Of a DNA stretch of 64,000 nt, positions 1 to 64,000 are shown piece after piece; positions within the stretch are counted from its first letter, which is position 1; each line of letters starts with the position of its first letter. This DNA is from Candidatus Magnetocorallium paracelense (GTDB taxonomy: Bacteria; Nitrospirota; Thermodesulfovibrionia; Thermodesulfovibrionales; Magnetobacteriaceae), in assembly GCA_029001845.1 (NCBI GenBank), contig JAREWP010000030.1, positions 1 through 64,000 on the forward strand, given 5' to 3'. The notes below the pieces were generated by a model that made no database searches, had not been told where the DNA came from, and saw only the letters and a program-made list of their open reading frames with translations. The position numbers and the translations under genes are program-made.

Positions 1-178
1 TTTTCAGTACTCGTGATAGTTCTTCGTTCTTAGATCGCTTCTCTTGAGATTCACCTTCATCGCAACCAAGTAATATCAAGGCATTTATGACCTTCTGCGA
101 TTTATGCGTTCCCTTTGAAGTAACTCCTTTTAATAAATCTCGTTCCTCTCTTGTTAAAGTTACAGTATATTTCTTCAT
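1..178 (-). CDS. IS630-type transposase, N-terminal part (runs off window)
   Basis: Reading from the ATG at 178 down to base 1 gives an open 59-residue start, MKKYTVTLTREERDLL followed by ALILLGCDEG. This is the usual beginning of IS630-type transposases, whose first domain is a helix-turn-helix that binds the element ends. The DDE domain would lie outside the window. The C-terminal half of an IS630-type transposase lies at 2624-3316 on the opposite strand; whether both come from one broken element cannot be decided here. The start and family call are fairly secure; activity is unknown. Confidence 0.6.
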   Translation of the reverse strand, partial: MKKYTVTLTREERDLLKGVTSKGTHKSQKVINALILLGCDEGESQEKRSKNEELSRVLK

Positions 179-224
179 CTATCCCCCTTTTAGGTTTTAT
201 TATGAAAAAATATACCACATTCTT

Positions 225-773
225 ATGCGTCAATTCAAACTTGACATGACACTAGAGTTTTGTTTATGTGCTTGCGGAGTCATGCCAGAAAACATTTCAT
301 TTTTCAAAAACGAGATCATTGCGTTAGCTGCTGAAGCGCCACATCCCATTCTAAAACCATATATCGATAAAATAGTGTTCAACGAACAATCTGACCAGTA
401 TTTTTCAAAACCATATTTTTATTCGTGCATTGGAAAAACAAGTGATGGAATTTTTGATCAAGATTTTTTGAATACTCTAACACCTCCGCTTCAGATTTAT
501 AAAGATAACGTTCTAATTCCTCATGAAATGGATAAACTAGGTGCTGACTTTGGTATACAGACTCTGTATTACACAGGATTTATTGGAGTTCTAAAACTTT
601 TGCTTTTTGGAATAAAAGAGAAAGTTTTTTGCAGTCACTTGAATTGCCCTCTTTTTAAGACGCATATGTGCCAGAATTTTTATTACATTCCTGAAGACTA
701 TGAAACGTGCACCTTTCATAGTTTTCTCAAAAACCTTAAAATGGATTTAATCGTTAATTTCTTAGTAACATAA
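225..773 (+). CDS. hypothetical protein
   Basis: An open frame ends at 773 and has ordinary protein composition, with charged and aromatic residues well mixed and no membrane segment over most of its length. I do not recognise a family. The frame can be extended upstream to 87, but that part is antisense to the IS630 start, so an ATG at 225 or 282 is more likely. The three cysteines in the last 60 residues (SHLNCPLFKTHMCQNF and YETCTF) are the only striking feature. It lies between a transposase fragment and an intron fragment, so it may be a remnant or a passenger gene. Confidence 0.35.
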   Translation: MRQFKLDMTLEFCLCACGVMPENISFFKNEIIALAAEAPHPILKPYIDKIVFNEQSDQYFSKPYFYSCIGKTSDGIFDQDFLNTLTPPLQIYKDNVLIPHEMDKLGADFGIQTLYYTGFIGVLKLLLFGIKEKVFCSHLNCPLFKTHMCQNFYYIPEDYETCTFHSFLKNLKMDLIVNFLVT

Positions 774-834
774 TAATGCTTGCTCGGTGGTTAAAGGTTA
801 ATGGGAGTGGCATTGGGGACAGGTCAATTTATTG

Positions 835-1235
835 GTGCGCCAAGCGAAGCTTTGTTCTTCTTACATGGTGTAAGTCCTTGTTGGATAAGGTCTAGCCAAC
901 CACCCATATTGAGTGTTGCGTGATTGGGAAGGAGGTTCTTAGAACACGAATAAGGAAACTCCCTTGAATAATCCCCTGAACAGGTGGACAGGGTGACTAA
1001 ATCTGCCGGGCTGTCAATGATGTTTAGGAGATTTCTGATTGACAGAGCAAATCGAGCCGAACGACTCACAGGTCGCGTACACAGGGAAACATGTAGGCCA
1101 CAAGGGGAAAGGCACTCCCCTGAAGTCTGGCACAGCTCCGTTAATGACGATAATGCAGGCGGCGATGTTGTCAATAAAACAGAAGCCAACACAAAGGAAG
1201 AGGATGATTGGGGTCAAACCTAAACAATACACTTT
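835..1235 (+). ncRNA. truncated group II intron (5' ribozyme part, reverse transcriptase lost)
   Basis: The stretch starts with GTGCGCC, matching the GUGYG consensus at the 5' end of bacterial group II introns. It continues with segments I recognise from domain I of such introns, including CTTGAATAATCCCCTGAACA near 963 and GGGAAACATGTAGGCCACAA near 1084. Homology stops about where the intron-encoded reverse transcriptase would begin. No domain V motif or maturase frame follows, because an unrelated response regulator starts at 1295. It should therefore be a dead 5' remnant. The identification is by sequence memory; a covariance-model scan would settle it. Confidence 0.55.
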
Positions 1236-1294
1236 AGGTGACAATGATTGGGGGCGAAAAAGTTTCTTAATTTGAAAATATAGGAATTTGAAAC

Positions 1295-2032
1295 ATGAAT
1301 ATACTAATAGCAGAGGACAATAGAGTCATTCAAGAGATAACAGAATCATTAATGGACATGTGGGATTTCGAATACGACTTGGCTATGAATGGTCAGGAAG
1401 CTGTTGATTTTGCTACAGTAAATGAAGGAAAGTATGATCTTTGTCTTATGGACATTGATATGCCTAAAATGAATGGACTTGAAGCAACCGGAATAATCCG
1501 TCAAAGGTTAAAATATCTACCGATTATGGCAATGACAGGAAATTCAGGGTATAAGAGGAAATGTATAAAGGCTGGAATGGACGATTTTATAACAAAACCA
1601 TATGATCTTGATAGACTTCATGATAAAATAAAAGAGTTGACTGTCAAAGCAATAAAGATTAGAATTGATCACAATAAAATCATTTTAGATAAGGAGATGC
1701 CGATGGATGCGGAACATGCAAAGGAATTAAGGGAACTTGAAAAACGTGGACTCTGCAAAATGAGTTTACGAGGAGCCTTAAATGAAGTAACTATGGTTGT
1801 TCATAAAAACGTTCCACAAAAAATATCCCACGATTTCATTGGAGACGACAAACAGCTATCTATATTTCTTGACCGCTCTAATGAAAAACCGGGAGAATGC
1901 TATCTATATCGGATAAATTTTTTAATGAATACAAGATTTCTCTCTCAACAAAAGCTTGAAGAAAAGATAAAAGCAGAGGATGAGTTTTTAAAGGATTGTA
2001 ATACCTTTGCTGAGAAAAAGAAGGAGACTTAA
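1295..2032 (+). CDS. response regulator with unrecognised C-terminal domain
   Basis: The first ~120 residues form a receiver domain. It has the acidic pocket AEDN near residues 6-9, the phospho-acceptor Asp53 in LMDIDMPKMNG, a switch Thr in MAMTGNS, and the conserved Lys in ITKPYD. The remaining ~125 residues are hydrophilic, match no output domain I know, and end in a charged helix. The gene has no adjacent histidine kinase, so it is an orphan regulator within the accessory island. A phosphorelay role is inferred from the receiver domain; its output is unknown. Confidence 0.75.
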   Translation: MNILIAEDNRVIQEITESLMDMWDFEYDLAMNGQEAVDFATVNEGKYDLCLMDIDMPKMNGLEATGIIRQRLKYLPIMAMTGNSGYKRKCIKAGMDDFITKPYDLDRLHDKIKELTVKAIKIRIDHNKIILDKEMPMDAEHAKELRELEKRGLCKMSLRGALNEVTMVVHKNVPQKISHDFIGDDKQLSIFLDRSNEKPGECYLYRINFLMNTRFLSQQKLEEKIKAEDEFLKDCNTFAEKKKET

Positions 2033-2164
2033 AGTTTTTCATACATTTCACCCTTTTATTTATTAAGTACCATAAGAAGCCATATAACCATGGAATTCAA
2101 TGGGAGGCAAGGTAAATTAGGGACTAAATTTCTGACAATATCAAGTTTAAAAGAGGCAAATAAT

Positions 2165-2380
2165 ATGAAAAGAGTAGAATTCCAAGAGAAAATCACTGAG
2201 ATGACCAAAACTCTTCCAGAAACAAAAATGAATGCTGTGATTGATTTCATAAGTGATCTTATTAAAGAAGATGAAATTCAAAACTTTCTAAATATTCAAA
2301 AGACGTCAAATACTTATCAAGAATGGTTGAGTTCTGAAAACGACATTTACGATGAGCTGTTTAAAGATGAGATTAAATAG
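2165..2380 (+). CDS. putative antitoxin partner of MazF/PemK-like toxin
   Basis: This 71-residue acidic protein begins MKRVEFQEKITEMTKTLPE and ends DIYDELFKDEIK. Its stop codon overlaps the start of a MazF/PemK-like toxin frame by 14 bases, the normal arrangement of a type II toxin-antitoxin operon. The sequence looks like the small DUF2281-like antitoxins, with a helix that could bind DNA first and an acidic toxin-binding tail last. The frame can be extended to 2090, but the ATG at 2165 gives the expected size. The function is inferred mainly from its neighbour. Confidence 0.5.
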   Translation: MKRVEFQEKITEMTKTLPETKMNAVIDFISDLIKEDEIQNFLNIQKTSNTYQEWLSSENDIYDELFKDEIK

Positions 2381-2645
2381 AGGAAATATTGTTCTTTGCA
2401 AAGTCCCTATGCCTTCAGAAGATCTAAGGAAATTCAAGCTAAGGCCAGCGTTAATTGTGTCAAAGGATTTAAATAGTGAAAGGCTTGATGATGTTATCAT
2501 AGCTATTTGTACTTCTAATATATCAAGAACACAAGAATCCACTCAATATCTTATTGATGCAAATCAATTAGTACAGGCAGGTATAAAAGTTCCTTCTGTT
2601 GTCAAATGTGAATCACTAAAAAAAATGAACTTAAGCCTCACCTGA
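2367..2645 (+). pseudogene. MazF/PemK-like toxin, C-terminus replaced by transposase sequence
   Basis: The frame reads MRLNRGNIVLCKVPMPS, then KLRPALIVSKDLN and KVPSVVKCESLKKM. This is the SH3-like barrel of MazF/PemK mRNA endonucleases, with the conserved RG, RPALIVS and SVVKCE elements. After KKM (about 2625) it stops matching the family and enters IS630-type sequence out of frame, ending at 2645. The protein has 92 residues where the family usually has about 110, so the last helix and strand are lost. It is probably inactive, which would leave the antitoxin upstream without a target. Confidence 0.6.
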
Positions 2646-3316
2646 GCAAGTACTGGAAGATACCGCCTGATGAGAACGCTGGTTTTGTAGCGGCGATGGA
2701 AGATATACTGGAAGTCTATGAGCGTCCCTACAACCCGAAGTTTCCGGTTGTATGCATGGATGAATCCAGTGTGCAGTTGATAGGAGAAGTGCAGGAGCCA
2801 ATTCCGGCAGCTCCGGGGCACCCTGTTCTGAAAGACGATGAATATGTACGTAATGGGGTGGCAAGCATACTCCTTGAGGTAGAACCGCTTGGTGGAAAAC
2901 GCAAGGTAAAAATAACTGAACAGCGGACACGAATTGACTGGGCATATTTTATCAAAGAGATGCTTGAAGAGCGTTACGCAGAAGCCGAAAAAGTAATTCT
3001 GGTTATGGACAACCTCAATACGCACAACATGGCCTCTCTATACACGGCTTTTCCGCCTGAAGAAGCCAGACGCCTGGCGGGTCGTCTCGAAATACATTAT
3101 TCTCCAAAACACGGGAGTTGGCTGAACATAGCAGAGATTGAACTCAGTGTTTTGAAGCGTCAATGCCTTGCCGTACGAATCGATTGTATAGAGAAGATGC
3201 GAAAAGAAGTGGAGGAATGGAATATTGACCGAAATAACCGACAAACTAAGGTTGATTGGCAATTTAGATGTAGTGACGCTCGAATCAAACTAAAACGGCT
3301 TTATCCGAAAATTTAA
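2624..3316 (+). pseudogene. IS630-type transposase, C-terminal DDE half
   Basis: From about 2624 the frame reads NELKPHLSKYWKIPP and continues without a stop to 3316. It carries the IS630 DDE domain: the first Asp in VVCMDESSVQL, the second in ILVMDNLNTH, and the Glu in GSWLNIAEIELSVL. The N-terminal helix-turn-helix half is absent, because the frame starts inside the end of the MazF-like toxin gene. The last codons run to a stop directly beside an IS66 fragment. All three catalytic residues survive, but without its DNA-binding half the protein should be dead. Confidence 0.75.
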
Positions 3317-3325
3317 GTTGTACGC

Positions 3326-3505
3326 TGTACTAGGTTTGTCAAATACATCAGATGATGGAGGCTTATTGCTGTTGGAACTGTTTTTGTTGATTCTTTCTTC
3401 AAGCTCTTCTATTCGGTTGGTGAGCTTTATGATTATGTCTACCAATACAACAGGGGTTGTTTCTGACAGCTTTATGAGCTCTTCCCGAGTTGGCTTCTCC
3501 TTCAT
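3326..3505 (-). pseudogene. IS66-type transposase, N-terminal fragment
   Basis: On the minus strand from 3505 the frame begins MKEKPTREELIKLSE. It continues with RIEELEERINKNSSNSNK and PPSSD, the coiled-coil and Asn/Ser/Pro linker found at the start of IS66-family transposases. Homology stops at about 3326, where the frame runs into the end of the IS630-type gene. Only about 60 of some 500 residues remain. The IS630 insertion, or a deletion linked to it, removed the rest. Confidence 0.6.
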
Positions 3506-3745
3506 AATTGATAGTATGACATAAGGAGATGCCTGAGGTCTGGAAAAAAATAATTCTATCGGTTTTTTAGGGAGTACCTAAGTAGTTACAAATAAAATAC
3601 AGAGGACTATTTTCATCTTGTATCCCAACAAATATTCAAGAAAGGAACTTGAGGGGGACAAGCAAATTATTTAAGGCATTTATAGGTGGATTAGTTGTAT
3701 CAATGCCTGCTATGTATATATATGAATTGACGATCAGGAGATCAG

Positions 3746-4192
3746 ATGGAGTTTCAAAGCTTGGCAATACCTAAATTTCGAGCAGATGATTACCTGCCGG
3801 AGGGATTGCATCCAGCCTCAGAATCCGAAATAATATTTAGATTTGGTTCACCCACTAAACAGCGCAGACGATTAACTCTTCGGCTTCGGCGTTGGATTGA
3901 GTTGACTCGTTTAGTAGGTGGGCTACGTATGATGATTGACGGTAGTTTCGTCACAGCGAAAGCTGAGCCACACGACATCGATTCAGTCATTCTTCTTCCA
4001 TTTGATTTTCAAAATCAGATCGACAAAGGAATGGAGCCTGCATTAGAACTTGAAGATATGATTTTAACCCGTCGTCCTGAAGAAATCTTTGCTGCTGAAG
4101 ATGAGACTGATTGGTATGAGTGGATTGAATTTTTCAGTCGCACACGTGAAGCAGATGGACGACGCAAAGGAATTGTGGAGGTTATATTATGA
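3746..4192 (+). CDS. DUF6932-like nucleotidyltransferase-fold protein
   Basis: This 148-residue protein has an N-terminal stretch with the sequence LPEGLHPAS. A nucleotidyltransferase-like motif follows, MMIDGSFVTAKAEPHDID, in which the GS and the later Asp residues resemble the metal site of minimal nucleotidyltransferases. I associate this pattern with the family called DUF6932. Its stop overlaps the ATG of the next gene by four bases, so the two are translationally coupled. Nucleotidyltransferases coupled to a small helical partner often act as toxin-antitoxin or phage-defence modules. That role is inference; the fold call rests on the motif. Confidence 0.6.
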   Translation: MEFQSLAIPKFRADDYLPEGLHPASESEIIFRFGSPTKQRRRLTLRLRRWIELTRLVGGLRMMIDGSFVTAKAEPHDIDSVILLPFDFQNQIDKGMEPALELEDMILTRRPEEIFAAEDETDWYEWIEFFSRTREADGRRKGIVEVIL

Positions 4193-4392
4193 TTTCCAAC
4201 AAAATAGAATATGAAAAAGCACAAGAAGAAATTCATATTCTTGAAGAACGATTGGAGCGACTGAAGAAAACTCACCCTATCGGTTCAAAAGGATTCACAA
4301 AGGCAGGCATTCGGAAAATGATTGCTCGCTTACATGAAGAATTGGCAGTTTTTGAAGGAAGTGAGGAGGCAAAACAACCTATTTCGACATAA
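4189..4392 (+). CDS. small coiled-coil partner of the DUF6932-like protein
   Basis: A 67-residue, strongly helical and charged protein begins MISNKIEYEKAQEEIHILEE. It then has the segment GSKGFTKAGIRKMIARLHEE, which I have seen in small genes next to DUF6932-type genes. The ATG lies within the stop codon of the upstream gene (ATGA overlap), so both proteins are probably made in fixed ratio and may bind each other. It has no signal peptide or membrane segment. As partner of a possible nucleotidyltransferase toxin it could be the antitoxin, but this is not shown. Confidence 0.6.
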   Translation: MISNKIEYEKAQEEIHILEERLERLKKTHPIGSKGFTKAGIRKMIARLHEELAVFEGSEEAKQPIST

Positions 4393-4498
4393 ATTGTGTA
4401 CTAACCAATCATTTGAGCAGATTCCGCTATCGCTTCACTGCTCAACTCCTCGTTATCGTATGTGATCTTGAAAAAAACACATGGATGCAGGGTAATAA

Positions 4499-5100
4499 AT
4501 GGAAAGCTTCGCAAAAGATTTTGTAACACTACTCCAATATCTTTTACCAGGGTTCATCGCTGCGTGGGTATTCTATGGTTTTACTTCATTTCCTAAGCCA
4601 TCTCAATTTAAAAGGGTTGTACAAGCCCTTATTTTCATTATTTTTATTCAGGCATTGGTATACATAATTAAAAGCATTTTATTGTTTGTTGGTAAAAAAT
4701 GGCCATTGTTTATTTGGAATTCACAATCTGTCATGATATGGTCAATTCTTTCAGCAATATTGTTAGGTCTCTTTTTTTCATATTTTGCTAACAATGACAA
4801 GATTCATAAGAAATTAAGAGTCTTGGGTGTTACACGGGAAACTTCTTATCGTCTGAGTGGTTTGGAGCCTTTCTTCAGAACATAACTTATGTAGTACTTC
4901 ACTTAAACGGAGAAAGGCGTCTTTATGGTTGGCCAAAAGAGTGGCCATCAGAGCCAGAAAAAGGACACTTTGTTTTAATACAAGCCTCATGGTTAGATAA
5001 GAATAATGATGAAATTCCCTTAACTGAGGTAGATTCAATAATGGTAGATGCAAAAGAAGTTAAAATGATTGAATTTATGGAAGAAACCTGGGAGGTATAA
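4499..5100 (+). pseudogene. DUF6338-like membrane protein with a one-base frameshift
   Basis: The first frame (4499-4885) encodes three hydrophobic segments, starting with FVTLLQYLLPGFIAAWVFYG, and then ANNDKIHKKLRVLGVTRETS. Just after ETSY (about 4849) the family-like sequence continues in another frame: SEWFGAFLQNITYVVLHL, RLYGWPKEWPSEPEKGHFVL and WLDKNNDEIPL, to a stop at 5100. Restoring one base before CGTCTGAG rejoins them as a normal ~200-residue DUF6338-like protein. This may be a true mutation or a sequencing error. The function of the family is unknown; the layout suggests a membrane anchor with a cytoplasmic beta domain. Confidence 0.6.
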
Positions 5101-5101
5101 A

Positions 5102-5227
5102 ATGGGTAAAAAAAGTTCAAATCCTCCGCCACCGCTACCGCAAAATCAAAAAGGTATTAATGAAGGGGCAAACGTGAATCCACCACCACCACCACCAGCA
5201 CCACCAGTACCAAAAAGGGAGAGTTAA
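5102..5227 (+). CDS. small proline-rich protein
   Basis: A 41-residue frame begins MGKKSSNPPPPLPQNQKG and contains a second run of prolines before ending in PKRES. It starts one base after the stop of the DUF6338-like gene, behind GGGAGG, which would serve as its ribosome binding site. Tight spacing and two polyproline blocks suggest a real co-expressed companion of the membrane protein. No enzymatic motif is present. Its function is unknown. Confidence 0.5.
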   Translation: MGKKSSNPPPPLPQNQKGINEGANVNPPPPPPAPPVPKRES

Positions 5228-5283
5228 CAAGTAAAAAAACTAGCTTGATATATAGGAAATTCAAAACAGTAGCAACTGTGAGA

Positions 5284-5355
5284 GTCACCTGCCTACAGGT
5301 GACCTCTGCGGTGCACTTGCAAGATGCCGCCGGTGGTCACCCGTGGGCGGGTGAC
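5284..5355. repeat. cluster of hairpins (REP/MITE-like)
   Basis: Two perfect hairpins flank a third imperfect one. GTCACCTG at 5284-5291 pairs with CAGGTGAC at 5296-5303, and GTCACCCG at 5336-5343 pairs with CGGGTGAC at 5348-5355. Between them GCGG and the TGCCGC box can pair. The two outer stems share the GTCACC half, as in tandem palindromic repeats. The block sits where the 5' end of the next gene would be expected. Confidence 0.5.
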
Positions 5356-5383
5356 TCCCACAATTAAAGTCCGTACGAAGCAG

Positions 5384-5674
5384 ATGATATCTGAAACCCT
5401 TTTTCACTATCACCAAGATGGCGAAATCATTTCGGCAGATTATGATGGTGGAAGCATACGGAAAGGTCATTTATTAGGAAAAATGATAGAGAATGGCAAT
5501 TTGGAATTTACTTACCACCATATCAATATTGAAGGGAATTTAATGCTCGGTAAGTGCACTTCAGTACCGACTTTATTAGCAGATGACAGATTAAAGTATT
5601 CAGAACAATGGCAATGGATCACTGGTGATAAATCAAGTGGAAAATCAGAAATAATTGAAATTGACAGCGTATAG
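5384..5674 (+). CDS. small beta-rich protein (family often annotated N-acetylglutamate synthase), N-terminus probably lost
   Basis: The frame from the ATG at 5384 gives 96 residues: MISETLFHYHQDGEIISADY, then GHLLGKMIENGNLEFTYHH, GKCTSVPTLL and QWQWITGDKSSGKSEI. I recognise this as the small beta-barrel-like family that databases often label N-acetylglutamate synthase without biochemical support. Family members usually have some 15 more residues before this point. Here that part is replaced by the hairpin cluster ending at 5355, so the gene may be 5'-truncated. The frame is open back to 5324 through repeat sequence. Function unknown. Confidence 0.5.
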   Translation: MISETLFHYHQDGEIISADYDGGSIRKGHLLGKMIENGNLEFTYHHINIEGNLMLGKCTSVPTLLADDRLKYSEQWQWITGDKSSGKSEIIEIDSV

Positions 5675-5825
5675 CCTATAACAAGAGACTATACGTGTAG
5701 AAGGTAACTGAAAATGGAACATAACAGCCCTTAGGCATTATGAGGGGAAAAATGACTAATTTCAGGGTTGAACAGGGACAGTCAAACCATAGGAGTTACT
5801 AAAGGAATTTTATTATTGAAGCAAA

Positions 5826-6707
5826 ATGTCATTTGGACGAAGCATAAGAATTTATCTCTCAGATGGTTCTCCGTCAGGGCTAAGGTATGTAGAAATCGCC
5901 AATTGGTCAGGACAGGCAGTTGCATGCCCAAGAAGTAGATTCTCGGAACTGTCCAACTGGGAAGAGGCTCAAAGACCTGGAGTCTATTTTCTTTTTGAAC
6001 ACCATTCCACGGATGATAGAAATACTGTATATATCGGTGAAGCGGAAGATGTTCTAAAACGTCTTCATGACCATGACAGAAAGCGGGATTTTTGGAATGA
6101 GGTTATAATCTTTTCCAGCAAAGATGAAAACATGACTAAAGCGCATATCAAGTATCTTGAAGCCAGGTTGATCGATTTATCAATACAAGCAGACAGGTAT
6201 TCACTTGCAAATAATAATTCCCCTCGACAATCGTCGTTACCTCGCGCAGACAAGGATGCGATGGAAGAATATATCCATAATATTAAGATGATATTGGGGA
6301 CATTAGGACATAAACTGCTGGAACCTTTGAACTCACTTGTGAAAACCGAATCAGAAGAAAATTCCGCAACTTTGATCGGAAGGCATTTCTACTTTACAGT
6401 CAATAAATTAGAAGCAATCGGACAGCAATCCGATGAAGGTTTCATCTTATTGGAAGGTTCTCATATATCAAAGGATACAACCAAAAGCATTCCGGAGAAG
6501 ATCTCGCAGTTAAGAAGTAAATTGCTGTCCGATGGTGTTATCAACGACGACGGGGTAAAGTATATATTAACTAAAAATATGCTTATCAGTTCATCTTCAT
6601 ATGCAGCGGCGCTGGTAGCAGGAACAAGGAGGAGCGGCCCTCAAAGCTGGAAGACAAGGAATGGGGAGTCTCTAAAAGAAATAGAAGAAAAGTTAATTAA
6701 AACATAA
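5826..6707 (+). CDS. GIY-YIG nuclease family protein with DUF4357 domain
   Basis: Residues ~50-130 hold a GIY-YIG-like nuclease core. GVYFLFEH and TVYIGEAEDVLKRLHDH carry the two Tyr/Gly motifs and the Arg of the helix, and IKYLEARLI supplies the metal-binding Glu. The C-terminus, ISSSSYAAALVAGTRRSG to WKTRNGESLKEIEE, is a DUF4357 domain. This combination is common beside restriction-modification genes, and here a Mod-type methyltransferase follows 90 bases downstream. It is 293 residues long, uninterrupted, and may be the only intact enzyme of the damaged locus. A DNA target is inferred, not shown. Confidence 0.75.
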   Translation: MSFGRSIRIYLSDGSPSGLRYVEIANWSGQAVACPRSRFSELSNWEEAQRPGVYFLFEHHSTDDRNTVYIGEAEDVLKRLHDHDRKRDFWNEVIIFSSKDENMTKAHIKYLEARLIDLSIQADRYSLANNNSPRQSSLPRADKDAMEEYIHNIKMILGTLGHKLLEPLNSLVKTESEENSATLIGRHFYFTVNKLEAIGQQSDEGFILLEGSHISKDTTKSIPEKISQLRSKLLSDGVINDDGVKYILTKNMLISSSSYAAALVAGTRRSGPQSWKTRNGESLKEIEEKLIKT

Positions 6708-6800
6708 CCTATTTGATTCTTGATTGACATGTTTTTTTCTTTGATCTTTGTTTATCCTGTAATCCTGTCTGAATAATTGTTTTTTTTAATTGAGTTTGAT

Positions 6801-7928
6801 ATGCCTACACTGGATTGGATCGGCAAAAAGGCCGTAGTTAATCATCATAAGGAAGTACCGTTTCACCTACTCAAGTGCGATCCCGGTTTGTCGGTGGGAG
6901 ATACTGAAAGCGGCAACCTGCTTGTACAGGGCGATAACCTTCTGGCCCTGAAAGCCCTTCTGCCCTATTACGCCGGTCAGGTGAAGTGCATCTATATTGA
7001 TCCTCCTTACAATACCGGTAATGAGAAATGGGTGTATAACGATAATGTTAACAGTCCTGAAATCAAGGAGTGGCTTGGAAATGTTGTGGGAATGGAAAGC
7101 GAAGACCTTTCCAGGCACGACAAATGGCTATGCATGATGTATCCCCGCCTTCGGTTGCTGAAAGATTTTTTGTCTGAAGATGGGGCCATTTTTGTCAGTA
7201 TTGATGATAATGAAGTTACAGCTTTACGTTTTATCTTGGATGAAATGTTTGGAAGAAAAAACTTTATAACATCAGTCATTTGGCAAAAAGTATATGCTCC
7301 AAAGAATTCAGCAAAGCACTTTTCTGAAGATCATGACTACATTGTTATATATGCAAAGGATAGTGAAAAGTGGCGTCCGAATCCTATTCCACGAAGTACT
7401 GAAGCAAACAAAAGATACAAGAATCCGGATAATGACCCGCGAGGACCCTGGAAGACAAGTGATCTCTCTGCTAGAAATCCATACAGCGAGGGGACTTACT
7501 CTATAACATGTCCTTCAGGTCGTATCATAGAAGCTCCACCACGAGGATCGTACTGGCGATATTCAGAGGATAAATTCAAAGATTTGGATGCTGATAATCG
7601 CATTTGGTGGGGTAAAATAGGTAACAATGTGCCCGCAATTAAACGTTTCTTATCAGAGGTGAAGCAAGGTGTAGTTCCTCAAACATTGTGGCCTTACAAA
7701 GAAGTTGGACACACTCAAGATGCCAAAAAAGAACTACTCTCTCTTGTCGAATTTGAAGATTCCGCCTCTGTTTTTATTACTCCAAAGCCTGTAAACCTTA
7801 TTCGCCGACTCATCCAGGTTGCCACAGACAAAGATTCTATCGTTATGGACAGTTTTGCAGGAAGTGGAACAACCGGGCAAGCTCTGCCTTTTACCCTCAT
7901 TTTAAGCTGGACTTTTCATAATGTTTAG
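6801..7928 (+). pseudogene. Mod-type site-specific DNA methyltransferase, 3' truncated by an insertion sequence
   Basis: The ATG at 6801 opens MPTLDWIGKKAVVNHH, a typical start for this group of beta-class amino methyltransferases. The catalytic motif IV is IYIDPPYNTGNE, with the target-recognition stretch after it and the SAM-binding motif as DSFAGSGTTGQA near the end. Authentic sequence stops at about 7881, where the left end of the DruA-IS4 element begins; the last ~16 residues to 7928 come from the element. Roughly 360 family residues remain. The C-terminal part and the expected helicase/restriction partner are absent. Confidence 0.8.
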
Positions 7929-10301
7929 TATTACACTAAGACATTATGGAAAAACAAAATCAAATCAAACGAACAATTTCACAGTCAGAGGCACTTGAGG
8001 ATATCAGTAATATGCTCAATACAAACAAAAACATAACCAGAACAGAATTGGCGGATAAAGTTTGCGAAAGGTACAGTTTTACAGATCCTCTGGGCGTCAA
8101 ACAGCGGGCGGGGTGTCTGAAAGCCCTGCGCGAGCTGGACAAAGCCGGTAAGATTAAACTGCCTGCATCGCCGCAAAAAGCATTCACAAGAAGTCCGAGG
8201 CGACTGGCAGAAGCCGTGCCTGCTGCCCATGGAGTACCGTCGGAGGCAGGAGAGGCAGGACAACTGTCAATACAGTTGGTGGAGACAGAGGAGCAAATGC
8301 GAATCTGGAACGAATTAATGATAAGGGAGCACCCTAAGGGAGCAGCTCTGTTGGTTGGTCGTCAGATTCGTTATCTTGTAGGCTCAGAGTATGGTTGGCT
8401 GGGAGGTTTTTCTTTCAGTTCAGCGGCATTGCAGCTTGAAGATCGAGAGCAATGGATGGGTTGGGACAAAGAGACAAAAGACGCCTGCCTGCATTATGTA
8501 GTAAATATGAGCCGGTTTCTGATTCGCTCTAATGTATCATGCCGAAATCTGGCGACTAAACTGTTGAGCATGGTCACAGGTAAATTGCCGGGGGATTTTG
8601 AGAAGCGTTATGGTTACCGACCGTTAGTGTTGGAAAGTTTTGTGGACAAAAGTTCTCATGCCGGGACATGCTACAGAGCGGGGAACTGGAAATGCATAGG
8701 GCAGACGAAGGGACGTGGCAGGCAGGATCGTTACAGTAAAAATCAGGAGACAGTAAAGGACATATATGTGTACCCCCTTGAAAAGGATTTTCGATTAAAG
8801 ATGGGGTTGCCTGAGGAAAAAGAAATAGAGGCGATAGAGATATCTTCCGGTATAGACATAGAGAGATGGGCGGAGAATGAATTTGGCGGAGCTCCGTTGG
8901 GAGATATAAGACTGAGTCGGAGGCTTATAGAAATAGCAGAGGGAAAAGCAGAGAAACCGGGACGTAACTATAGTGAGGCGGCAGGAGGTCAACGTTCGAA
9001 AATAAAAGCCTACTATAGATTAATAGACAAAGCAGATGACTCGGCGGTTACCATGGACAATATTCTTTTACCGCACCGTCAACGCACGGTACAGCGAATG
9101 AAAGGGCAAAAGACCGTGTTATGTATCCAGGACGGCAGTGATCTGAACTACAACAACCTGGACAAATGTGAAGGATTGGGTGTAATCGGAACGAATCAGA
9201 CAAAGGCGCAAAGCAGAGGATTACACCTGCACTCAATGATAGCGGTAACCACGGAAGGTCTGCCGTTGGGAGTATTGAGAGCGCAGTGCAGTGCGCCCGA
9301 AGGGAAAGATAAGGAAGATACTCGTAAGACATGGGCAATCCCAATAGAAGAAAAAGAGACTTTTTATTGGATAGAGGGTGTACGAGACAGTGGGAATCTG
9401 CAAAAGCTGATGCCTGAGACCTCTATAATCAACGTAATGGATCGGGAAGCAGACTTTTTTGAAATGTTTGACGATCATCGCCGCAACAGTAAGAATGTTG
9501 AGCTGATTGTACGAGCCAAACATGATCGCTCAACGACGGGAGAACAAAAATTGTTCGAAACAGCGAGGCAGTCACAGGTGGAAAGCAAAATAAATATCGC
9601 AGTACCCAGGCAAAGCGCCAGAGCCAAAAAGAGTAAACAGAAAGCCAAAGCGAAACGACCGGCGCGAACAGCGGAAGCTTCATTGCGCTTTAAGCAGGTA
9701 GAGTTAAAAGCGCCGTCATATTATAAAGATAAAGCACCGATAAAGGCATGGGTAGTGCATGTATGGGAGGAAAACCCTCCTTTGGACACAGAGGGTTTGC
9801 AGTGGTTTTTACTGACGACAATAGAGGTGAAATCAGTAGAGGATGCATTGGAAATAGTTAAAGATTACCGTCTGAGGTGGCGAATAGAAGACTGGCACAG
9901 AGTTTTGAAGTCAGGATGCGGAGTAGAAAAAGCAGCTCATGAAACAGCACAACGAATCAGGAGAGCGATAGCGATTAATCTGGTTATTGCGTGGCGGATA
10001 ATGCTAATGACTCTCATGGGAAGAGAAGTTCCAGACTTGCCTGCGGAAGTGTTGTTTTCAGATATGGAAATCGAAGTGTTAAAAGCTTATGCGGGAAAAA
10101 AAACTCAGTCCACCTGATTCATTAGGTTTGGCAGTGACAATAGTGGCGAAGATGGGTGGATACCTTGGCCGTGCAAATGACCCTCCTCCGGGTCATCAGA
10201 TAATATGGCGGGGTTATGCCACATTACAACTCTTGTGCGAAGGATACGCGCTCAGGGGTGGGTAGGCTACCGAGGAGTGATTTATGGGTAAAGGGCAGAC
10301 C
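7882..10301 (+). mobile_element. IS4-type insertion sequence with DruA-fused transposase
   Basis: The element is bounded by imperfect inverted ends: TCTGCCTTTTACCC at 7883-7896 and its counterpart GGGTAAAGGGCAGA at 10286-10299, which matches at 13 of 14 positions. It holds one transposase gene. It interrupts a DNA methyltransferase on the left and ends about ten bases from the stop codon of an Rpn-type nuclease on the right. No target-site duplication is visible between the flanks. This suggests that a deletion or recombination took place next to the element after insertion. Confidence 0.75.
7946..10265 (+). CDS. IS4-family transposase with N-terminal DruA (DUF4338) domain, frameshifted near 3' end
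   Basis: Residues ~105-285 form a DUF4338/DruA domain, with LLVGRQIRYLVGSEYGWLGG, FSFSSAALQL, YVVNMSRFLI, YRPLVLESFVD and GTCYRAGNWKCIGQTKGRG. From ~310 on it is a Tn5-like IS4 transposase: Asp in VLCIQDGSDLNY, Asp in INVMDREADFFEM, and the Y-R-E-K signature in YRLRWRIEDWHRVLK. The open frame stops at 10117. The conserved tail, PPDSLGLAVTIVAKMGGYLG to LLCEGYALRGG, continues to 10265 in another frame. The shift falls in a run of eight A (10096-10103); seven would restore the frame, so slippage or an indel is likely. Confidence 0.8.
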
Positions 10302-10310
10302 TAACCCGGC

Positions 10311-10834
10311 TCAGATACCTGACAATCTCTTTTTTAACTCTTCTATTATTTTATCCTTTTCATCGAGTGCCTTTTTGTTCTCCTCTAAAGCCTTTTTATT
10401 TTCCTCGATTTCCCTATCCTTACCTGCTATCGCTCTCTCCAGGCCCTGTAACTCCTCCAGAATATCGTCCTCTACATCCATCTTATCCCTCATCTCAGGC
10501 TCCAGTATCGCCCTCTGCAATCTCCGAATCACTTTACCGTATTTACCGGAATAATCCTCCTCCCTTATATTTAACCTATGGCCGTCAGAGGTTACATGAC
10601 TCTGGTCGAATACGCTTAACAACCTCTCCATATCGGTCTTTGCATCCTTTCTTAGACAGGGGATCTGAATACAGTAAAAAAACGACGATCTATCTCTACT
10701 GTCCTCTATTGCGGCAAAAATTCAAGCTCCACGATATCTTCACCCGTTATGGTCGAAATAATCAGAGCAGCGATTTCGTTATCTTCCATTAAATATTTAA
10801 AGATTACATCGTATATGGGATTGGCTATTTCCAT
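10311..10834 (-). pseudogene. Rpn-family nuclease (PD-(D/E)XK transposase-like), internally deleted
   Basis: From the ATG at 10834 the minus strand reads MEIANPIYDVIFKYLMEDNE and ITGEDIVELEFLPQ, the usual start of Rpn/YhgA-like nucleases. After a stop, the family sequence resumes in another frame with YCIQIPCLRKDAKTDMERL. It then continues LLSVFDQSHVTSDG and a coiled-coil tail ending in KKRLSGI. The central part with the catalytic Asp, Glu and Lys is missing; about 170 residues remain of some 300. The stop codon lies ten bases from the neighbouring insertion sequence. It is clearly a relic. Confidence 0.65.
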
Positions 10835-11290
10835 GGAATATACCTCTTGTGTTTTATTATAAAACAACACAACCTATATCTCAATAGTAAGAGGCGGTTT
10901 TGAAGTCCTGTGAATAGAGGAAAACCATTAAAGTCTATAATTTTACCTGTCCTATACACAAACAGCAGGTTCAGGTTTGTAACTTGATCGCATAGGAACT
11001 TTCATTTTTTTATGCGGCTTTGCGAGAAGTCAGATTTTTAGACAAAGGATTCATCGGTCTTTTAAACGTACGAATTCATACAAAACAAAGCGTCATTCCC
11101 GCAGTCCCTTAAGCGGGGATGACGATATCTTGTTTTTGAAACCATAGGTGATTATGACAGTTGAAACCCAAACATGAACAGCCGATCAGCTTAAAAAAGC
11201 ACGTCCAGAGGGCGATATCTTGAACCTGCTTAAAAAATGAAATTTCTTATGATCCTGAGAGTCTAAAGTCATATATGCAAAGCATGTTTT
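10835..11290. other. intergenic spacer between the accessory island and core genes
   Basis: No coding frame with family resemblance is visible in these 456 bases. The only structured item is the CGTCATTCCCGC-type palindrome at 11091-11124. The spacer marks the edge between decayed mobile DNA on the left and the glnE-metK-rlmN block on the right. Confidence 0.5.
11091..11124. repeat. CGTCATTCCCGC palindromic repeat
   Basis: CGTCATTCCCGC (11091-11102) and GCGGGGATGACG (11113-11124) form a 12-bp stem with one wobble position around a 10-base loop. Palindromes with this core are widespread intergenic repeats in proteobacterial genomes. It has no T-run after it, so a terminator role is unlikely. 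Confidence 0.6.
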
Positions 11291-12388
11291 TTACACCTTT
11301 GGGGTGAACTGTTTACTCAGCGTTTCACACTCTCCGGCCAGTTGTCCGCAGGCTGCAAGAATGTCTCTGCCTTTGCTTTTTCTTATAAAAGCGGTTATAT
11401 TGTTTTCCTGCAATATCTGTTGAAAGGTCAGAATTCTGTCATGGTCAGAGGGTCTGAAGGCAGCGCCGTCAAAAGAGTTAAAGGGTATTAGGTTGATCTT
11501 TGAAGGAATTCCCTTTAAAATTTTCTTTAACTTTAAAGCGTCCTCTACCGAATCGTTGACTCCCTTTAGAAGAATATATTCAAATGTAATCCTTCGCCTG
11601 GGGGACATAGAAAGGGTTTTGCAGGCCTTCAGCAGTGACGCCAGGTTATGAATTTTATTAATCGGCATAATCTCCTCTCTGACTTGATCGGTAGCCGCAT
11701 TTAAGGAAACTGCAAGATTAACTTCAGGCGATTTGCTAAAGAGTTTCCTTATTTTCGGGACAATACCGCATGTGGAAACAGTGATTCGTCTTTTCGATAT
11801 GCCCAAAAGAGTCGTCATGCGCGTAAGAGATTCCGTTACTTCGTTGAAATTATTAAGAGGCTCTCCCATTCCCATTAGTACAATATTTGTAATAGGGCCC
11901 GGACAGGTTCTATCGCCTGAAACGGCAATAATTTGACCGGTAATCTCAGAGGCTGTGAGATTTCTCTTTAGACCGAGAGGAGATGTGCGGCAAAATTTAC
12001 AGCCCATTGCACAACCGACTTGAGAAGAAATACAGAGAGTCAGTCTCTTCTCGTCGGGAATGAGCACGCTTTCTATGGAGTGGCCGTCTTTGAGACCGAA
12101 GAGGTATTTTATCGTACCGTCAGAGGAAACCACTTTGTTTCGAATCTCAGGCTTGCCGATGTAAGCAAGAGTACTGAGTTTCTCTCTTAATTTCTTAGAG
12201 AATTCGGTAATATCATCAATTTGGTTGACTCTCTTTTCATAAATCCAGTGTATAAGTTGATTTGACCTGAACGGAGGCAGGGAAAGAGACGCAATGAAAT
12301 CCTCCACTTCCTTTTTGGAAAGGGTGCAAATATCGAGTTTACTCAGATAATCAACTCCCTCATTTGGGGTTTGGTTGCGCGAAGTCAC
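11291..12388 (-). CDS. rlmN: 23S rRNA (adenine2503-C2)-methyltransferase RlmN
   Basis: RlmN is a radical SAM enzyme that methylates A2503 of 23S rRNA and A37 of some tRNAs. The iron-sulfur cluster motif is CAMGCKFC, preceded by CISSQVG. Other signatures are GMGEPLNNF, VSTCGIVPKI, LAVSLNAA, and the C-terminal catalytic Cys in ILAACGQLAGE. It is the last of three minus-strand genes, glnE, metK, rlmN. The start is uncertain. No good ribosome site is visible, and the frame is open to an ATG at 12499 whose first ~37 residues look non-native, so a GTG at 12388 (365 residues) fits the family length better. Confidence 0.9.
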   Translation of the reverse strand: MTSRNQTPNEGVDYLSKLDICTLSKKEVEDFIASLSLPPFRSNQLIHWIYEKRVNQIDDITEFSKKLREKLSTLAYIGKPEIRNKVVSSDGTIKYLFGLKDGHSIESVLIPDEKRLTLCISSQVGCAMGCKFCRTSPLGLKRNLTASEITGQIIAVSGDRTCPGPITNIVLMGMGEPLNNFNEVTESLTRMTTLLGISKRRITVSTCGIVPKIRKLFSKSPEVNLAVSLNAATDQVREEIMPINKIHNLASLLKACKTLSMSPRRRITFEYILLKGVNDSVEDALKLKKILKGIPSKINLIPFNSFDGAAFRPSDHDRILTFQQILQENNITAFIRKSKGRDILAACGQLAGECETLSKQFTPKV

Positions 12389-12622
12389 AAATCGATAATT
12401 ATAACATCCAAATACAACAGGCAGGTTAACAAGCTGAAAGGCTGAAGACCTTTGAATAAGAGATTGGCAACATATAAAAAAACCAACCACGAAGACCATG
12501 TTGACAAGGAAAGAAAAGAGGTTTTTTATTTCTTCATGTTATTCGTGCCCTTCGTGGTTCTAAAATGTACTGTCTGTACCTTAACAGACGATTGTAAAAA
12601 AACGACGACATATCCGAATCGA

Positions 12623-13774
12623 TCAGAGACCTGCCTCTTTCTTTATTTTGTCAGCCAAGTCGGTTTTCTCCCATGTAAACTCCTCTTCAGTTCTTCCGAA
12701 ATGACCGTATGCGGCTGTCTTTCTATAGATCGGTCTCCTGAGATCGAGCATTTCCATAATACCCTTTGGTGTGAGATCGAAATTATTGTTTACAATTTTC
12801 ACTATCTGCTCGTCCGATATCTTACCTGTTCCGAATGTGTCAACGTGAACTGAAAGCGGCTTGGCGACGCCTATCGCATAAGACACCTGAATTTCCAATC
12901 TGTCAGCTACTCCGGCTGCCACCATGTTCTTTGCCACATACCTGGCGGCATAGGTACCCGATCTGTCGACTTTGGAAGGGTCCTTACCTGAAAAACATCC
13001 GCCTCCGTGCCTTCCGACTCCACCATAACTGTCGACTATAATTTTTCTTCCCGTTAACCCTGTATCGCCCATAGGGCCGCCTGTTACGAACCTTCCTGTG
13101 GGATTCACATGATATGTTATGTTTTCTTCGTCGAGCAATTCCTTCGGAAGAACAGGTTTAATTATTTTTTCCACAATATCTTCCTGCAGGTCGTGGAGTT
13201 TGATCTCAGGACTATGCTGGGTTGAAATAACGACACTGTCAACACGGTGAGGCTTTCCGTCCTTATATTCAATGGTTACCTGACTTTTGCCGTCAGGTCT
13301 CAGATAGGGCAGTAAATCCTTTTTCCTGGCCTCAGTCAGCTTACGAGCCAGTTGATGAGCCAACATGATAGTCATGGGCATCAGTTCCGGGGTCTCATTG
13401 CATGCAAATCCGAACATTAATCCCTGATCTCCGGCGCCTCCGGTATCGACTCCCATGGATATATCCTGTGACTGTTCGTGTATGGCGGTGAGAACTGAAC
13501 ATGTTTCATAATCAAAGCCGTATTTTGCTCTCGTGTATCCGATATCTCTGATTGTGCTTCTCACTATGGCGGGTATATCGACATAACAATTCGTCGTTAT
13601 CTCTCCTGAAACAAAGGCGAGTCCCGTTGTGACCAAAGTTTCGCAGGCAACCCTCGCCATCGGGTCTTCAGCAAGTATTGCATCCAGTATAGCGTCCGAA
13701 ATTTGATCGGAAATCTTGTCCGGATGTCCTTCAGTAACTGATTCTGAAGTAAAAAAATAGTCCTTTCCTGGCAT
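12623..13774 (-). CDS. metK: S-adenosylmethionine synthetase
   Basis: This enzyme makes S-adenosylmethionine from ATP and methionine in the cytoplasm. The 383-residue protein has the full family length and signatures: [16 protein letters not shown] near the start, [15 protein letters not shown], and the glycine-rich loop [17 protein letters not shown]. The ATG at 13774 follows GGAGGT. It lies 64 bases after glnE on the same strand and before rlmN, whose product uses SAM. No SAM riboswitch is apparent in the short leader. Confidence 0.97.
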
Positions 13775-13838
13775 AAATAACCTCCATATTTTGCTTTACA
13801 GCTCTTATTGCTAATTTTTAAGCCTATATATATTAACA

Positions 13839-16679
13839 TTAAATCATTAACTTATCAACTATATGTTTAGTATTTTCCATGAGGGAACTCAAATGAGCCT
13901 TGAATACTTTGGGTGAATTCAAATTTGTAAATTTTGATAGAGATTCAATAATATTCTCTTTTTCCGGCACACAACTTTCTCCCATCAGTCTGACGTAGGT
14001 TTCAGTTTTTCGCAAAAAAACATAACTTTCTGCTAAAAAATTTCCATTTTCCATGTCAATAAAATTAAAAAAAATCAATCTTCTAAGTGCGACAAGAGTA
14101 TTTTGAACTATTAATCGGGGAAATAAAGAGGCGTGTTTTAGTTGCAGATATTGTACAAGAAACTCTATGTCCTCTATCCCTCCGGGAGCAAGCTTGACAT
14201 CAAAGGCAGCCGAATTATTGAAGAGTTCCCTTTTTATTCTCTCCCTCATTTGTATAATATCACCGGCGGCGACATCCATGCCTCTTTCTGTTACGATCTC
14301 TTTTACAAATTTACAATATTTTCTTCTCAGTCCTACATTGCCGGCAACGGGTCTGGATTTCAGAAGAGCCTGAATTTCCCAAAAATGCGCGCTGTTCAGA
14401 TAGTATTTTCTTAACGCATCAAGTCCGGTTACCAGAGGGCCCTTTGAGCCTTCGGGTCTGAGTCTGGTGTCCACCTTGTATGCAATACCCTCTTTTGTAT
14501 ATGACATAAGGCTTCTCAGAACTCTTTCAGTATCTTTCGAATCGTTATAGTCAGGAGGGAGACCTGAAACAAAGGTAATGTCCAGGTCTGAATTAATAGT
14601 TATCTCCCTGCCGCCGAGCTTTCCAAAGCCTATGATTAAAATATTGCCTGAAGTCGAAAAACTATTGAGAGTGCATGTCAAAACAGCTTCCGCCGCTCTG
14701 CTTAAGCCCTTTGTAATATGCAACAAAGATATTTTCCCGTTTAGATACATAATACCGAGTCTTATCTCCTCCATCTTTCTAAATATGCTTAAAGCCTCGC
14801 CGGGGGCTGACTTCTTTTTCAGGCTGCCCCATAGCTCGTTTTCCATGATTCTCAACGTTTTCTTATAAGGCGTACCCTCAGAAAGCATATGAACATACCT
14901 GGGATTGCTAATAATAATCGAAGACAGATGTTCGCTTACGCAAAAAACGCCTGCCAATAACTCTATAAGCCCCTTTTGAGACTGAAATATATCAAGGTAC
15001 GTTTCATTCGTCCGGAGCATTTCTACAAATCCGATAAGATTTTTAAGAGCCTTTACCGGGTCTTCGCTTTTAATTGCGCTTTCTACAAAATACGGCAGAA
15101 TTCTATCCTTAACCCGTTTCCCGCGAAGAGTCTGAAACTCATTCATGCTATCCCTTATCTTCTTAATATAATAAGATAGTCTGCTCACCTTGTCGCCATC
15201 CATACCTGTCCTTTCACGCAATATCCCTGTAAGTTCTTCATCGGTTATATCCTTATAGAATAAAATACTCTCCTCAATACCATTGTCATCGTCATTTTTA
15301 TCTGCCGGTCTGAAAAGAGAGTTAAAAACAGTATGCACCTGTGTCCTTCTCTCTTGCAGGTCTCTATTAAAGGCATGTACGTCAACAAAGCCCATCTTTC
15401 CGGCAAGGACTGCCAGATCATTTGGATTTGATGGCAATTTATGCGTCTGGATATCGTTAAGCATCTGTATTACATGTTCCAGTCTTCTCAAATACAGATA
15501 ATTGTTATAGAGATTATTGTAGTCCCCATCTCCTATGAGGTTTTTCATCCTGAGCCTGTGAAGAGCTATTAAGAGACGTCTCTCTATTAAGAGTCTCTCC
15601 CTGCCTCCATAGATTATTTGCAAGGTTTGGGTAAAGAACTCTATCTCTCTTATACCGCCCCGTCCTCTTTTAATGTCGCTCTCTTTAAAGGCTGCATCTA
15701 TTTTTGTCTTAAGTCGCCTTATCTCGTCTATTGATCCCATGTCTATATATTTTCGATATACAAAGGGTCTTACGGTGTTTATAAACTCGGCAGTTAACAG
15801 ATCGTCGCCTGCTATATGTCTGGCCCTGATTAGAGCAACCCGCTCCCACTCCCTTCCCCAGGATTCGTAATACAGTTCATAGTTACCCAAAGAAAGGGCA
15901 AGTTCACCCTTTTGCCCTTCAGGTCTAAGCCTGAGGTCAACCCTGTAAACAAAGCCGTTATGAGTATTAAGCGATAATATTCTGCTTATCTTTTCAACCA
16001 GCTTACAATAAAACTCATGATTCGATATAATGTTTCTTCTTACTCCCTGGGGCCCTAATATACCGTTTGTGTCGCACCTGTAGTTGCCATAGACACAGAT
16101 AAAATCCACGTCCGAGCTGAAATTGAGTTCTCCGCCTCCAAGTTTGCCAAGGGCTATAACAGCAAAAGAATCTTCATCAGGCGCGCCATAACTCTCTGTT
16201 AACTCTTTACGGGCAGCTCTGTATGCCTCCCCTATCAAAACGTCGGCAAGGAGGCTCAACTCATTCATGCTCTCTATAAGTTCACTTTTATTTAATATAT
16301 ATCTAAGGGTAATAAGGATTAAAATCCTCTTTTTCGTCTCTCTGAGCAGATCATAAATGAAAGGTTCTTTTTTGCCGTCCGATGCGTTTGCCAATGAATT
16401 GTTTAAAAAAGATTTTGTATTTAATAATTCCGACTCTATCATGGATCTGTTGATATTTAAATCTATTTTACCAAGCATTTCCGATAATACTTCAGGCCTT
16501 TTGATACAAAATGCAGCGAGAAACTGACTATAGGAAAAGAGCAGAGCTGCGTGCCCGATATCTTCTTTACTAAAGGATTCAAAGACCTCCGGATTTTCTT
16601 TTATAAAAGAACGAAGGTTATTTAAAGATCTTTCAGGGGCAGGCGTGGAAGCAGCAATATCTTCTATAGTTTCTTTCAT
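13839..16679 (-). CDS. glnE: bifunctional glutamine synthetase adenylyltransferase/deadenylyltransferase
   Basis: GlnE attaches AMP to and removes AMP from glutamine synthetase, setting nitrogen assimilation. Two nucleotidyltransferase domains are visible, each with its metal-binding Asp pair: GKLGGGELNFSSDVDFICVY in the N-terminal half and GFGKLGGREITINSDLDITF in the C-terminal half. Helical domains with GGIREIEFFTQ and GGIEDIEFLVQYLQ follow them. The frame is open to 16811, but the ATG at 16679 (MKETIEDIAAST) gives 946 residues, the length of the E. coli enzyme. It is the first gene of the glnE-metK-rlmN set. Confidence 0.93.
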   Translation of the reverse strand: MKETIEDIAASTPAPERSLNNLRSFIKENPEVFESFSKEDIGHAALLFSYSQFLAAFCIKRPEVLSEMLGKIDLNINRSMIESELLNTKSFLNNSLANASDGKKEPFIYDLLRETKKRILILITLRYILNKSELIESMNELSLLADVLIGEAYRAARKELTESYGAPDEDSFAVIALGKLGGGELNFSSDVDFICVYGNYRCDTNGILGPQGVRRNIISNHEFYCKLVEKISRILSLNTHNGFVYRVDLRLRPEGQKGELALSLGNYELYYESWGREWERVALIRARHIAGDDLLTAEFINTVRPFVYRKYIDMGSIDEIRRLKTKIDAAFKESDIKRGRGGIREIEFFTQTLQIIYGGRERLLIERRLLIALHRLRMKNLIGDGDYNNLYNNYLYLRRLEHVIQMLNDIQTHKLPSNPNDLAVLAGKMGFVDVHAFNRDLQERRTQVHTVFNSLFRPADKNDDDNGIEESILFYKDITDEELTGILRERTGMDGDKVSRLSYYIKKIRDSMNEFQTLRGKRVKDRILPYFVESAIKSEDPVKALKNLIGFVEMLRTNETYLDIFQSQKGLIELLAGVFCVSEHLSSIIISNPRYVHMLSEGTPYKKTLRIMENELWGSLKKKSAPGEALSIFRKMEEIRLGIMYLNGKISLLHITKGLSRAAEAVLTCTLNSFSTSGNILIIGFGKLGGREITINSDLDITFVSGLPPDYNDSKDTERVLRSLMSYTKEGIAYKVDTRLRPEGSKGPLVTGLDALRKYYLNSAHFWEIQALLKSRPVAGNVGLRRKYCKFVKEIVTERGMDVAAGDIIQMRERIKRELFNNSAAFDVKLAPGGIEDIEFLVQYLQLKHASLFPRLIVQNTLVALRRLIFFNFIDMENGNFLAESYVFLRKTETYVRLMGESCVPEKENIIESLSKFTNLNSPKVFKAHLSSLMENTKHIVDKLMI

Positions 16680-17017
16680 AGAATATGATATTAACAAATG
16701 GCGGTTTCCTGCATCAAGGCAAGATACAGGGAACCGGAAATTTACTCCGAAAATAGACAACAGCGCACCGGAAGGAGCAGCAATGTCCTGCTCCTTCTTA
16801 AATATTTTCATGCTTTGTGGTGATCCTGAGGATCATGGACATTTGCCCGGAAGATATTTAACACTGTAGAGCAATGTGAGAAATAACTGCACACCAAACA
16901 ACAGCAAAGATATGGAATTGTGCAGATATTGCGCATATTACTGTCTTGTCATACCATTGCAAGTAAGCCGGGGGCTGTATTTCCATCAATCTGCCTGTGT
17001 TGTAAGGGCCGGCATAG
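16680..17017. other. intergenic region upstream of the small Gly-rich genes
   Basis: This holds the divergent upstream regions of glnE (minus) and the small-protein cluster (plus). I see no conserved coding frame; a plus frame is open from 16876 into the first small gene, but it has no ribosome site and reads like chance sequence. Promoter elements for the cluster begin at 17018. Confidence 0.4.
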
Positions 17018-17048
17018 TATTTGATAATCAAATATACAATTGTATTAA
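17018..17048 (+). promoter_or_regulatory. sigma-70-like promoter overlapped by two palindromes
   Basis: TTGATA (17021-17026) and TATTAA (17043-17048), 16 bases apart, fit -35 and -10 boxes. Over them lie TATTTGAT-A-ATCAAATA (17018-17034) and the perfect palindrome ATACAATTGTAT (17034-17045), both placed as operators would be. The ribosome site AGGAGGGTGT follows at 17061, so the leader is short. Assignment is by pattern only. Confidence 0.45.
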
Positions 17049-17076
17049 AAAAATCTACACAGGAGGGTGTAAGGTT

Positions 17077-17328
17077 ATGGCGAATCAGGATTTTTTAAAC
17101 ATGTCAAAAAGCGGCGGGGACTCTTCAATCGGTGAGGCGTCCACATCGTCATCAGCCTCAGGCGGTTATGCATCGGGCGAGGGAGAGGCAAGTGTTGTCA
17201 ATGCCGATCCCTATGGAACGGGATTAGCATATGCGAGCGCCGGGGCCGTAGGTGAGAATGCCATCGGCGCAACAGGTGGCGGAGTAACCGATAATACAGC
17301 AATCGATTCAATCAACATATCTTCATAA
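17077..17328 (+). CDS. small Gly/Ser/Ala-rich protein, copy 1 of 3
   Basis: An 83-residue acidic protein starting MANQDFLNMSKSGGDSSIGE, with a Gly/Ser/Ala-rich middle and the tail GGGVTDNTAIDSINISS. It has one lysine, no Arg, His or Cys, and no signal peptide or membrane helix. A strong ribosome site (AGGAGGGTGT) precedes the ATG. It is the most divergent of three tandem paralogs. Both ends are conserved among copies while the centre varies, which suggests conserved interaction or processing ends around a flexible linker. I do not recognise a family. A structural, secreted or peptide-precursor role are all possible. Confidence 0.75.
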   Translation: MANQDFLNMSKSGGDSSIGEASTSSSASGGYASGEGEASVVNADPYGTGLAYASAGAVGENAIGATGGGVTDNTAIDSINISS

Positions 17329-17355
17329 AAAAAATTTAAAAAGGAGGACTTAAAA

Positions 17356-17607
17356 ATGTCTAATGAATTCGCAAATATGACTAAATCGGGAGGAGACTCC
17401 GAAATAGGATCGGCAAGCATGGCGACAGGCGCCTCAGGAGGCAGTGCGACAGGAACAGGCGAAGGAGATGTATGGGGAGGCGGATATGCCGAAGGTACAG
17501 GAGTCGCCGGCGCCAGTGCAGGCGCCATAGGTCAAAATGCCGTTGGTTCCGCAGCAGGGGGAGTAACAGATAATACCGATATCGATTCTATTAATATCTC
17601 TTCATAA
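17356..17607 (+). CDS. small Gly/Ser/Ala-rich protein, copy 2 of 3
   Basis: An 83-residue paralog starting MSNEFANMTKSGGDSEIGSA, with a centre GEGDVWGGGYAEGTG and the tail GGVTDNTDIDSINISS. The start is set by AAGGAGGACTT just before the ATG. It sits 27 bases after copy 1, so the copies are probably on one transcript. Like the others it lacks Cys, His and Arg. Trp and Tyr in a Gly-rich context give it an aromatic centre that copy 1 largely lacks. Function unknown. Confidence 0.75.
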   Translation: MSNEFANMTKSGGDSEIGSASMATGASGGSATGTGEGDVWGGGYAEGTGVAGASAGAIGQNAVGSAAGGVTDNTDIDSINISS

Positions 17608-17650
17608 ATTTTATCGTTTTAAAACAATAATATTAAGGAGGAAAATAAAG

Positions 17651-17914
17651 ATGTCTAACGAATTCGCAAACATGAGTAAATCAGGAGGAGACTCAAGCAT
17701 AGGAGCAGCCGATATTTCTACCGGAGCAGAAGGCGGCAGTGCTTCCGGTTCGGGAGAAGGCGACGTAAGCAGCGGCTGGTGGGGCGGCGGATATGCCGAA
17801 GGAACGGGAGCAGGTTATTCCGGGGCCGGAGCAATCGGTCAGAATGCAGTTGGTTCTGCAGCAGGCGGAGTGACTGACAATACAGCTATCGACTCGATAA
17901 ACATATCGTCATAG
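17651..17914 (+). CDS. small Gly/Ser/Ala-rich protein, copy 3 of 3
   Basis: An 87-residue paralog starting MSNEFANMSKSGGDSSIGAA, with the centre SSGWWGGGYAEGTGAG and the tail GGVTDNTAIDSINISS. It is very close to copy 2 apart from a four-residue insertion in the centre. AAGGAGGAAAAT precedes the ATG. No terminator is visible before tRNA-Lys, which starts 65 bases downstream, so the cluster transcript may run through the tRNA to the terminator at 18076. Function unknown. Confidence 0.75.
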   Translation: MSNEFANMSKSGGDSSIGAADISTGAEGGSASGSGEGDVSSGWWGGGYAEGTGAGYSGAGAIGQNAVGSAAGGVTDNTAIDSINISS

Positions 17915-17978
17915 ATTAACAGAAGCCACTGCCTGCCTGTTGACTTAACGTCTGCAAAACCTATAAAATAACCACCAT

Positions 17979-18055
17979 GCGCCACTAGCTCAACCAGGCA
18001 GAGCAGCGGACTCTTAATCCGTTTGTTGAAGGTTCGATTCCTTCGTGGCGCACCA
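17979..18055 (+). tRNA. tRNA-Lys (anticodon CUU)
   Basis: A full cloverleaf is visible. The acceptor stem GCGCCAC pairs with GTGGCGC, the D arm is GCTC/GAGC, and the anticodon arm has loop CTCTTAA (anticodon CTT). The T arm GAAGG-TTCGATT-CCTTC is followed by discriminator A and an encoded CCA. Debris of mobile DNA lies directly downstream, as is common where a tRNA 3' end serves as an integration site. Confidence 0.95.
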
Positions 18056-18075
18056 TAGAAAAACACTTTATTTTC

Positions 18076-18112
18076 AAGGAGTTATCGACTGCACCGATAA
18101 CTCCTTTTTTTT
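18076..18112 (+). terminator. Rho-independent terminator after tRNA-Lys
   Basis: AAGGAGTTATCG (18076-18087) pairs perfectly with CGATAACTCCTT (18095-18106) around a 7-base loop, and a run of T follows. It ends the tRNA transcript and possibly that of the small Gly-rich cluster. Confidence 0.85.
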
Positions 18113-18264
18113 GACTTTTCGGATTTTTGCCAAAATTTTGCCATAAATTATCCTTCCTTATACTTACCAAGTATTATTTATCTCTTCCTGATACAGGTAA
18201 TGTCCCCATATAGTTGATATAGCCAATGTGATTATATTAAAAAAACCTTCTGCACCAGACAAAA

Positions 18265-18427
18265 AGTAGAAAAAAGAGTTATCTACGGGTTGGAAGAACG
18301 CATAGAGAAAAGACTGCAAGAAACGCCGGGCAATACTATTAATACATCTTTTATAGAAAGATCAAACCTTAATTGGCGTGTATGGGATGCACACTTAATC
18401 CGCAAAGGACTGACTACACCAGTTTAG
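18265..18427 (+). pseudogene. transposase C-terminal fragment (IS1-like DDE)
   Basis: The plus strand reads VIYGLEERIEKRLQE, then NTINTSFIERSNLNWRVWDA and a short tail to a stop at 18427. The NTxFIER stretch is typical of the last catalytic segment of IS1-like and related transposases. Upstream sequence is broken by stops, so only about 55 residues remain. The exact family is uncertain. Confidence 0.4.
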
Positions 18428-18585
18428 TTCATCGCAATCGTTAATGTCATATGCTCAAGGAGCGTGGTCTTTCCTGAACCGGGAGACCCGATGATCGCCA
18501 TATGCCTGAAGCCGTTACTGTTATTATCTATAGCATTTCTCAAAATGTCCCAAATAAAGAGATTGTTTTCATTGCTTTTCGATTT
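18424..18585 (-). pseudogene. fragment of a P-loop NTPase (NACHT-like)
   Basis: The minus strand encodes IWDILRNAIDNNSNGFRHMA, followed by IIGSPGSGKTTLLEHMTLTI and a stop at 18424. The Walker A box GSPGSGKTT in this context resembles NACHT-type ATPases. The frame stays open toward 18678, but that upstream part is antisense to another relic and is not convincing. Only the P-loop neighbourhood survives, so the protein type is uncertain. Confidence 0.4.
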
Positions 18586-18587
18586 GA

Positions 18588-18812
18588 TCATATGGTTAGA
18601 AATCGAGACCTGCGTACATACATGCCTGACAAAACAGGAAGTCAGGCGTCGCGTATTCTTAAACGTTTGCGTAAACATGGTCTTATAAAAAAATAGGAAA
18701 CGTTTATAAATACTATCTCACGACTATTGGGCGAAAGATCATCAGCACAGGGTTGAAATTGCGCGAGATGTTTATTATCCCTTCTCTTAGAGGTCGTTTG
18801 CTTCATTCTTAA
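18588..18812 (+). pseudogene. winged-helix protein fragment with frameshift
   Basis: The plus strand reads MVRNRDLRTYMPDKTGSQ, ASRILKRLRKHGLIKK, then after a shift in a run of seven A IGNVYKYYLTTIGRKIISTG and LKLREMFIIPSLRGRLLHS to a stop at 18812. I have seen this winged-helix tail at the end of longer proteins linked to mobile elements, but cannot name the family. Its N-terminal part overlaps the P-loop fragment on the other strand, so one of the two is displaced debris. Confidence 0.4.
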
Positions 18813-18969
18813 AAAATATTGGTGCTTTTTCGCGCACAATTTTACTTATAAGCGACTAAATTATGATATTATAGAAATATAATGTAGCTATCCTTATAAT
18901 TAGAGACATGATGGGGCATACTTATAAAATCTAAGTGTTCATTAGAAAACCTTTAAGGAGAGCAATATA

Positions 18970-19182
18970 ATGGAAGTTGAATATTTAATGAGTAAAACCG
19001 GAAAGCCGAAAGCGGTTGTAATCCCTATCGATATTTGGAATAAGCTTCTTCCCAAAGATGACAGTTCTATAGATGAACTTTCAGAGGCATTAGAGGACTA
19101 CTGTTTGAGTAAAGCTATGGACGAAGGGCAAAAAAGCCCTTTATTGGATCGAAATGAGGCGCTGAAATATTTAGAGGAATAA
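18970..19182 (+). CDS. RelB/Phd-type antitoxin
   Basis: This 70-residue protein begins MEVEYLMSKTGKPKAVVIPI and has an acidic tail, SKAMDEGQKSPLLDRNEALK. N-terminal beta strand and turn (VVIPIDIWNKLL) followed by an acidic helical tail is the Phd/YefM/RelB pattern: DNA binding first, toxin binding last. AAGGAGAG precedes the ATG. A RelE-type toxin gene starts five bases after its stop. The toxin is broken, so this gene may now be a lone antitoxin, possibly still autoregulating the promoter. Confidence 0.65.
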   Translation: MEVEYLMSKTGKPKAVVIPIDIWNKLLPKDDSSIDELSEALEDYCLSKAMDEGQKSPLLDRNEALKYLEE

Positions 19183-19187
19183 TCCAA

Positions 19188-19456
19188 TTGGAAGTAAATT
19201 ACCGCAAATCTTTTTTAAGAGATATTAAGAAGCTTAAAGGACAGCCCTTTTACAATGTTGTTTTTGAGTTAGCCTTTGAAACCTTGCCGGAAATAAAACT
19301 TTGAAGGAACTGAGTGATATAAAAATAATGAAAGGGCATTCAAATCGTTACCGTATTAGAATAGGTGATTATCGTATCGGAGTGAAAGTTCAAGGGGATA
19401 CGATAGAGTTGGTACGCACCCTACATCGGAGAGACTTTTATCGTTACTTTCCATAG
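19188..19456 (+). pseudogene. RelE-type toxin with frameshift
   Basis: The frame from TTG at 19188 reads VNYRKSFLRDIKKLKGQP and ends early at EIKL. The family sequence resumes one frame over as ELSDIKIMKGHSNRYRIRIG, DYRIGVKVQGDTIELVRTLH and RRDFYRYFP, to a stop at 19456. These are the strands of a RelE/ParE-fold mRNA-cleaving toxin, including the Arg-rich GHSNRYRIRIGDYRIG core. A one- or two-base indel near 19300 separates the halves. The toxin is therefore likely dead. Confidence 0.7.
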
Positions 19457-20117
19457 TTCTTGTAATATTGTGCGGCAACTTTTTTTGTTGAAGGTACAGA
19501 AAAAGCAGCAGAGTAATGTTTTTATGAATTTTTAGCTTCCAAACTGAACAGTTAAGCCAACCTTAGACTACTTAAAGATCAACGGAACAAACAAATTTGT
19601 CAAAATAAAAGCATCGCCCTTATCCCAAAAGCTTTAAGCCCCTTAGTGATCATTTATTATAAAATCATTTTTGTGAATTGTATATTGACTTAGCTCACCA
19701 AATATTTGTGATGAATTATGGAACTGCTTAAGAAATGTTATTCGCGTACTGATCTTTCCCGATTGGGAAACGTTGCTAATGCGGGTGCCAAAGCCTGAGG
19801 AGTTTTTGTGAGGAGATTTATTGTGAATGTTTGTATTGAAAGTCGGAAGCATTGTTTTAAAAACTCTGCGAGTTTTACAGGGGAAGGTTTGCCGATTTGT
19901 CCCGGTTTCTTTGGATTCTTTACTCGAAATCAAATAATTTCTATCTATAAGGAGGGGGGGAGTCGGTTTCATGATCTTTTTATAATATTTGTCTTGTAAA
20001 AAAAACTGCCCCACCTTTTCAGGTTAATTTCGATAGCCACCGAGAATCGCTGGTCAAAATAGTGAGGCTGTTGCGTTTTATATCCTCGGTTCTTGACTTT
20101 ATTGTCAGATTCAGGTA
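19457..20117. other. intergenic region without supportable genes
   Basis: About 660 bases with several short open frames on both strands, none with family resemblance or ribosome sites. They include a 123-codon minus frame at 19643-20014 that is rich in Ser, Thr and Asn and reads like chance sequence. The region is probably worn mobile DNA continuing from 18113. Confidence 0.4.
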
Positions 20118-20226
20118 AATGTCATTAACTTAAAGAGCAAAGCACCTTCCGCCTTCAGCGGCTAAACTCGAAGGCTCCGCTTCGCTGCTCCTTTTCAAAC
20201 ATGACCCGCTTCCGTCGGAAGGTGCT
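20118..20226. repeat. direct repeat, copy A, with long inverted arms
   Basis: From AATGTCATTAACTTAAAG at 20118 to about 20190 the sequence matches 42294-42366 at nearly every position. Copy A also has inverted arms, AGCACCTTCCG near 20140 and CGGAAGGTGCT ending at 20226. It covers the 3' end of the flavodoxin gene and supplies its last codons. Confidence 0.65.
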
Positions 20227-20900
20227 TCAGCCCTTACTGTCTCCTCAGGCGGAACAACGGTCTGGGAACTCGATACAGTATCCATCTCCTCTCCAAAAGA
20301 GAGAGCCTTCTCTTTATCCATATAGTTCCAACTTTCCAGTTCCTTGCGAAGGTATACCCTGTAGAATTTTTCAAGGGCTTTACGGTCTTCAGGGGTGAGT
20401 TTTTCAACCGTCAATCTGCCGCCAAAGTGTTGTGACAGCGGAGGTTGACTTCTTAATCGGCTGTTTATTTGATCAAGATAACGTGAGATTCTTTTTCTAC
20501 TGCTTTCATCCTCTCCTCTGCTTCCGCATACAACAAAGGAAGCGAGTACTCTGCCATCTAAAAGACTGCTCCGGGACTGAAGAAAACTTTTTAACTCTTT
20601 ATGAATTCCGGCTTTCCAAATTCCCGATCCGAAAACATAAGAATCATATTCTCTGGTCAGTCTCTTGACATCGGCTTTTTCAATGTCGATCACATCTACC
20701 ATTCTGTTCATCCCCTCAGCCATCCATATAGAAGTCTCCATTGTGGAACCATACTTTGTTCCATATACAAGTGCAACCTTACCGTCACCTTCTTTTAAAA
20801 AATTCGAAAGAGTACATCCGAAATTAAAGGCCGGGAAAGACAATACACTTAATCCGATCTTTTTAAGAAACTCCCGTCTGTTTGTATGATTGCTCATCAC
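20130..20900 (-). CDS. Tat-exported flavodoxin-domain protein
   Basis: The N-terminus NRREFLKKIGLSVLSF has the twin-arginine RRxFLK motif followed by a hydrophobic stretch and FGCT, which could be a lipobox. Export by Tat and lipid anchoring are therefore likely. The body is a flavodoxin of the HemG-like group: FMN phosphate loop VYGTKYGSTMETS, then FGSGIWKAGIHKELKSFL and LASFVVCGSRGEDES. The last ~35 residues (SDGSGSCLKRSSEAEP and on) are encoded by a repeat element and are unlikely to be native. It lies 36 bases after a permease gene on the same strand, suggesting a shared task, perhaps redox-linked. Confidence 0.7.
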   Translation of the reverse strand: MMSNHTNRREFLKKIGLSVLSFPAFNFGCTLSNFLKEGDGKVALVYGTKYGSTMETSIWMAEGMNRMVDVIDIEKADVKRLTREYDSYVFGSGIWKAGIHKELKSFLQSRSSLLDGRVLASFVVCGSRGEDESSRKRISRYLDQINSRLRSQPPLSQHFGGRLTVEKLTPEDRKALEKFYRVYLRKELESWNYMDKEKALSFGEEMDTVSSSQTVVPPEETVRAEAPSDGSGSCLKRSSEAEPSSLAAEGGRCFAL

Positions 20901-20936
20901 TGCTGTCTGAAAGTTTGAGGGTAAAGCCTTGCGTAC

Positions 20937-22640
20937 CTACTCTCCCTGTCGTATGGCCCTGTAAGGCTCCATTCCGGCTGCCTTAAAAGCCGGGTAGATT
21001 CCGGCGCAGAGACCTATAAAAAGGGACAGCACCAGCGAAAAAAAGAGCACGCCTGTAACTGTCTTGAATGAAGGCCATATATAAAGAAGCTCCAGGGCGG
21101 ACATGATAGTGTTTTTAAAGAACATGATAAGGGTGCTTCCCAAAATGACGCCGAATATGCCGCCGGTGAGAGTAATCATCAGGAGTTCATAAATAATTAT
21201 CCTCGACATATCGCTCTTTTTCGCTCCCATTGCCCTGAAAAGCCCTATCTCTCGTTGCCTCTCATTTACAATCATACTGAATATCATGCTCAATATAGTC
21301 GTACCCATGAATATCAGTACAAGAACAGGAAGTATAAAGCTCCCGGTAATTGACATGATCCTTCTCTTTACTGTTGCCGTAGATTTCCTAACCTCGATGA
21401 CATCAATGTTAGGAAATCTCTCCTCTATCTTCTCGCTTACCTTATTGATCGATGCATTATCGGCTGTTTTTACAAAGATCGAGGAAACACCGTCAGGCTC
21501 AATCTCTGCAATTGGCATTGCTTCTTCTTCCTCTGAGGCGAACATGTGGGAAAAGGACATGTCACGCACTTTTTTTCTGCGTCTTAACTCATTATCGATA
21601 TCCTTGCCGGTAAGGTTTTTTAAAATATGCCTTGCATATTCAAGTGTGATAAAAGCTGAATTGTCGAAATAACCAAGCCCTGTGGAGTCGAGACCGGCTG
21701 TGATTTCAAAATTTCTTCCGAATATTTCAAGCTTCTGGCCGGGATAGAATTTAACGAGATTACCTATTACGATCTCATCCTCTCCGGGACTCTCTTTAAT
21801 GTAGTATTGAATCCAGGGGGTAATGGTGAAATCGGTGTCAGGGTCATAAGCTATGATAAGAAAATTTTCCATTGTACAACATACCAGGTACGAAAAGGGC
21901 TGTAGATAGAGTTGAGGGGAAGCCTGTTCCACTCCTTCGATGTCTCTTATACCATCGAGAATATTCTCCTCCATATAAAACATAGTGGGTCCTCCGCTGA
22001 GTAAAACCGTTTCTCCGTCTTTCAGTTTACCCTTCGGGACGATCATCAGGTCCGCTCCCAATCTTCCGGCCCCCAGTTCAAGGGCGCTCTCTATGCTTTT
22101 ATTAAGTAGTAAATATGCAAAAAAGACTCCTGTGACAATAGAGATACTCAATATCAAAGAGACAGAACGAAAAACTCTTTTGCCTGTATTGGCGTATGAA
22201 ATTCTCAGAGGACTTAACACGGTGACATTCCTCTTTGACTTCTTAAAAAAAGAAAACAGCAGAGGTATACACATAACAAGAGCCAAAGAAGCGATGGTCT
22301 TCTCTATCCACAGATGCTGTCCCAGAGAAACCTTCTGACCCCACACCCGTAAAGGATCGGCTGACTGAATGTAATAACTTACAGGCTGAAGAGTAAGGGC
22401 GTGTATAAAAGTAACGACAGCCAGAGGGAAGATAAGATATAATGCGTTTTTATATTTAAAAGAAAATGTCCCCGCTATTATTGTTACAAACCCCAAAAAA
22501 AATTCCATATGGTACAGGACTGAGCATTCAGACAGAGCTTGGGCGCCGTCATTACCCTGAAAGTAACTCAAAGGCAGCACAAAATGAGGGACAATGAGCA
22601 TTAAAAGTCCGATTATTATTAAAAACAGCGAGCCGGCCAT
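20937..22640 (-). CDS. FtsX/MacB-type ABC permease with N-terminal DUF4418-like membrane domain
   Basis: Residues 1-135 hold four hydrophobic segments (IIIGLLMLIVPHFVLPL, FFLGFVTIIAGTFSF, LIFPLAVVTFIHAL and the one near 120) and look like DUF4418. From ~160 the protein is a MacB/FtsX-like permease: one helix, a large periplasmic domain (ELGAGRLGADLMIVPKGK to KRRIMSITG), then three C-terminal helices with QREIGLFRAMGAKKSDM. Such permeases move lipoproteins, peptides or metals with a separate ATPase. No ATPase gene is adjacent, which is unusual. The flavodoxin gene follows. Confidence 0.75.
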   Translation of the reverse strand: MAGSLFLIIIGLLMLIVPHFVLPLSYFQGNDGAQALSECSVLYHMEFFLGFVTIIAGTFSFKYKNALYLIFPLAVVTFIHALTLQPVSYYIQSADPLRVWGQKVSLGQHLWIEKTIASLALVMCIPLLFSFFKKSKRNVTVLSPLRISYANTGKRVFRSVSLILSISIVTGVFFAYLLLNKSIESALELGAGRLGADLMIVPKGKLKDGETVLLSGGPTMFYMEENILDGIRDIEGVEQASPQLYLQPFSYLVCCTMENFLIIAYDPDTDFTITPWIQYYIKESPGEDEIVIGNLVKFYPGQKLEIFGRNFEITAGLDSTGLGYFDNSAFITLEYARHILKNLTGKDIDNELRRRKKVRDMSFSHMFASEEEEAMPIAEIEPDGVSSIFVKTADNASINKVSEKIEERFPNIDVIEVRKSTATVKRRIMSITGSFILPVLVLIFMGTTILSMIFSMIVNERQREIGLFRAMGAKKSDMSRIIIYELLMITLTGGIFGVILGSTLIMFFKNTIMSALELLYIWPSFKTVTGVLFFSLVLSLFIGLCAGIYPAFKAAGMEPYRAIRQGE

Positions 22641-22861
22641 GAGGTATTATTATAGCCTATTCTAAATTATAAGGGAACCCCGCGTTTTTTTAAGGACCAG
22701 GGCTATTGAGACGTTGTCTGTTTTCGGGACAAACGTCCATTCATCAGCACTTTGCAGCTTTTCTCGTAAGACGCTATTTACATTCCCAGCGGAGATTCTC
22801 TAAACTATGCACTTGCTAAATCTGCAAATCATTTATTGGATTGAGCACTTAAAGTTAGTTG
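22641..22861. other. divergent intergenic region
   Basis: This separates the minus-strand permease from the plus-strand STAS-ABC operon and must contain promoters for both. I see no clear consensus boxes, riboswitch or terminator. Confidence 0.3.
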
Positions 22862-24082
22862 ATGAAGACGGGCAATTTTAATATTGAAATACTCAGAGAT
22901 GGAGAAAATGTAAGAGTTCTCTTTACAGGCAGACTCGACTCCATTAATGCCGTAAAAGTACAAAAAATGTTCGATACCCTTGTTGACGATGGCGAACGAA
23001 CTATAATCGCCGATTTTACGGAAGTCAGCTATATCAGCAGCGCAGGTCTCAGGGTGTTTATCATTATCCAAAAAAAACTTGGACCTGTAAGCGGAGAAGT
23101 AATTATTTACAACCCCCCCGAACATGTTTGCAACGTTATTAAGGTAAGCGGCCTTGACAATGTTTTTACAATCTTATCGGCGGATCAGGCCATTCCGGAA
23201 GACCGTGATGGTCACGGCAGTCGGAGAACAGAGGTTTTTGAAGGGATCTCTTTTGAATACAGATATATTTCCAAAGAGAAAGGAAAGCTCACTTTTTTCG
23301 GACAGGGAGAAAAGCTCAGACACTCGACTTATACCCGGGAAGATGTCGTTGAGAAAAAAATCTCCGACTTAAGCTTTGGCGCGGGCATTGCTGCATCGGG
23401 AGAGGAATATGACGAATATTCCCGTCTTTTCGGTGAGGCGATGATAGTGGATGGTAATTTTTTCTTTTACCCCACTGTCAGCAACCCCGTTGTAGACTTC
23501 ATACTGCAAAAACACGGCGCCAAAAATAATAAACTGAAGTTTCTTCATGGTTTCTCTTTTTCAGGTCCCTGGAGCTATATTCTTTCTTTTGACGATCGTA
23601 ACGCCTTTATTGACCTTCCACGGTTAAAAAAGGCAGTTTTTAATTTCATAAAAGGCAATCTTCTTGGTATCGTATTTCTCATCGAAAGTAAAGGATATTG
23701 GGGAATGAGCCTGAAAAAGTCTCCTGTAATCGAAAACCGCACGCCCCAAGGAGAGACCATTTTTACTCCCCGCCTTTTCCCCGGTTGGTTCGACTATCCT
23801 GTCGAAGCGGGAGAGAGTAACCATATTATTGTAGGTACAGGAATTGTTGCAAGAGATTCTGACTGTGTTGACGAAAAACTGAAATCTCTGTTTCCGGAAA
23901 AAAGTGATATCCACATCCATGCCGGAATATTCGAAAAGGGCTATATCAGCAGGAAGGTCGAGGATTTCGAAAAAGAGCTCGATCGACTACTAAACGGACA
24001 TGGACCAAAAGCGATTTATCATCTCCTGGAAAAAACCCGTCTAAAGAGCGGTCTTATGGGAATCGTAGAACTGGAAAGGTAA
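22862..24082 (+). CDS. STAS-domain protein with unknown C-terminal domain, linked to ABC transporter
   Basis: Residues ~3-110 form a STAS domain of the anti-sigma-factor-antagonist type. FTGRLDSINAVKVQKMF is followed by VSYISSAGLRVFIIIQKKL, in which the Ser before AGLR is the usual phosphorylation site. Residues ~130-406 form a second domain that I do not recognise, with aromatic and beta-rich sequence such as FLHGFSFSGPWSYILSFDD. The stop codon is immediately followed by the ATG of the giant ABC protein, so both are co-translated. A regulatory or coupling role for the transporter is inferred from position. The ATG at 22862 was chosen over the TTG before it. Confidence 0.75.
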   Translation: MKTGNFNIEILRDGENVRVLFTGRLDSINAVKVQKMFDTLVDDGERTIIADFTEVSYISSAGLRVFIIIQKKLGPVSGEVIIYNPPEHVCNVIKVSGLDNVFTILSADQAIPEDRDGHGSRRTEVFEGISFEYRYISKEKGKLTFFGQGEKLRHSTYTREDVVEKKISDLSFGAGIAASGEEYDEYSRLFGEAMIVDGNFFFYPTVSNPVVDFILQKHGAKNNKLKFLHGFSFSGPWSYILSFDDRNAFIDLPRLKKAVFNFIKGNLLGIVFLIESKGYWGMSLKKSPVIENRTPQGETIFTPRLFPGWFDYPVEAGESNHIIVGTGIVARDSDCVDEKLKSLFPEKSDIHIHAGIFEKGYISRKVEDFEKELDRLLNGHGPKAIYHLLEKTRLKSGLMGIVELER

Positions 24083-27000
24083 ATGGAACTCTGGATTGGT
24101 GCATTAAACCTCGGATTCTTATACTCATTCATGGCAATGGGTGTCTACCTGACATTTCGTATCCACGATTTTCCCGATATAACTGTAGACGGCTCTCTTA
24201 CAACGGGCGCCGCTGTTTCGGCAGTACTGCTTGTCACCGGAATGCATCCGCTCCTTGTATTTCCATTCGCCTTTGGGGCAGGAGCGATCGCCGGTGTGGC
24301 CACAGCCATGATCCACACCCGCTTCCATATCAATGGACTACTCTCCGGAATACTTGTAATGACCGGACTCTATTCAATAAATCTTCACATAATGGGACAA
24401 TCCAACATTCCGTTACTGAGAGAAGAGACGTTTTTTTCATGGCTTAACGCCGTAAATCCCGGTTTCCGACAGGAAATATGGTTATTCATAATTCTATTGG
24501 TTGTCATCTTTCTTTTTTGGCTTCTCTTTTCCTACTTTTTCAAGACCGACCTGGGTATAACCATGAGGGCGACCGGTAATAACTCCGTAATGGTTTCGGC
24601 CTCAGGTGTAAACGTGGATTTGATGAAGATTTTTGGTATTGCTCTCTCTAACGGTCTTGTGGGCCTGAGCGGGTGTCTGGTCGCTCAGTATCAGGGGTTT
24701 GCAGATATCGGCATGGGAATAGGGGCCGTTGTATTCGGGCTCGCCTCTGTGATTATCGGAGAATCCATTGTGCGCAGCCGTTCTGTTCAGGTAATCGTTT
24801 TAAGCGTTATTGCAGGTTCCATCGTTTTCAGACTGATGGTGGCCCTGGCCCTTTATGTTGGTCTTAACCCCATTGATCTGAAACTCATAACAGCGATATT
24901 TGTACTTGTCACTCTCATATTTTCCCGTTTCATGGCTAAAGGCGCTGCTGTTAAAAAGAAGGAGTGGTCCAAAGGATTTGTCTATGGCTTTATCTGCATT
25001 GCCATCCTTTCCGGGGGATATATTGTCTGGAAGGAGTATGGGACCAAAAACAAAAATTCTGCTCGACGTTCCTATAACATGACCGATCGTGTCTCCGGTG
25101 AAACTTCCGATAAGCCTGCCGAAAAAAGATACAAGATCGGCCTCGTACAGATTGTGGATCATGCTATTTTAAACCTTTCCCGTGACACCTATAGAGAGGA
25201 ATTAAAAAGACTGGGTTATATAGAGGGAGTAAACTTAGATATCGATCTGAAAAACGCACATGGAGATATTGCTTCCGTCAATACGATCCTCGACAGTTTT
25301 GTAAACGATGAAGTCGACCTTGTTTTAACGATTTCGACCCCCTGTACACAAGCGGCAATTAATAAAATCAAAGACAGGCCGGTTGTTTTTACAACTGTAT
25401 CGAATCCTTTTGTCATCAATGCAGGTGAGAACGATGTGGAACATCTCCCCAATGTTACCGGTGTGTACGGTTGGGTGCCTATGGAAAAACTAATGGACAT
25501 TGTGGCTACAACCCTTCCCGATTTTGAAAAGATTGGCATTCTTTGGAACGAGTCTCAGGCGAATTCGGTTTTTAACGTGAAAATGCTAAAAAAGGTTTTA
25601 AAGGAGCAATATCCTGAAATTACTTATTTCCCCGGCATTGTTTCAAATGCATCGGAAGTGTATGAACATGCCCTCTCTTTTGCGTCAAAGGGGATAGACG
25701 CCTTTGTTCTCCCCCCTGACAACACGGTTTATTCCGCTGTCGATGCCGTTGTCAAAGTAGCTGAAAATCATAATATTCCAATATTTATGAGCGATATTTT
25801 AAAGGCGGAAAACGGCGTTTTGGCCTCTGTGGGGTATAACTATGTGTTAAGCGGAATTCAGGCCGCACGTCTTACGGACAAAATACTGAGAAAAGGAGAA
25901 AACCCGAAAGACATCCCTTTTCAGCGTTATACAGGCCTTGAAACGACTGTGAATCTCGATATAGCACGGAAACTGAATATATCCATACCTGAAGAATTCG
26001 TAAAGAGGGCCGATATTGTCATTGACAAAGGGAATATCTTAAAAAGAGAGAGACGAAAGAAGGTTGGTATTGTCCAGTTTGCCCTTGAACCCAATGTGGA
26101 AAGAGCGAAAAAGGGGATCCTTGCAGCCCTTGAAGATAACGGCTACTTTGACGGAGTGAATATCGATATTATTTATAAAAACGCCAATGCCGACTTTCCT
26201 GCCATCACCTCGATTATACAGGATTTAATGAGAAGAGAAGTCGACATCATCGTACCTCTCTCTACGCCCGTTGTTCAGGCAAGCGTCCAACAGGCCCATC
26301 ACAAGAGGGGACAAAAGATCGTTTTTACCTATATTTTCGACCCATACAGAATAGGGGCTGCGAAAAGCCCGACGGATCACTTGCCAAACATGACCGGAGT
26401 CTCCTCTTTTCCGCCTATAGAAAAAATGCTGGATTTGATTAAAGATATATTTCCTGACAGAAACAAGATAGGAGTGGTTTGGAACAGTTCGGAAGCGAAT
26501 TCGGAGTCCGTACTTCTAAAGGCAAGGGCCTATGCAAAAACCACCGGGCAGGAGTTGATGGAGGCCACTGTAAGCAATCCCACCGAAGTGTTGGACGCTT
26601 CCAGAGCCCTTGCCGCAAAGGGAGCTGACGTATTTCTCAATCCCGGAGACAATACATTAAATGTCAGTTATGACAGTTTCGCCAAAACGGCTAATGAGAA
26701 TTCCATACCTCTCTTTACGATCGATCCCGATTTTATAGATAACCACACTTTGGCAGCTTTGGGTCCCGATTATTATGTAACCGGATATGAAGGTGGACAG
26801 GTTGTCGTAAAGGTGTTGAATGGTGAGAACATCGCCGACATACCTGTTACACAAACAAAAGAAACAGTGCTTTTTCTGAACCTCGATACGGCGCGTACAT
26901 TAGGGCTTTCCATTCCCCAAAGATTCATTAAGCGAGCTGACAAGGTTATCGATTCCCAACGTTCTCCGCCGGTATCTGCAAAAGAAGAATCACCTAAAAC

Positions 27001-27898
27001 AATGGCGATTCTTCAATTTTCCGATCACTATATTCTCGACATTATTGTAGAAGGTGTTTTCGAGTATTTTAACGAAAAGGGAATTCTTGCGGAGTATAAC
27101 TTATCGGTGGACAGGCTGAATTCACAGGGGGATTTCGGTATTGCCCGGACAATTGCTCAGGATATTGTGAGAAAGAAGTACGATTATGTGATGACTGTAT
27201 CGACCCCATCGCTTCAAGTCGTTGCAAATACAAATAAAACCATTCCCCACATATTTGGCGGTGTTACTTCGCCATATAAAGCAGGTGTCGCAGACACACC
27301 GGAAAAACATCAGGAGAATCTGACAGGCGTGGCTACTCCCCAGCCCGTGGCGGCTTCCATACAAGCCATGAGAGAACTCTTTCCAAAAGCAAAGACAATC
27401 GGTTTGGTCTGGAATCCGGCTGAGGCGAATTCCGAAGTATGCACCATAAACGCCAGGGAGGCAGCAAAAAAATACGGTTTTGATCTTATGGAATCCACTG
27501 TAAGCAGCACGGGAGAAGTCATGGAGGCCGTAAACTCCCTTATTATCCGAGGTATTGATATTTTTCTTACCTCAGGTGATAACACCGTTATCCTTGCTGT
27601 AGAGTCTGTTGCTGATTTAATGAAGCGTAAGAAGATTCCCTACTTCACAAACTCCTCGACAGATATTGAGAAGGGCGCTTTTGTCTCTATTGGAGCGGAC
27701 TACAGAGAGGTTGGTGTGGAAGCAGGCCGCATTGCCGAAAGGGTCATCAAAGGAGAAAAAACATCGGAGATACCTATAAAGGAGTATGTACCGGAAGAGA
27801 TCAATATCAATCTCTCTATGGCTGACCTGTATGGAATTACGGTGTCAGAAGAATTTTTAAAGAGATGTTCAAAGGTGATTTCAGAAAAAAATGATTAA
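24083..27898 (+). CDS. ABC permease fused to three tandem substrate-binding domains
   Basis: Residues 1-~290 are a multi-helix permease of the TrpXYZ/branched-chain type (FRIHDFPDITVDGSLTTGAA; LGITMRATGNNSVMVSASGV; FGLASVIIGESI). A helix near 300 leads out, then three ABC_sub_bind-type domains begin at about 350 (KIGLVQIVDHAILNL), 659 (KVGIVQFALEPNVERA) and 972 (TMAILQFSDHYILDI). Each has its own ligand-pocket elements, such as TISTPCTQAA, PLSTPVVQAS and TVSTPSLQVV. In ordinary systems the binding protein is a separate single domain. Here 1271 residues carry permease and three receptors in one chain. The ATPase overlaps its last eight bases. Substrate unknown; aromatic amino acids are a family-based guess. 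Confidence 0.85.
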   Translation: MELWIGALNLGFLYSFMAMGVYLTFRIHDFPDITVDGSLTTGAAVSAVLLVTGMHPLLVFPFAFGAGAIAGVATAMIHTRFHINGLLSGILVMTGLYSINLHIMGQSNIPLLREETFFSWLNAVNPGFRQEIWLFIILLVVIFLFWLLFSYFFKTDLGITMRATGNNSVMVSASGVNVDLMKIFGIALSNGLVGLSGCLVAQYQGFADIGMGIGAVVFGLASVIIGESIVRSRSVQVIVLSVIAGSIVFRLMVALALYVGLNPIDLKLITAIFVLVTLIFSRFMAKGAAVKKKEWSKGFVYGFICIAILSGGYIVWKEYGTKNKNSARRSYNMTDRVSGETSDKPAEKRYKIGLVQIVDHAILNLSRDTYREELKRLGYIEGVNLDIDLKNAHGDIASVNTILDSFVNDEVDLVLTISTPCTQAAINKIKDRPVVFTTVSNPFVINAGENDVEHLPNVTGVYGWVPMEKLMDIVATTLPDFEKIGILWNESQANSVFNVKMLKKVLKEQYPEITYFPGIVSNASEVYEHALSFASKGIDAFVLPPDNTVYSAVDAVVKVAENHNIPIFMSDILKAENGVLASVGYNYVLSGIQAARLTDKILRKGENPKDIPFQRYTGLETTVNLDIARKLNISIPEEFVKRADIVIDKGNILKRERRKKVGIVQFALEPNVERAKKGILAALEDNGYFDGVNIDIIYKNANADFPAITSIIQDLMRREVDIIVPLSTPVVQASVQQAHHKRGQKIVFTYIFDPYRIGAAKSPTDHLPNMTGVSSFPPIEKMLDLIKDIFPDRNKIGVVWNSSEANSESVLLKARAYAKTTGQELMEATVSNPTEVLDASRALAAKGADVFLNPGDNTLNVSYDSFAKTANENSIPLFTIDPDFIDNHTLAALGPDYYVTGYEGGQVVVKVLNGENIADIPVTQTKETVLFLNLDTARTLGLSIPQRFIKRADKVIDSQRSPPVSAKEESPKTMAILQFSDHYILDIIVEGVFEYFNEKGILAEYNLSVDRLNSQGDFGIARTIAQDIVRKKYDYVMTVSTPSLQVVANTNKTIPHIFGGVTSPYKAGVADTPEKHQENLTGVATPQPVAASIQAMRELFPKAKTIGLVWNPAEANSEVCTINAREAAKKYGFDLMESTVSSTGEVMEAVNSLIIRGIDIFLTSGDNTVILAVESVADLMKRKKIPYFTNSSTDIEKGAFVSIGADYREVGVEAGRIAERVIKGEKTSEIPIKEYVPEEININLSMADLYGITVSEEFLKRCSKVISEKND

Positions 27899-28703
27899 AA
27901 TAGAAAACCTGCATAAGACATTCAATCCCGGGACGATTAACGAAGTGTATGCACTCAGGGGTGTTGACTTCCATGTAAAGGAAGGTGAATTCGTCACCAT
28001 TATCGGCACAAACGGGTCCGGTAAATCGACACTTCTTAATGCAATCGCCGGAAACTTCCTTCCCGACAAAGGAAACATAGTGATTAACAAGACAGATGTC
28101 ACTCGACATAAAGACTACCGGCGGGCGAAACATATTGCCCGTGTTTTTCAGGACCCCTTTAAAGGTACGGCGCCTGACATGTCCATCGCCGAAAACCTGC
28201 TCATCTCTCACTTGAGAGGTAAGCCCCGTTATCCAAAGATTGGTCTGCAAAAAGAGCTGAAAAACTCATTTCGTGAAAAGGTGCAGTACCTGGAAATGGA
28301 CCTCGAAGATCGTCTTGACAATATTATCGGTTCCTTATCGGGAGGACAACGTCAGGCTTTAACATTACTCATGGCAGTTCTCGAAAAACCAAAAGTCCTC
28401 CTCCTTGACGAACATACGGCCGCTCTCGATCCTAAGTCCGCTGCCCAGGTCATTAAGCTGACAAACAAGTTTATTAAAGAGGACAAACTGACTGCCGTCA
28501 TGGTCACCCACAGTATGCAACAAGCCCTTGAGTTGGGGAACAGGACGATTATGATGCATGGCGGAGAAATCATTGAAAACATCAATGAATCGGAAAAGCT
28601 CCGTATGACAACCGATGACTTCCTGAACCGCTTTGCGGATATACGAAAAAGGGAAAAACTGAACGATGAGCTGATAACCCGACTCAGTCAGGAGTATTGT
28701 TAA
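27891..28703 (+). CDS. ABC transporter ATP-binding protein of the triple-receptor system
   Basis: A 270-residue ATPase with Walker A GTNGSGKSTLLNAI, signature LSGGQRQALTLLM, Walker B VLLLDEHTAALD and the switch His in VMVTHSMQQAL. It resembles the TrpY/YtsC-like ATPases that partner with ABC_sub_bind receptors. Its start overlaps the end of the permease-receptor gene by eight bases, so STAS protein, permease-receptor and ATPase form one operon. It should energise import through a dimer with two copies of the giant protein. Confidence 0.9.
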   Translation: MIKIENLHKTFNPGTINEVYALRGVDFHVKEGEFVTIIGTNGSGKSTLLNAIAGNFLPDKGNIVINKTDVTRHKDYRRAKHIARVFQDPFKGTAPDMSIAENLLISHLRGKPRYPKIGLQKELKNSFREKVQYLEMDLEDRLDNIIGSLSGGQRQALTLLMAVLEKPKVLLLDEHTAALDPKSAAQVIKLTNKFIKEDKLTAVMVTHSMQQALELGNRTIMMHGGEIIENINESEKLRMTTDDFLNRFADIRKREKLNDELITRLSQEYC

Positions 28704-28901
28704 AAGGAGCCTCCGTTACAGGAGAAGCTTTAACACAGTTCAAAAAGAACACCTCCGTTCTATGTTCAAATGAAATCGTTTATAGTATAATAAAATGGAT
28801 GGTAACAAAAGCAGACAATTATAATGTCGCCCTTTTGTAACCATGCTGATTAAGACATAATTACGTTATACAACACTCCTTTAAAACCCTTACTATTTCC
28901 A

Positions 28902-30428
28902 ATGGCGATTGAATATTTCACTATAGGGCTTATAGCACTGGGATTGCTTATCAGGCTCGTGTATTTTAAAGATATCAGAAATCTGTCCAAATCCGCCAGG
29001 ATTACTTTCGAGTGCAATAAAGAGGGGCTCGAGCTCTATATAGATGACAAGCCGAAAGGAAAAAAACTGAATCAGGTAATCGTGCAGCCCGGCAATCACA
29101 ATGTAACTCTGAAAAAAACCGAACCTGACAAGAGTTTTTATATTTATAAAGGAACGTTAAATATCAAAGAGGGGGAGCATAAAGCAATAAAGGTGATTGC
29201 AGAGAAAGTCTTCCCTGAAGAGTATTATTGGGACAGGGCCATAACCGAGGACACTATCCAGGAGTATGAAAAGTATATAGATAAATATCCGGAAGGCGTG
29301 AACTTCAAGGAGGCCACAGGAAAACTCGAGGATCTCTATTTTAAGGAGACCAAAAACAGCATAGAAGGAAGCGAAGCTTATCTAACGAAGTATCCTTTTG
29401 GCCAGTATATAAAAAAGGTTAAATCAAAAATGGAGGACCTCTATTTTGCTCAATGCGATACTTTCGCCGGATGCCGGACGTACTATGAGAAATATCCAAA
29501 GGGCAAACATGTAAACTCGGAAAAGATTAAAAATGCTATTTCAAGGCTTTCAAACCTTGAGTACGAATTTTTTCTGACACTTAAAGGCCATACAGGGCCT
29601 GTTTATTCCATAACCATCACCGATAAAAAGATCATATCCGCCTCAGGGGACAACACACTGAGGGTATGGGATTTGGCTACAGGCACTTTTATGGCCGCCT
29701 TATCGGGTCACACGGACAGTGTCACATCTGTCGCCTCTTTGGGAACGAAAGTTGTTTCCGGCTCCGATGACGGCACAGTAAAGTATTGGAATTTGGAGTC
29801 TCTCAACCCTATTCATACAATTAAGGCCCACGATGAGAGTGTCCATGCAATCGCCGCAACTACCGACAAAATAGTCTCCGGCTCTCTGGACACGACGATT
29901 AATATATGGGAGGTCAGCTTTGGTAAACTCGTTCATACACTGAAAGGCCACAGAGCAAGCATCTCTTCTATCGTCATATTGGACGATAAAATTATCTCCG
30001 GCGATTCCACCGGTGTAATGAATATTTGGAATCTGGCCAGCGGCAAGCTTATAAAGACCATACAGGCCCATAATGACAACATTCCGGCCCTACTTGTTAC
30101 AAATAACTCCTTGTTGTCGGGATCATGGGACGATACAATCAAAATATGGGATAAAAACACCTTTGTACAGAAGCAGGCTATTCAGTGCAACGCGACAAGG
30201 GTGTATTCGCTGCAATTGATAGATAAAGATATTTTTGCAGGGTGCATAGACGGTGCTGTGAGAATTTATGATTTAGAAACAGGTGAGATGCTGACTTTTC
30301 TTAAAAAAGGGACTCCCGGTACGATTTATACTATTCAGCATGTCAATAACATATTGCATACAGGTTCATTTGACAGTAATATAAATATGTGGAGGCATAT
30401 TGCCAGTAAAGAGCGTGTGGAATTTTAA
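28902..30428 (+). CDS. membrane-anchored WD40 repeat protein with PEGA-like domain
   Basis: The first ~20 residues form a membrane anchor (YFTIGLIALGLLIRLVYF). Residues ~25-100 resemble a PEGA domain (ITFECNKEGLELYIDDKPKG). A helical segment of three repeats about Tyr-x-x-Lys-Tyr-Pro follows (YEKYIDKYPEG; YLTKYPFG; YYEKYPKGKH). From ~225 to the end there are about seven WD40 blades, for example TLKGHTGPVYSITITDKKI with GDNTLRVWDLATG. This would make a beta-propeller scaffold for protein binding. It stands alone between the ABC operon and rsmI. Its partners are unknown. Confidence 0.8.
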   Translation: MAIEYFTIGLIALGLLIRLVYFKDIRNLSKSARITFECNKEGLELYIDDKPKGKKLNQVIVQPGNHNVTLKKTEPDKSFYIYKGTLNIKEGEHKAIKVIAEKVFPEEYYWDRAITEDTIQEYEKYIDKYPEGVNFKEATGKLEDLYFKETKNSIEGSEAYLTKYPFGQYIKKVKSKMEDLYFAQCDTFAGCRTYYEKYPKGKHVNSEKIKNAISRLSNLEYEFFLTLKGHTGPVYSITITDKKIISASGDNTLRVWDLATGTFMAALSGHTDSVTSVASLGTKVVSGSDDGTVKYWNLESLNPIHTIKAHDESVHAIAATTDKIVSGSLDTTINIWEVSFGKLVHTLKGHRASISSIVILDDKIISGDSTGVMNIWNLASGKLIKTIQAHNDNIPALLVTNNSLLSGSWDDTIKIWDKNTFVQKQAIQCNATRVYSLQLIDKDIFAGCIDGAVRIYDLETGEMLTFLKKGTPGTIYTIQHVNNILHTGSFDSNINMWRHIASKERVEF

Positions 30429-30536
30429 ATGGATAGCTGTGCTGATAGTATAGTAGGGAACTATTTTTGGTTTAACAGGAATCAGTGTTGTACATATCAA
30501 AAGAAACTCACATAAATAAGCTCTTCCATGATACTG

Positions 30537-30626
30537 AATAATGAATATCGAACAAGGAATGACAAATGTAGAAGGAAGGAATTGAATACTTCATGATTCT
30601 ATATTCCTTGTTCGATATTCGTTATT
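30537..30626. repeat. 24-bp inverted repeat pair
   Basis: The 24 bases at 30537-30560 are complementary, with one mismatch, to those at 30603-30626; the arms contain GAATATCGAACAAGGAAT. The 42 bases between them are unrelated. It is a MITE-like or hairpin repeat in the convergent spacer between the WD40 gene and rsmI. A bidirectional transcription-stopping role is possible but no T-run is present. Confidence 0.7.
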
Positions 30627-30642
30627 ATAAACCTTAAAGCAT

Positions 30643-31497
30643 CTAAGTCGGTTCAGGTTGCCCTCCTTTTCTCTCCTCTTTCAGACTCTCTCTATAAAGT
30701 AAACTCTTACTTATTCCGGTGCCTGTCGACACCTTTGCCGAGGCGTCTTTCCTGCTCATGCCTCTGTTAATCAATGAATGTACTTCATTAAGGGCTGTGT
30801 CCGGATTAAGGGGCTTTTCTCCTGCCCCTTCTACGACAAGCATATACTCTCCAATCGGTTTTTTGGATTCGACAATGTCAAGTATTTCGGTTATTCTCCC
30901 TCTTATGATTTCTTCATGGAGTTTCGTCAATTCACGGCAGAGCACTGCTCTTCTGTTTCCGAAAACATCAAGCATATCTTTAAGCAGTTTAACGATTCTG
31001 TGAGGAGACTCATACAAAATCAAGGGAGAGGTCTCATAAAGACGTTCTGTTAACTCCTTTTTTCTGACCGAACCATAACGCGACGGGAAACCAAGAAAGA
31101 GAAAACCCTTTTCCAGGAAACCTGAAACTACGGCGGCGGAAATTAACGCCGCAGGGCCTGGTATGGACGACACCTCGATTCCCTCTTTTATCGCCTCTTT
31201 AATAAGCAGGCCGCCAGGATCGGAAATACCGGGAGTACCTGCATCTGAAATCAGTGCGACTGTAAAACCACTTCTGATTTTATCCAAAACCACCCTGGTT
31301 TTTGATTTCTCCCGTTCGCCCTGAAAGCTAATCATTTTTTTTTTTATACCGAAATGTTTAAGGAGTCTCCCGGAATGTCTTGTGTCCTCGGCTGCTACAT
31401 ACTCCACCTCTTTCAGTGTCTTTAATGCTCTTAAAGTGATATCGTCAAGATTCCCGATCGGAGTCGCGACAATGTATAATACGCCTTTTTCCGTCAT
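30643..31497 (-). CDS. rsmI: 16S rRNA (cytidine1402-2'-O)-methyltransferase RsmI
   Basis: RsmI methylates the ribose of C1402 in the ribosomal decoding centre. The family signatures are all visible: LYIVATPIGNLDDITLRAL, AEDTRHSGRLLKHFGI, LISDAGTPGISDPGG, SIPGPAALISAAV, and ILYESPHRIVKLL. The frame is open to 31521, but the ATG at 31497 (MTEKGVLYIVATPIGN) places the first strand at the usual distance and gives 284 residues. It lies on the minus strand between two repeats. Confidence 0.95.
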   Translation of the reverse strand: MTEKGVLYIVATPIGNLDDITLRALKTLKEVEYVAAEDTRHSGRLLKHFGIKKKMISFQGEREKSKTRVVLDKIRSGFTVALISDAGTPGISDPGGLLIKEAIKEGIEVSSIPGPAALISAAVVSGFLEKGFLFLGFPSRYGSVRKKELTERLYETSPLILYESPHRIVKLLKDMLDVFGNRRAVLCRELTKLHEEIIRGRITEILDIVESKKPIGEYMLVVEGAGEKPLNPDTALNEVHSLINRGMSRKDASAKVSTGTGISKSLLYRESLKEERKGGQPEPT

Positions 31498-31546
31498 CCG
31501 ATCATCGAGCCATGTAAACAATTCATATTCATCCTAAACAGACATC

Positions 31547-31672
31547 AGCATTCAGCTCTCTGTTTTCAACGTGATGCCTGACAACTTTCACATCACTTTT
31601 GGGTGAACCTTGTTTTTGTTACAACCCATTGATTTTTCTTGGCTGACTGCTGATAGCTGACAGCTAAATGCT
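31547..31672. repeat. MITE-like repeat, copy 1
   Basis: AGCATTCAGCT at 31547 and AGCTAAATGCT ending at 31672 are near-perfect inverted ends. The interior contains CATCACTTTTGGGTGAACC and a CAACGTGATGCCTGACAA block shared with the copies at 55101 and 57051. It fills the spacer between proB and rsmI and encodes nothing. Confidence 0.75.
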
Positions 31673-31681
31673 CTTTTATGT

Positions 31682-32779
31682 TTATCCGACAGCAGCCATA
31701 TTGTCCCTGTGAATTACCTCGTCCGAGTATTTGTATCCCAATAAGGATTCTATTTGGGAGGTCTTTTTACCAATAATCTTTAAAAGTTCCGGAGATGAAT
31801 AGTTAACAAGCCCTTTCGATATTCTCTTTCCATCCATATCTGCACAGTAAACGGCATCGCCTCTGTCAAAAATTCCGGTCAAAGATCTGATTCCCGAAGG
31901 AAGGAGGCTCTTTCCCATTTGAGCGATCGCCTTGACGGCGCCACTGTCAAGAGTAAGGGTCCCTTTGGACCGGACGCTGAAAACGATCCATCCCTTTTTG
32001 GCGCAGTACTTTTTTTGCCCCGGCTCTATGGTTGTACCCACAGGCTCGCCGGAGAGAAGAGAGAGGAGGAGTTCAGGCTTTTTACCATTTAAAATATTCA
32101 CGGGTATGCAATTATCGGAGGCTATTTGGGCTGCCAGCAGCTTGGAGTACATCCCTCCGGTGCCTACCATGCTGTTTGACCCCTTTGCCTTTTCCATGAG
32201 TTCGGGAGTGATCTCCTCGACCCTGTGGATAATGCCCGCTTTTTTATTTCTGGCAGGATCGTCTGTATACAGTCCGTCTACATCGGAGAGAATTATCAGT
32301 CTCTTCGACTCCAAAAGAGTGGCGACCAAAGCAGCCAACCGATCGTTGTCTCCGAATTTTATTTCTTCTGTAGAGACAGTATCGTTTTCGTTTATTACCG
32401 GTATCACATCCAGGGATAGGAGTGTGGAGAGGGTATTTTTGGTATTTATATATCTGCGCCTGTCTGACAGCACGACACCTGTCAGAAGTATTTGAGCTAC
32501 TTTTTTATTGTACCCGGCAAAGGCCTTTTCATAGGCCCACATTAGCGAACTCTGTCCGATCGCCGCAGCCGCCTGTTTTACGCTTATGTCCCTGATTCTT
32601 CCCTTGATTTGTAACTTATTCTTTCCTGCTGCAATGGCCCCGGAGGATACTATCGCCACTTTTTGTCCATTATCGTGGATTGTTGATATGACTCTTGCGA
32701 TATCGTTAATACCCGACTCATCGAGTCCCTTTTCAGAGGCGATTATATTGCTCCCGATTTTTATTACAGTCAGGTCCAT
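31682..32779 (-). CDS. proB: glutamate 5-kinase
   Basis: ProB phosphorylates glutamate in the first step of proline synthesis. The amino acid kinase fold is shown by TVIKIGSNIIAS, AIVSSGAIAAGKNKL, VIPVINENDTVSTEEIKFGD and LSDVDGLYTDDP. The C-terminal ~90 residues (AQMGKSLLPSGIRSLTG, GLVNYSSPELLKIIG) form the PUA domain found in long-form ProB, giving 365 residues. proA is not next to it. It is on the minus strand after a 177-residue membrane gene. Confidence 0.95.
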   Translation of the reverse strand: MDLTVIKIGSNIIASEKGLDESGINDIARVISTIHDNGQKVAIVSSGAIAAGKNKLQIKGRIRDISVKQAAAAIGQSSLMWAYEKAFAGYNKKVAQILLTGVVLSDRRRYINTKNTLSTLLSLDVIPVINENDTVSTEEIKFGDNDRLAALVATLLESKRLIILSDVDGLYTDDPARNKKAGIIHRVEEITPELMEKAKGSNSMVGTGGMYSKLLAAQIASDNCIPVNILNGKKPELLLSLLSGEPVGTTIEPGQKKYCAKKGWIVFSVRSKGTLTLDSGAVKAIAQMGKSLLPSGIRSLTGIFDRGDAVYCADMDGKRISKGLVNYSSPELLKIIGKKTSQIESLLGYKYSDEVIHRDNMAAVG

Positions 32780-32805
32780 GGAATATTACATTTCGTCTTT
32801 TGCTT

Positions 32806-33339
32806 TTATTGTTCCTGCCCCATGATTTTTGGAGTCAGCCTTGCCGGTTTTGTTTCTCCTTCACCGTGAATCTCGGAATGGGTCTTGCCGGATTTTTCCC
32901 ATATCACGGATCCCTGATCGTAAAAGGAGAGGCAGGCCGATTTAATCTCACTCTGATAAGCAAACAGGGGCAAGAGACATATTAAAAGCACAAAGGGAGT
33001 GATTAAGTGGTGCCATCCTCTGGGTATTGAGCCGCGGGCCATGTCAGTGACAATATTGTAGGCGAACTTCAATATAAATATGACAAAACCGATAACAAAC
33101 ACACCTGTCGTGACAGACCAGAAAAGAAAGACTAATGACGATGTCGAGTTTAGCCACTCATCCTCGCTTTCCGTGAAGACTTCCGAAAGAAAATACATAT
33201 CCTCCATCGGTTCGGCTTCTATTGTAGTGAAAGAATAAAGCCAGTAGCCAATCAGCGCCAGCCACAGTATAAAAATAATCTCCGATATTTGGTATCTGTA
33301 CTTAAAAATCAGATTAAAAAAAGGTTGTTGAGGCTCCAT
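32806..33339 (-). CDS. hypothetical membrane protein
   Basis: A 177-residue protein with three hydrophobic segments: ISEIIFILWLALIGYWLYSF near 20-40, FLFWSVTTGVFVIGFVIFIL near 70-90, and LITPFVLLICLLPLFAYQ near 110-125. The C-terminal ~45 residues are polar. I recognise no family. A ribosome site (AAGGAGATTAAT) precedes the ATG at 33339, which supports a real gene. It may be in an operon with proB (26 bases apart), but the functional link is unclear. Confidence 0.65.
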   Translation of the reverse strand: MEPQQPFFNLIFKYRYQISEIIFILWLALIGYWLYSFTTIEAEPMEDMYFLSEVFTESEDEWLNSTSSLVFLFWSVTTGVFVIGFVIFILKFAYNIVTDMARGSIPRGWHHLITPFVLLICLLPLFAYQSEIKSACLSFYDQGSVIWEKSGKTHSEIHGEGETKPARLTPKIMGQEQ

Positions 33340-33380
33340 ATTAATCTCCTTTAAATAATACCGTTATTGAATGATTGTCG

Positions 33381-36224
33381 TTATTCTAAAAGATCCGGCA
33401 GAGGTTTACCTATGAGATACCCCTGAGCGTAATCTACTTCTATTAATTTTAAAAATTTCAATATATCTACATTTTCAACGAATTCAGCCACAGTTGCAAT
33501 ACCCATCCCCCTAGCCACGCCGGTAATGGCTCTCACAACTAGTTGATCCTGGGGGCTCACGTTCACCTTGCTTACAAAGGAACCGTCAATTTTTATATAA
33601 TCCACCTTCATCTCCCGCAGATACACAAAAGATGTAAATCCGACGCCAAAGTCATCCAGAGAGAAGAGACATCCCATCTCTTTTAAGGCCTCTATAAACC
33701 TGACAGCCCTGTCGAGATCGTAGATGGCCGCTGTTTCGGTAATTTCGAATATAAGATGTCTCGGATTGGCCCCTGTCTCCGTTATTTTTGACTGAAGAAA
33801 ATCCAACAGCTCTTCGTCTCCCATGACTTTTCCCGACAAGTTCATGCTAAAGGAGATACTCTTTCCCTGACGCTGCATTTCCGCCTGAAGCTCCATTGTC
33901 TTTGTCGTGATGATCCTGTCTATTGCGCCTATAAGACCGAACATCTCGGCAGCACCGATAAATCCGCCAGGTGTGATTATTTCACCTTCTTCTCCTCTCA
34001 ACCTTGCCAATGCTTCATAGTGTCTGATTTTATTCTCAGAGATATGCAATATAGGTTGAAACCATGGTTCGAATCTCCCTTCCTGAAGGGCCTTTAATAT
34101 CAATTCTTTTTCTTTAACTTTTGAATGTATATTCTTAAGATCCCTGTCTTCGAATCTGTAAAGATGGGATCTGTTGTGCCCGAATTTCTTCGCCCTCAGT
34201 ACTGCTGCGTCAGTTGCCCTGAGAAGCTCCGTTGAAGTCGCTCCATGAGCCGGATAAAGGGCAATACCGATGCTGGCCGTCGCCCTGATATCCTTTTCAG
34301 TATAATGAAATTCTTCTATACCCTTTCTAATCTCATCAGCTGCTGTCAGGGCTTCGTCTTTTTCGTAAAAAGGAAGAAAAAGCATAAATTCATTCTCCCC
34401 TATCCTGCCCAAAAGGTGTTCGTCGTTAGAGGTCCTGTGCTTTTCAAGAGCTCTTACATTATCGTGAATCGATCCGCCGATTCGTCGCAGGAATTCGTCA
34501 CCGGAAATATGGCCGTATGTGTCGTTTATATATTTAAAACCGTCTATATCCACATGTAGTAAGGCCCCGGTTGAGTTGAAAGGCTCGTTATAGGAAAGCC
34601 ATTCGTTAAAAAGCTCAATAAAGCGCATCCTGTTTAAGAGTCCCGTTACAGGATCGTAATTGGAAAGATACCAGAGTTTTTCCTGAGATTTTTTCTTTTC
34701 AGTGATATCTTCCTGTATGGCCAGGAAATGTACGATCTCACCCCTGGAATCCAAAACAGGCGAAATAATGGTGTTGGCCCAATAAAAGGCGCCATCCTTT
34801 TTTTTGTTTCTGAAAACGCCTCTCCATGTTCTTTTTGACAATATTGTTTCCCACAATTTCGAATATTCATGGGACGTCGTTTCGCCTGAAGAAAGCATCT
34901 GAGGAGTCTTTCCTATAATTTCCTCTTTCCCGTATCCTGTGATTTCCTGAAATCTGTTGTTAATATACTCGATTTTTCCGGTTTGGTCCGTAATAAAAAT
35001 TATGTTTGCGCTGGCCTCTATTACCATGGTCAGTTTCCTAAGCTCGGATTCCGATTTTTTCATATCCGTAATATCCTGAACCGTACCAACCATTCTTGAC
35101 GGTTTCCCGTGATCGTTAAAGTAGACCCTACCCCTCTCTCTGACAAATCTCTCAAGCCCGTTCGGCCCCTTTACTCGATGCTCCAGATTGAAGGGCGCAT
35201 TTTTTTTAAGGGAGAGGTTCACGGAGTCGATTACCCGCTCCCTGTCCCCTAATGGTATCATGCTGAGAAAAGATTCGTATGTAGCGCCGAACTCCTGCGG
35301 TTCCAAGCCGAATATTCTATATATTTGATCGGACCATCGGAGTTCGTTTTTCTCGATGTCCCAGTCCCAATTTCCGATATTCGCTATTCGCTGAGCCTCA
35401 TCAAGGCTCTCTGTTTTCCTGATTAACTCCTCTTCCATCTTTTTGCGGGCCGTAATATCTCTTAAGAAACCTGCCATAATCTTTTTGTCGTTCATTTTGA
35501 TGACACTGGTTCGTATATCAACAGGGATGTTTCTTCCGTCTTTATGACGTACATATAAATCCTCGATAGTACTATGTTGATCCTTTACATGCATATTAAA
35601 TATTCCGCTATACAGTCCGCTTTCATCAGGCGGATGAAGCTGCTTCATGTTTAAGCCGATAATCTCTTCTCTTGTCATTCCAATAAGTTCTTCCGCTTTA
35701 TTATTGGTATCGATAATTGTTCCTGTCTCTAAATCGGCTATAAACATGGCATCTCCGGCATTCTCTATTACTCGCTTGTATCTCTCCTCAGACTGCTGCA
35801 GGCGAAAGGACAGTTCCTCTAATCTTCTTCTGTTTGTGTGGAGTTCAAGAAAGAAACAGACCTTGCTTTTTAGAATGTCAGGGTCTATGGGTTTAACGAG
35901 AAAATCGGCAGCCCCTGCTTTATATCCTTTTAAAACAGAGTTGCCCTCTCCTTCATATCCGGTAATAAATATAATAGGCGTATATTTGGATATCTCCCTC
36001 TCCTTTATCAGAGAGGCCGTTTCAATCCCATCTATATCCGGCATTCTGACATCGAGTATAATCAGAGCAATGTCATATTCATTAACGATTTCCAATGCCT
36101 CTTTTCCGGAGCCGGCTTTGATTAAAGTAAGCTCCATATCGGAGAGGATCATTTCCATGGCAAGCAGACCGTCAGGCCTGTCATCGACAATCAGGACATT
36201 GTGTTTGGTGTTGTTATCTTCCAT
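33381..36224 (-). CDS. response regulator with PAS sensors, degenerate GGDEF and EAL domain
   Basis: A multidomain c-di-GMP signalling protein. Starting at MEDNNTKHNVLIVDD (36224), the receiver occupies ~1-125 with phospho-Asp58 in LIILDVRMPDIDG. Three PAS/PAC units follow, with RDITARKKMEEEL, VQDITDMKKSESEL and QEDITEKKKSQEKL marking their ends. The GGDEF domain near 520-690 has GRIGENEFML in place of the GGDEF signature, so it should not make c-di-GMP. The EAL domain keeps YEALARLRG, SLDDFGVGFTSF, DYIKIDGSF, VAEFVEN and AQGYLIGKP, so phosphodiesterase activity is plausible. The frame extends 12 codons upstream to 36260. Confidence 0.9.
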   Translation of the reverse strand: MEDNNTKHNVLIVDDRPDGLLAMEMILSDMELTLIKAGSGKEALEIVNEYDIALIILDVRMPDIDGIETASLIKEREISKYTPIIFITGYEGEGNSVLKGYKAGAADFLVKPIDPDILKSKVCFFLELHTNRRRLEELSFRLQQSEERYKRVIENAGDAMFIADLETGTIIDTNNKAEELIGMTREEIIGLNMKQLHPPDESGLYSGIFNMHVKDQHSTIEDLYVRHKDGRNIPVDIRTSVIKMNDKKIMAGFLRDITARKKMEEELIRKTESLDEAQRIANIGNWDWDIEKNELRWSDQIYRIFGLEPQEFGATYESFLSMIPLGDRERVIDSVNLSLKKNAPFNLEHRVKGPNGLERFVRERGRVYFNDHGKPSRMVGTVQDITDMKKSESELRKLTMVIEASANIIFITDQTGKIEYINNRFQEITGYGKEEIIGKTPQMLSSGETTSHEYSKLWETILSKRTWRGVFRNKKKDGAFYWANTIISPVLDSRGEIVHFLAIQEDITEKKKSQEKLWYLSNYDPVTGLLNRMRFIELFNEWLSYNEPFNSTGALLHVDIDGFKYINDTYGHISGDEFLRRIGGSIHDNVRALEKHRTSNDEHLLGRIGENEFMLFLPFYEKDEALTAADEIRKGIEEFHYTEKDIRATASIGIALYPAHGATSTELLRATDAAVLRAKKFGHNRSHLYRFEDRDLKNIHSKVKEKELILKALQEGRFEPWFQPILHISENKIRHYEALARLRGEEGEIITPGGFIGAAEMFGLIGAIDRIITTKTMELQAEMQRQGKSISFSMNLSGKVMGDEELLDFLQSKITETGANPRHLIFEITETAAIYDLDRAVRFIEALKEMGCLFSLDDFGVGFTSFVYLREMKVDYIKIDGSFVSKVNVSPQDQLVVRAITGVARGMGIATVAEFVENVDILKFLKLIEVDYAQGYLIGKPLPDLLE

Positions 36225-36300
36225 CTGGTATATATTACCAGAAAACGTTGATATCTTCACAGGGATAAGAGCCGGGTAATAGATTTTTTAATAACAGTAA

Positions 36301-36471
36301 CCTTTTAACTAAAAATAGCAGTCAGCTATCAGCGGTCAGCCTTCAGCTAAGGAAATATCAGACATTATGCAAAAAAAGTTTCACCTTACAGGTGAGTATA
36401 ATGTCAGCTATAAACTGTTGTATATAAAAAGTTGACAGCCGGACAGCTAAATGCTGTTTTTAGTTAAAAGG
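36301..36471. repeat. MITE-like repeat, copy 2 (diverged interior)
   Basis: The outermost ~20 bases, beginning CCTTTTAACTAAAAA, are inverted at the right end (TTTTTAGTTAAAAGG), followed inward by AGCAGTCAGCT and AGCTAAATGCT. The interior differs from the other copies and has its own inverted arms, GACATTAT and ATAATGTC. A relic of a transposase lies directly at its right end. Confidence 0.7.
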
Positions 36472-36480
36472 TTTTATCGC

Positions 36481-36588
36481 CGGGGGAAGAAGGGGCTTTG
36501 GTTAAAGCTGCACCTGCATTTTGCCTCTGACCCGGATATGGAAAGCATCATGATAGACAGTACAGTAGTAGGGGCTCATGTTATATGA
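36481..36588 (+). pseudogene. IS5-like transposase fragment
   Basis: The plus strand reads KKGLWLKLHLHFASDPDMES, then IMIDSTVVGAHVI and a stop at 36588. The IMIDST-V-AH segment is the first catalytic Asp region of IS5-type transposases. About 35 residues remain, with no start codon. It directly abuts the copy-2 repeat. Confidence 0.5.
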
Positions 36589-36669
36589 TTTTACTCGGTT
36601 TGCTTATGCACTAATACGGTTGAGGTGAAATGTCAACAGAGCTAAAAAATGGAGGTTCATAACGAGTCT

Positions 36670-36879
36670 TCAGACAGCATCCATCTGTTTTCTTAAACTG
36701 AGCGGTCTCATATCGGTCCAGATCACTTTTATATGTGACAAACACTCCTCTTTTGTACCGACTTTTCCCTCATCTTTCCAACCCAGGGCGTTTTCTTTGT
36801 CTTTAGGCCAGATGGAGTATTGCTCCTCATGGTTTACAACAACTTTATAAATCGTCTTATCTTCTTCATCGTTATACAT
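36670..36879 (-). CDS. MbtH-like protein without a nearby peptide synthetase
   Basis: The 69-residue protein shows the MbtH pattern: [20 protein letters not shown], an interior Cys-Leu (ECLSHI) and the signature [16 protein letters not shown]. MbtH proteins bind adenylation domains of nonribosomal peptide synthetases and help them fold or act. Here the neighbours are a GGDEF-EAL regulator and a surface protein, and no adenylation domain occurs anywhere in the window. AGGAGGAAAAT precedes the ATG, so it should be well translated. It either serves a distant synthetase or has another role. Confidence 0.85.
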
Positions 36880-36916
36880 AATTTTCCTCCTGTTATTTAT
36901 TTTTTGTGACTACTGT

Positions 36917-39160
36917 TTACTGTCCGCCGCGAACACAACGGACAAGCCTCCCCGATGGTGATTTGGCGTTGCGGCTTATATAGCCGGAGTCAAAGCTGAC
37001 ACTCCAGGCTTCATTTGAACTGTTTGCCGCCGTCGTGGAGGACCAATAGTCAGAAGACTTGGCATTCGGAAAAAATATACTGTTAACAGCCAGATTGGGG
37101 AGAGAGTAATCTGCAATGGATTTCAGCTCCTTGTTGTTTGGCAGCCTCCAGTCTACATAATTGGCGTGGGAAAGATTTTCGCAGTATATGATCGCTTCTT
37201 CCCAGGTACGACCGGACCCGTCATCCTCTTGCTGCCACATTAATTCCGTAAAATTATCCGATACCGTACCATTGCCGTTGTCGACGAAAACAGGATCCGC
37301 TGAATAGGACTCTCCGTCTCGAACACAACGTACATATTTACGCTTAGTCTTTGACGAGAAATAGACATTCCCATCTGAAAAGTAAACATACCACACATAA
37401 GACGAGTCGTTAGCTTTTGCTGTGGAAGTCCAATAATCGGAAGAATTGGTATCCGGAAAATATGTTGTGTCTATACCGGGATTATGCCTCCCATAGTTTA
37501 CAATATCTGTAAGCTCTTTTATGGTCGGGAGTCTCCAGTCATCAAAACCGCCGAGATAGAGATCTCCGCAAATATTCAGTGTATCGGGATTATAATCTTC
37601 ATCCTCTGTACCTGTGGCCTCATGCCAGTAATAGCTGTTATTATCGTCCTTTTGCTGCCATATGAGACCTGTATTGTTGTCAGTAACCGTACCGTCGTTA
37701 TTATCGGTAAAAGATGGAGGATTAATAGAGTAATCGGAGTCTTCTCCCCATGTATCAGTATAAGAATCATTTTGTCCGGAGTCCTGGAGTTTAAAGGTGA
37801 AAGCTGCATCGTCATTATCGATGTCTCCATCGTCGGTATCACCATCGTCGGTGTCACCATCGTCAGTGTCACCATCGTCAGTATCACTGTCATCGGTATC
37901 ACCGTCGTCAGTATCACCATCGTCGGTGTCTCTATCGTCAGTATCACCATCGTCGGTGTCTCTATCGTCGGTATCACCATCGTCGGTATCACTGTCATCG
38001 GTATCACCGTCGTCGGTGTCTCTATCGTCAGTATCACCATCGTCGGTGTCTCTATCGTCAGTATCACTGTCGTTGGTATCACTGTCGTCGGTATCACTGT
38101 CGTCGGTATCACTGTCGTCGGTGTCTCCATCATCAGTATCACCGTCATCAGTGTCTCCGTTATCATCTGTATTGTCATTTTCATCGGAAGACATTGCAGT
38201 AACATAGATCGTATCTGTCGGGCTCAGGGCTCCGTAAAAATCGCTCACTGTTAAGGTTACAAGATATTGACCTTCCCTGTCCGGAATGAATGAAGGCGTC
38301 GAGCTCTCCCTGTTGGCTATTGACGTACTGCTGCCGGCGGGCGCTGACAAAGTCCAGTTGTAATTTACAATTACATCGCCATCGGGGTCAGCTCCGTTTC
38401 CGCTTAATACAACAATATCTCCGACATTGGCATTAAAGTCGCTACCTGCATCGGCAATGGGATCGTTATTGCACATTGGCTCATTTGCATAGATTTCAAC
38501 ACCTGCCTGATCGAGCAAATTATAAATAATTTCGTCACAAGTAAAGTCACTGTCAGTTTCGGTTTTTATGCAGGTCTCCCATAACAAACAGGGTGAACAG
38601 TCAAAACCGACACTACTGTCGTTTACCAATAAAAAGTATCCTATCGATCGATTGTCGATCTCATCTTCAAAGGCAATCTCTACTATCCCTCCCTCTACAT
38701 TCGATTTCCAGGGAGTAACAGCGTTGCTTTCAAGGCTGTCTATCCTGAAATTAATCCATTCGTTGCCGCTGTCGTTTTCTGCTTCACCATCGGATACTCC
38801 CGATGAACCTCCTTCTTCTAAATTATCGCCATTTTCGAGAAAAGACATTCTTCGGATACACTGCTTGCCGGGATCTTCGTTTGGGGACACTATTTTCAAC
38901 AGATAAATATCCACGGGAGAGTCAAAGGGGTACAACCCTACGATTCCGGTGATCTCGTTTTCCCCCAAAATAGCAGGTTCTCCCAAAGCGATGGGTCTGG
39001 CGTTATCGAGAGTTGCTGACAACACAGGATCTGCAAAAGCTTCATAAGCAAAGACAGCTCCTTCATCAGGGATCGTTAAAGTACCGTAATCGTCAGCCCA
39101 TGCAACAGTATATAGAATGGCTAATATAACAATCGGAAAAGACAAAAACGTGCATTTCAT
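36917..39160 (-). CDS. secreted PKD/DUF1566 protein with Asp/Thr repeat linker
   Basis: A signal peptide (MKCTFLSFPIVILAILYTVAWA) opens a 747-residue exported protein. Residues ~235-325 form a PKD-like domain (NPIADAGSDFNANVGDIVVL and DREGQYLVTLTVSDFYG). A stretch of about 110 residues of repeated GDTDD/SDTDD units follows (38170-37815), acidic and possibly calcium-binding or a stalk. Two DUF1566 domains close it: GLIWQQKDDNN to WRLPTIKELTDIVNYGR, and LMWQQEDDGSG to WRLPNNKELKSI, each ending in VRCVR. Such proteins are usually surface-exposed; its binding target is unknown. Confidence 0.85.
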   Translation of the reverse strand: MKCTFLSFPIVILAILYTVAWADDYGTLTIPDEGAVFAYEAFADPVLSATLDNARPIALGEPAILGENEITGIVGLYPFDSPVDIYLLKIVSPNEDPGKQCIRRMSFLENGDNLEEGGSSGVSDGEAENDSGNEWINFRIDSLESNAVTPWKSNVEGGIVEIAFEDEIDNRSIGYFLLVNDSSVGFDCSPCLLWETCIKTETDSDFTCDEIIYNLLDQAGVEIYANEPMCNNDPIADAGSDFNANVGDIVVLSGNGADPDGDVIVNYNWTLSAPAGSSTSIANRESSTPSFIPDREGQYLVTLTVSDFYGALSPTDTIYVTAMSSDENDNTDDNGDTDDGDTDDGDTDDSDTDDSDTDDSDTNDSDTDDRDTDDGDTDDRDTDDGDTDDSDTDDGDTDDRDTDDGDTDDRDTDDGDTDDGDTDDSDTDDGDTDDGDTDDGDTDDGDIDNDDAAFTFKLQDSGQNDSYTDTWGEDSDYSINPPSFTDNNDGTVTDNNTGLIWQQKDDNNSYYWHEATGTEDEDYNPDTLNICGDLYLGGFDDWRLPTIKELTDIVNYGRHNPGIDTTYFPDTNSSDYWTSTAKANDSSYVWYVYFSDGNVYFSSKTKRKYVRCVRDGESYSADPVFVDNGNGTVSDNFTELMWQQEDDGSGRTWEEAIIYCENLSHANYVDWRLPNNKELKSIADYSLPNLAVNSIFFPNAKSSDYWSSTTAANSSNEAWSVSFDSGYISRNAKSPSGRLVRCVRGGQ
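37815..38170 (-). repeat. Asp/Thr-coding tandem repeat inside the DUF1566 protein
   Basis: Imperfect 15-base units encoding GDTDD, SDTDD, RDTDD or NDSDT occur in tandem for about 350 bases. The periodic DNA leaves long open frames in other reading frames and strands; these are not genes. Unit number could vary by slippage in steps that keep the frame. Confidence 0.85.
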
Positions 39161-39536
39161 AAAATTACCTCCGAAAAAAAACTGTTTCTCTATTTACATT
39201 GAATTGATTGTGATTGATTAAAAAGATACGATATTTTATACAAATCCTTACTATATAATGTCAACTACCGATACGCAAATTTGTGATTCTTTATTAAATT
39301 CATGTCAGGAGTCGTCTGTAACTTGTTCTTTTCACACTCATCTTGCTTCATTGACTTTTTAGATTATGTGTCTGTAAACTAAAATCATGTCCGATAAACC
39401 ATTAACAAAAGATGACCTGAAAGAAGTATTGAGTGAAGTCATTCCGTTGCAAACATAATTTTGCTTTGCTTCCTGCCTTGTAAAATATTCCTTCTATACA
39501 CTTGAAACTCTATCGTTCGGCATTTCAAAGCATTCC
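39161..39536. other. divergent intergenic region upstream of mnmG
   Basis: This separates the minus-strand surface protein gene from mnmG. A 23-codon plus frame at 39387-39458 (MSDKPLTKDDLKEVLSEVIP) has charged protein-like composition and may be a relic of a larger gene, but has no clear ribosome site. No other feature is visible. Confidence 0.35.
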
Positions 39537-41456
39537 GTGAATAAAGAGAGAGACTTTGATATAATCGTTATAGGAGCTGGACATGCCGGTTGTGAGGCGG
39601 CTATCGCAACGGCTCGGCTTGGTCTCTCAACCTGCCTTTTTACTATTAATATCGATACAATCGCTCAACTATCCTGTAACCCTGCCATAGGCGGTCAGGC
39701 AAAAGGCCATATGGTGCGCGAAATCGACGCCCTTGGAGGCGAGATGGCAAAAGTCGCCGATGCCGCCGGTATTCAGTTCAGGCTGTTAAATCGATCTAAA
39801 GGCCCTGCCGTATGGTCATTGAGAGCTCAGGCTGACAGATCGTTGTATAGGGCTTACATGAAAAAAAAACTGGAAGAGAGTAAAAATCTTTACATTAAGC
39901 AGGGAACAATAGAGCGACTAATTGTTGTTAAAGAAACCGGAAAAATTGACGGTGTCGAGACATCTTTGGGAATAAAATACGGAGCCGGGGCCGTCATTGT
40001 AACAACAGGCACTTTTCTTAAAGGATTGATTCATATAGGGATGAATAGTTTTCCTGCGGGCAGAGCAGGTGAGTTTCCTTCAACAGGATTGTCCGATTCT
40101 CTCTCTTCCCTTGGTTTTAAAATGGGCAGACTAAAGACCGGCACGCCACCGAGGCTTGACTCGAAGTCCATAAATTTCGATAAAATCGTTCCTCAATGGG
40201 GCGATACCCATCCGGCGCCCTTTTCGCACTCCACCAGGGAAATTACAAATCCTCAGTTACCCTGTTACATTACATATACAAACGATTCAACCCATGAGGT
40301 TATAAAAAGGGGACTCGAACGTTCGCCTCTTTACAGCGGCAGGATAAAGGGGACAGGCCCCCGTTACTGTCCCTCCATTGAAGACAAGGTGGTCAGATTT
40401 TTTGAAAGACCGAGGCATCAGGTTTTCCTGGAGCCTGAGGGGCTCGATACAAAAGAGTATTACGCAAACGGCATCTCGACGAGTCTTCCCTATGACATAC
40501 AGGTGCGAGTGGTCAGGAGCATAGAGGGATTAGAAGAAGCAGAGATAATGAGGCCGGGTTATGCCATTGAGTATGACTTTGTCCATCCCACTCAATTACG
40601 GCACACGCTGGAGACAAAAAGTATTGAAGGGCTATATCTGGCCGGGCAGATAAACGGGACATCGGGATATGAAGAGGCTGCCGCTCAGGGACTTATGGCC
40701 GGAGTGAATGCAGCACTTAAATTGAAAAACCGCTCGCCCCTTATACTAAGGAGAGATGAAGCATACATAGGCGTTTTGATTGACGATCTTGTGACTAAAG
40801 GAGTAGACGAGCCTTTCAGAATGTTCACTTCAAGGGCTGAATTCAGATTGTTACTCAGAAATGACAATGCAGAGACCAGATTAACAGAAAGGGGGTATGA
40901 AGCAGGTCTCGTCAATGAGGAGGCGTTCGAAGAATTTCGTGTAAGAGCCTCACTTTTGGAAATGGAGAAAAGAAGACTGAAAAAAAAATTTATAACTCCC
41001 AATGACGTCAATCAGGAGTTGATAGAAAGAAATACTTCCCCTATAAGCGAAAATGCCTCCCTGGAACAATTATTAAAACGGCCCGAGTTGGATTATAAGT
41101 TCATAAAGGCCGTAGCGCCGCCTGATAAGGAGCTGCCTCCCTCTGTCTGCAGACAGATTGAAACCGAGGTGAAATACGATGGTTATATCAGGCAGCAGAT
41201 GCAGCTCATAGAGAAGGTGAAAAGGCTGGAAGAGAAACATATCCCCGATAACTTTGATTACAGAGAGATAAACGGACTGTCAAAGGAGATCCTGGGCAGG
41301 CTGGAGGAGGTAAGACCGTCAAGCATTGCTCAGGCCAACAGAATACCGGGAATGACCCCTGCTGCGGTTTCGCTTATAATGGTGTATCTGGAAAAGATGA
41401 AACGTGGTAAGGGAGACAAGTTAACTGTTCCCATTTCAAAAAAGATGCAGGAATGA
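39537..41456 (+). CDS. mnmG: tRNA uridine-5-carboxymethylaminomethyl modification enzyme MnmG
   Basis: MnmG (GidA) works with MnmE to modify wobble uridines of tRNAs using FAD. The FAD site is IIVIGAGHAGCEAAIATARL, followed by SCNPAIGGQAKGHMVREIDA, LKTGTPPRLD, MRPGYAIEYDF and LAGQINGTSGYEEAAAQG. The C-terminal helical domain with EVRPSSIAQANRIPGMTP is complete. At 639 residues it has the usual length. The start is GTG at 39537. No rsmG or parAB follows, unlike many genomes. Confidence 0.97.
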   Translation: MNKERDFDIIVIGAGHAGCEAAIATARLGLSTCLFTINIDTIAQLSCNPAIGGQAKGHMVREIDALGGEMAKVADAAGIQFRLLNRSKGPAVWSLRAQADRSLYRAYMKKKLEESKNLYIKQGTIERLIVVKETGKIDGVETSLGIKYGAGAVIVTTGTFLKGLIHIGMNSFPAGRAGEFPSTGLSDSLSSLGFKMGRLKTGTPPRLDSKSINFDKIVPQWGDTHPAPFSHSTREITNPQLPCYITYTNDSTHEVIKRGLERSPLYSGRIKGTGPRYCPSIEDKVVRFFERPRHQVFLEPEGLDTKEYYANGISTSLPYDIQVRVVRSIEGLEEAEIMRPGYAIEYDFVHPTQLRHTLETKSIEGLYLAGQINGTSGYEEAAAQGLMAGVNAALKLKNRSPLILRRDEAYIGVLIDDLVTKGVDEPFRMFTSRAEFRLLLRNDNAETRLTERGYEAGLVNEEAFEEFRVRASLLEMEKRRLKKKFITPNDVNQELIERNTSPISENASLEQLLKRPELDYKFIKAVAPPDKELPPSVCRQIETEVKYDGYIRQQMQLIEKVKRLEEKHIPDNFDYREINGLSKEILGRLEEVRPSSIAQANRIPGMTPAAVSLIMVYLEKMKRGKGDKLTVPISKKMQE

Positions 41457-41479
41457 ACAGAATAATAACCCGTTGTTTT

Positions 41480-42107
41480 CAAATACCGTACCGAAAGGCT
41501 TATTTGGGTAATAGACATTTTCCCTGGTTATTACTGTATCGTGATTGTACCTAATTTTCCTTTTTGCACACCCATATCGTTTCCAACGCTTGCACCCCAG
41601 TCAACCGTTACCATTGGGCCGCCGGTGTTTGTGCCTATGATACAGGCGAAACAGAATGCATATGCCTGTCCGGGTGTTAAACCACTATACTCTGACATCG
41701 AGTCGCAGAAAAGCATGGTTTCACCGGAAGGCGATTTTACACCTACGACTGTCTCATACTTTGCCACAGTCGCCATTGCCGTATCTTGCCAGAATACGTT
41801 GAAAGCAATGTCCGAGCCCCATTTGAACGTATTCTGAGGAATCGAATCATGGCAAAAATTTTCCGGATCGGTCGTGGTGTCCGAAGTCGTACCGGAAAAA
41901 TTCTCAATAGCACGGACAACGTCATCGCCCTCTCCAATCGATTTCACTTTAATTACAAAATCGCCCGGTAAACCGATTTCCTGGGAATATGAAACACCCA
42001 AAAAAACAAACATCATAAGTAAAGCCAATACAACAGTCCTGAAACTTTTCATCGATATCTCCTTTTTTATGCGAGTTATTATGGAATACCTTTCGGTACG
42101 GTATTTG
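41480..42107. repeat. 19-bp perfect inverted repeat flanking a secreted-protein gene
   Basis: The 19 bases CAAATACCGTACCGAAAGG at 41480-41498 recur exactly in reverse complement at 42089-42107. The gene between them (41531-42052) starts 37 bases inside the right arm and ends 33 bases inside the left arm. Such symmetry could reflect a small mobile cassette, an invertible segment or paired operator sites. Confidence 0.75.
41531..42052 (-). CDS. small secreted protein of unknown function
   Basis: Starting at MKSFRTVVLALLMMFVFLGV (ATG 42052, behind AAAGGAGATATC), the 173-residue protein has a clear signal peptide ending near SYSQ. The mature part begins EIGLPGDFVIKVKSIGEGDD and is beta-rich and acidic, with four Cys (FCHDS, LFCDS, AFCFAC) that could form disulfides. 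No family is recognised. It is enclosed by a 19-bp inverted repeat and lies tail-to-tail with mnmG. The frame is open to 42112, but the ribosome site and signal peptide fix the later start. Confidence 0.65.
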   Translation of the reverse strand: MKSFRTVVLALLMMFVFLGVSYSQEIGLPGDFVIKVKSIGEGDDVVRAIENFSGTTSDTTTDPENFCHDSIPQNTFKWGSDIAFNVFWQDTAMATVAKYETVVGVKSPSGETMLFCDSMSEYSGLTPGQAYAFCFACIIGTNTGGPMVTVDWGASVGNDMGVQKGKLGTITIQ

Positions 42108-42293
42108 AACAAAAGATAAGGTATAAGAGACAGCTTACGTTTTAATTATATATTACGGGGACTCTAACTTTCAACAGACTGGGGAAGAGAGCGAGCAATT
42201 TCATTGCAATAGGGAATTTTTTTGATATATTCTTGGTTGTGTTAAAAGTTTTTTACAATATTCCTCTCAATGTGTAATACTAATTCTTCATTC

Positions 42294-42366
42294 AATGTCA
42301 TTAACTTAAGGAGCAAAGCACCTTCCGCCTTCAGCGGTTAAACTCAAAGGCGCCGCTTGGCGCGCC
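42294..42366. repeat. direct repeat, copy B
   Basis: From AATGTCATTAACTTAAGG the sequence matches the repeat at 20118 with a few substitutions. It ends just upstream of the broken TMTC-like gene and probably replaced its start. Copy B lacks the second inverted arm seen in copy A. Confidence 0.65.
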
Positions 42367-42385
42367 TTCTTAAAATCTCGCTTGT

Positions 42386-43880
42386 TTGCTTGTACCTGTC
42401 CTGGTGTTCGTAATGTTTTTGCCTGCCCTGAATGCTGATTTTGTAAATTGGGACGATCCCTTTTATGTCTATAACAACGAAGATATTCGTCACAAGGGCA
42501 TGCCCCTTTTTAAAAGAGCCTTTGCATTGTATGGCACCTGCACTCCTCTGGCATGGCTATCTCACTCTCTTGATTATCATATATGGAATCTCGACCCCTT
42601 TGGCCACCATCTGACATCCATTGTTTTCCATAATTTTAATGTGCTTTATTGATGATTCTCTTTTCTCTTTTAATTTCCATCGGAAAAAGGGAGAAGAATC
42701 CGGACGATTTTCTTGTTTTAAAACTATCGCTCTTACATTGAGCGGACTCTGTTTCGGTCTTTCGCCTTTGAGAGTAGAGTCCGTAGTCTGGATATCGGAA
42801 AGACGAGATCAGTTATACCTCTTTTTCGGTCTTCTGTAGTTACTTTCATACCTCCTGTTTCAAAAACAAAGAAAAAGCGGTTATAAAGGCGTCGGAACAT
42901 ACTTCCTGAGTCTGTTTTTCTTTCTGGCGGGCTTACTCTCCAAACCTATGCTGATTACACTTCCCTTTGTGCTCTTTATACTTAACTTCTATCCATTGAT
43001 GAGACCGCGAAGTGAAATAAAATTACCTTTTCTGTTTCTTTCACTCCTTTTCTCACTTATTAACATCTACTCCCAAAACGCTGCACATGCTCTTTACAGC
43101 AGTGAGCACATGCCGCTTGACGTAAAATTTTGCTTCTCAGTCAGAGCCTATATCTTTTATATTACAAAAACGCTTTTTCCCTTCAACCTGGCGCCTCTGT
43201 ATATTGTTAGAGAAGAAATCATAGAGATACTCTCTTTCAGATATTTGGGATCTTTGGCGATGTTTCTGGCGATTACAATAGGGTGTTTCATTTTTCAGAG
43301 AAAAACCAGGCTTTTTTCGGCTCTCTGGTTGTTTTACATTCTAACCCTTCTTCCTGTGAACAGCATTTTTCAGATAGGGAACCATTTTGCCGCGGACAGA
43401 TATACTTATCTTCCCGGAATAGCTCCTGTCTTTTTGCTCGGCCTGGCCGGTGCTCAACTTTATGTAACCGGCTTCAATACAGGTGCTAAAAGAATTTTAG
43501 CAAAACGTGCAATTCTTCTGGTCCCCTTTGTCTTTATTGTTATTTTAAATGCTTCCCTCCTGCCTCGACAGATAGATGTGTGGAAAAATTCGATCAATTT
43601 ATGGAACAGGGAGATAGAATTATATCCTGACATAATCGCTCTTCCTTACAAAAACAGAGGTGTTGCTTATCTGGACGCAGGTAAATATGACAAGGCGGCA
43701 AGAGATTTTACAAAGGCGTTAGGCATGAGAGATCATGATCCTGCTCTCTATCTGAACAGAGCGATTGCATATATAAAATCCGGCAGCCGGGACAGAGCGC
43801 TGGAAGATATAAAATCGGCCGCCACGTTGGGAAGTAAAGATGCGGTTCGGTATTTAAAGGAGAACAATATTTCGTGGTAA
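42386..43880 (+). pseudogene. TMTC-like membrane protein with TPR tail, frameshift and stop
   Basis: The first frame reads FVNWDDPFYVYNNEDIRHKG and LAWLSHSLDYHIWNLDPFGH, the luminal loop typical of TMTC-like O-mannosyltransferase-related proteins, and ends at 42652. The match continues in another frame (GLCFGLSPLRVESVVWISER), meets a TAG at 42837-42839, and goes on through several membrane segments. The tail has two TPR repeats (LPYKNRGVAYLDAGKYDKAA; LYLNRAIAYIKSGSRDRALE). One frameshift near 42640 plus one stop mean it is not translated whole. The first membrane segment is short, and repeat copy B lies just upstream. Confidence 0.7.
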
Positions 43881-44179
43881 AAGAAATTTGTAAAAAACAT
43901 GTTAAGGTAATGTTATTTGTTACAAATCAATTGTAATTAAGAATTTATTTATGTTATCTTCATGTAAGTCCCGCTTCTCTATGAGCAGGTTTATTTGTAA
44001 GCTCTCTATCAACTGAGGTAAGCGAGCCCCTTTCACTCTCTTTTTTTATTAGGAGATTGAGGGAAGTTTTTTATTACCTCTACTTATTGAGAATTTACGT
44101 TTCTTGGCCGCCTACAGTTTTGTACAAATTTTCAGGCTTCAATTTGTTTAAAAAGCATAAAAATTATTTGGAGGGTTCA
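43881..44179. other. intergenic region upstream of the small lipoprotein gene
   Basis: About 300 AT-rich bases. Nothing with coding resemblance, although a plus frame is open from 44057 into the lipoprotein gene. Confidence 0.35.
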
Positions 44180-44320
44180 ATGAAGAAATTATTACTTTTA
44201 GCGGCTCTGCTGCTGGTCACCGGATGCGCCACAACAGGTACGAGTTCCGATTGGCAAGGCTATGAAACTCACGACGATGCATGTCGCAGCGTTTCCGTTT
44301 CACCATGCAAAGGTAAGTAA
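44180..44320 (+). CDS. small lipoprotein
   Basis: Starting behind GGAGGG, the 46-residue protein MKKLLLLAALLLVTGCATTG has a textbook lipoprotein signal with the lipobox VTGC. Only about 30 residues remain after the lipid-bearing Cys, with two further Cys (DACRS and SPCKG) that could form a disulfide. The frame can be extended to 44057, but the signal peptide fixes the start. A strong terminator follows, so this is a single-gene transcript. Function unknown. Confidence 0.65.
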   Translation: MKKLLLLAALLLVTGCATTGTSSDWQGYETHDDACRSVSVSPCKGK

Positions 44321-44356
44321 GGCGAATAACCCCGTTTATTACTTGAAAGAATTACC

Positions 44357-44394
44357 AAAAAGCCTGATAAACGAATGTTTATCAGGCTTTTTTT
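44357..44394 (+). terminator. Rho-independent terminator
   Basis: AAAAAGCCTGATAAAC pairs perfectly with GTTTATCAGGCTTTTT around a GAAT loop, with further T residues. It ends the lipoprotein gene; the symmetric A and T flanks also allow it to stop the convergent multicopper oxidase transcript. Confidence 0.9.
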
Positions 44395-44433
44395 ATGTAG
44401 AAACGAACATAACGAGACAATGGTTCGAACCTG

Positions 44434-45948
44434 TTAATCGATATATCTGATAAATGTCAGCATTCCGCCGGGATAGGCGCCTTCGTTTGCTACATGATTG
44501 AGTCTGTGGCAGTGAAAGGGCCAAATTCCGGGGTTGTTTGCATATAAGATAATATCCACTCTCTGGGCCGGGCCTATTTCCACTGTGTCAAGAAGCTGCG
44601 GTTCGTTGACATATGAACCATCTCTGGCGACTACCTTGAATTTATGGGAATGGGTATGCATGAAGTGAGACATATAACCTACATTTACAAACCTGATTCT
44701 CACTTTTTCGCCTTCTTTAACATCTATAGGCTGTGTCATTGGAAAAGAACGACCGTTTATGGTAAAACCATCGTATACATCGTTTCGGGGCCAGTGAGTT
44801 CTGGGATAGTAATCTCTTTTGGCAGGCAGTTCCATTGGATGGGCATGACCTCCGGGTGTCGAAGATTCATGAACCTTCATCAATTTGCTCTTTTCATGGT
44901 CCGTCAAATCGGTAGGATCTCCATGCCTGTGAATATGGGCTGTCGGCCATTCGTCAAGTACCATAATATACTCTCTGTCATATTCCAGAATCTCTTCTTT
45001 CGGTTCGACAATAAAAACGCCGTATAATCCCATATCCACATGATGAGAGCTGTCAACATGACAATGATACCAGTGAGTCCCTATATTCCCGGCTGTAAAT
45101 TCAAAGGTGTAGGACTCTCCTTTTTCAACCGGTTTCTGCCCGATATATGGAACGCCGTCTGCTATCACAGGCTTTTCAATACCGTGAATATGCATTGTAT
45201 GTGAATCGTCAGCTTCGTTTTTTAGAGTAATTCTTACTTTGTCTCCCTCTTTAACTCTGAATGTGGGGCCGGGAATAACTCCGTCAAACCCCCATCCCAT
45301 CATGGGTTGGTCAGGAAAAATTTCAAATCCAAGGTTTTTAACGGTAAGAGTATATGCTTTAATCTCCTCTCCATTTTCCGTAATAATTTCAGGCACTGCC
45401 TCTTTTAAAGGATTTTTCATCCCCAAAACGGCATTATATCCCGCCGGCGTCTTTTCTCTAATATAATCGTACTCTTCATTGGTTCTAACATAGGGAAAAT
45501 CGAAGACTACCTTATCTTCTACACCGTCTTTTTTGATATTGATTCTTATTTCCCAATGACCACCCATCACCAGTACTACGTTTTCCACTCTGTAAAGGCC
45601 GTCCCCCTTTTCAGTTAAGACCGGAGGATCGAATACGCCGTGTCCCATCTCGGGCATCCACGGTGTAAATTCTATTTCAGCCTGTTTTACATCTGTGTCA
45701 TTGGCGTCATGAACGATGAGATCGATATTGTTTACGCCTACGAGCAGTCTTTTCCCCGAAATGGCCATTTCAACACTGTATAAGCCTTTTTCGGTTACCA
45801 GCAATTGACTGTCAGCCAGATGCTTTGTAAACTTATCATGTTTATGCTTCGGCTCTTGTGTGCTCTGTGTTTTCGTTGTGGCGCATCCGGCAAGAAACAC
45901 GACAGCGGCAAAAAACATAATGGTAAATATTTGTATTAGCTTTTTCAT
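44434..45948 (-). CDS. lipoprotein multicopper oxidase with N-terminal FixH/YtkA-like domain
   Basis: A lipoprotein signal (FFAAVVFLAGCATTK) precedes a ~110-residue beta domain of the FixH/YtkA-like type (LRVE pattern; FTPWMPEMGHGVFDPPVL). Two cupredoxin domains follow, with the four copper motifs in order: HTMHIHG, GTHWYHCHVDSSHH, MSHFMHTHSHKF and WPFHCHRLNH. The HCH pairs bind the trinuclear cluster and the last motif the type 1 copper. The protein should oxidise a substrate, possibly Cu(I), in the periplasm. It lies upstream of a terminator and next to a Met/His-rich exported protein. Confidence 0.9.
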   Translation of the reverse strand: MKKLIQIFTIMFFAAVVFLAGCATTKTQSTQEPKHKHDKFTKHLADSQLLVTEKGLYSVEMAISGKRLLVGVNNIDLIVHDANDTDVKQAEIEFTPWMPEMGHGVFDPPVLTEKGDGLYRVENVVLVMGGHWEIRINIKKDGVEDKVVFDFPYVRTNEEYDYIREKTPAGYNAVLGMKNPLKEAVPEIITENGEEIKAYTLTVKNLGFEIFPDQPMMGWGFDGVIPGPTFRVKEGDKVRITLKNEADDSHTMHIHGIEKPVIADGVPYIGQKPVEKGESYTFEFTAGNIGTHWYHCHVDSSHHVDMGLYGVFIVEPKEEILEYDREYIMVLDEWPTAHIHRHGDPTDLTDHEKSKLMKVHESSTPGGHAHPMELPAKRDYYPRTHWPRNDVYDGFTINGRSFPMTQPIDVKEGEKVRIRFVNVGYMSHFMHTHSHKFKVVARDGSYVNEPQLLDTVEIGPAQRVDIILYANNPGIWPFHCHRLNHVANEGAYPGGMLTFIRYID

Positions 45949-46139
45949 ATCTGCTTACCTTTATTCGGAATTAAATTAGGCTGCTTTATGCAGCTTTTCT
46001 ATGAGGATTGTTGTTAGAAGCGTGTATCGATGGTACAGCAAAACAGAACGTCTTTTCGTATCATCGGGGTGAATACAGTCGCAGCGGTTTTAAAAAGGCA
46101 GGGAAGAAATCTGCATCTTCCCCGCCGGTACGATATTAA

Positions 46140-46910
46140 TTACTTTGAGTGTTTCGGCATCATCGAAAGTGTATTCATAACCTTCATCATGGCCTCTCCG
46201 AGCTTGTGGGTATAGGCCATATGTTTGTCGTCGGAAGGCGATTTGCCGTCGCTGTGCATTTTCATCATCGCATCGCCGGACATGACGTCATTAAAAAGAG
46301 ATTTAGCGTGTTTTATCATCATTTTACCGTGTTGTACCGTAGCTTTGTCTATACCTTTGGCCATTCCCATCTTACCTGTCATAACCATGTTCGAACCTTC
46401 CAAAGCCATTTTGAGTGCATGAATTAACATCATATGCTGGTGGTGCATTACCATGCCGTGTCCCTCATGAGATTCTTTGTCACTGCCCATTTCCGCTAAG
46501 AGATCCATAACCTTTAACTGCGCTTCACCTAGCTTATGCGTGTACTTCATCATCGGGTCTTTGTCCGGGGCCGCTCCGTCACTGTGCATTTTCATCATTG
46601 CATCGCCGGACATCATGTCGTTCCACATAGTGCGTCCGTGCTTAACCATCATTTTACCATGTTCTATCGAAACCGCATCCACTCCTTCAGCCATGCCCAT
46701 CGATCCGAGCATTACAAGGTTAGTGCCTTCAAGATTCATGCTCAGTGCATGATTTAACATCATGTGCTGGTGATGCATCATCATACCGTGTCCGCCGCCC
46801 TTATGTTCCATCTTTTTCGTTTTCGTCGGCATATCGAACCCATAGCCCTGGACACTAAAAACCATTGATAAAGTAACAGCAAAAACAATAACCGAAAGTC
46901 TTTTCAACAT
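46140..46910 (-). CDS. exported Met/His-rich protein, two internal repeats (probable copper binder)
   Basis: A signal peptide (VIVFAVTLSMVFSVQG) is followed by two ~105-residue repeats. Each starts with a Met/His cluster (GMMMHHQHMMLNHALSMNLE; GMVMHHQHMMLIHALKMALE) and continues through HGKMMVKHGRTMWNDMMSGD to KYTHKLGEAQLKVMDLLAEM. Methionine and histidine dominate, as in periplasmic Cu(I)/Ag(I)-binding proteins. It lies on the same strand upstream of the multicopper oxidase (190 bases apart). Copper storage or delivery to the oxidase is inferred from composition and position. Confidence 0.75.
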   Translation of the reverse strand: MLKRLSVIVFAVTLSMVFSVQGYGFDMPTKTKKMEHKGGGHGMMMHHQHMMLNHALSMNLEGTNLVMLGSMGMAEGVDAVSIEHGKMMVKHGRTMWNDMMSGDAMMKMHSDGAAPDKDPMMKYTHKLGEAQLKVMDLLAEMGSDKESHEGHGMVMHHQHMMLIHALKMALEGSNMVMTGKMGMAKGIDKATVQHGKMMIKHAKSLFNDVMSGDAMMKMHSDGKSPSDDKHMAYTHKLGEAMMKVMNTLSMMPKHSK

Positions 46911-47148
46911 ACTAGATACCTCCTAAAATCTTTAAATTGTTTTAATGGATTGAAAAATCCGAAAATTACAAGAGTAAAATAGTCCTCTTTACCCGTAAAT
47001 AGAAGATAACACATCCAAATAAAAAAAGACAATAATTTTGTCTATAAAAAAATGGAGAGTATGTATTTAAGATGAAAAAGAGTTGTAAATTACGGGTAAA
47101 TTATTTTGGTTTGAAAAGTTTTGGGGAGATTATGAAGAGTCACTCCTC

Positions 47149-47181
47149 GATACAGCCGCACCCCCTAAGTGCGGCTGTATC
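47149..47181. other. perfect 13-bp hairpin without T-run
   Basis: GATACAGCCGCAC (47149-47161) is exactly complementary to GTGCGGCTGTATC (47169-47181) around a 7-base loop. No T-run follows on either strand. It lies in the spacer between the Met/His-rich gene and flaG. Confidence 0.6.
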
Positions 47182-47277
47182 TGTAAACCCCTAAAATTAC
47201 CCTGTTACGCATAAAAGGCGTATTTTAAAAGAAGAGTGTTAAAAACTGTCGTTTTTAACGTTACCTTTTGTTGATGT

Positions 47278-47673
47278 CTAAGCAGTAGTATGAAATAGAT
47301 TGCTCGTTTGTTGTTTAAGTGCTTCAGCTATCTTCAGAGTCTCCTCAGGCGGTATCTGCGTCATCAGGTTGCCATCCGAGTCATAAACCTTAAATATCAT
47401 ATTTTTGTTTTCGTCGATATCAAGTGACACACGACTGGGTTTCCCGTTGAGCGTGCCCTGTAAGGTCTCTTCAACTTTGTTAACCAGTAATTCGTTACCG
47501 ATCTCATTTTTTTGTTTAGAGACATTGGCATGCCCGTCGCTGCTTACCTCAGGATTTCTGATTAGCCGGTCCTTCGAGGCGGTCTGATTTTCCTCAGGCC
47601 TTCTATCTCCTGCTGTCTTAGACATAGCTTGAGTCCGATAGTTTATGTCTGTAACATTGTCGATATTCATCAT
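47278..47673 (-). CDS. flaG: FlaG-family flagellar protein
   Basis: The C-terminal ~70 residues match FlaG: VSLDIDENKNMIFKVYDSDG followed by LMTQIPPEETLKIAEALKQQ. The IPPEE-LK-AE pattern is the family signature. The N-terminal ~55 residues are polar and variable, as in other FlaG proteins. FlaG affects flagellar filament length or assembly near flagellin and FliD genes; none of these is in this window. It follows a 95-residue companion on the same strand, 50 bases apart, probably in one operon. Confidence 0.8.
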   Translation of the reverse strand: MMNIDNVTDINYRTQAMSKTAGDRRPEENQTASKDRLIRNPEVSSDGHANVSKQKNEIGNELLVNKVEETLQGTLNGKPSRVSLDIDENKNMIFKVYDSDGNLMTQIPPEETLKIAEALKQQTSNLFHTTA

Positions 47674-47723
47674 AGATTGCCCTCAGAAAGCCTTTTTTTA
47701 ACCTTACAGTTATTTAAAAAATT

Positions 47724-48011
47724 CTAAACAGTCAGGTTAATTGAGTTATTGAAAGCTGCTTCCTGTTGCGCCTGCCCGCCTGAATTCACTAAATCCTGTT
47801 TCATATCCGTTTCTGCTGTCTGATTTACCGGATTTACCGCAAAGCTTTTTCCCTGTTGAGATATGCTCAGAACGACATCGCCGCCATTTTGGCCGGCAGA
47901 TGCGGCAGCCTGTGCTCCCTCTTGTTCCCCCGGGTCTTTTGACCCTTTTGCAGTGCTAAAGTCGGCATTCACCGGCCTTTGCTGCAGGTTATTTTCGATC
48001 CCTGATACCAT
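47724..48011 (-). CDS. small polar protein upstream of flaG
   Basis: A 95-residue protein starting MVSGIENNLQQRPVNADFST, rich in Gln, Ala, Gly and Ser, with GGDVVLSISQQGKSFAVNPV in the centre and NNSINLTV at the end. It has no signal peptide, Cys or membrane segment. AAGGAGGTAAGT precedes the ATG. Its position before flaG suggests a flagellar role, but no family is recognised. A low-complexity disordered protein is the best description. Confidence 0.55.
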   Translation of the reverse strand: MVSGIENNLQQRPVNADFSTAKGSKDPGEQEGAQAAASAGQNGGDVVLSISQQGKSFAVNPVNQTAETDMKQDLVNSGGQAQQEAAFNNSINLTV

Positions 48012-48294
48012 AACTTACCTCCTTTAATAAAAATAAAACGGTGAGACGTGACACTATACTTATCGGTAGTTTTTTTTCAGACTTTAAAAAAAAGTTAAAG
48101 ATTTAAAAATTTTTTTCCGATAGTACACTCAATTTGTCTTTTTCGAATTATTGGAGAGTTTTCAGGTGATGATGGTTAAAGATAAAACAGATGAGAAGAT
48201 GATATAGTATAAGGAACTGTTCACAGTAATTTGTGATCAGCGGTCAGTCAGAATCAGGTGAATTTAATAGCTGCAAATTTTAAGGAGGCAATTT

Positions 48295-48612
48295 ATGGTT
48301 GAGGTTTTGGATCTTAAAAAACTTATGAAATTCAATTCGGACAAAATTTCCAGGGAGATGCTTTCCGATAAACCGGAAATGAGAATCGCTTTGATGTGTC
48401 TGGAAGCGGGACAGGAAGTATCGCCTCATAAAGCGCCGATGCGTTTGATGATGTATTGCGTAGAGGGTAAAGGTGTATTTATTGTTGGCGACGAAGAGAT
48501 AGAAGCGGATGAAAAAACAGCCATACTCTGCGATCCTATGGTGCCTCACGGTTTTAAAGCGTCCAAAGGCGAAAAGCTGATAGTAATGGCTGTTGTTACA
48601 CCGGTCGATTAA
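48295..48612 (+). CDS. cupin-domain protein
   Basis: A 105-residue single-domain cupin. The two cupin motifs are AGQEVSPHKAPMRLMMYCVE and CDPMVPHGFKASKGEKLIVM, with GKGVFIVGDEEIEADE between them. The metal-binding His set is incomplete in the first motif, which has one His, so it may bind ligand without catalysis. AAGGAGGCAATTT precedes the ATG. It is 15 bases before mqnB and probably co-transcribed, although a role in menaquinone synthesis is not established. Confidence 0.75.
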   Translation: MVEVLDLKKLMKFNSDKISREMLSDKPEMRIALMCLEAGQEVSPHKAPMRLMMYCVEGKGVFIVGDEEIEADEKTAILCDPMVPHGFKASKGEKLIVMAVVTPVD

Positions 48613-48627
48613 GGAGATATCGAAACA

Positions 48628-49344
48628 GTGGTTATCGGCGTACTCTATTCTGTTTCAGCAGAGGGTGAGATTCTGGTTAATAAGCTGAAAAAAAAGGTGT
48701 CTGTCGCTGACAGGATTACTACCGGTGAATTATTCGGAAAACAAGTCGTTATTTTTGAGACCGGCATTGGCAAAGTCAATGCCGGTCACGGGACGACCCT
48801 GGCTATTGAAAGATATTCCCCTGATCTTATAATTAATTGCGGGGCGGGAGGCGCCTACCCTGGCTGCAGTATCGGTAAAGGGGATGTCGCCATTGCCGAT
48901 AAAGAGATTTACGGAGATGAAGGCGTGCTGTCAGATGACGGTTTCAGAGGGATGAGGGAGATTGGAATCCCCCTTTTCACAGATGGAGCAAAAGAGTATT
49001 TTAATGAGTTTCCCGTTGACTCCAAAGCCGCCGACAGAGCGGTCGAGATATTGTCACAAACAAATGATGCGCCTTTTCAATGCAAAAGAGGTAACTTTAT
49101 AACACTTTCTTCCTGCACCGGAGTAGATGAAAGAGCTTATCGTTACAAAGAGAGATTTGATGCGCTCTGCGAAAACATGGAAGGCGCAGCCGTTGCCCAT
49201 GTGTGCGCCATATATAAGACGCCTTTTTTGGAAGTAAGGGGCGTCAGTAATATTGTTGAAAAGAGAGACAAAAAGAAATGGGACATCGGGCTTGCCGTTA
49301 CTAACTGCCAAAAGGCGGTTACGGAAATTATCAGTGGACTGTAA
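48628..49344 (+). CDS. mqnB: futalosine hydrolase
   Basis: MqnB removes adenine or hypoxanthine from the futalosine intermediate in the alternative menaquinone pathway. The nucleoside phosphorylase fold is shown by IGVLYSVSAEGEILV, FETGIGKVNAGHGTTLAIER, NCGAGGAYPGCSIGKGDVA and the catalytic ENMEGAAVAHVCAI. At 238 residues it has the family length. The start is GTG at 48628, eight bases after AAGGAGAT. With the UbiE/MenG-type gene at 54358 it indicates menaquinone-based respiration by the futalosine route. Confidence 0.85.
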   Translation: MVIGVLYSVSAEGEILVNKLKKKVSVADRITTGELFGKQVVIFETGIGKVNAGHGTTLAIERYSPDLIINCGAGGAYPGCSIGKGDVAIADKEIYGDEGVLSDDGFRGMREIGIPLFTDGAKEYFNEFPVDSKAADRAVEILSQTNDAPFQCKRGNFITLSSCTGVDERAYRYKERFDALCENMEGAAVAHVCAIYKTPFLEVRGVSNIVEKRDKKKWDIGLAVTNCQKAVTEIISGL

Positions 49345-49371
49345 AAAAAATTTAAAACATTAATTTTTCAC

Positions 49372-49401
49372 TTGACAAAAGATCATTTTCGGTATTACAC
49401 T
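49372..49401 (+). promoter_or_regulatory. probable sigma-70 promoter of the Gld-type ABC operon
   Basis: A perfect -35 box TTGACA (49372-49377) is followed 18 bases later by TACACT (49396-49401), a 4-of-6 match to the -10 consensus. It lies about 125 bases before the ATPase start at 49527. Confidence 0.4.
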
Positions 49402-49526
49402 ATAAAGTTTTCAAACCATTCATTTTCTCATTTTGATGTATTTTAATATATATGATAAGTGAGGGTCAGGTATTACTATCACATAACATCCCCTAATAAA
49501 ATCTTACAGGGAGAAATCTTTTTAAA

Positions 49527-50477
49527 ATGCATACAGAAGTAAATGTTCAAAACCTTGGTAAACATTACGGCCCTATTAAGGCCGTGGACGGAATATCCTT
49601 TTCCGTACAAAAAGGAGAAGTGTTGGGTTTTTTAGGCCCCAACGGCGCCGGCAAAACCACTACCATGAAAATGCTTACATGCTTCCTCACTCCTTCATTT
49701 GGAACGGCGAACATTTGCGGTTTCGATATATTGGAGAAATCCATTGATGTTCGCCGGATCGTCGGGTATATTCCCGAAAGCGCTCCTTCATATGACGATA
49801 TGAATGTAAAATCATTTTTGGAATTTATAGCGGACATAAGGGGTTATGACGGAAGCGAAAGAAAAAAAAGAGTTACAAGGGTAGTGGAGATTACAAATCT
49901 TTCCTCAGTGCTTAGTCAGGACATCGAAACGCTCTCAAAGGGATACAGAAGACGGGTGAGTCTGGCCCAGGCGTTGATTCACGATCCCCCTGTACTTATT
50001 CTTGACGAACCGACAGACGGCCTCGATCCCAATCAAAAACACGAAGTCAGAACGCTTATTAAAGACATTGCACGCGATAAAGTTATCATTCTCTCCACTC
50101 ATATCCTTGAGGAGGTAGACGCGGTCTGTTCCAGGGCAATCATAATATCGTCAGGCAAGATTGTGGCGAACGAAAGTCCAACGGAATTAAGAAGGAGGTC
50201 ACGATACGCCGGTTCCGTGGAAATCGCCATACGCACGGAAGAGGCCAGAAGAGTTCACGATATTCTCCAAAGCATTCCTCAGGTGCAGGAAGTAGAGACC
50301 CTGTCAAACGACGCTCCTCTTTCTCACTATCTTGCGATTCCCGCCAAGGGCGCCAAAATAGACGAGGATATACTGAAACTGGCCAAAGAGAGGGACTGGA
50401 AAATCGAATCCTTTTCCATTGAAAAGGGAAGGCTCGACGAGGTGTTCAGGTCTATTACGGGAGGAGGTCTTTCATGA
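49527..50477 (+). CDS. ABC transporter ATP-binding protein (GldA-like)
   Basis: A 316-residue ABC-2 type ATPase: Walker A GPNGAGKTTTMKML, signature LSKGYRRRVSLAQAL, Walker B VLILDEPTDGLDPNQ and switch His STHILEEVDAV. The C-terminal ~80 residues are the extension seen in GldA/NatA-like exporters. It starts a four-gene operon with a permease, a GldG-like protein and a DUF4340 protein, overlapping the permease by four bases. In Bacteroidetes the Gld set supports gliding; in other bacteria its role is unclear. Export of an envelope component is a reasonable inference. Confidence 0.9.
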   Translation: MHTEVNVQNLGKHYGPIKAVDGISFSVQKGEVLGFLGPNGAGKTTTMKMLTCFLTPSFGTANICGFDILEKSIDVRRIVGYIPESAPSYDDMNVKSFLEFIADIRGYDGSERKKRVTRVVEITNLSSVLSQDIETLSKGYRRRVSLAQALIHDPPVLILDEPTDGLDPNQKHEVRTLIKDIARDKVIILSTHILEEVDAVCSRAIIISSGKIVANESPTELRRRSRYAGSVEIAIRTEEARRVHDILQSIPQVQEVETLSNDAPLSHYLAIPAKGAKIDEDILKLAKERDWKIESFSIEKGRLDEVFRSITGGGLS

Positions 50478-51211
50478 GAAATTTGTACATTATTTTTAAG
50501 CGTGAATTCGCTTCTTATCTTCATTCTCCCATTATTTATGTATTTCTGATATTTTTTTTGTTGCTTAACGGAGTCTTTACATTTAAGATAGCCGGTTTTT
50601 ATGAACGGGCTCAGGCTGACCTCAACCCCTTTTTCATGTGGCACCCCTGGTTATATCTCTTTTTAATCCCTGCCGTTTCCATGAGAATATGGTCCGAAGA
50701 GCGTAAATCAGGCACTATAGAGCTGTTGTTTACACTGCCTGTAGGCATGTTTGAGGCGATGGCCGGAAAATTTCTGGCTGCCTGGCTGTTTACTACAATT
50801 GCGCTTTGCCTGACCTTTCCCATGGTTATTACCGTTATGTATCTCGGAAATCCCGATCTCGGCGTAGTCATTGCCGGTTATATAGGCAGTATCCTTCTTT
50901 CAGGAAGTTACCTGGCAGTGGGCAGTTTCTTTTCTGCAACAACAAAAAATCAGGTTATCAGCTTTATTGTCACATTTTCCACCTGTCTGGTTATGGTGCT
51001 CATCGGTTTCGAACCATTTGTGAAATATTTCCAGGACATGCATTTCCCTGTCTGGCTTCTCGAACAGATTGCAGCCTTCAGTTTTTACACCCACTTTATG
51101 TCTATAACAAAGGGAATACTGGATTTTAGAGATATATTCTATTTCCTCTCTCTTATAACCCTCTCCCTTTACGGAGGGGCTCTTGTTTTGGAGAATCGCA
51201 AGGCTGTCTGA
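50474..51211 (+). CDS. ABC-2 type permease (GldF-like)
   Basis: A 245-residue integral membrane protein with six hydrophobic segments, including IIYVFLIFFLLLNGVFTF, FLAAWLFTTIALCLTFPMVI and ISFIVTFSTCLVMVLIGF. RIWSEERKSGTIELLFTLPV after the second helix is the coupling region typical of ABC-2 and GldF-like permeases. It overlaps the ATPase gene by four bases. It should form the channel of the exporter with the ATPase. Confidence 0.88.
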   Translation: MRNLYIIFKREFASYLHSPIIYVFLIFFLLLNGVFTFKIAGFYERAQADLNPFFMWHPWLYLFLIPAVSMRIWSEERKSGTIELLFTLPVGMFEAMAGKFLAAWLFTTIALCLTFPMVITVMYLGNPDLGVVIAGYIGSILLSGSYLAVGSFFSATTKNQVISFIVTFSTCLVMVLIGFEPFVKYFQDMHFPVWLLEQIAAFSFYTHFMSITKGILDFRDIFYFLSLITLSLYGGALVLENRKAV

Positions 51212-51230
51212 ACACTAAGGAGAAAAGATT

Positions 51231-53117
51231 ATGACGAGAAATACCTCTTTTTTTATAGCTCTGTTAGTAATTTGCGTTATTTTTTTACTGTCAAATATGA
51301 TTGTCAATACCTCGTTCAGGCATGTAAGAAAGGACCTTACTGAGGAGAAAATATATACTCTCTCAGAGGGTACAAAAAATATACTTTCCAATATTTCGCA
51401 AAATATTACACTCAAGTTTTATTACAGCAGAACAGAGGCTGCCGCCATCCCCTTTATCAATAATTACGCCACAAGAGTTCAGGACTTTCTTGAAGAGTAT
51501 AAAATCGCGGGACAGGGGAAAGTTATCGTTGAAATCTATGATCCCAGGCCCGATACGGAAGATGAAGAGTGGGCTGAAAAGTTCGGCCTTCAGTCCGTCC
51601 CCCTTCAGAGTTTCTCGGTTTATTTCGGACTTGCCGGCTTGAACGAATCGGGAGACGAAGATGTTATCTCTTTTTTTAATCCCAACAGAGAGGAATTTCT
51701 CGAATACGACATGACAAAACTTATTTATAATCTGAACAATCCCGAGAAAAAAATAATCGGATTAATCTCTTCTCTGAAACTGCTCGGTCAGGAGCGCAAC
51801 CCCTACGCACCGCCCGGTATGTTTAACAAGCAGGTCGAACCGTGGATATTTACTCAGGAACTGGAGCAGATATATGAGATCAGGGAAATCGGCGCCACTG
51901 TTAAAGATATCCCCGATGAAATCGACACACTTTTAATCGTGCATCCCAAACAGTTGCCTGACGAGACTCTCTTCGCCATAGATCAGTTTGTACTTAAAGG
52001 AGGCAGATCGCTCATATTTGTAGATCCCCACTGCGAAAACGATGCCCCCTCTCACGATCCCCAAAAACCCTATGAAGCCATGGTGGCGAAGAAGGATTCC
52101 GACCTGGAGAAACTCTTTAACGCCTGGGGAGTGGAGATGGTGAAAGGCAAGGTTATCGGAGATACAAATCTGTCGACGAATGTCAATACAGGGGAAAACA
52201 AAATCGCACCCTATATTGTATGGCTGGATCTTATGGAACAGAATATTGCAAGAGACGACGTCATTACGGGAAAACTGGAAAATATTCTTATGCCATACGC
52301 CGGTATTCTTAAAGCCGGAGAAAAGGAGGGAGTCACCTATACGCCTCTTGCCCAAACTACGGAAGACGCCATGGAGATAGACGCCTTTAAAATGAATTTC
52401 TCCAATCCCCTCTCGCTCCTTGAGGAATATGCTCCCGGAATGGAGAAGCAGACTCTCGCCATGCGCGTATCAGGGAAGTTTAAAACCGCCTTTCCCAATG
52501 GCAGGCCGATCAGCGAAGACAAAAAAAATCAAAGCGCCGGTGAAAAGCCTGTTACTGCGCTTAAAGAGAGCAGTGAAGAGGGAAACATTGTCATTGTCGC
52601 AGACGTCGACATGATTTCCGACAGATTTTCAGTGCGTATTCAGAACTTCCTTGGACAGAGGATAATGTTTCCCATAAACGACAATCTCAATTTTCTCTAT
52701 AATTCCATAGAGAATTTAACGGGCTCCAACGATCTCATAAGCATACGTTCAAGGGGAACATATACTCGTCCCTTTACAAAGGTAGAGGAGATCGAGAGAG
52801 CCGCAGAAGAGAGATGGAAGGATGAAGAGAGGCTTTTACAGCAGGAAGTAAATACAATAAATTCCCGCCTCACCGAGCTTATAAAACCTGGGGAAAAAGA
52901 TAAGAAACAGAGACTCAGTAAGGCGATTCAGAAGGAAATAAGCAAATACCGGGCGGAGAAGAAGAAGACTCAAAAAAAGCTTCGGGAAGTGAGAAGAAAA
53001 TTGAGAGAGGAGAAAGAGGCTCTCGGGAATAATCTCTTTGTTTTAAATACCTTTCTTATTCCTGCTTTTATCTGCTCTATCGGCATAATTATTTTTTTAA
53101 ACAAAAGAAGGAAATAA
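51231..53117 (+). CDS. GldG-like ABC accessory protein
   Basis: A 628-residue protein anchored by an N-terminal helix (FFIALLVICVIFLLSNMIV) and a C-terminal helix (FLIPAFICSIGIIIFL). The region after the first helix, VRKDLTEEKIYTLSEGTKNI and GKVIVEIYDPRPDTED, matches the ABC_transp_aux/GldG family. KGGRSLIFVDPHCENDAPSH lies in the central domain. Residues ~520-600 are a charged coiled coil. The extracytoplasmic domain between the helices would bind cargo or a partner. The gene follows the permease by 19 bases. Confidence 0.87.
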   Translation: MTRNTSFFIALLVICVIFLLSNMIVNTSFRHVRKDLTEEKIYTLSEGTKNILSNISQNITLKFYYSRTEAAAIPFINNYATRVQDFLEEYKIAGQGKVIVEIYDPRPDTEDEEWAEKFGLQSVPLQSFSVYFGLAGLNESGDEDVISFFNPNREEFLEYDMTKLIYNLNNPEKKIIGLISSLKLLGQERNPYAPPGMFNKQVEPWIFTQELEQIYEIREIGATVKDIPDEIDTLLIVHPKQLPDETLFAIDQFVLKGGRSLIFVDPHCENDAPSHDPQKPYEAMVAKKDSDLEKLFNAWGVEMVKGKVIGDTNLSTNVNTGENKIAPYIVWLDLMEQNIARDDVITGKLENILMPYAGILKAGEKEGVTYTPLAQTTEDAMEIDAFKMNFSNPLSLLEEYAPGMEKQTLAMRVSGKFKTAFPNGRPISEDKKNQSAGEKPVTALKESSEEGNIVIVADVDMISDRFSVRIQNFLGQRIMFPINDNLNFLYNSIENLTGSNDLISIRSRGTYTRPFTKVEEIERAAEERWKDEERLLQQEVNTINSRLTELIKPGEKDKKQRLSKAIQKEISKYRAEKKKTQKKLREVRRKLREEKEALGNNLFVLNTFLIPAFICSIGIIIFLNKRRK

Positions 53118-53124
53118 TATTGTT

Positions 53125-54246
53125 ATGAAAAACAACAAATTAATACTCCTCATAGGCATCTCCATTATACTGGGAGGGATATTTTTCTTCCTTTCGAAAA
53201 AATCCGACAAAGTCGACTCCGGCAGTGACATTACAGCCGGTATATTTTCGGCTCTCGATATCGAGAGTATTAAGGGGATAAAAATCGAAGATGCAGACAA
53301 CAGCGTTTTACTCTCTCTTAAAGAGGATATATGGACAGTTGAAAGCCTGGGGGGATATCCCGCAGATTACGGAAAAATACATGAGCTCGTTTTTTCCCTA
53401 ACTCGCTTATCACCGGGTCAGGTATTGACAAAGAGAAAGGAACTCTACAATAAGTTCGGACTCAATGCTCCGCCTGAAAAGGATGGCGGTTCGGTGGTCT
53501 TTTTTCTTGGGGTAGACGGTAACGAGCTCATGGGAATTATCTTGGGAAAAGAACGGGAAGCAGGCAATCAGAAAGGCGGAAGCGGCCAATATATTCGCTT
53601 TATGGACAGAGACGAGGTCTTCCTGATCGGAAGCGAAATCAATGCGCAGGCGGAAGGGAAATCGTGGCTGAAAAAAGAACTGACAAAGGTAAAGGAAGAG
53701 GAAATCGAATCGATTGTAATAGAGCATGGAGACGAAAGGGAAAACATAGTTCTGAAACGTGCAAAGAGAGAGGACGAACTGAAATTGGAAGGCGACAGGC
53801 CGACTGATAAGGAACTGAAGAATTACGAAATCAGCTCAATTGGGAGCGTCCTTCAAAATCTCATGCTGGAATCCGTTTACTCCGAGAATGATAGCGACCT
53901 GAAGAAGATCGACTTTAACATAACCTATATTGCCTCTCTCTTTAACGGAAGCGTTTACAGAATCGAATCAGGCGAAAAAGATAAAAAGTTCTATATAAAA
54001 ATCGGTATCGATTATATCACTCCCCTTGTAGAGGAAAAAGAGGAGAAAGAACCAGGAAAAGAAGGAGAGAATGAGGGAGAGGATAAACAACAACCCGAAC
54101 TTTTTCCGGAAGAGATGGAAGCAAAGGTTATGGAATCGAATACCTATTTTTCGGGATGGGTTTATGAAATACCATCTTACTCAGGCAATAAACTCGCAAA
54201 AAAACGAAGCGAACTCTTTGAGGAACGAAAAGAGGAGACGGAGTAA
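53125..54246 (+). CDS. DUF4340 domain protein
   Basis: A 373-residue protein with one N-terminal anchor (LILLIGISIILGGIFFFL) and an extracytoplasmic beta-rich body. The repeated pattern VLLSLKEDIWTVESLGGYPA and YGKIHELVFSLTRLSPGQVL is typical of DUF4340, which is regularly found after GldG-like genes. A Glu-rich low-complexity stretch lies near residues 300-325. It ends the operon, seven bases after the GldG-like gene. It is likely the last component of the exporter complex; molecular role unknown. Confidence 0.85.
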   Translation: MKNNKLILLIGISIILGGIFFFLSKKSDKVDSGSDITAGIFSALDIESIKGIKIEDADNSVLLSLKEDIWTVESLGGYPADYGKIHELVFSLTRLSPGQVLTKRKELYNKFGLNAPPEKDGGSVVFFLGVDGNELMGIILGKEREAGNQKGGSGQYIRFMDRDEVFLIGSEINAQAEGKSWLKKELTKVKEEEIESIVIEHGDERENIVLKRAKREDELKLEGDRPTDKELKNYEISSIGSVLQNLMLESVYSENDSDLKKIDFNITYIASLFNGSVYRIESGEKDKKFYIKIGIDYITPLVEEKEEKEPGKEGENEGEDKQQPELFPEEMEAKVMESNTYFSGWVYEIPSYSGNKLAKKRSELFEERKEETE

Positions 54247-54357
54247 TTACATTTCTTATAATTTTATTTTAACTCAGGATTACTCCTTGCTTTTAAGACT
54301 CTCTGAATTTGACCAACCCTTTTTGCTCGTCTCCATCTCTATTTAATTTAACAAACA

Positions 54358-55071
54358 ATGAAATCCGAAAATTCCAAAAGCAGACAAATAGAAGTAATGT
54401 TTTCCTCTATCGCCCATCGCTACGATTTTTTAAATCGTTTATTAAGCGGGGGCAGAGACAGATATTGGCGGGAAAAAGCAGTGGATCGTTTGAATCTCTT
54501 TCCGGGAGCGCGTTTTTTAGACCTTGCGGCAGGTACGGGAGACGTAGCGCTGGAAATTGCAAAAAGACAAGACAGTGATATGCGTATCCTGGCTTCCGAT
54601 TTGACGTTAAAAATGGCTGTTTTGGGAAGAAAAAAAATACTAAATCAAAACCTGGATCGCATAATTGAGTTCCACCTCTCTGCTGCCGAGAATCTGCCCT
54701 ATAAGGAGAAATCCTTCGACGGCGTAACCTGCGCCTTTGGTGTCAGAAATTTTGCCGATTATCATATCGGCATCAGCGAAATGACCAGAGTAACGAATAA
54801 AAACGGAAAAGTGGTTATACTGGAATTTACAACTCCCCAAAACAAACTCTTCCGCTCTTTGTACTACTTCTATTTTACGAGAATACTGCCCCTTATCGGC
54901 GGTATCATATCAGGTAATTTCGACGCTTACAGCTATTTGCCGGACTCTGTACTCTCCTTTCCTGACAGAGAAAAGCTAAAATCGATAATGGAAGAAGCGG
55001 GCCTAAAAGATGTAAGTTACAAAAACCTCACATTCGGCATAGTTTCCATACATGAGGGGACGAAGAGATAA
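54358..55071 (+). CDS. ubiE: demethylmenaquinone methyltransferase (UbiE/MenG)
   Basis: UbiE/MenG makes the final C-methylation in menaquinone (and ubiquinone) synthesis. Signatures: MFSSIAHRYDFLNRLLSGG, SAM-binding FLDLAAGTGDVALEIAKR, SFDGVTCAFGVRNFADYHIG, and ILEFTTPQNKLFRSLYYFYF. The 237-residue length is normal. The start ATG follows the DUF4340 gene by 111 bases. Since mqnB is nearby, menaquinone is the likely product, so MenG is the apt functional name. Confidence 0.93.
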   Translation: MKSENSKSRQIEVMFSSIAHRYDFLNRLLSGGRDRYWREKAVDRLNLFPGARFLDLAAGTGDVALEIAKRQDSDMRILASDLTLKMAVLGRKKILNQNLDRIIEFHLSAAENLPYKEKSFDGVTCAFGVRNFADYHIGISEMTRVTNKNGKVVILEFTTPQNKLFRSLYYFYFTRILPLIGGIISGNFDAYSYLPDSVLSFPDREKLKSIMEEAGLKDVSYKNLTFGIVSIHEGTKR

Positions 55072-55704
55072 ATGAATTGACAGGCATTGGTTACATCAAC
55101 TTAAAAACAGCAGTCAGCCATCCGCATTCAGCTATCAGCTCTCTGTTTTCAACGTATTGCCTGACAACAGGCGCATCACTTTTGGGTGAACCTTGTTTTT
55201 AACGTAAGGCATTCATTTTTCTTAGCTGACTGCTAAATTCTTTTTTACAGATCTATCCTTTCTCTACCCTCTTCAATGTCTTTTTTATCCTGCCCCCCTC
55301 ACTATATTCAGTATATTCAGAAACTTCATAGACATGCCCGGAAGAGTCGTCATTGACGACAATAAATTCTTTATAAAAATAAGAAAAAAAGCACACGCTT
55401 TTCCCTAAAAACCTACAACAGAAACGATTAGAACAAGTCCATACCGGTGGATCAAGCCAAAATGCAGTGATCTGTATGGATAGAGCATCCATAGTTAAAA
55501 GGCGGTGACTTTTTACTAAAAACTGTGATAGTATAAATTTTTTGGGATATAGCTTTGGTATAAGCCGAGCTTTAAATGAACAGGATGAATCAAATTCATC
55601 GCCATGCCTTAAAAGCATATCGGACATTAAATGCCAAATGAGCAACTTATTTCTGTTCAACGACTAAGAGTGTAATTCGTGCTTGACGCTGCATTGCCGG
55701 GATA
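55072..55704. other. intergenic region holding a repeat and a doubtful frame
   Basis: Besides the MITE-like copy 3, the segment 55253-55660 has a minus-strand open frame of 135 codons ending EYSEGGRIKKTLKRVEKG. Its composition (many Cys, Phe and Leu in no pattern) and lack of a ribosome site make it doubtful, although the last 40 residues look protein-like and may be a relic. The porin promoter should lie near 55,650-55,700. Confidence 0.35.
55101..55240. repeat. MITE-like repeat, copy 3
   Basis: Shares the block CATCACTTTTGGGTGAACC with copy 1 and is an almost exact reverse complement of copy 4 at 57051. Ends carry AGCAGTCAGC and GCTGACTGCT. It lies upstream of the porin gene. Confidence 0.8.
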
Positions 55705-57030
55705 GTGATTATGAGGTTAAACAATACAATTGTGTCTCGATATCTTTTTTATGTAATGATGTTTTTTCCCATGGTAATTACCTCTCCCTCAGATTTATGG
55801 TCCGAAGAGAAAGAGATTGCAGTTCAAACCATAATAGATGAAATCGATTATATAAAGAGAAAAATTAAGGAAGTTGAAGACCTCAAGGAGAGACTCGCCG
55901 AGTTAGAGAAGATACTCACGGAAAAAGAGTCACAGCCTGTAACAGCTGCATTCGTTACAGAGGAAGAGTCCGATGAATCCGGTATTAAGTTAGGCGCATG
56001 GCTTAGTTTTAATTATTCTTACCAGGACTGGAATAGGGAAGGCAGGTCAAGGGGCGGAGATATGGCCTTGGATTTTCTGGGATTGACTCTTAACGGTTCT
56101 CTGAATGATATGATATTGTCGACTGAATACAGATGGTATAGTTATATGGATGTGATTGTACAGGCTTGGATAGGTTATAATTTTAACGAGCACTGGCAGG
56201 GTCAGGTCGGTGTTATGAAGGTGCCCTTCGGACTCCTCCCTTATGACAGTCACAACTACTGGTTCGGAATTCCCTTTTATGTCGGACTTTCCGATAATTA
56301 CGATATGGGAGTTAAACTGACAGGCTCAAAAGATCCTTGGGATATTCGGCTGGCCTTTTTTAAAAATGAGGAGTGGGGAGATTCCTCAAATAAAGGAAGA
56401 TATACCATAGATATCATAAGGGAGAGCGATTCAGGTCAGTATAATGAGGATATAAACAGGTTTAATGCCCGTTTCGCTTATACATTCCATCATACAGATG
56501 GAAACAGGACGGAACTTGGTATCTCCGGACAAATCGGACAACTTTATAATAGTGAAACAGATGAATCCGGAAGTCACTGGGCCGGTGCATTGCACTTAAA
56601 CGGATTCTACGGCCCATATAACCTGATGCTTCAGGCTGCAAGATATGAATATAATCCTGAAAATCCCGATGGAGTCAGTAACAATACCGTATTGGTCGGC
56701 GGTTTTGAAGACACCAATCTCCTGGCGTCCAAAGGCATGGTCTATTCAGCCGGATTGAGTTATGACCTGCCTGTCAACTGGGGGCCGATCAGTAAATTGA
56801 CCTTTTATAACGACAACAGCTTCCTGGTCAAAGATGAAAATGATTTCAACGATTCTCAACTGCATGCCCTCGGACTCATGGTCACTGCAGAACCTGTCTA
56901 TACATTTATAGATTTTTATATGAGCAGAAATATGGTCTGGCTCGGTGGTGAAAACAATCCCATGGCCGAAGGAGTGTCAGACGCTGACTGGAATACCCTC
57001 TTTAATATCAACTTTGCCTATTACTATTGA
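55705..57030 (+). CDS. outer-membrane porin with N-terminal coiled coil
   Basis: A signal-like N-terminus (YLFYVMMFFPMVITSPS) is followed by a coiled coil (EIDYIKRKIKEVEDLKERLA), as in porins tied to the cell wall. Then come alternating strands with many Tyr, Trp and Gly, such as LGAWLSFNYSYQDW and MKVPFGLLPYDSHNYWFG. The chain ends with aromatic residues (FNINFAYYY), the signal for barrel assembly. At 441 residues a 16- to 18-strand barrel is expected. Substrate unknown. The gene lies between two inverted copies of a repeat, which is unusual for a porin. Confidence 0.8.
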   Translation: MIMRLNNTIVSRYLFYVMMFFPMVITSPSDLWSEEKEIAVQTIIDEIDYIKRKIKEVEDLKERLAELEKILTEKESQPVTAAFVTEEESDESGIKLGAWLSFNYSYQDWNREGRSRGGDMALDFLGLTLNGSLNDMILSTEYRWYSYMDVIVQAWIGYNFNEHWQGQVGVMKVPFGLLPYDSHNYWFGIPFYVGLSDNYDMGVKLTGSKDPWDIRLAFFKNEEWGDSSNKGRYTIDIIRESDSGQYNEDINRFNARFAYTFHHTDGNRTELGISGQIGQLYNSETDESGSHWAGALHLNGFYGPYNLMLQAARYEYNPENPDGVSNNTVLVGGFEDTNLLASKGMVYSAGLSYDLPVNWGPISKLTFYNDNSFLVKDENDFNDSQLHALGLMVTAEPVYTFIDFYMSRNMVWLGGENNPMAEGVSDADWNTLFNINFAYYY

Positions 57031-57050
57031 GATTGACAGTTAATCTACTA

Positions 57051-57184
57051 AAAAAAGCATTTAGCAGTCAGCTAAGAAAAATCAATGCCTTACGTTAAAA
57101 ACAAGGTTCACCCAAAAGTGATGCGCCTGTTGTCAGGTAATATGAGGAAAACAGAGAGCTGATGGCTGAATGCTGTTTTTTGGG
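57051..57184. repeat. MITE-like repeat, copy 4 (inverted relative to copy 3)
   Basis: Begins AGCATTTAGCAGTCAGCTAA and continues with GGTTCACCCAAAAGTGATG, the reverse complement of copy 3. It starts 21 bases after the porin stop and ends about 45 bases before the start of the first kinase gene. Confidence 0.8.
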
Positions 57185-57229
57185 TTTATAGTTAACGTAC
57201 TTAAGCCGTACACTGTAAACCTTTTTAGC

Positions 57230-59980
57230 ATGACAAAATCTACAACTAAACTTGCCTTAAAATACCGTTCATATATCCTGACTGCAGGAATTATACTATT
57301 TTTTGTAGCCCTCCTGGTTACGGCTTATCAATATTTAATTCAAAGGAAACAGGAAATAGCCCATATCAGGGAAATCGTAATAGGCAGGGCTTATGAAGTT
57401 GAATCCCTGATAAAGGCCACAAAGGATCGAGTCACGGAGATCCATCACTTTACCCTGGAACAGTTTTCCAAAGAGAAGAAGCTGCCGCTCTCTCCAATGA
57501 TGTCAGATTTTAAAGATAGAGCTGACGGTGAGTATTTCAGTCTTTTCCCTAAGGGATACCAAACATACTATGAACAATTCGGATTAATATACGGGAAAGG
57601 TTCTTTTAACAACAGAGACGCCTCCTTCTATAGCGAAATAAATGCCCTTATCGCCTTACTGCCCATGCTGAAGGTCACCAGAGAGATTACTCCGCACCTG
57701 CCATGGATATATTACTATTCAGATAAACGGATATCCGCTGTAAATCCGGGTAGTGTCATAGATGATTTTTTACAGGCAATAGGCATGGGTTTTACGGAGT
57801 TTTATAATCGTGCATATATGGCTGAGTGGTGGAAACAATCTCTGCCTGAAACCAATCCTGAAGGGAATTCGAGCTGGACAAAGATATACCTTGATGACGC
57901 CGGCAAGGGGTTAATGATCACATATGCAATACCGTTAAGAGTTAACGGCGAATTCAGAGGGGTTGTCGCCGGAGATGTGACTCTCGATTTTTTAAGTAAC
58001 ACACTTCGCAGAAGCGAATACTCCAATGGATTATTTTTAATCGTCAGCGATCATTCCGAGGTGCTCGGCAGTACAGGCGGAGAAAGAGAGAGGATCAACT
58101 CATTGAGTGATCTGTTACCAGGCTCATTAGCAAAGAGAGATATAGATTTCCATGGTAAAGATGAATTATATCACATTCGTGAGGAGGGCTACAATCTATT
58201 CTTCCTTCCATTAAACCAGGCGCCATGGTATATTGTATTTATCCTTCCCGAGTCCGACATAATCTGGGAGATGCTTCCGTCATTCGCCATTCATCATGTC
58301 ATTCTAATCATATTGTTCACTCTCCTCATAACAGGCTATATATTTATAGAAAAGACATATATAAAGCCGGCCATCTCCCTTGTGGAGCATATAGAGCATG
58401 AAGCGAAAGACAGGCCCTTAAAACGCCCCAAGGTTCCCGGAATATGGGTAGAATGGTTTGACCAGGTATCCGACACTTTTAATGAAAGAAGGGAATTGAA
58501 CAGGGGGCTGGAGAAACGTGTCGAAGAGAGGACTAAGGAGCTGAGGACGGCCAAATCGAAGGCGGAGGAAGCCAGCACGGCTAAGAGTCAGTTTCTTGCC
58601 GGTATGAGCCATGAGTTGCGCACCCCGTTAAACGCCATCCTTGGATTTAATCAATTGATGCTGCGCGATTCAGATGTATGTGAAACACATCGCGATAACC
58701 TTGAGATTATCAACCGCAGCGGCGAACATCTCCTGTCACTGATAAACGATATACTTGACATGTCAAAGATAGAGGCCGGACGTATGACTCTCGAACCTGT
58801 CAACTTTGATCTGCTTTCCACCCTCGACTCCGTAGAGGAGATGTTCAGGGCGCAAACTGAGAAGAAAGGTCTCGAATTTACGATTCTCCGTGACGGAGAA
58901 CTACCGCAATATATATGTACGGACGAGAGAAAACTCCGTCAGACGCTTATAAACCTTTTGAGTAATGCCCTTAAATTCACCAACAAGGGGGGAATCGTTC
59001 TGCACGTCCTCTTGGATAAGGAGCGAGATAATACTATCTCTTTTGGGGTGGAAGATACGGGACCGGGTATTCCTTCTCCGGAGCTGGAAATGATATTCGA
59101 ACCCTTTGTCCAGACATCGACAGGCCAAAAAAACAAAGAGGGGACAGGGCTTGGATTGTCCATAAGCCGTCAATTTGTCCAATTAATGAGGGGGGATTTA
59201 AAAGTATTGAGCAAAGAGGGAAAAGGCAGTATTTTTGAATTCACAATAGTGTTCGATTTGCCTGATATGGAACAGATCGAAAGGCAAAAAACCGCACAAA
59301 GAGTTGTCGGAATATCTTCTGATCAAAGGGAGTATCGTATACTGATAGTGGAAGATAATGAGATGAACCGAACCCTACTACATCGACTCCTCGATACAGT
59401 AGGATTCAAGACACATACGGCCGGCAATGGAATAGAGGCGATAGAACAATTTAATACATGGCGTCCTCATTTGATATGGATGGATATGCAGATGCCCATA
59501 ATGGACGGATACGAGGCGACAAGACGTATAAAGGCGTCCCCAAAGGGGAGTGAAACTCCGATTATCGCCCTTACTGCAAGCGTATTCGAGGAAGATAAAG
59601 ATGAGGTATTTTCAGCAGGATGTGACGACTTTCTGCGTAAACCGTTCAAAGAGATGGAGATATTCAATTTATTGAGTAAGTACCTGGGGGTGAGATATAC
59701 ATATGAAGAAATCGGAGTAGAGGAATATGATAATATAAGAGAAAGTGAAAGTGAAATAGTGCGCCTGAATGTGGAGGCCCTGTCCGCCCTGCCCGGGGAC
59801 GTACTGGTCGAGTTAAACGAAAATGTCCAGGAGATTAATCTTGAAGGAGTGGGAAAAGCGATCGATCGTATAGGCGAGATCGATGAAACGCTTAAAAAGG
59901 AGCTCTTAAAACTGCTTAAAGAGTTTCGTTTCGATACATTACAGTTGCTTTTAAAGAAGATCGATGACGATAGCATATAA
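57230..59980 (+). CDS. hybrid histidine kinase with extracytoplasmic sensor
   Basis: From the ATG at 57230 (MTKSTTKLALKYRSYI) the protein has 916 residues. A helix near 14-36 is followed by a ~320-residue periplasmic domain of the Cache type, then a second helix (IILFTLLITGYIFIEKTYI) near 360. HisKA has His461 in GMSHELRTPLNAILGF. The ATPase has FSFGVEDTGPGIP-like ligands (VEDTGPGIP, GTGLGLSISRQF). A receiver near 702-820 has Asp752 in LIWMDMQMPIMDGYEATR. A ~95-residue tail follows. The frame is open to 57170 but that part is repeat DNA. It overlaps the next gene by 17 bases. Confidence 0.9.
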   Translation: MTKSTTKLALKYRSYILTAGIILFFVALLVTAYQYLIQRKQEIAHIREIVIGRAYEVESLIKATKDRVTEIHHFTLEQFSKEKKLPLSPMMSDFKDRADGEYFSLFPKGYQTYYEQFGLIYGKGSFNNRDASFYSEINALIALLPMLKVTREITPHLPWIYYYSDKRISAVNPGSVIDDFLQAIGMGFTEFYNRAYMAEWWKQSLPETNPEGNSSWTKIYLDDAGKGLMITYAIPLRVNGEFRGVVAGDVTLDFLSNTLRRSEYSNGLFLIVSDHSEVLGSTGGERERINSLSDLLPGSLAKRDIDFHGKDELYHIREEGYNLFFLPLNQAPWYIVFILPESDIIWEMLPSFAIHHVILIILFTLLITGYIFIEKTYIKPAISLVEHIEHEAKDRPLKRPKVPGIWVEWFDQVSDTFNERRELNRGLEKRVEERTKELRTAKSKAEEASTAKSQFLAGMSHELRTPLNAILGFNQLMLRDSDVCETHRDNLEIINRSGEHLLSLINDILDMSKIEAGRMTLEPVNFDLLSTLDSVEEMFRAQTEKKGLEFTILRDGELPQYICTDERKLRQTLINLLSNALKFTNKGGIVLHVLLDKERDNTISFGVEDTGPGIPSPELEMIFEPFVQTSTGQKNKEGTGLGLSISRQFVQLMRGDLKVLSKEGKGSIFEFTIVFDLPDMEQIERQKTAQRVVGISSDQREYRILIVEDNEMNRTLLHRLLDTVGFKTHTAGNGIEAIEQFNTWRPHLIWMDMQMPIMDGYEATRRIKASPKGSETPIIALTASVFEEDKDEVFSAGCDDFLRKPFKEMEIFNLLSKYLGVRYTYEEIGVEEYDNIRESESEIVRLNVEALSALPGDVLVELNENVQEINLEGVGKAIDRIGEIDETLKKELLKLLKEFRFDTLQLLLKKIDDDSI

Positions 59981-61631
59981 TCCGCACGAAATCAATCTAT
60001 TGCTGGTGGACGATACGCCTTCCAGTCTTAAGACCCTGATGTCCCTGCTTATGGAGAGCGGTTATCAGGTAAGACCGGCGGTAAACGGGGAACTTGCATT
60101 AAAGGCCGCTTCCCTCAGACCACCCGACCTGATCATGCTTGACATACGAATGCCTGAAATGGATGGATTCGAGGTCTGCAGGCGATTAAAGGAGAATGAA
60201 AGGACGCGTGAAATCCCTGTCATCTTTATCAGCGCCCTGGGAGAGGTCGAAGATAAGGTAAGGGCCTTTGAATACGGAGGCGTGGACTATATTACCAAAC
60301 CCTTTCAGCTTAAAGAGGTCATGGCCAGGGTGGAGACCCATCTGAGTCTGAGGTGTCTGCAAAAGTCTCTGAAAGAGAGCAATGACAGACTCCGGCATGA
60401 GATAGAGAATCGCAAGAGGATTGAGGAACAACTACAGGAACAAATAACCAATAAGAACAGAGTCGTTAAAGACCTGGAGAAAAATCAAAACTTCCTCAAG
60501 GCTGTCCTGGATTGTATAGAGGACGGTATTGTCGCCTGCGATCAGGAAGGAAAACTGACTCTCTTTAACAGGGCGACGAGGATTTTTCATGGTCTGCCTG
60601 CCGAACCACTGCATTCGGAGAAATGGGCCGAACACTATGACCTGTACCTCCCTGATGGAAAGACCCTGATGCAGAAAGAGGATGTTCCCCTTTTTAAAGC
60701 CCTCCAGGGAGAGGATGTAACGAATATCGAGATGGTTATAGCGCCAGAAGGAAAGCCTGTCTGTACACTCATTGCAACGGGGCGCACATTGATAGATAAA
60801 AAAGGAAACAAGCTCGGCGCCGTTGTCTCGATGCACGACATAACCAGGCGCAAAGAGGCCGAGGATGCCTTGAAGCTAAAGGAGCAGCTTCTGATCCAGC
60901 AATCCAAAATGGCTGCAATGGGTGAAATGATAGGGGCCATCACCCATCAGTGGAAGCAGCCTCTCAATTCGTTAAGCGTCATGGCTCAGGATATAAAGGA
61001 CGCTTATGTATATGGAGAGTTGAATGATGATTATATCAATAAACGGGTAAAGAATATATTGAACCAAGTGTGTTTTATGTCTCAGACGATAGACGATTTC
61101 AGAAATTTTTTTAAGCCTGACAAAAAAATGATTCCCTTTAGAATCAATTCATCCGTAAAGGATGTTATCCTCCTCTTGTACGATCAATTCAGGAAGATCG
61201 ACATCGACTTTCAACTGAACTGCACATATGAAGGAGCGATAAAGAAACAACCGACAGGGAAGAAGGCGGAAATATGCACCTGCGAGCCCGAGCTTGACGT
61301 TATGGGCTTTCAAAATGAATTCAAGCAGGCGATCCTTAATATACTGATAAACGCCAAGGACGCTATAATAGAAAACAGGGGAAAAGGCCTTATTTCAATC
61401 GAGATAACAATGATGAACGGAAAAGCTGTCGTCATGATTAAAGACAACGGCGGAGGCATACCTCATGAAATTTTAGACAGGATTTTCGATCCCTATGTCA
61501 CGTCAAAAGATAAAGGAGCCGGGATAGGGCTGTACATGTCTAAAATCATAATCGAAAACAGTATGGGTGGAAAACTTTATGCCAAGAATAAGGATAAAGG
61601 CGCCCTGTTTACTATAGAGCTCGATATGTGA
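59964..61631 (+). CDS. receiver-PAS-histidine kinase
   Basis: A soluble 555-residue kinase. The N-terminal receiver has Asp60 in LIMLDIRMPEMDGFEVCRRL. A coiled coil (ESNDRLRHEIENRKRIEEQL) leads to a PAS domain (ILDCIEDGIVACDQEG-like; MHDITRRKEAEDALKL). The kinase has His328 in GAITHQWKQPLNSLS, a HisKA variant common in kinases with no transmembrane sensor, and ATPase boxes MIKDNGGGIP and GAGIGLYMSKIIIEN. It starts inside the end of the preceding kinase gene, so both are translated together and may act in one phosphorelay. Confidence 0.9.
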   Translation: MTIAYNPHEINLLLVDDTPSSLKTLMSLLMESGYQVRPAVNGELALKAASLRPPDLIMLDIRMPEMDGFEVCRRLKENERTREIPVIFISALGEVEDKVRAFEYGGVDYITKPFQLKEVMARVETHLSLRCLQKSLKESNDRLRHEIENRKRIEEQLQEQITNKNRVVKDLEKNQNFLKAVLDCIEDGIVACDQEGKLTLFNRATRIFHGLPAEPLHSEKWAEHYDLYLPDGKTLMQKEDVPLFKALQGEDVTNIEMVIAPEGKPVCTLIATGRTLIDKKGNKLGAVVSMHDITRRKEAEDALKLKEQLLIQQSKMAAMGEMIGAITHQWKQPLNSLSVMAQDIKDAYVYGELNDDYINKRVKNILNQVCFMSQTIDDFRNFFKPDKKMIPFRINSSVKDVILLLYDQFRKIDIDFQLNCTYEGAIKKQPTGKKAEICTCEPELDVMGFQNEFKQAILNILINAKDAIIENRGKGLISIEITMMNGKAVVMIKDNGGGIPHEILDRIFDPYVTSKDKGAGIGLYMSKIIIENSMGGKLYAKNKDKGALFTIELDM

Positions 61632-61658
61632 ATGTCAGATCAATGATTGTAGATCAAG

Positions 61659-64000
61659 ATGAAACCGAATCCGAAAAGCGACCTCGCATCCAGGTACCGT
61701 ATAAATATATTTGTCGCCGCAATTGCGGTGTTTATAATCGCTGCTATGGTTTCCATCTATCAGTATTTTACGCAACGTAAACAGGAACTCATCCGCATAG
61801 AGAGGATTGTTACAGACAGGGCGAATGAGGTCGATGCAATAGTAAACGCCACATCGGATCGCATTCGCGAGCTGCATTTCATTGCCTCGGATTATCTTTC
61901 CAGAGAAGACGAATTACCTCGTTCCATGTTTATCGATTATATCGACGAAAGTAAGGACAAATCTTTTTTCTCCACTGACGAAGGCGGCCCCGATATAGAC
62001 TATGAAGACTTCGGTACTGTTTACGGCCGGGGATCTTTCCATGACAGGCCCTGGTCCTTTTACAACGAGATAAACGCCTCACTCTATTTCCTGCCGGCAA
62101 TGAGGGCGGCAAACAAAACCACCCCCCACATGACATGGATATACTATATGTCGGCCAGGAGATTCCTGTCTGCGAATCCTGGCGCTGTAGTAGGTGATTT
62201 TCTGACGGGTTTGGGAGTAAATATTGATGAACTTTACGCCGATATTTATAGTTCCGATGTATGGAAAAAGGCTCTGTCCGCAAACAATCTCAACAACGAA
62301 CCATATTGGACCGGCATATATCTCGATGCCGGGGGCATGGGCCTGATGACAACATATGGAATTCCTGTTATTATAAATAAAAAGTTGAGAGGAACCATCG
62401 CCGGTGATGTAACTCTCGATTTCCTGAGCACGTCGATGCGTAAAAGCGATTATGAAAAAGGGACTTTTTTAGTGGCGAACAATTTATCGCAGGTATTGGG
62501 AAGTTCGTCGGGTACGGGTAATAAGGTGTTGTATATAAAGGATTACCTCCCTGACTCATTAAAAGATATCGATATCGACTTACCAAATGGCGCCGGAATG
62601 TTAAACCATCACAAGATTTTGGGATACAATTTATTTACCGTAAAACTCACCGGAGCGCCGTGGCATATTCTGTTCATATTGCCTGAAACCGACCTTATGA
62701 AGGAGGTAATGCCGTCATTTCTGGTTAATTTTACAATCGTCATCGGCCTTTTCGCATTTCTGATAATAACCTACCGACTCCTTGAGAGAGTATATGTAAA
62801 GCCTGCGATTTCGTTGGTCGAGCTCATCGAAAACGAAGCAAACAACCTTCACTCCCAATTAAAAAAAATTCATCCCCTGTGGCGCTGTTGGTTCGATCAG
62901 GTTAGAGAAATATTCAGAGAGAGCCGTGAACTGAACGCGGAACTGGAAAAACGTGTAGAGGAAAGAACGGCGGAACTGGAGCTTGCCAAATCCGAAGCCG
63001 AAGCCGCCGGAGCTGAGGCCGAGGAGGCGAACAGAGCAAAAAGCAGGTTCCTTGCCAACATGAGCCATGAACTCAGGACTCCGCTGAACGCCATTTTGGG
63101 GTTTGCCCAGCTCATGACCCGCAAAAACCAACCCCCTGAGAATCAACTGGAGAATCTGGCCGTCATCAGGCAGAGCGGCGAGCACCTCTTATCCTTAATA
63201 AACGATGTGCTTGATATGTCAAAAACCGAGGCCGGCCGCTCGGTGCTTGAACTTCGCAGCTTCGATCTCTTTAGCACCATCAAGGATCTGGAAGAGATGT
63301 TCAAGGTGCAAACGGAGGGAAAGGGTATTCAATTCATAGTCGAGCCGGCCCCGGGTATTCCAAGGTTTATCAGGACCGATGAGCGTAAGCTGCGTCAGAC
63401 CCTGATTAACCTGCTGGGCAACGCCGCCAAATTCACTCATAAGGGAACCATCCTGCTAAGGGTAAGCAACCCCTCAGAGAGTGAAAAAAGGAATAAAGGA
63501 TTTCCTTCATCAAGGCTTATCTTTGAGGTCAGGGATACGGGATCAGGCATACCTGAAGGAGATATGGAACGTATTTTCGATCCCTTTGTTCAGGTACAGG
63601 ACGGTCAAAAAAATGGTAGCGGAACAGGTCTCGGACTCTCCATATGCCGACAATTTGTGCATCTGATGGGCGGCGATATTACTGTAGAGAGTCGGGTGGG
63701 AGAGGGAAGCGCCTTCAGATTCGATATTACTATCGAACAGACAGACTTCCATGAGGTGAGAAAACCTGAGGACTTCCAACGAGTGACAGGATTGTCGCCG
63801 GGGCAGCCCGATTACCGTATCCTTATCGTTGAGGACAATGATGTTAATCGCCGTTTGCTCCGTACACTTCTCATGACGACAGGTTTTAAGGTAAGAGAGG
63901 CGACAAACGGACTTGAAGCAATTAATTTATATAAATCATGGCATCCCCATCTTATATGGATGGACATGCAAATGCCGGTGATGGATGGTTTTAAGGCTAC
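61659..64000 (+). CDS. hybrid histidine kinase, paralog of the first (runs off window)
   Basis: The ATG at 61659 opens MKPNPKSDLASRYRINIFVA. It has a first helix, a ~330-residue periplasmic domain and a second helix, as in the first kinase of this cluster, and clear similarity over the whole length (for example TWIYYMSARRFLSANPGAVV against TPHLPWIYYYSDKRISAVNP). HisKA has His470 in NMSHELRTPLNAILGF. The ATPase has VRDTGSGIP and GTGLGLSICRQF. A receiver begins near 719, with Asp769 in LIWMDMQMPVMDG, and the window ends a few residues later. It is 28 bases after the previous gene. Confidence 0.9.
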   Translation, partial: MKPNPKSDLASRYRINIFVAAIAVFIIAAMVSIYQYFTQRKQELIRIERIVTDRANEVDAIVNATSDRIRELHFIASDYLSREDELPRSMFIDYIDESKDKSFFSTDEGGPDIDYEDFGTVYGRGSFHDRPWSFYNEINASLYFLPAMRAANKTTPHMTWIYYMSARRFLSANPGAVVGDFLTGLGVNIDELYADIYSSDVWKKALSANNLNNEPYWTGIYLDAGGMGLMTTYGIPVIINKKLRGTIAGDVTLDFLSTSMRKSDYEKGTFLVANNLSQVLGSSSGTGNKVLYIKDYLPDSLKDIDIDLPNGAGMLNHHKILGYNLFTVKLTGAPWHILFILPETDLMKEVMPSFLVNFTIVIGLFAFLIITYRLLERVYVKPAISLVELIENEANNLHSQLKKIHPLWRCWFDQVREIFRESRELNAELEKRVEERTAELELAKSEAEAAGAEAEEANRAKSRFLANMSHELRTPLNAILGFAQLMTRKNQPPENQLENLAVIRQSGEHLLSLINDVLDMSKTEAGRSVLELRSFDLFSTIKDLEEMFKVQTEGKGIQFIVEPAPGIPRFIRTDERKLRQTLINLLGNAAKFTHKGTILLRVSNPSESEKRNKGFPSSRLIFEVRDTGSGIPEGDMERIFDPFVQVQDGQKNGSGTGLGLSICRQFVHLMGGDITVESRVGEGSAFRFDITIEQTDFHEVRKPEDFQRVTGLSPGQPDYRILIVEDNDVNRRLLRTLLMTTGFKVREATNGLEAINLYKSWHPHLIWMDMQMPVMDGFKA

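Follow-up and report, generated by a model that had tools for sequence, protein, structure and literature searches.

A permease fused to three receptors and encoded with a STAS-domain partner in Candidatus Magnetocorallium paracelense: a possible switchable ABC importer

How bacterial ABC transporters are switched on and off after their synthesis is poorly known. Tandem receptors fused to a permease and differing in specificity are already known from GlnPQ (PMC8025302), and a STAS protein, MlaB, sits on the ATPase MlaF, next to the C-terminal extension of MlaF, with its predicted phosphorylation site inside the interface (PMC7367683). No kinase is known for MlaB, and the paper on the MlaFB structure leaves the control of this STAS regulator open, with phosphorylation as its authors' suggestion (PMC7367683). 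The aromatic amino-acid importers TrpXYZ and CD0873 belong to the same receptor (PF04392), permease (TrpY) and ATPase (TrpZ) families as the system described here. The locus lies in a window (the whole stretch of DNA analysed, 64,000 nucleotides) from Candidatus Magnetocorallium paracelense, where the following features were found.

22862 to 24082, forward strand: gene for STAS-X (406 residues), a STAS domain and a domain of predicted acetolactate decarboxylase/PTD012 fold (Pfam, AlphaFold2, Foldseek)
22910 to 23173, forward strand: STAS domain, residues 17-104 of STAS-X, nearest folds RsbV and SpoIIAA (Pfam, Foldseek)
23039 to 23041, forward strand: Ser60 codon of STAS-X (homologue alignment)
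23225 to 24079, forward strand: X domain, residues 122-406 of STAS-X (alignments, Foldseek)
24083 to 27898, forward strand: fused permease with three receptors, 1271 residues (open reading frame, Pfam, home-made profiles)
24083 to 24952, forward strand: TrpY-like permease domain, BPD_transp_2 (Pfam)
24974 to 25030, forward strand: extra transmembrane segment, residues 298-316 (hydropathy, linker comparison, model)
25118 to 26035, forward strand: receptor 1, gamma type, residues 346-651 (home-made profiles, receptor typing)
26051 to 26968, forward strand: receptor 2, beta type, residues 657-962 (home-made profiles, receptor typing)
26990 to 27892, forward strand: receptor 3, alpha type, residues 970-1270 (home-made profiles, receptor typing)
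27891 to 28703, forward strand: ABC ATPase, 270 residues, with Walker A, LSGGQ and Walker B intact (Pfam, motif scan)
28623 to 28700, forward strand: C-terminal tail of the ATPase, ending in Tyr and one further residue (motif scan, tail comparison)

The likely start of STAS-X is the ATG at 22862. Its stop codon abuts the ATG of the permease (TAAATG), and the fused gene and the ATPase gene have 8 bases in common, so the three genes look, judged from the nucleotide sequence, like one transcription unit. The first-pass annotation had read the 1271-residue product as a permease with three ABC_sub_bind domains, placed between an upstream STAS gene and an overlapping ATPase gene, and this layout was borne out. 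The reading frame is open throughout, Pfam assigns residues 7-276 to BPD_transp_2 (7.3e-26) and three stretches to ABC_sub_bind (8e-160), and the directly upstream gene matches STAS at 4.5e-12. The receptor starts, put near residues 350, 659 and 972, were matched by our home-made profiles. The second domain of the STAS protein had been called unrecognised, and indeed no Pfam match beyond the STAS domain was obtained for the window protein or 55 homologues; the predicted fold is added here. That a dimeric transporter would carry six receptors is inference.

The same annotation would have fallen if the fusion were a common, described architecture, or if a sequencing error had joined separate genes. 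Our literature search found no published description of a triple-receptor fused permease. Five further, orthologous three-receptor fusions occur in separate assemblies (L047, L050, L056, L059 and L068), and independent fusions with one and two receptors exist as well, so an assembly or sequencing error is ruled out for the window. Besides the window protein, the fused homologues comprise at least seven with one receptor, at least nine with two and at least five with three; the receptor-number counts, fused and unfused, are lower bounds from the 80 loci kept. A single-receptor relative (L053) belongs to the cultured Desulfoferrobacter suflitae DRH4. Permeases of the fused type form one clade (99*). 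In their unfused relatives, a separate anchored protein bears the receptors, of which there are one, two or three in tandem. All fused members possess an extra transmembrane segment according to hydropathy and linker comparison, while none of the unfused permeases inspected ends in one; in the model, a helix at residues 292-333 spans this region. Such a segment would put the receptors outside. STAS-X adjoins every fused homologue whose contig permits assessment. Spread by plasmids was also considered and rejected: PLSDB matches extend over no more than about 2 kb, the length that unfused genes for receptor and permease would give, and no fusion was seen among the matches listed.

Ser60 of the STAS domain, which we take to correspond to the phosphorylatable Ser in SpoIIAA and RsbV, is Ser in 55 of 56 homologues. 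Genes for SpoIIE phosphatases, RsbW kinases and small STAS proteins are strongly over-represented at STAS-X loci. SpoIIE genes were found at 17 of 48 such loci, where 0.44 would be expected from their genomes, and at none of 24 control loci; even so, SpoIIE lies within 7 kb at only about one third of the STAS-X loci. RsbW-type kinases (PF13581) adjoin the small STAS genes, and small STAS protein, kinase and sensor phosphatase make up the dominant recurrent group of neighbours. In one locus (L043), receptor, STAS-X, permease, ATPase, SpoIIE, RsbW and STAS genes form a seven-gene run on one strand. No kinase or phosphatase gene adjoins the operon in the window; kinase and phosphatase homologues of this genome sit on other contigs, the SpoIIE-type phosphatase homologues at about 50% identity. 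The C-terminal tail of the ATPase is conserved in all 56 of 56 STAS-X systems and is a candidate docking site for the STAS domain. It is also present in L111, where no adjoining STAS-X was found.

With moderate confidence, we interpret the locus as encoding a member of the TrpXYZ/CD0873 superfamily, a receptor-dependent ABC importer that serves up to three ligands and is controlled by partner switching through STAS-X. The interpretation starts from architecture, conservation, receptor types, gene association and a predicted fold, which the analysis has established, and infers transport, docking, phosphorylation, metal binding, ligands and the direction of control. Three diverged, membrane-tethered receptors would feed one permease, which would make it one pump for up to three related ligands. 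STAS-X would set the activity or the assembly of the importer. Its unphosphorylated STAS domain would dock on the ATPase at the conserved tail, an RsbW-type kinase would phosphorylate Ser60 and thereby release STAS-X, and a sensor-driven SpoIIE-type phosphatase would restore it. The decarboxylase-fold domain, a probable metal site, would sense or process the imported compound. As a point against the importer reading, the ATPase tail could stem from shared ancestry. STAS-X is furthermore found at loci that lack ABC genes (L143-L146), and its main target may therefore be something other than the transporter.

It is unlikely, yet deserves weighing, that the complex is a transceptor, that is, mainly a ligand sensor, in which receptor occupancy and the ATPase cycle decide whether STAS-X is sequestered or set free and so act on a kinase/phosphatase switch with a sigma factor or another output. 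STAS-X together with SpoIIE, RsbW and STAS but without a transporter does occur, the dominant neighbour group described above would suit such a role, and so would the loss of the amino-acid pocket Asp from the receptors. On the other hand, permease and ATPase are intact, no sigma factor turned up as a constant neighbour, and the SpoIIE-type phosphatases already bear sensor domains themselves.

The three window receptors share 30-36% identity among themselves, whereas receptors at the same position are 58-64% identical between species; they are therefore old, separately conserved domains, and a recent tandem duplication is ruled out. Their divergence had been pointed out in the first-pass annotation, and the suggestion made there that they bind different ligands is strengthened by position-specific clades and by pocket residues conserved across phyla, although ligand binding remains inferred. 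The receptors split into three types, each marked by a particular pocket signature and represented among both fused and unfused systems; receptor 3 is of the type closest to canonical TrpX. The first receptor tree left the fused and the separate second receptors unjoined; constraining the tree improved the score by 24.7 log units. Fold matches were obtained with 3LFT, 3LKV and 6HNI. Among the ligand-contact residues T108, A127, T129, D152 and N233 (numbering of PMC9382623), T108 and N233 are retained in the window receptors, A127 is replaced by T, Y and G, and D152 by G, S and T. Asp152, which receptors for aromatic amino acids retain, is present in 3 of 121 STAS-X receptors as opposed to 19 of 20 controls. 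As far as sequence can tell, these pocket residues argue against the tryptophan-binding label of NCBIfam, and the ligands are probably other than plain alpha-amino acids.

The NCBIfam name of the receptors, TrpX, and the TrpY-like permease would instead fit a plain tandem importer, in which three TrpX-like receptors serve to import several aromatic amino acids, the STAS protein being only an MlaB-like assembly chaperone without phospho-control, as MlaB itself has no known kinase (PMC7367683). We regard this as improbable: Asp152 is absent from all three receptors and from nearly all relatives, SpoIIE genes are enriched at STAS-X loci, and the STAS Ser is near-invariant.

For the X domain, structure prediction points to the acetolactate decarboxylase/PTD012 fold. 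This rests on an AlphaFold2 model of STAS-X (pLDDT 92), for which Foldseek matched the X domain to acetolactate decarboxylase (1.6e-8, TM-score 0.66 on target) and to PTD012 (5.5e-7). Sequence support is weak, with an hhalign probability of only 7.6% against acetolactate decarboxylases, in an alignment that paired FGE of the X domain with the DGE motif of the decarboxylases. The decarboxylase sequences for comparison were taken from members of the phylum; no acetolactate decarboxylase genes were found in Brevibacillus relatives. Alignments revealed FGE (E192), D212, H351-x-H353 and H387 as conserved residues, HxH and GE being invariant. A PP2C-like nature of the X domain was unsupported by fold or Pfam. 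That X is a metal-dependent decarboxylase or hydrolase processing the imported compound, merely positioned at the transporter by STAS, is the least credible reading, for which the fold with its invariant GE, HxH and one further His can be cited, but that His lies 34 residues past HxH rather than about 11 as in the decarboxylases, and the invariance of Ser and the SpoIIE/RsbW neighbours are left unexplained.

STAS joined to a decarboxylase-like fold constitutes a new protein family, the second half of which has no Pfam name. Since in this family a transporter's STAS partner is found next to a phosphatase and a kinase of the matching kind, the phosphorylation idea for STAS regulators becomes directly testable. 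With one, two and three receptors occurring naturally on the same pump, the fused systems also form a ready-made series, whose pocket residues point away from known ligands. The system may be a transporter class across many bacterial phyla, and a new kind of switchable transporter. More tentatively than the importer reading itself, we suggest undescribed multi-phylum transport-signalling machines: multi-receptor ABC systems with three ancient receptor types and non-amino-acid ligands, in which the ATPase would be a direct target of, or an input to, an RsbW/SpoIIE partner switch via a protein combining STAS with a decarboxylase-fold metal domain.

Compared with known systems, TrpXYZ has one separate receptor, whereas the window has three in the permease chain; relative to TrpXYZ/CD0873, pocket Asp152 and other contacts are changed, and the STAS-X partner and the ATPase tail are on the side of the window system. 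GlnPQ likewise places several receptors on one translocator polypeptide (PMC8025302), but they are two in number, N-terminal, and joined to another permease family, while the family described here has one to three, on the C-terminal side after the extra transmembrane segment, in a BPD_transp_2/ABC_sub_bind combination. MlaFEDB is likewise an ABC transporter with a STAS gene alongside (PMC7367683), and it shares a C-terminal extension of the ATPase and a conserved Ser/Thr at the STAS phospho-site; it has MCE and MlaE, whereas the window permease is BPD_transp_2 with no MCE among the three operon genes, and STAS-X differs from MlaB in its second domain and its link to SpoIIE phosphatase and RsbW kinase. 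Acetolactate decarboxylase and PTD012 (C11orf54) share the predicted fold and the HxH motif with the X domain, which differs in its almost absent sequence similarity, the spacing of the third His and the fusion to STAS. The SpoIIA/Rsb modules, finally, combine a phospho-Ser STAS protein, an RsbW-type HATPase_c_2 kinase and a SpoIIE phosphatase, as many relatives do; what differs is that the components can share a single run of genes with an ABC importer and that no sigma factor was identified.

All the open reading frames proposed in the first-pass annotation are present in the window, and the architecture observed would fit a single operon:

22862-24082, STAS-X gene: STAS domain and a second (X) domain without assignment
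24083-27898, fused permease-receptor gene, 1271 aa: BPD_transp_2 permease and three ABC_sub_bind domains
27891-28703, ABC ATPase gene

Domain search of 24083-27898 recovered the permease with three receptors as annotated, and the second domain of the upstream STAS gene, described as unrecognised, had no match in Pfam. The STAS-X stop and the permease start abut (TAAATG), while the overlap noted for the downstream ATPase is 8 bases, its start lying inside the end of the fused gene. A WD40 repeat protein is encoded on the same strand about 200 bases 3' of the ATPase (28902-30428); it was not among the recurrent neighbours of homologous operons. An FtsX/MacB-type permease and a flavodoxin-like gene, divergent from the operon on the minus strand (20130-22640), are apparently unrelated to it.

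A permease-alignment scan with one genome per species gave at least 540 relatives. The best 80 loci were kept and sorted with home-made profiles, one for each component (permease, receptor, ATPase, STAS-X); class proportions among these best 80 are not prevalences. Three sets were found. Fused permeases carried one receptor in seven loci (among them L054, cut by the contig end), two in nine (among them L061, with a broken second receptor) and three in five, in addition to the window. STAS-X was located just upstream in all fused loci where the contig permits the check; in L059 a 641-aa ORF without Pfam match (4545-6467) stands between it and the permease. The second set combines STAS-X and an unfused permease with a separate, N-terminally membrane-anchored protein that bears one to three receptors; in some Bacteroidota the receptors number up to five. 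Bacteroidota operons L081, L096, L104 and L123 have several separate receptor genes, with at most five receptor domains per permease. The third set, mainly from Actinomycetota and Bacillota, is canonical, with one separate receptor and without STAS-X. Since one clade of the tree holds all fused permeases (22 rows, 99*, one change), the fusion would probably have arisen once. The family is patchy in the window's phylum, as among 396 genomes sampled a close permease occurred in only one besides the window's own and the X domain in six. Two genomes of the window's family have canonical single-receptor systems. In the related genomes of L051 (6873-10084) and L057 (4130-7326), three genes are inserted between fused permease and ATPase, encoding about 274, 204 and 587 aa. 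The largest product has a MinD/ParA-like N-terminus; the three L051 proteins had no Pfam match at 1e-5. Elsewhere in the window genome, a degenerate, TGA-interrupted ABC_sub_bind receptor gene (G000:C77; L004, L044 5507-6490) is likely a pseudogene.

All fused proteins share an additional hydrophobic helix that follows the permease and precedes the first receptor (about 298-316 in the window); unfused permeases inspected end before this position. AlphaFold2 predicts a long helix, 292-333, followed by a flexible linker and a receptor modelled with confidence. With such a helix, the receptors would lie outside the membrane.

In a tree of 147 receptor domains, groups followed position and were common to fused and separate systems, but in reversed order: the fused third receptor grouped with the separate first (99*) and the fused first with the separate third (93), while a tree constrained to unite the fused second with the separate second was better by 24.7 log-likelihood units (p-AU 0.77). 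As judged from these common groups, the three receptor types are older than the split of the two architectures. The canonical receptors TrpX, VC_1101 and CD0873 were placed near the fused-third type. Ligand contacts described for S. suis TrpX and for CD0873 were mapped onto the receptors. T108 and N233 (numbering of PMC9382623) were mostly retained, whereas Asp at D152 was found in only 3 of 121 STAS-X-associated receptors versus 19 of 20 canonical receptors, after removal of one duplicated locus. In pockets of this kind an Asp usually binds the amino group; with it missing, the ligands are inferred to be probably not plain alpha-amino acids. The residues are particular to each receptor position (T/A/N/G in the first, Y/F/D/C in the second, variable/T/D/T in the third), in line with the earlier suggestion of divergence, and from these alignments ligands are inferred to differ by receptor. 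The TrpX equivalog model NCBIfam NF041285 matches the window's fused protein strongly despite the missing Asp, because three domains add up in the score. The match is not to be taken as a sign that the protein is specific for tryptophan, and an automatic tryptophan-binding label is likely to be mistaken.

When the neighbours of 59 STAS-X loci were clustered, a single recurrent group dominated, with members in 30 loci. It comprises SpoIIE phosphatases (whose input domains are Cache/HAMP, Tll0287, receiver or GAF), RsbW-type PF13581 kinases, histidine kinases and small STAS proteins. Genes for SpoIIE occurred in 17 of 48 STAS-X loci versus 0.44 expected at the SpoIIE density of the respective genomes; P of about 1e-23 is nominal, as it treats the loci as independent and uses approximate flank lengths. 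By another count they were in 18 of 56 STAS-X loci versus none of 24 other loci (Fisher 0.0009; confounded by phylogeny). Locus L043 holds a same-strand run of seven genes: receptor, STAS-X, permease, ATPase, Tll0287-SpoIIE, RsbW and STAS; L070 and L091 contain these components too, but there the switch genes lie upstream. Some STAS-X homologues have no ABC genes nearby and occur alone in the first locus below and with SpoIIE, RsbW and STAS in the others:

L143, 6687-8021, STAS-X homologue
L144, 6639-7958, STAS-X homologue
L145, 7102-8383, STAS-X homologue
L146, 3589-6183, STAS-X homologue

Four strong SpoIIE genes are present in the window genome, all away from the operon. The one on contig C12 (G000:C12:17482, L148), which has a histidine kinase as neighbour, shares about 50% identity with the receiver-SpoIIE pair adjoining fused systems in L055, L062 and L063; that on C74 (G000:C74:89791, L147) shares 50% identity with the Cache-HAMP-SpoIIE of L070. 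Both are unlinked to the operon and are candidate partners in trans. Architecture, conservation and gene association are what the analysis shows. We lean towards a regulated importer, transport being inferred; a transceptor is possible but doubtful.

The ATPases of all 56 STAS-X systems have one type of tail, closing, at about residue 270, in Tyr and one residue, except for one row with Tyr itself last. Only two of 24 ATPases without adjacent STAS-X have it: in L122 the contig begins at the permease, and in L111 the tail is present, yet no STAS-X was found upstream. The tandem-receptor system L090, without STAS-X, has no tail. In MlaF, Tyr and Leu residues of a C-terminal extension reach into the contact surface with the STAS protein MlaB, whose binding is weakened by a phosphomimetic at the STAS site (PMC7367683). 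Docking of STAS-X on the ATPase is inferred, and the tail could also be due to shared ancestry. An unregulated importer we hold improbable.

Regulation of the importer, the reading we prefer, would involve phosphorylation, likewise inferred. Among 55 homologues (56 rows aligned), Ser at the position equivalent to the SpoIIAA/RsbV phospho-site is conserved in 55 rows. In the X domain G147, G175, GE191-192, D212, P288, G327 and H351-x-H353 are invariant. In the AlphaFold2 model (pLDDT 92) the STAS part matches RsbV/SpoIIAA and the X domain matches acetolactate decarboxylase (E 1.6e-8) and PTD012 (5.5e-7); profile comparison with real acetolactate decarboxylases was weak. HxH is a plausible, though unproven, metal site, and an enzyme partner is the least credible reading.

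Literature searches found no description of a fused-receptor/STAS-X system, and within them the fusion did not turn out to be a common, described architecture; as coverage was incomplete, novelty is provisional. Precedents found in the literature are GlnPQ and MlaB.
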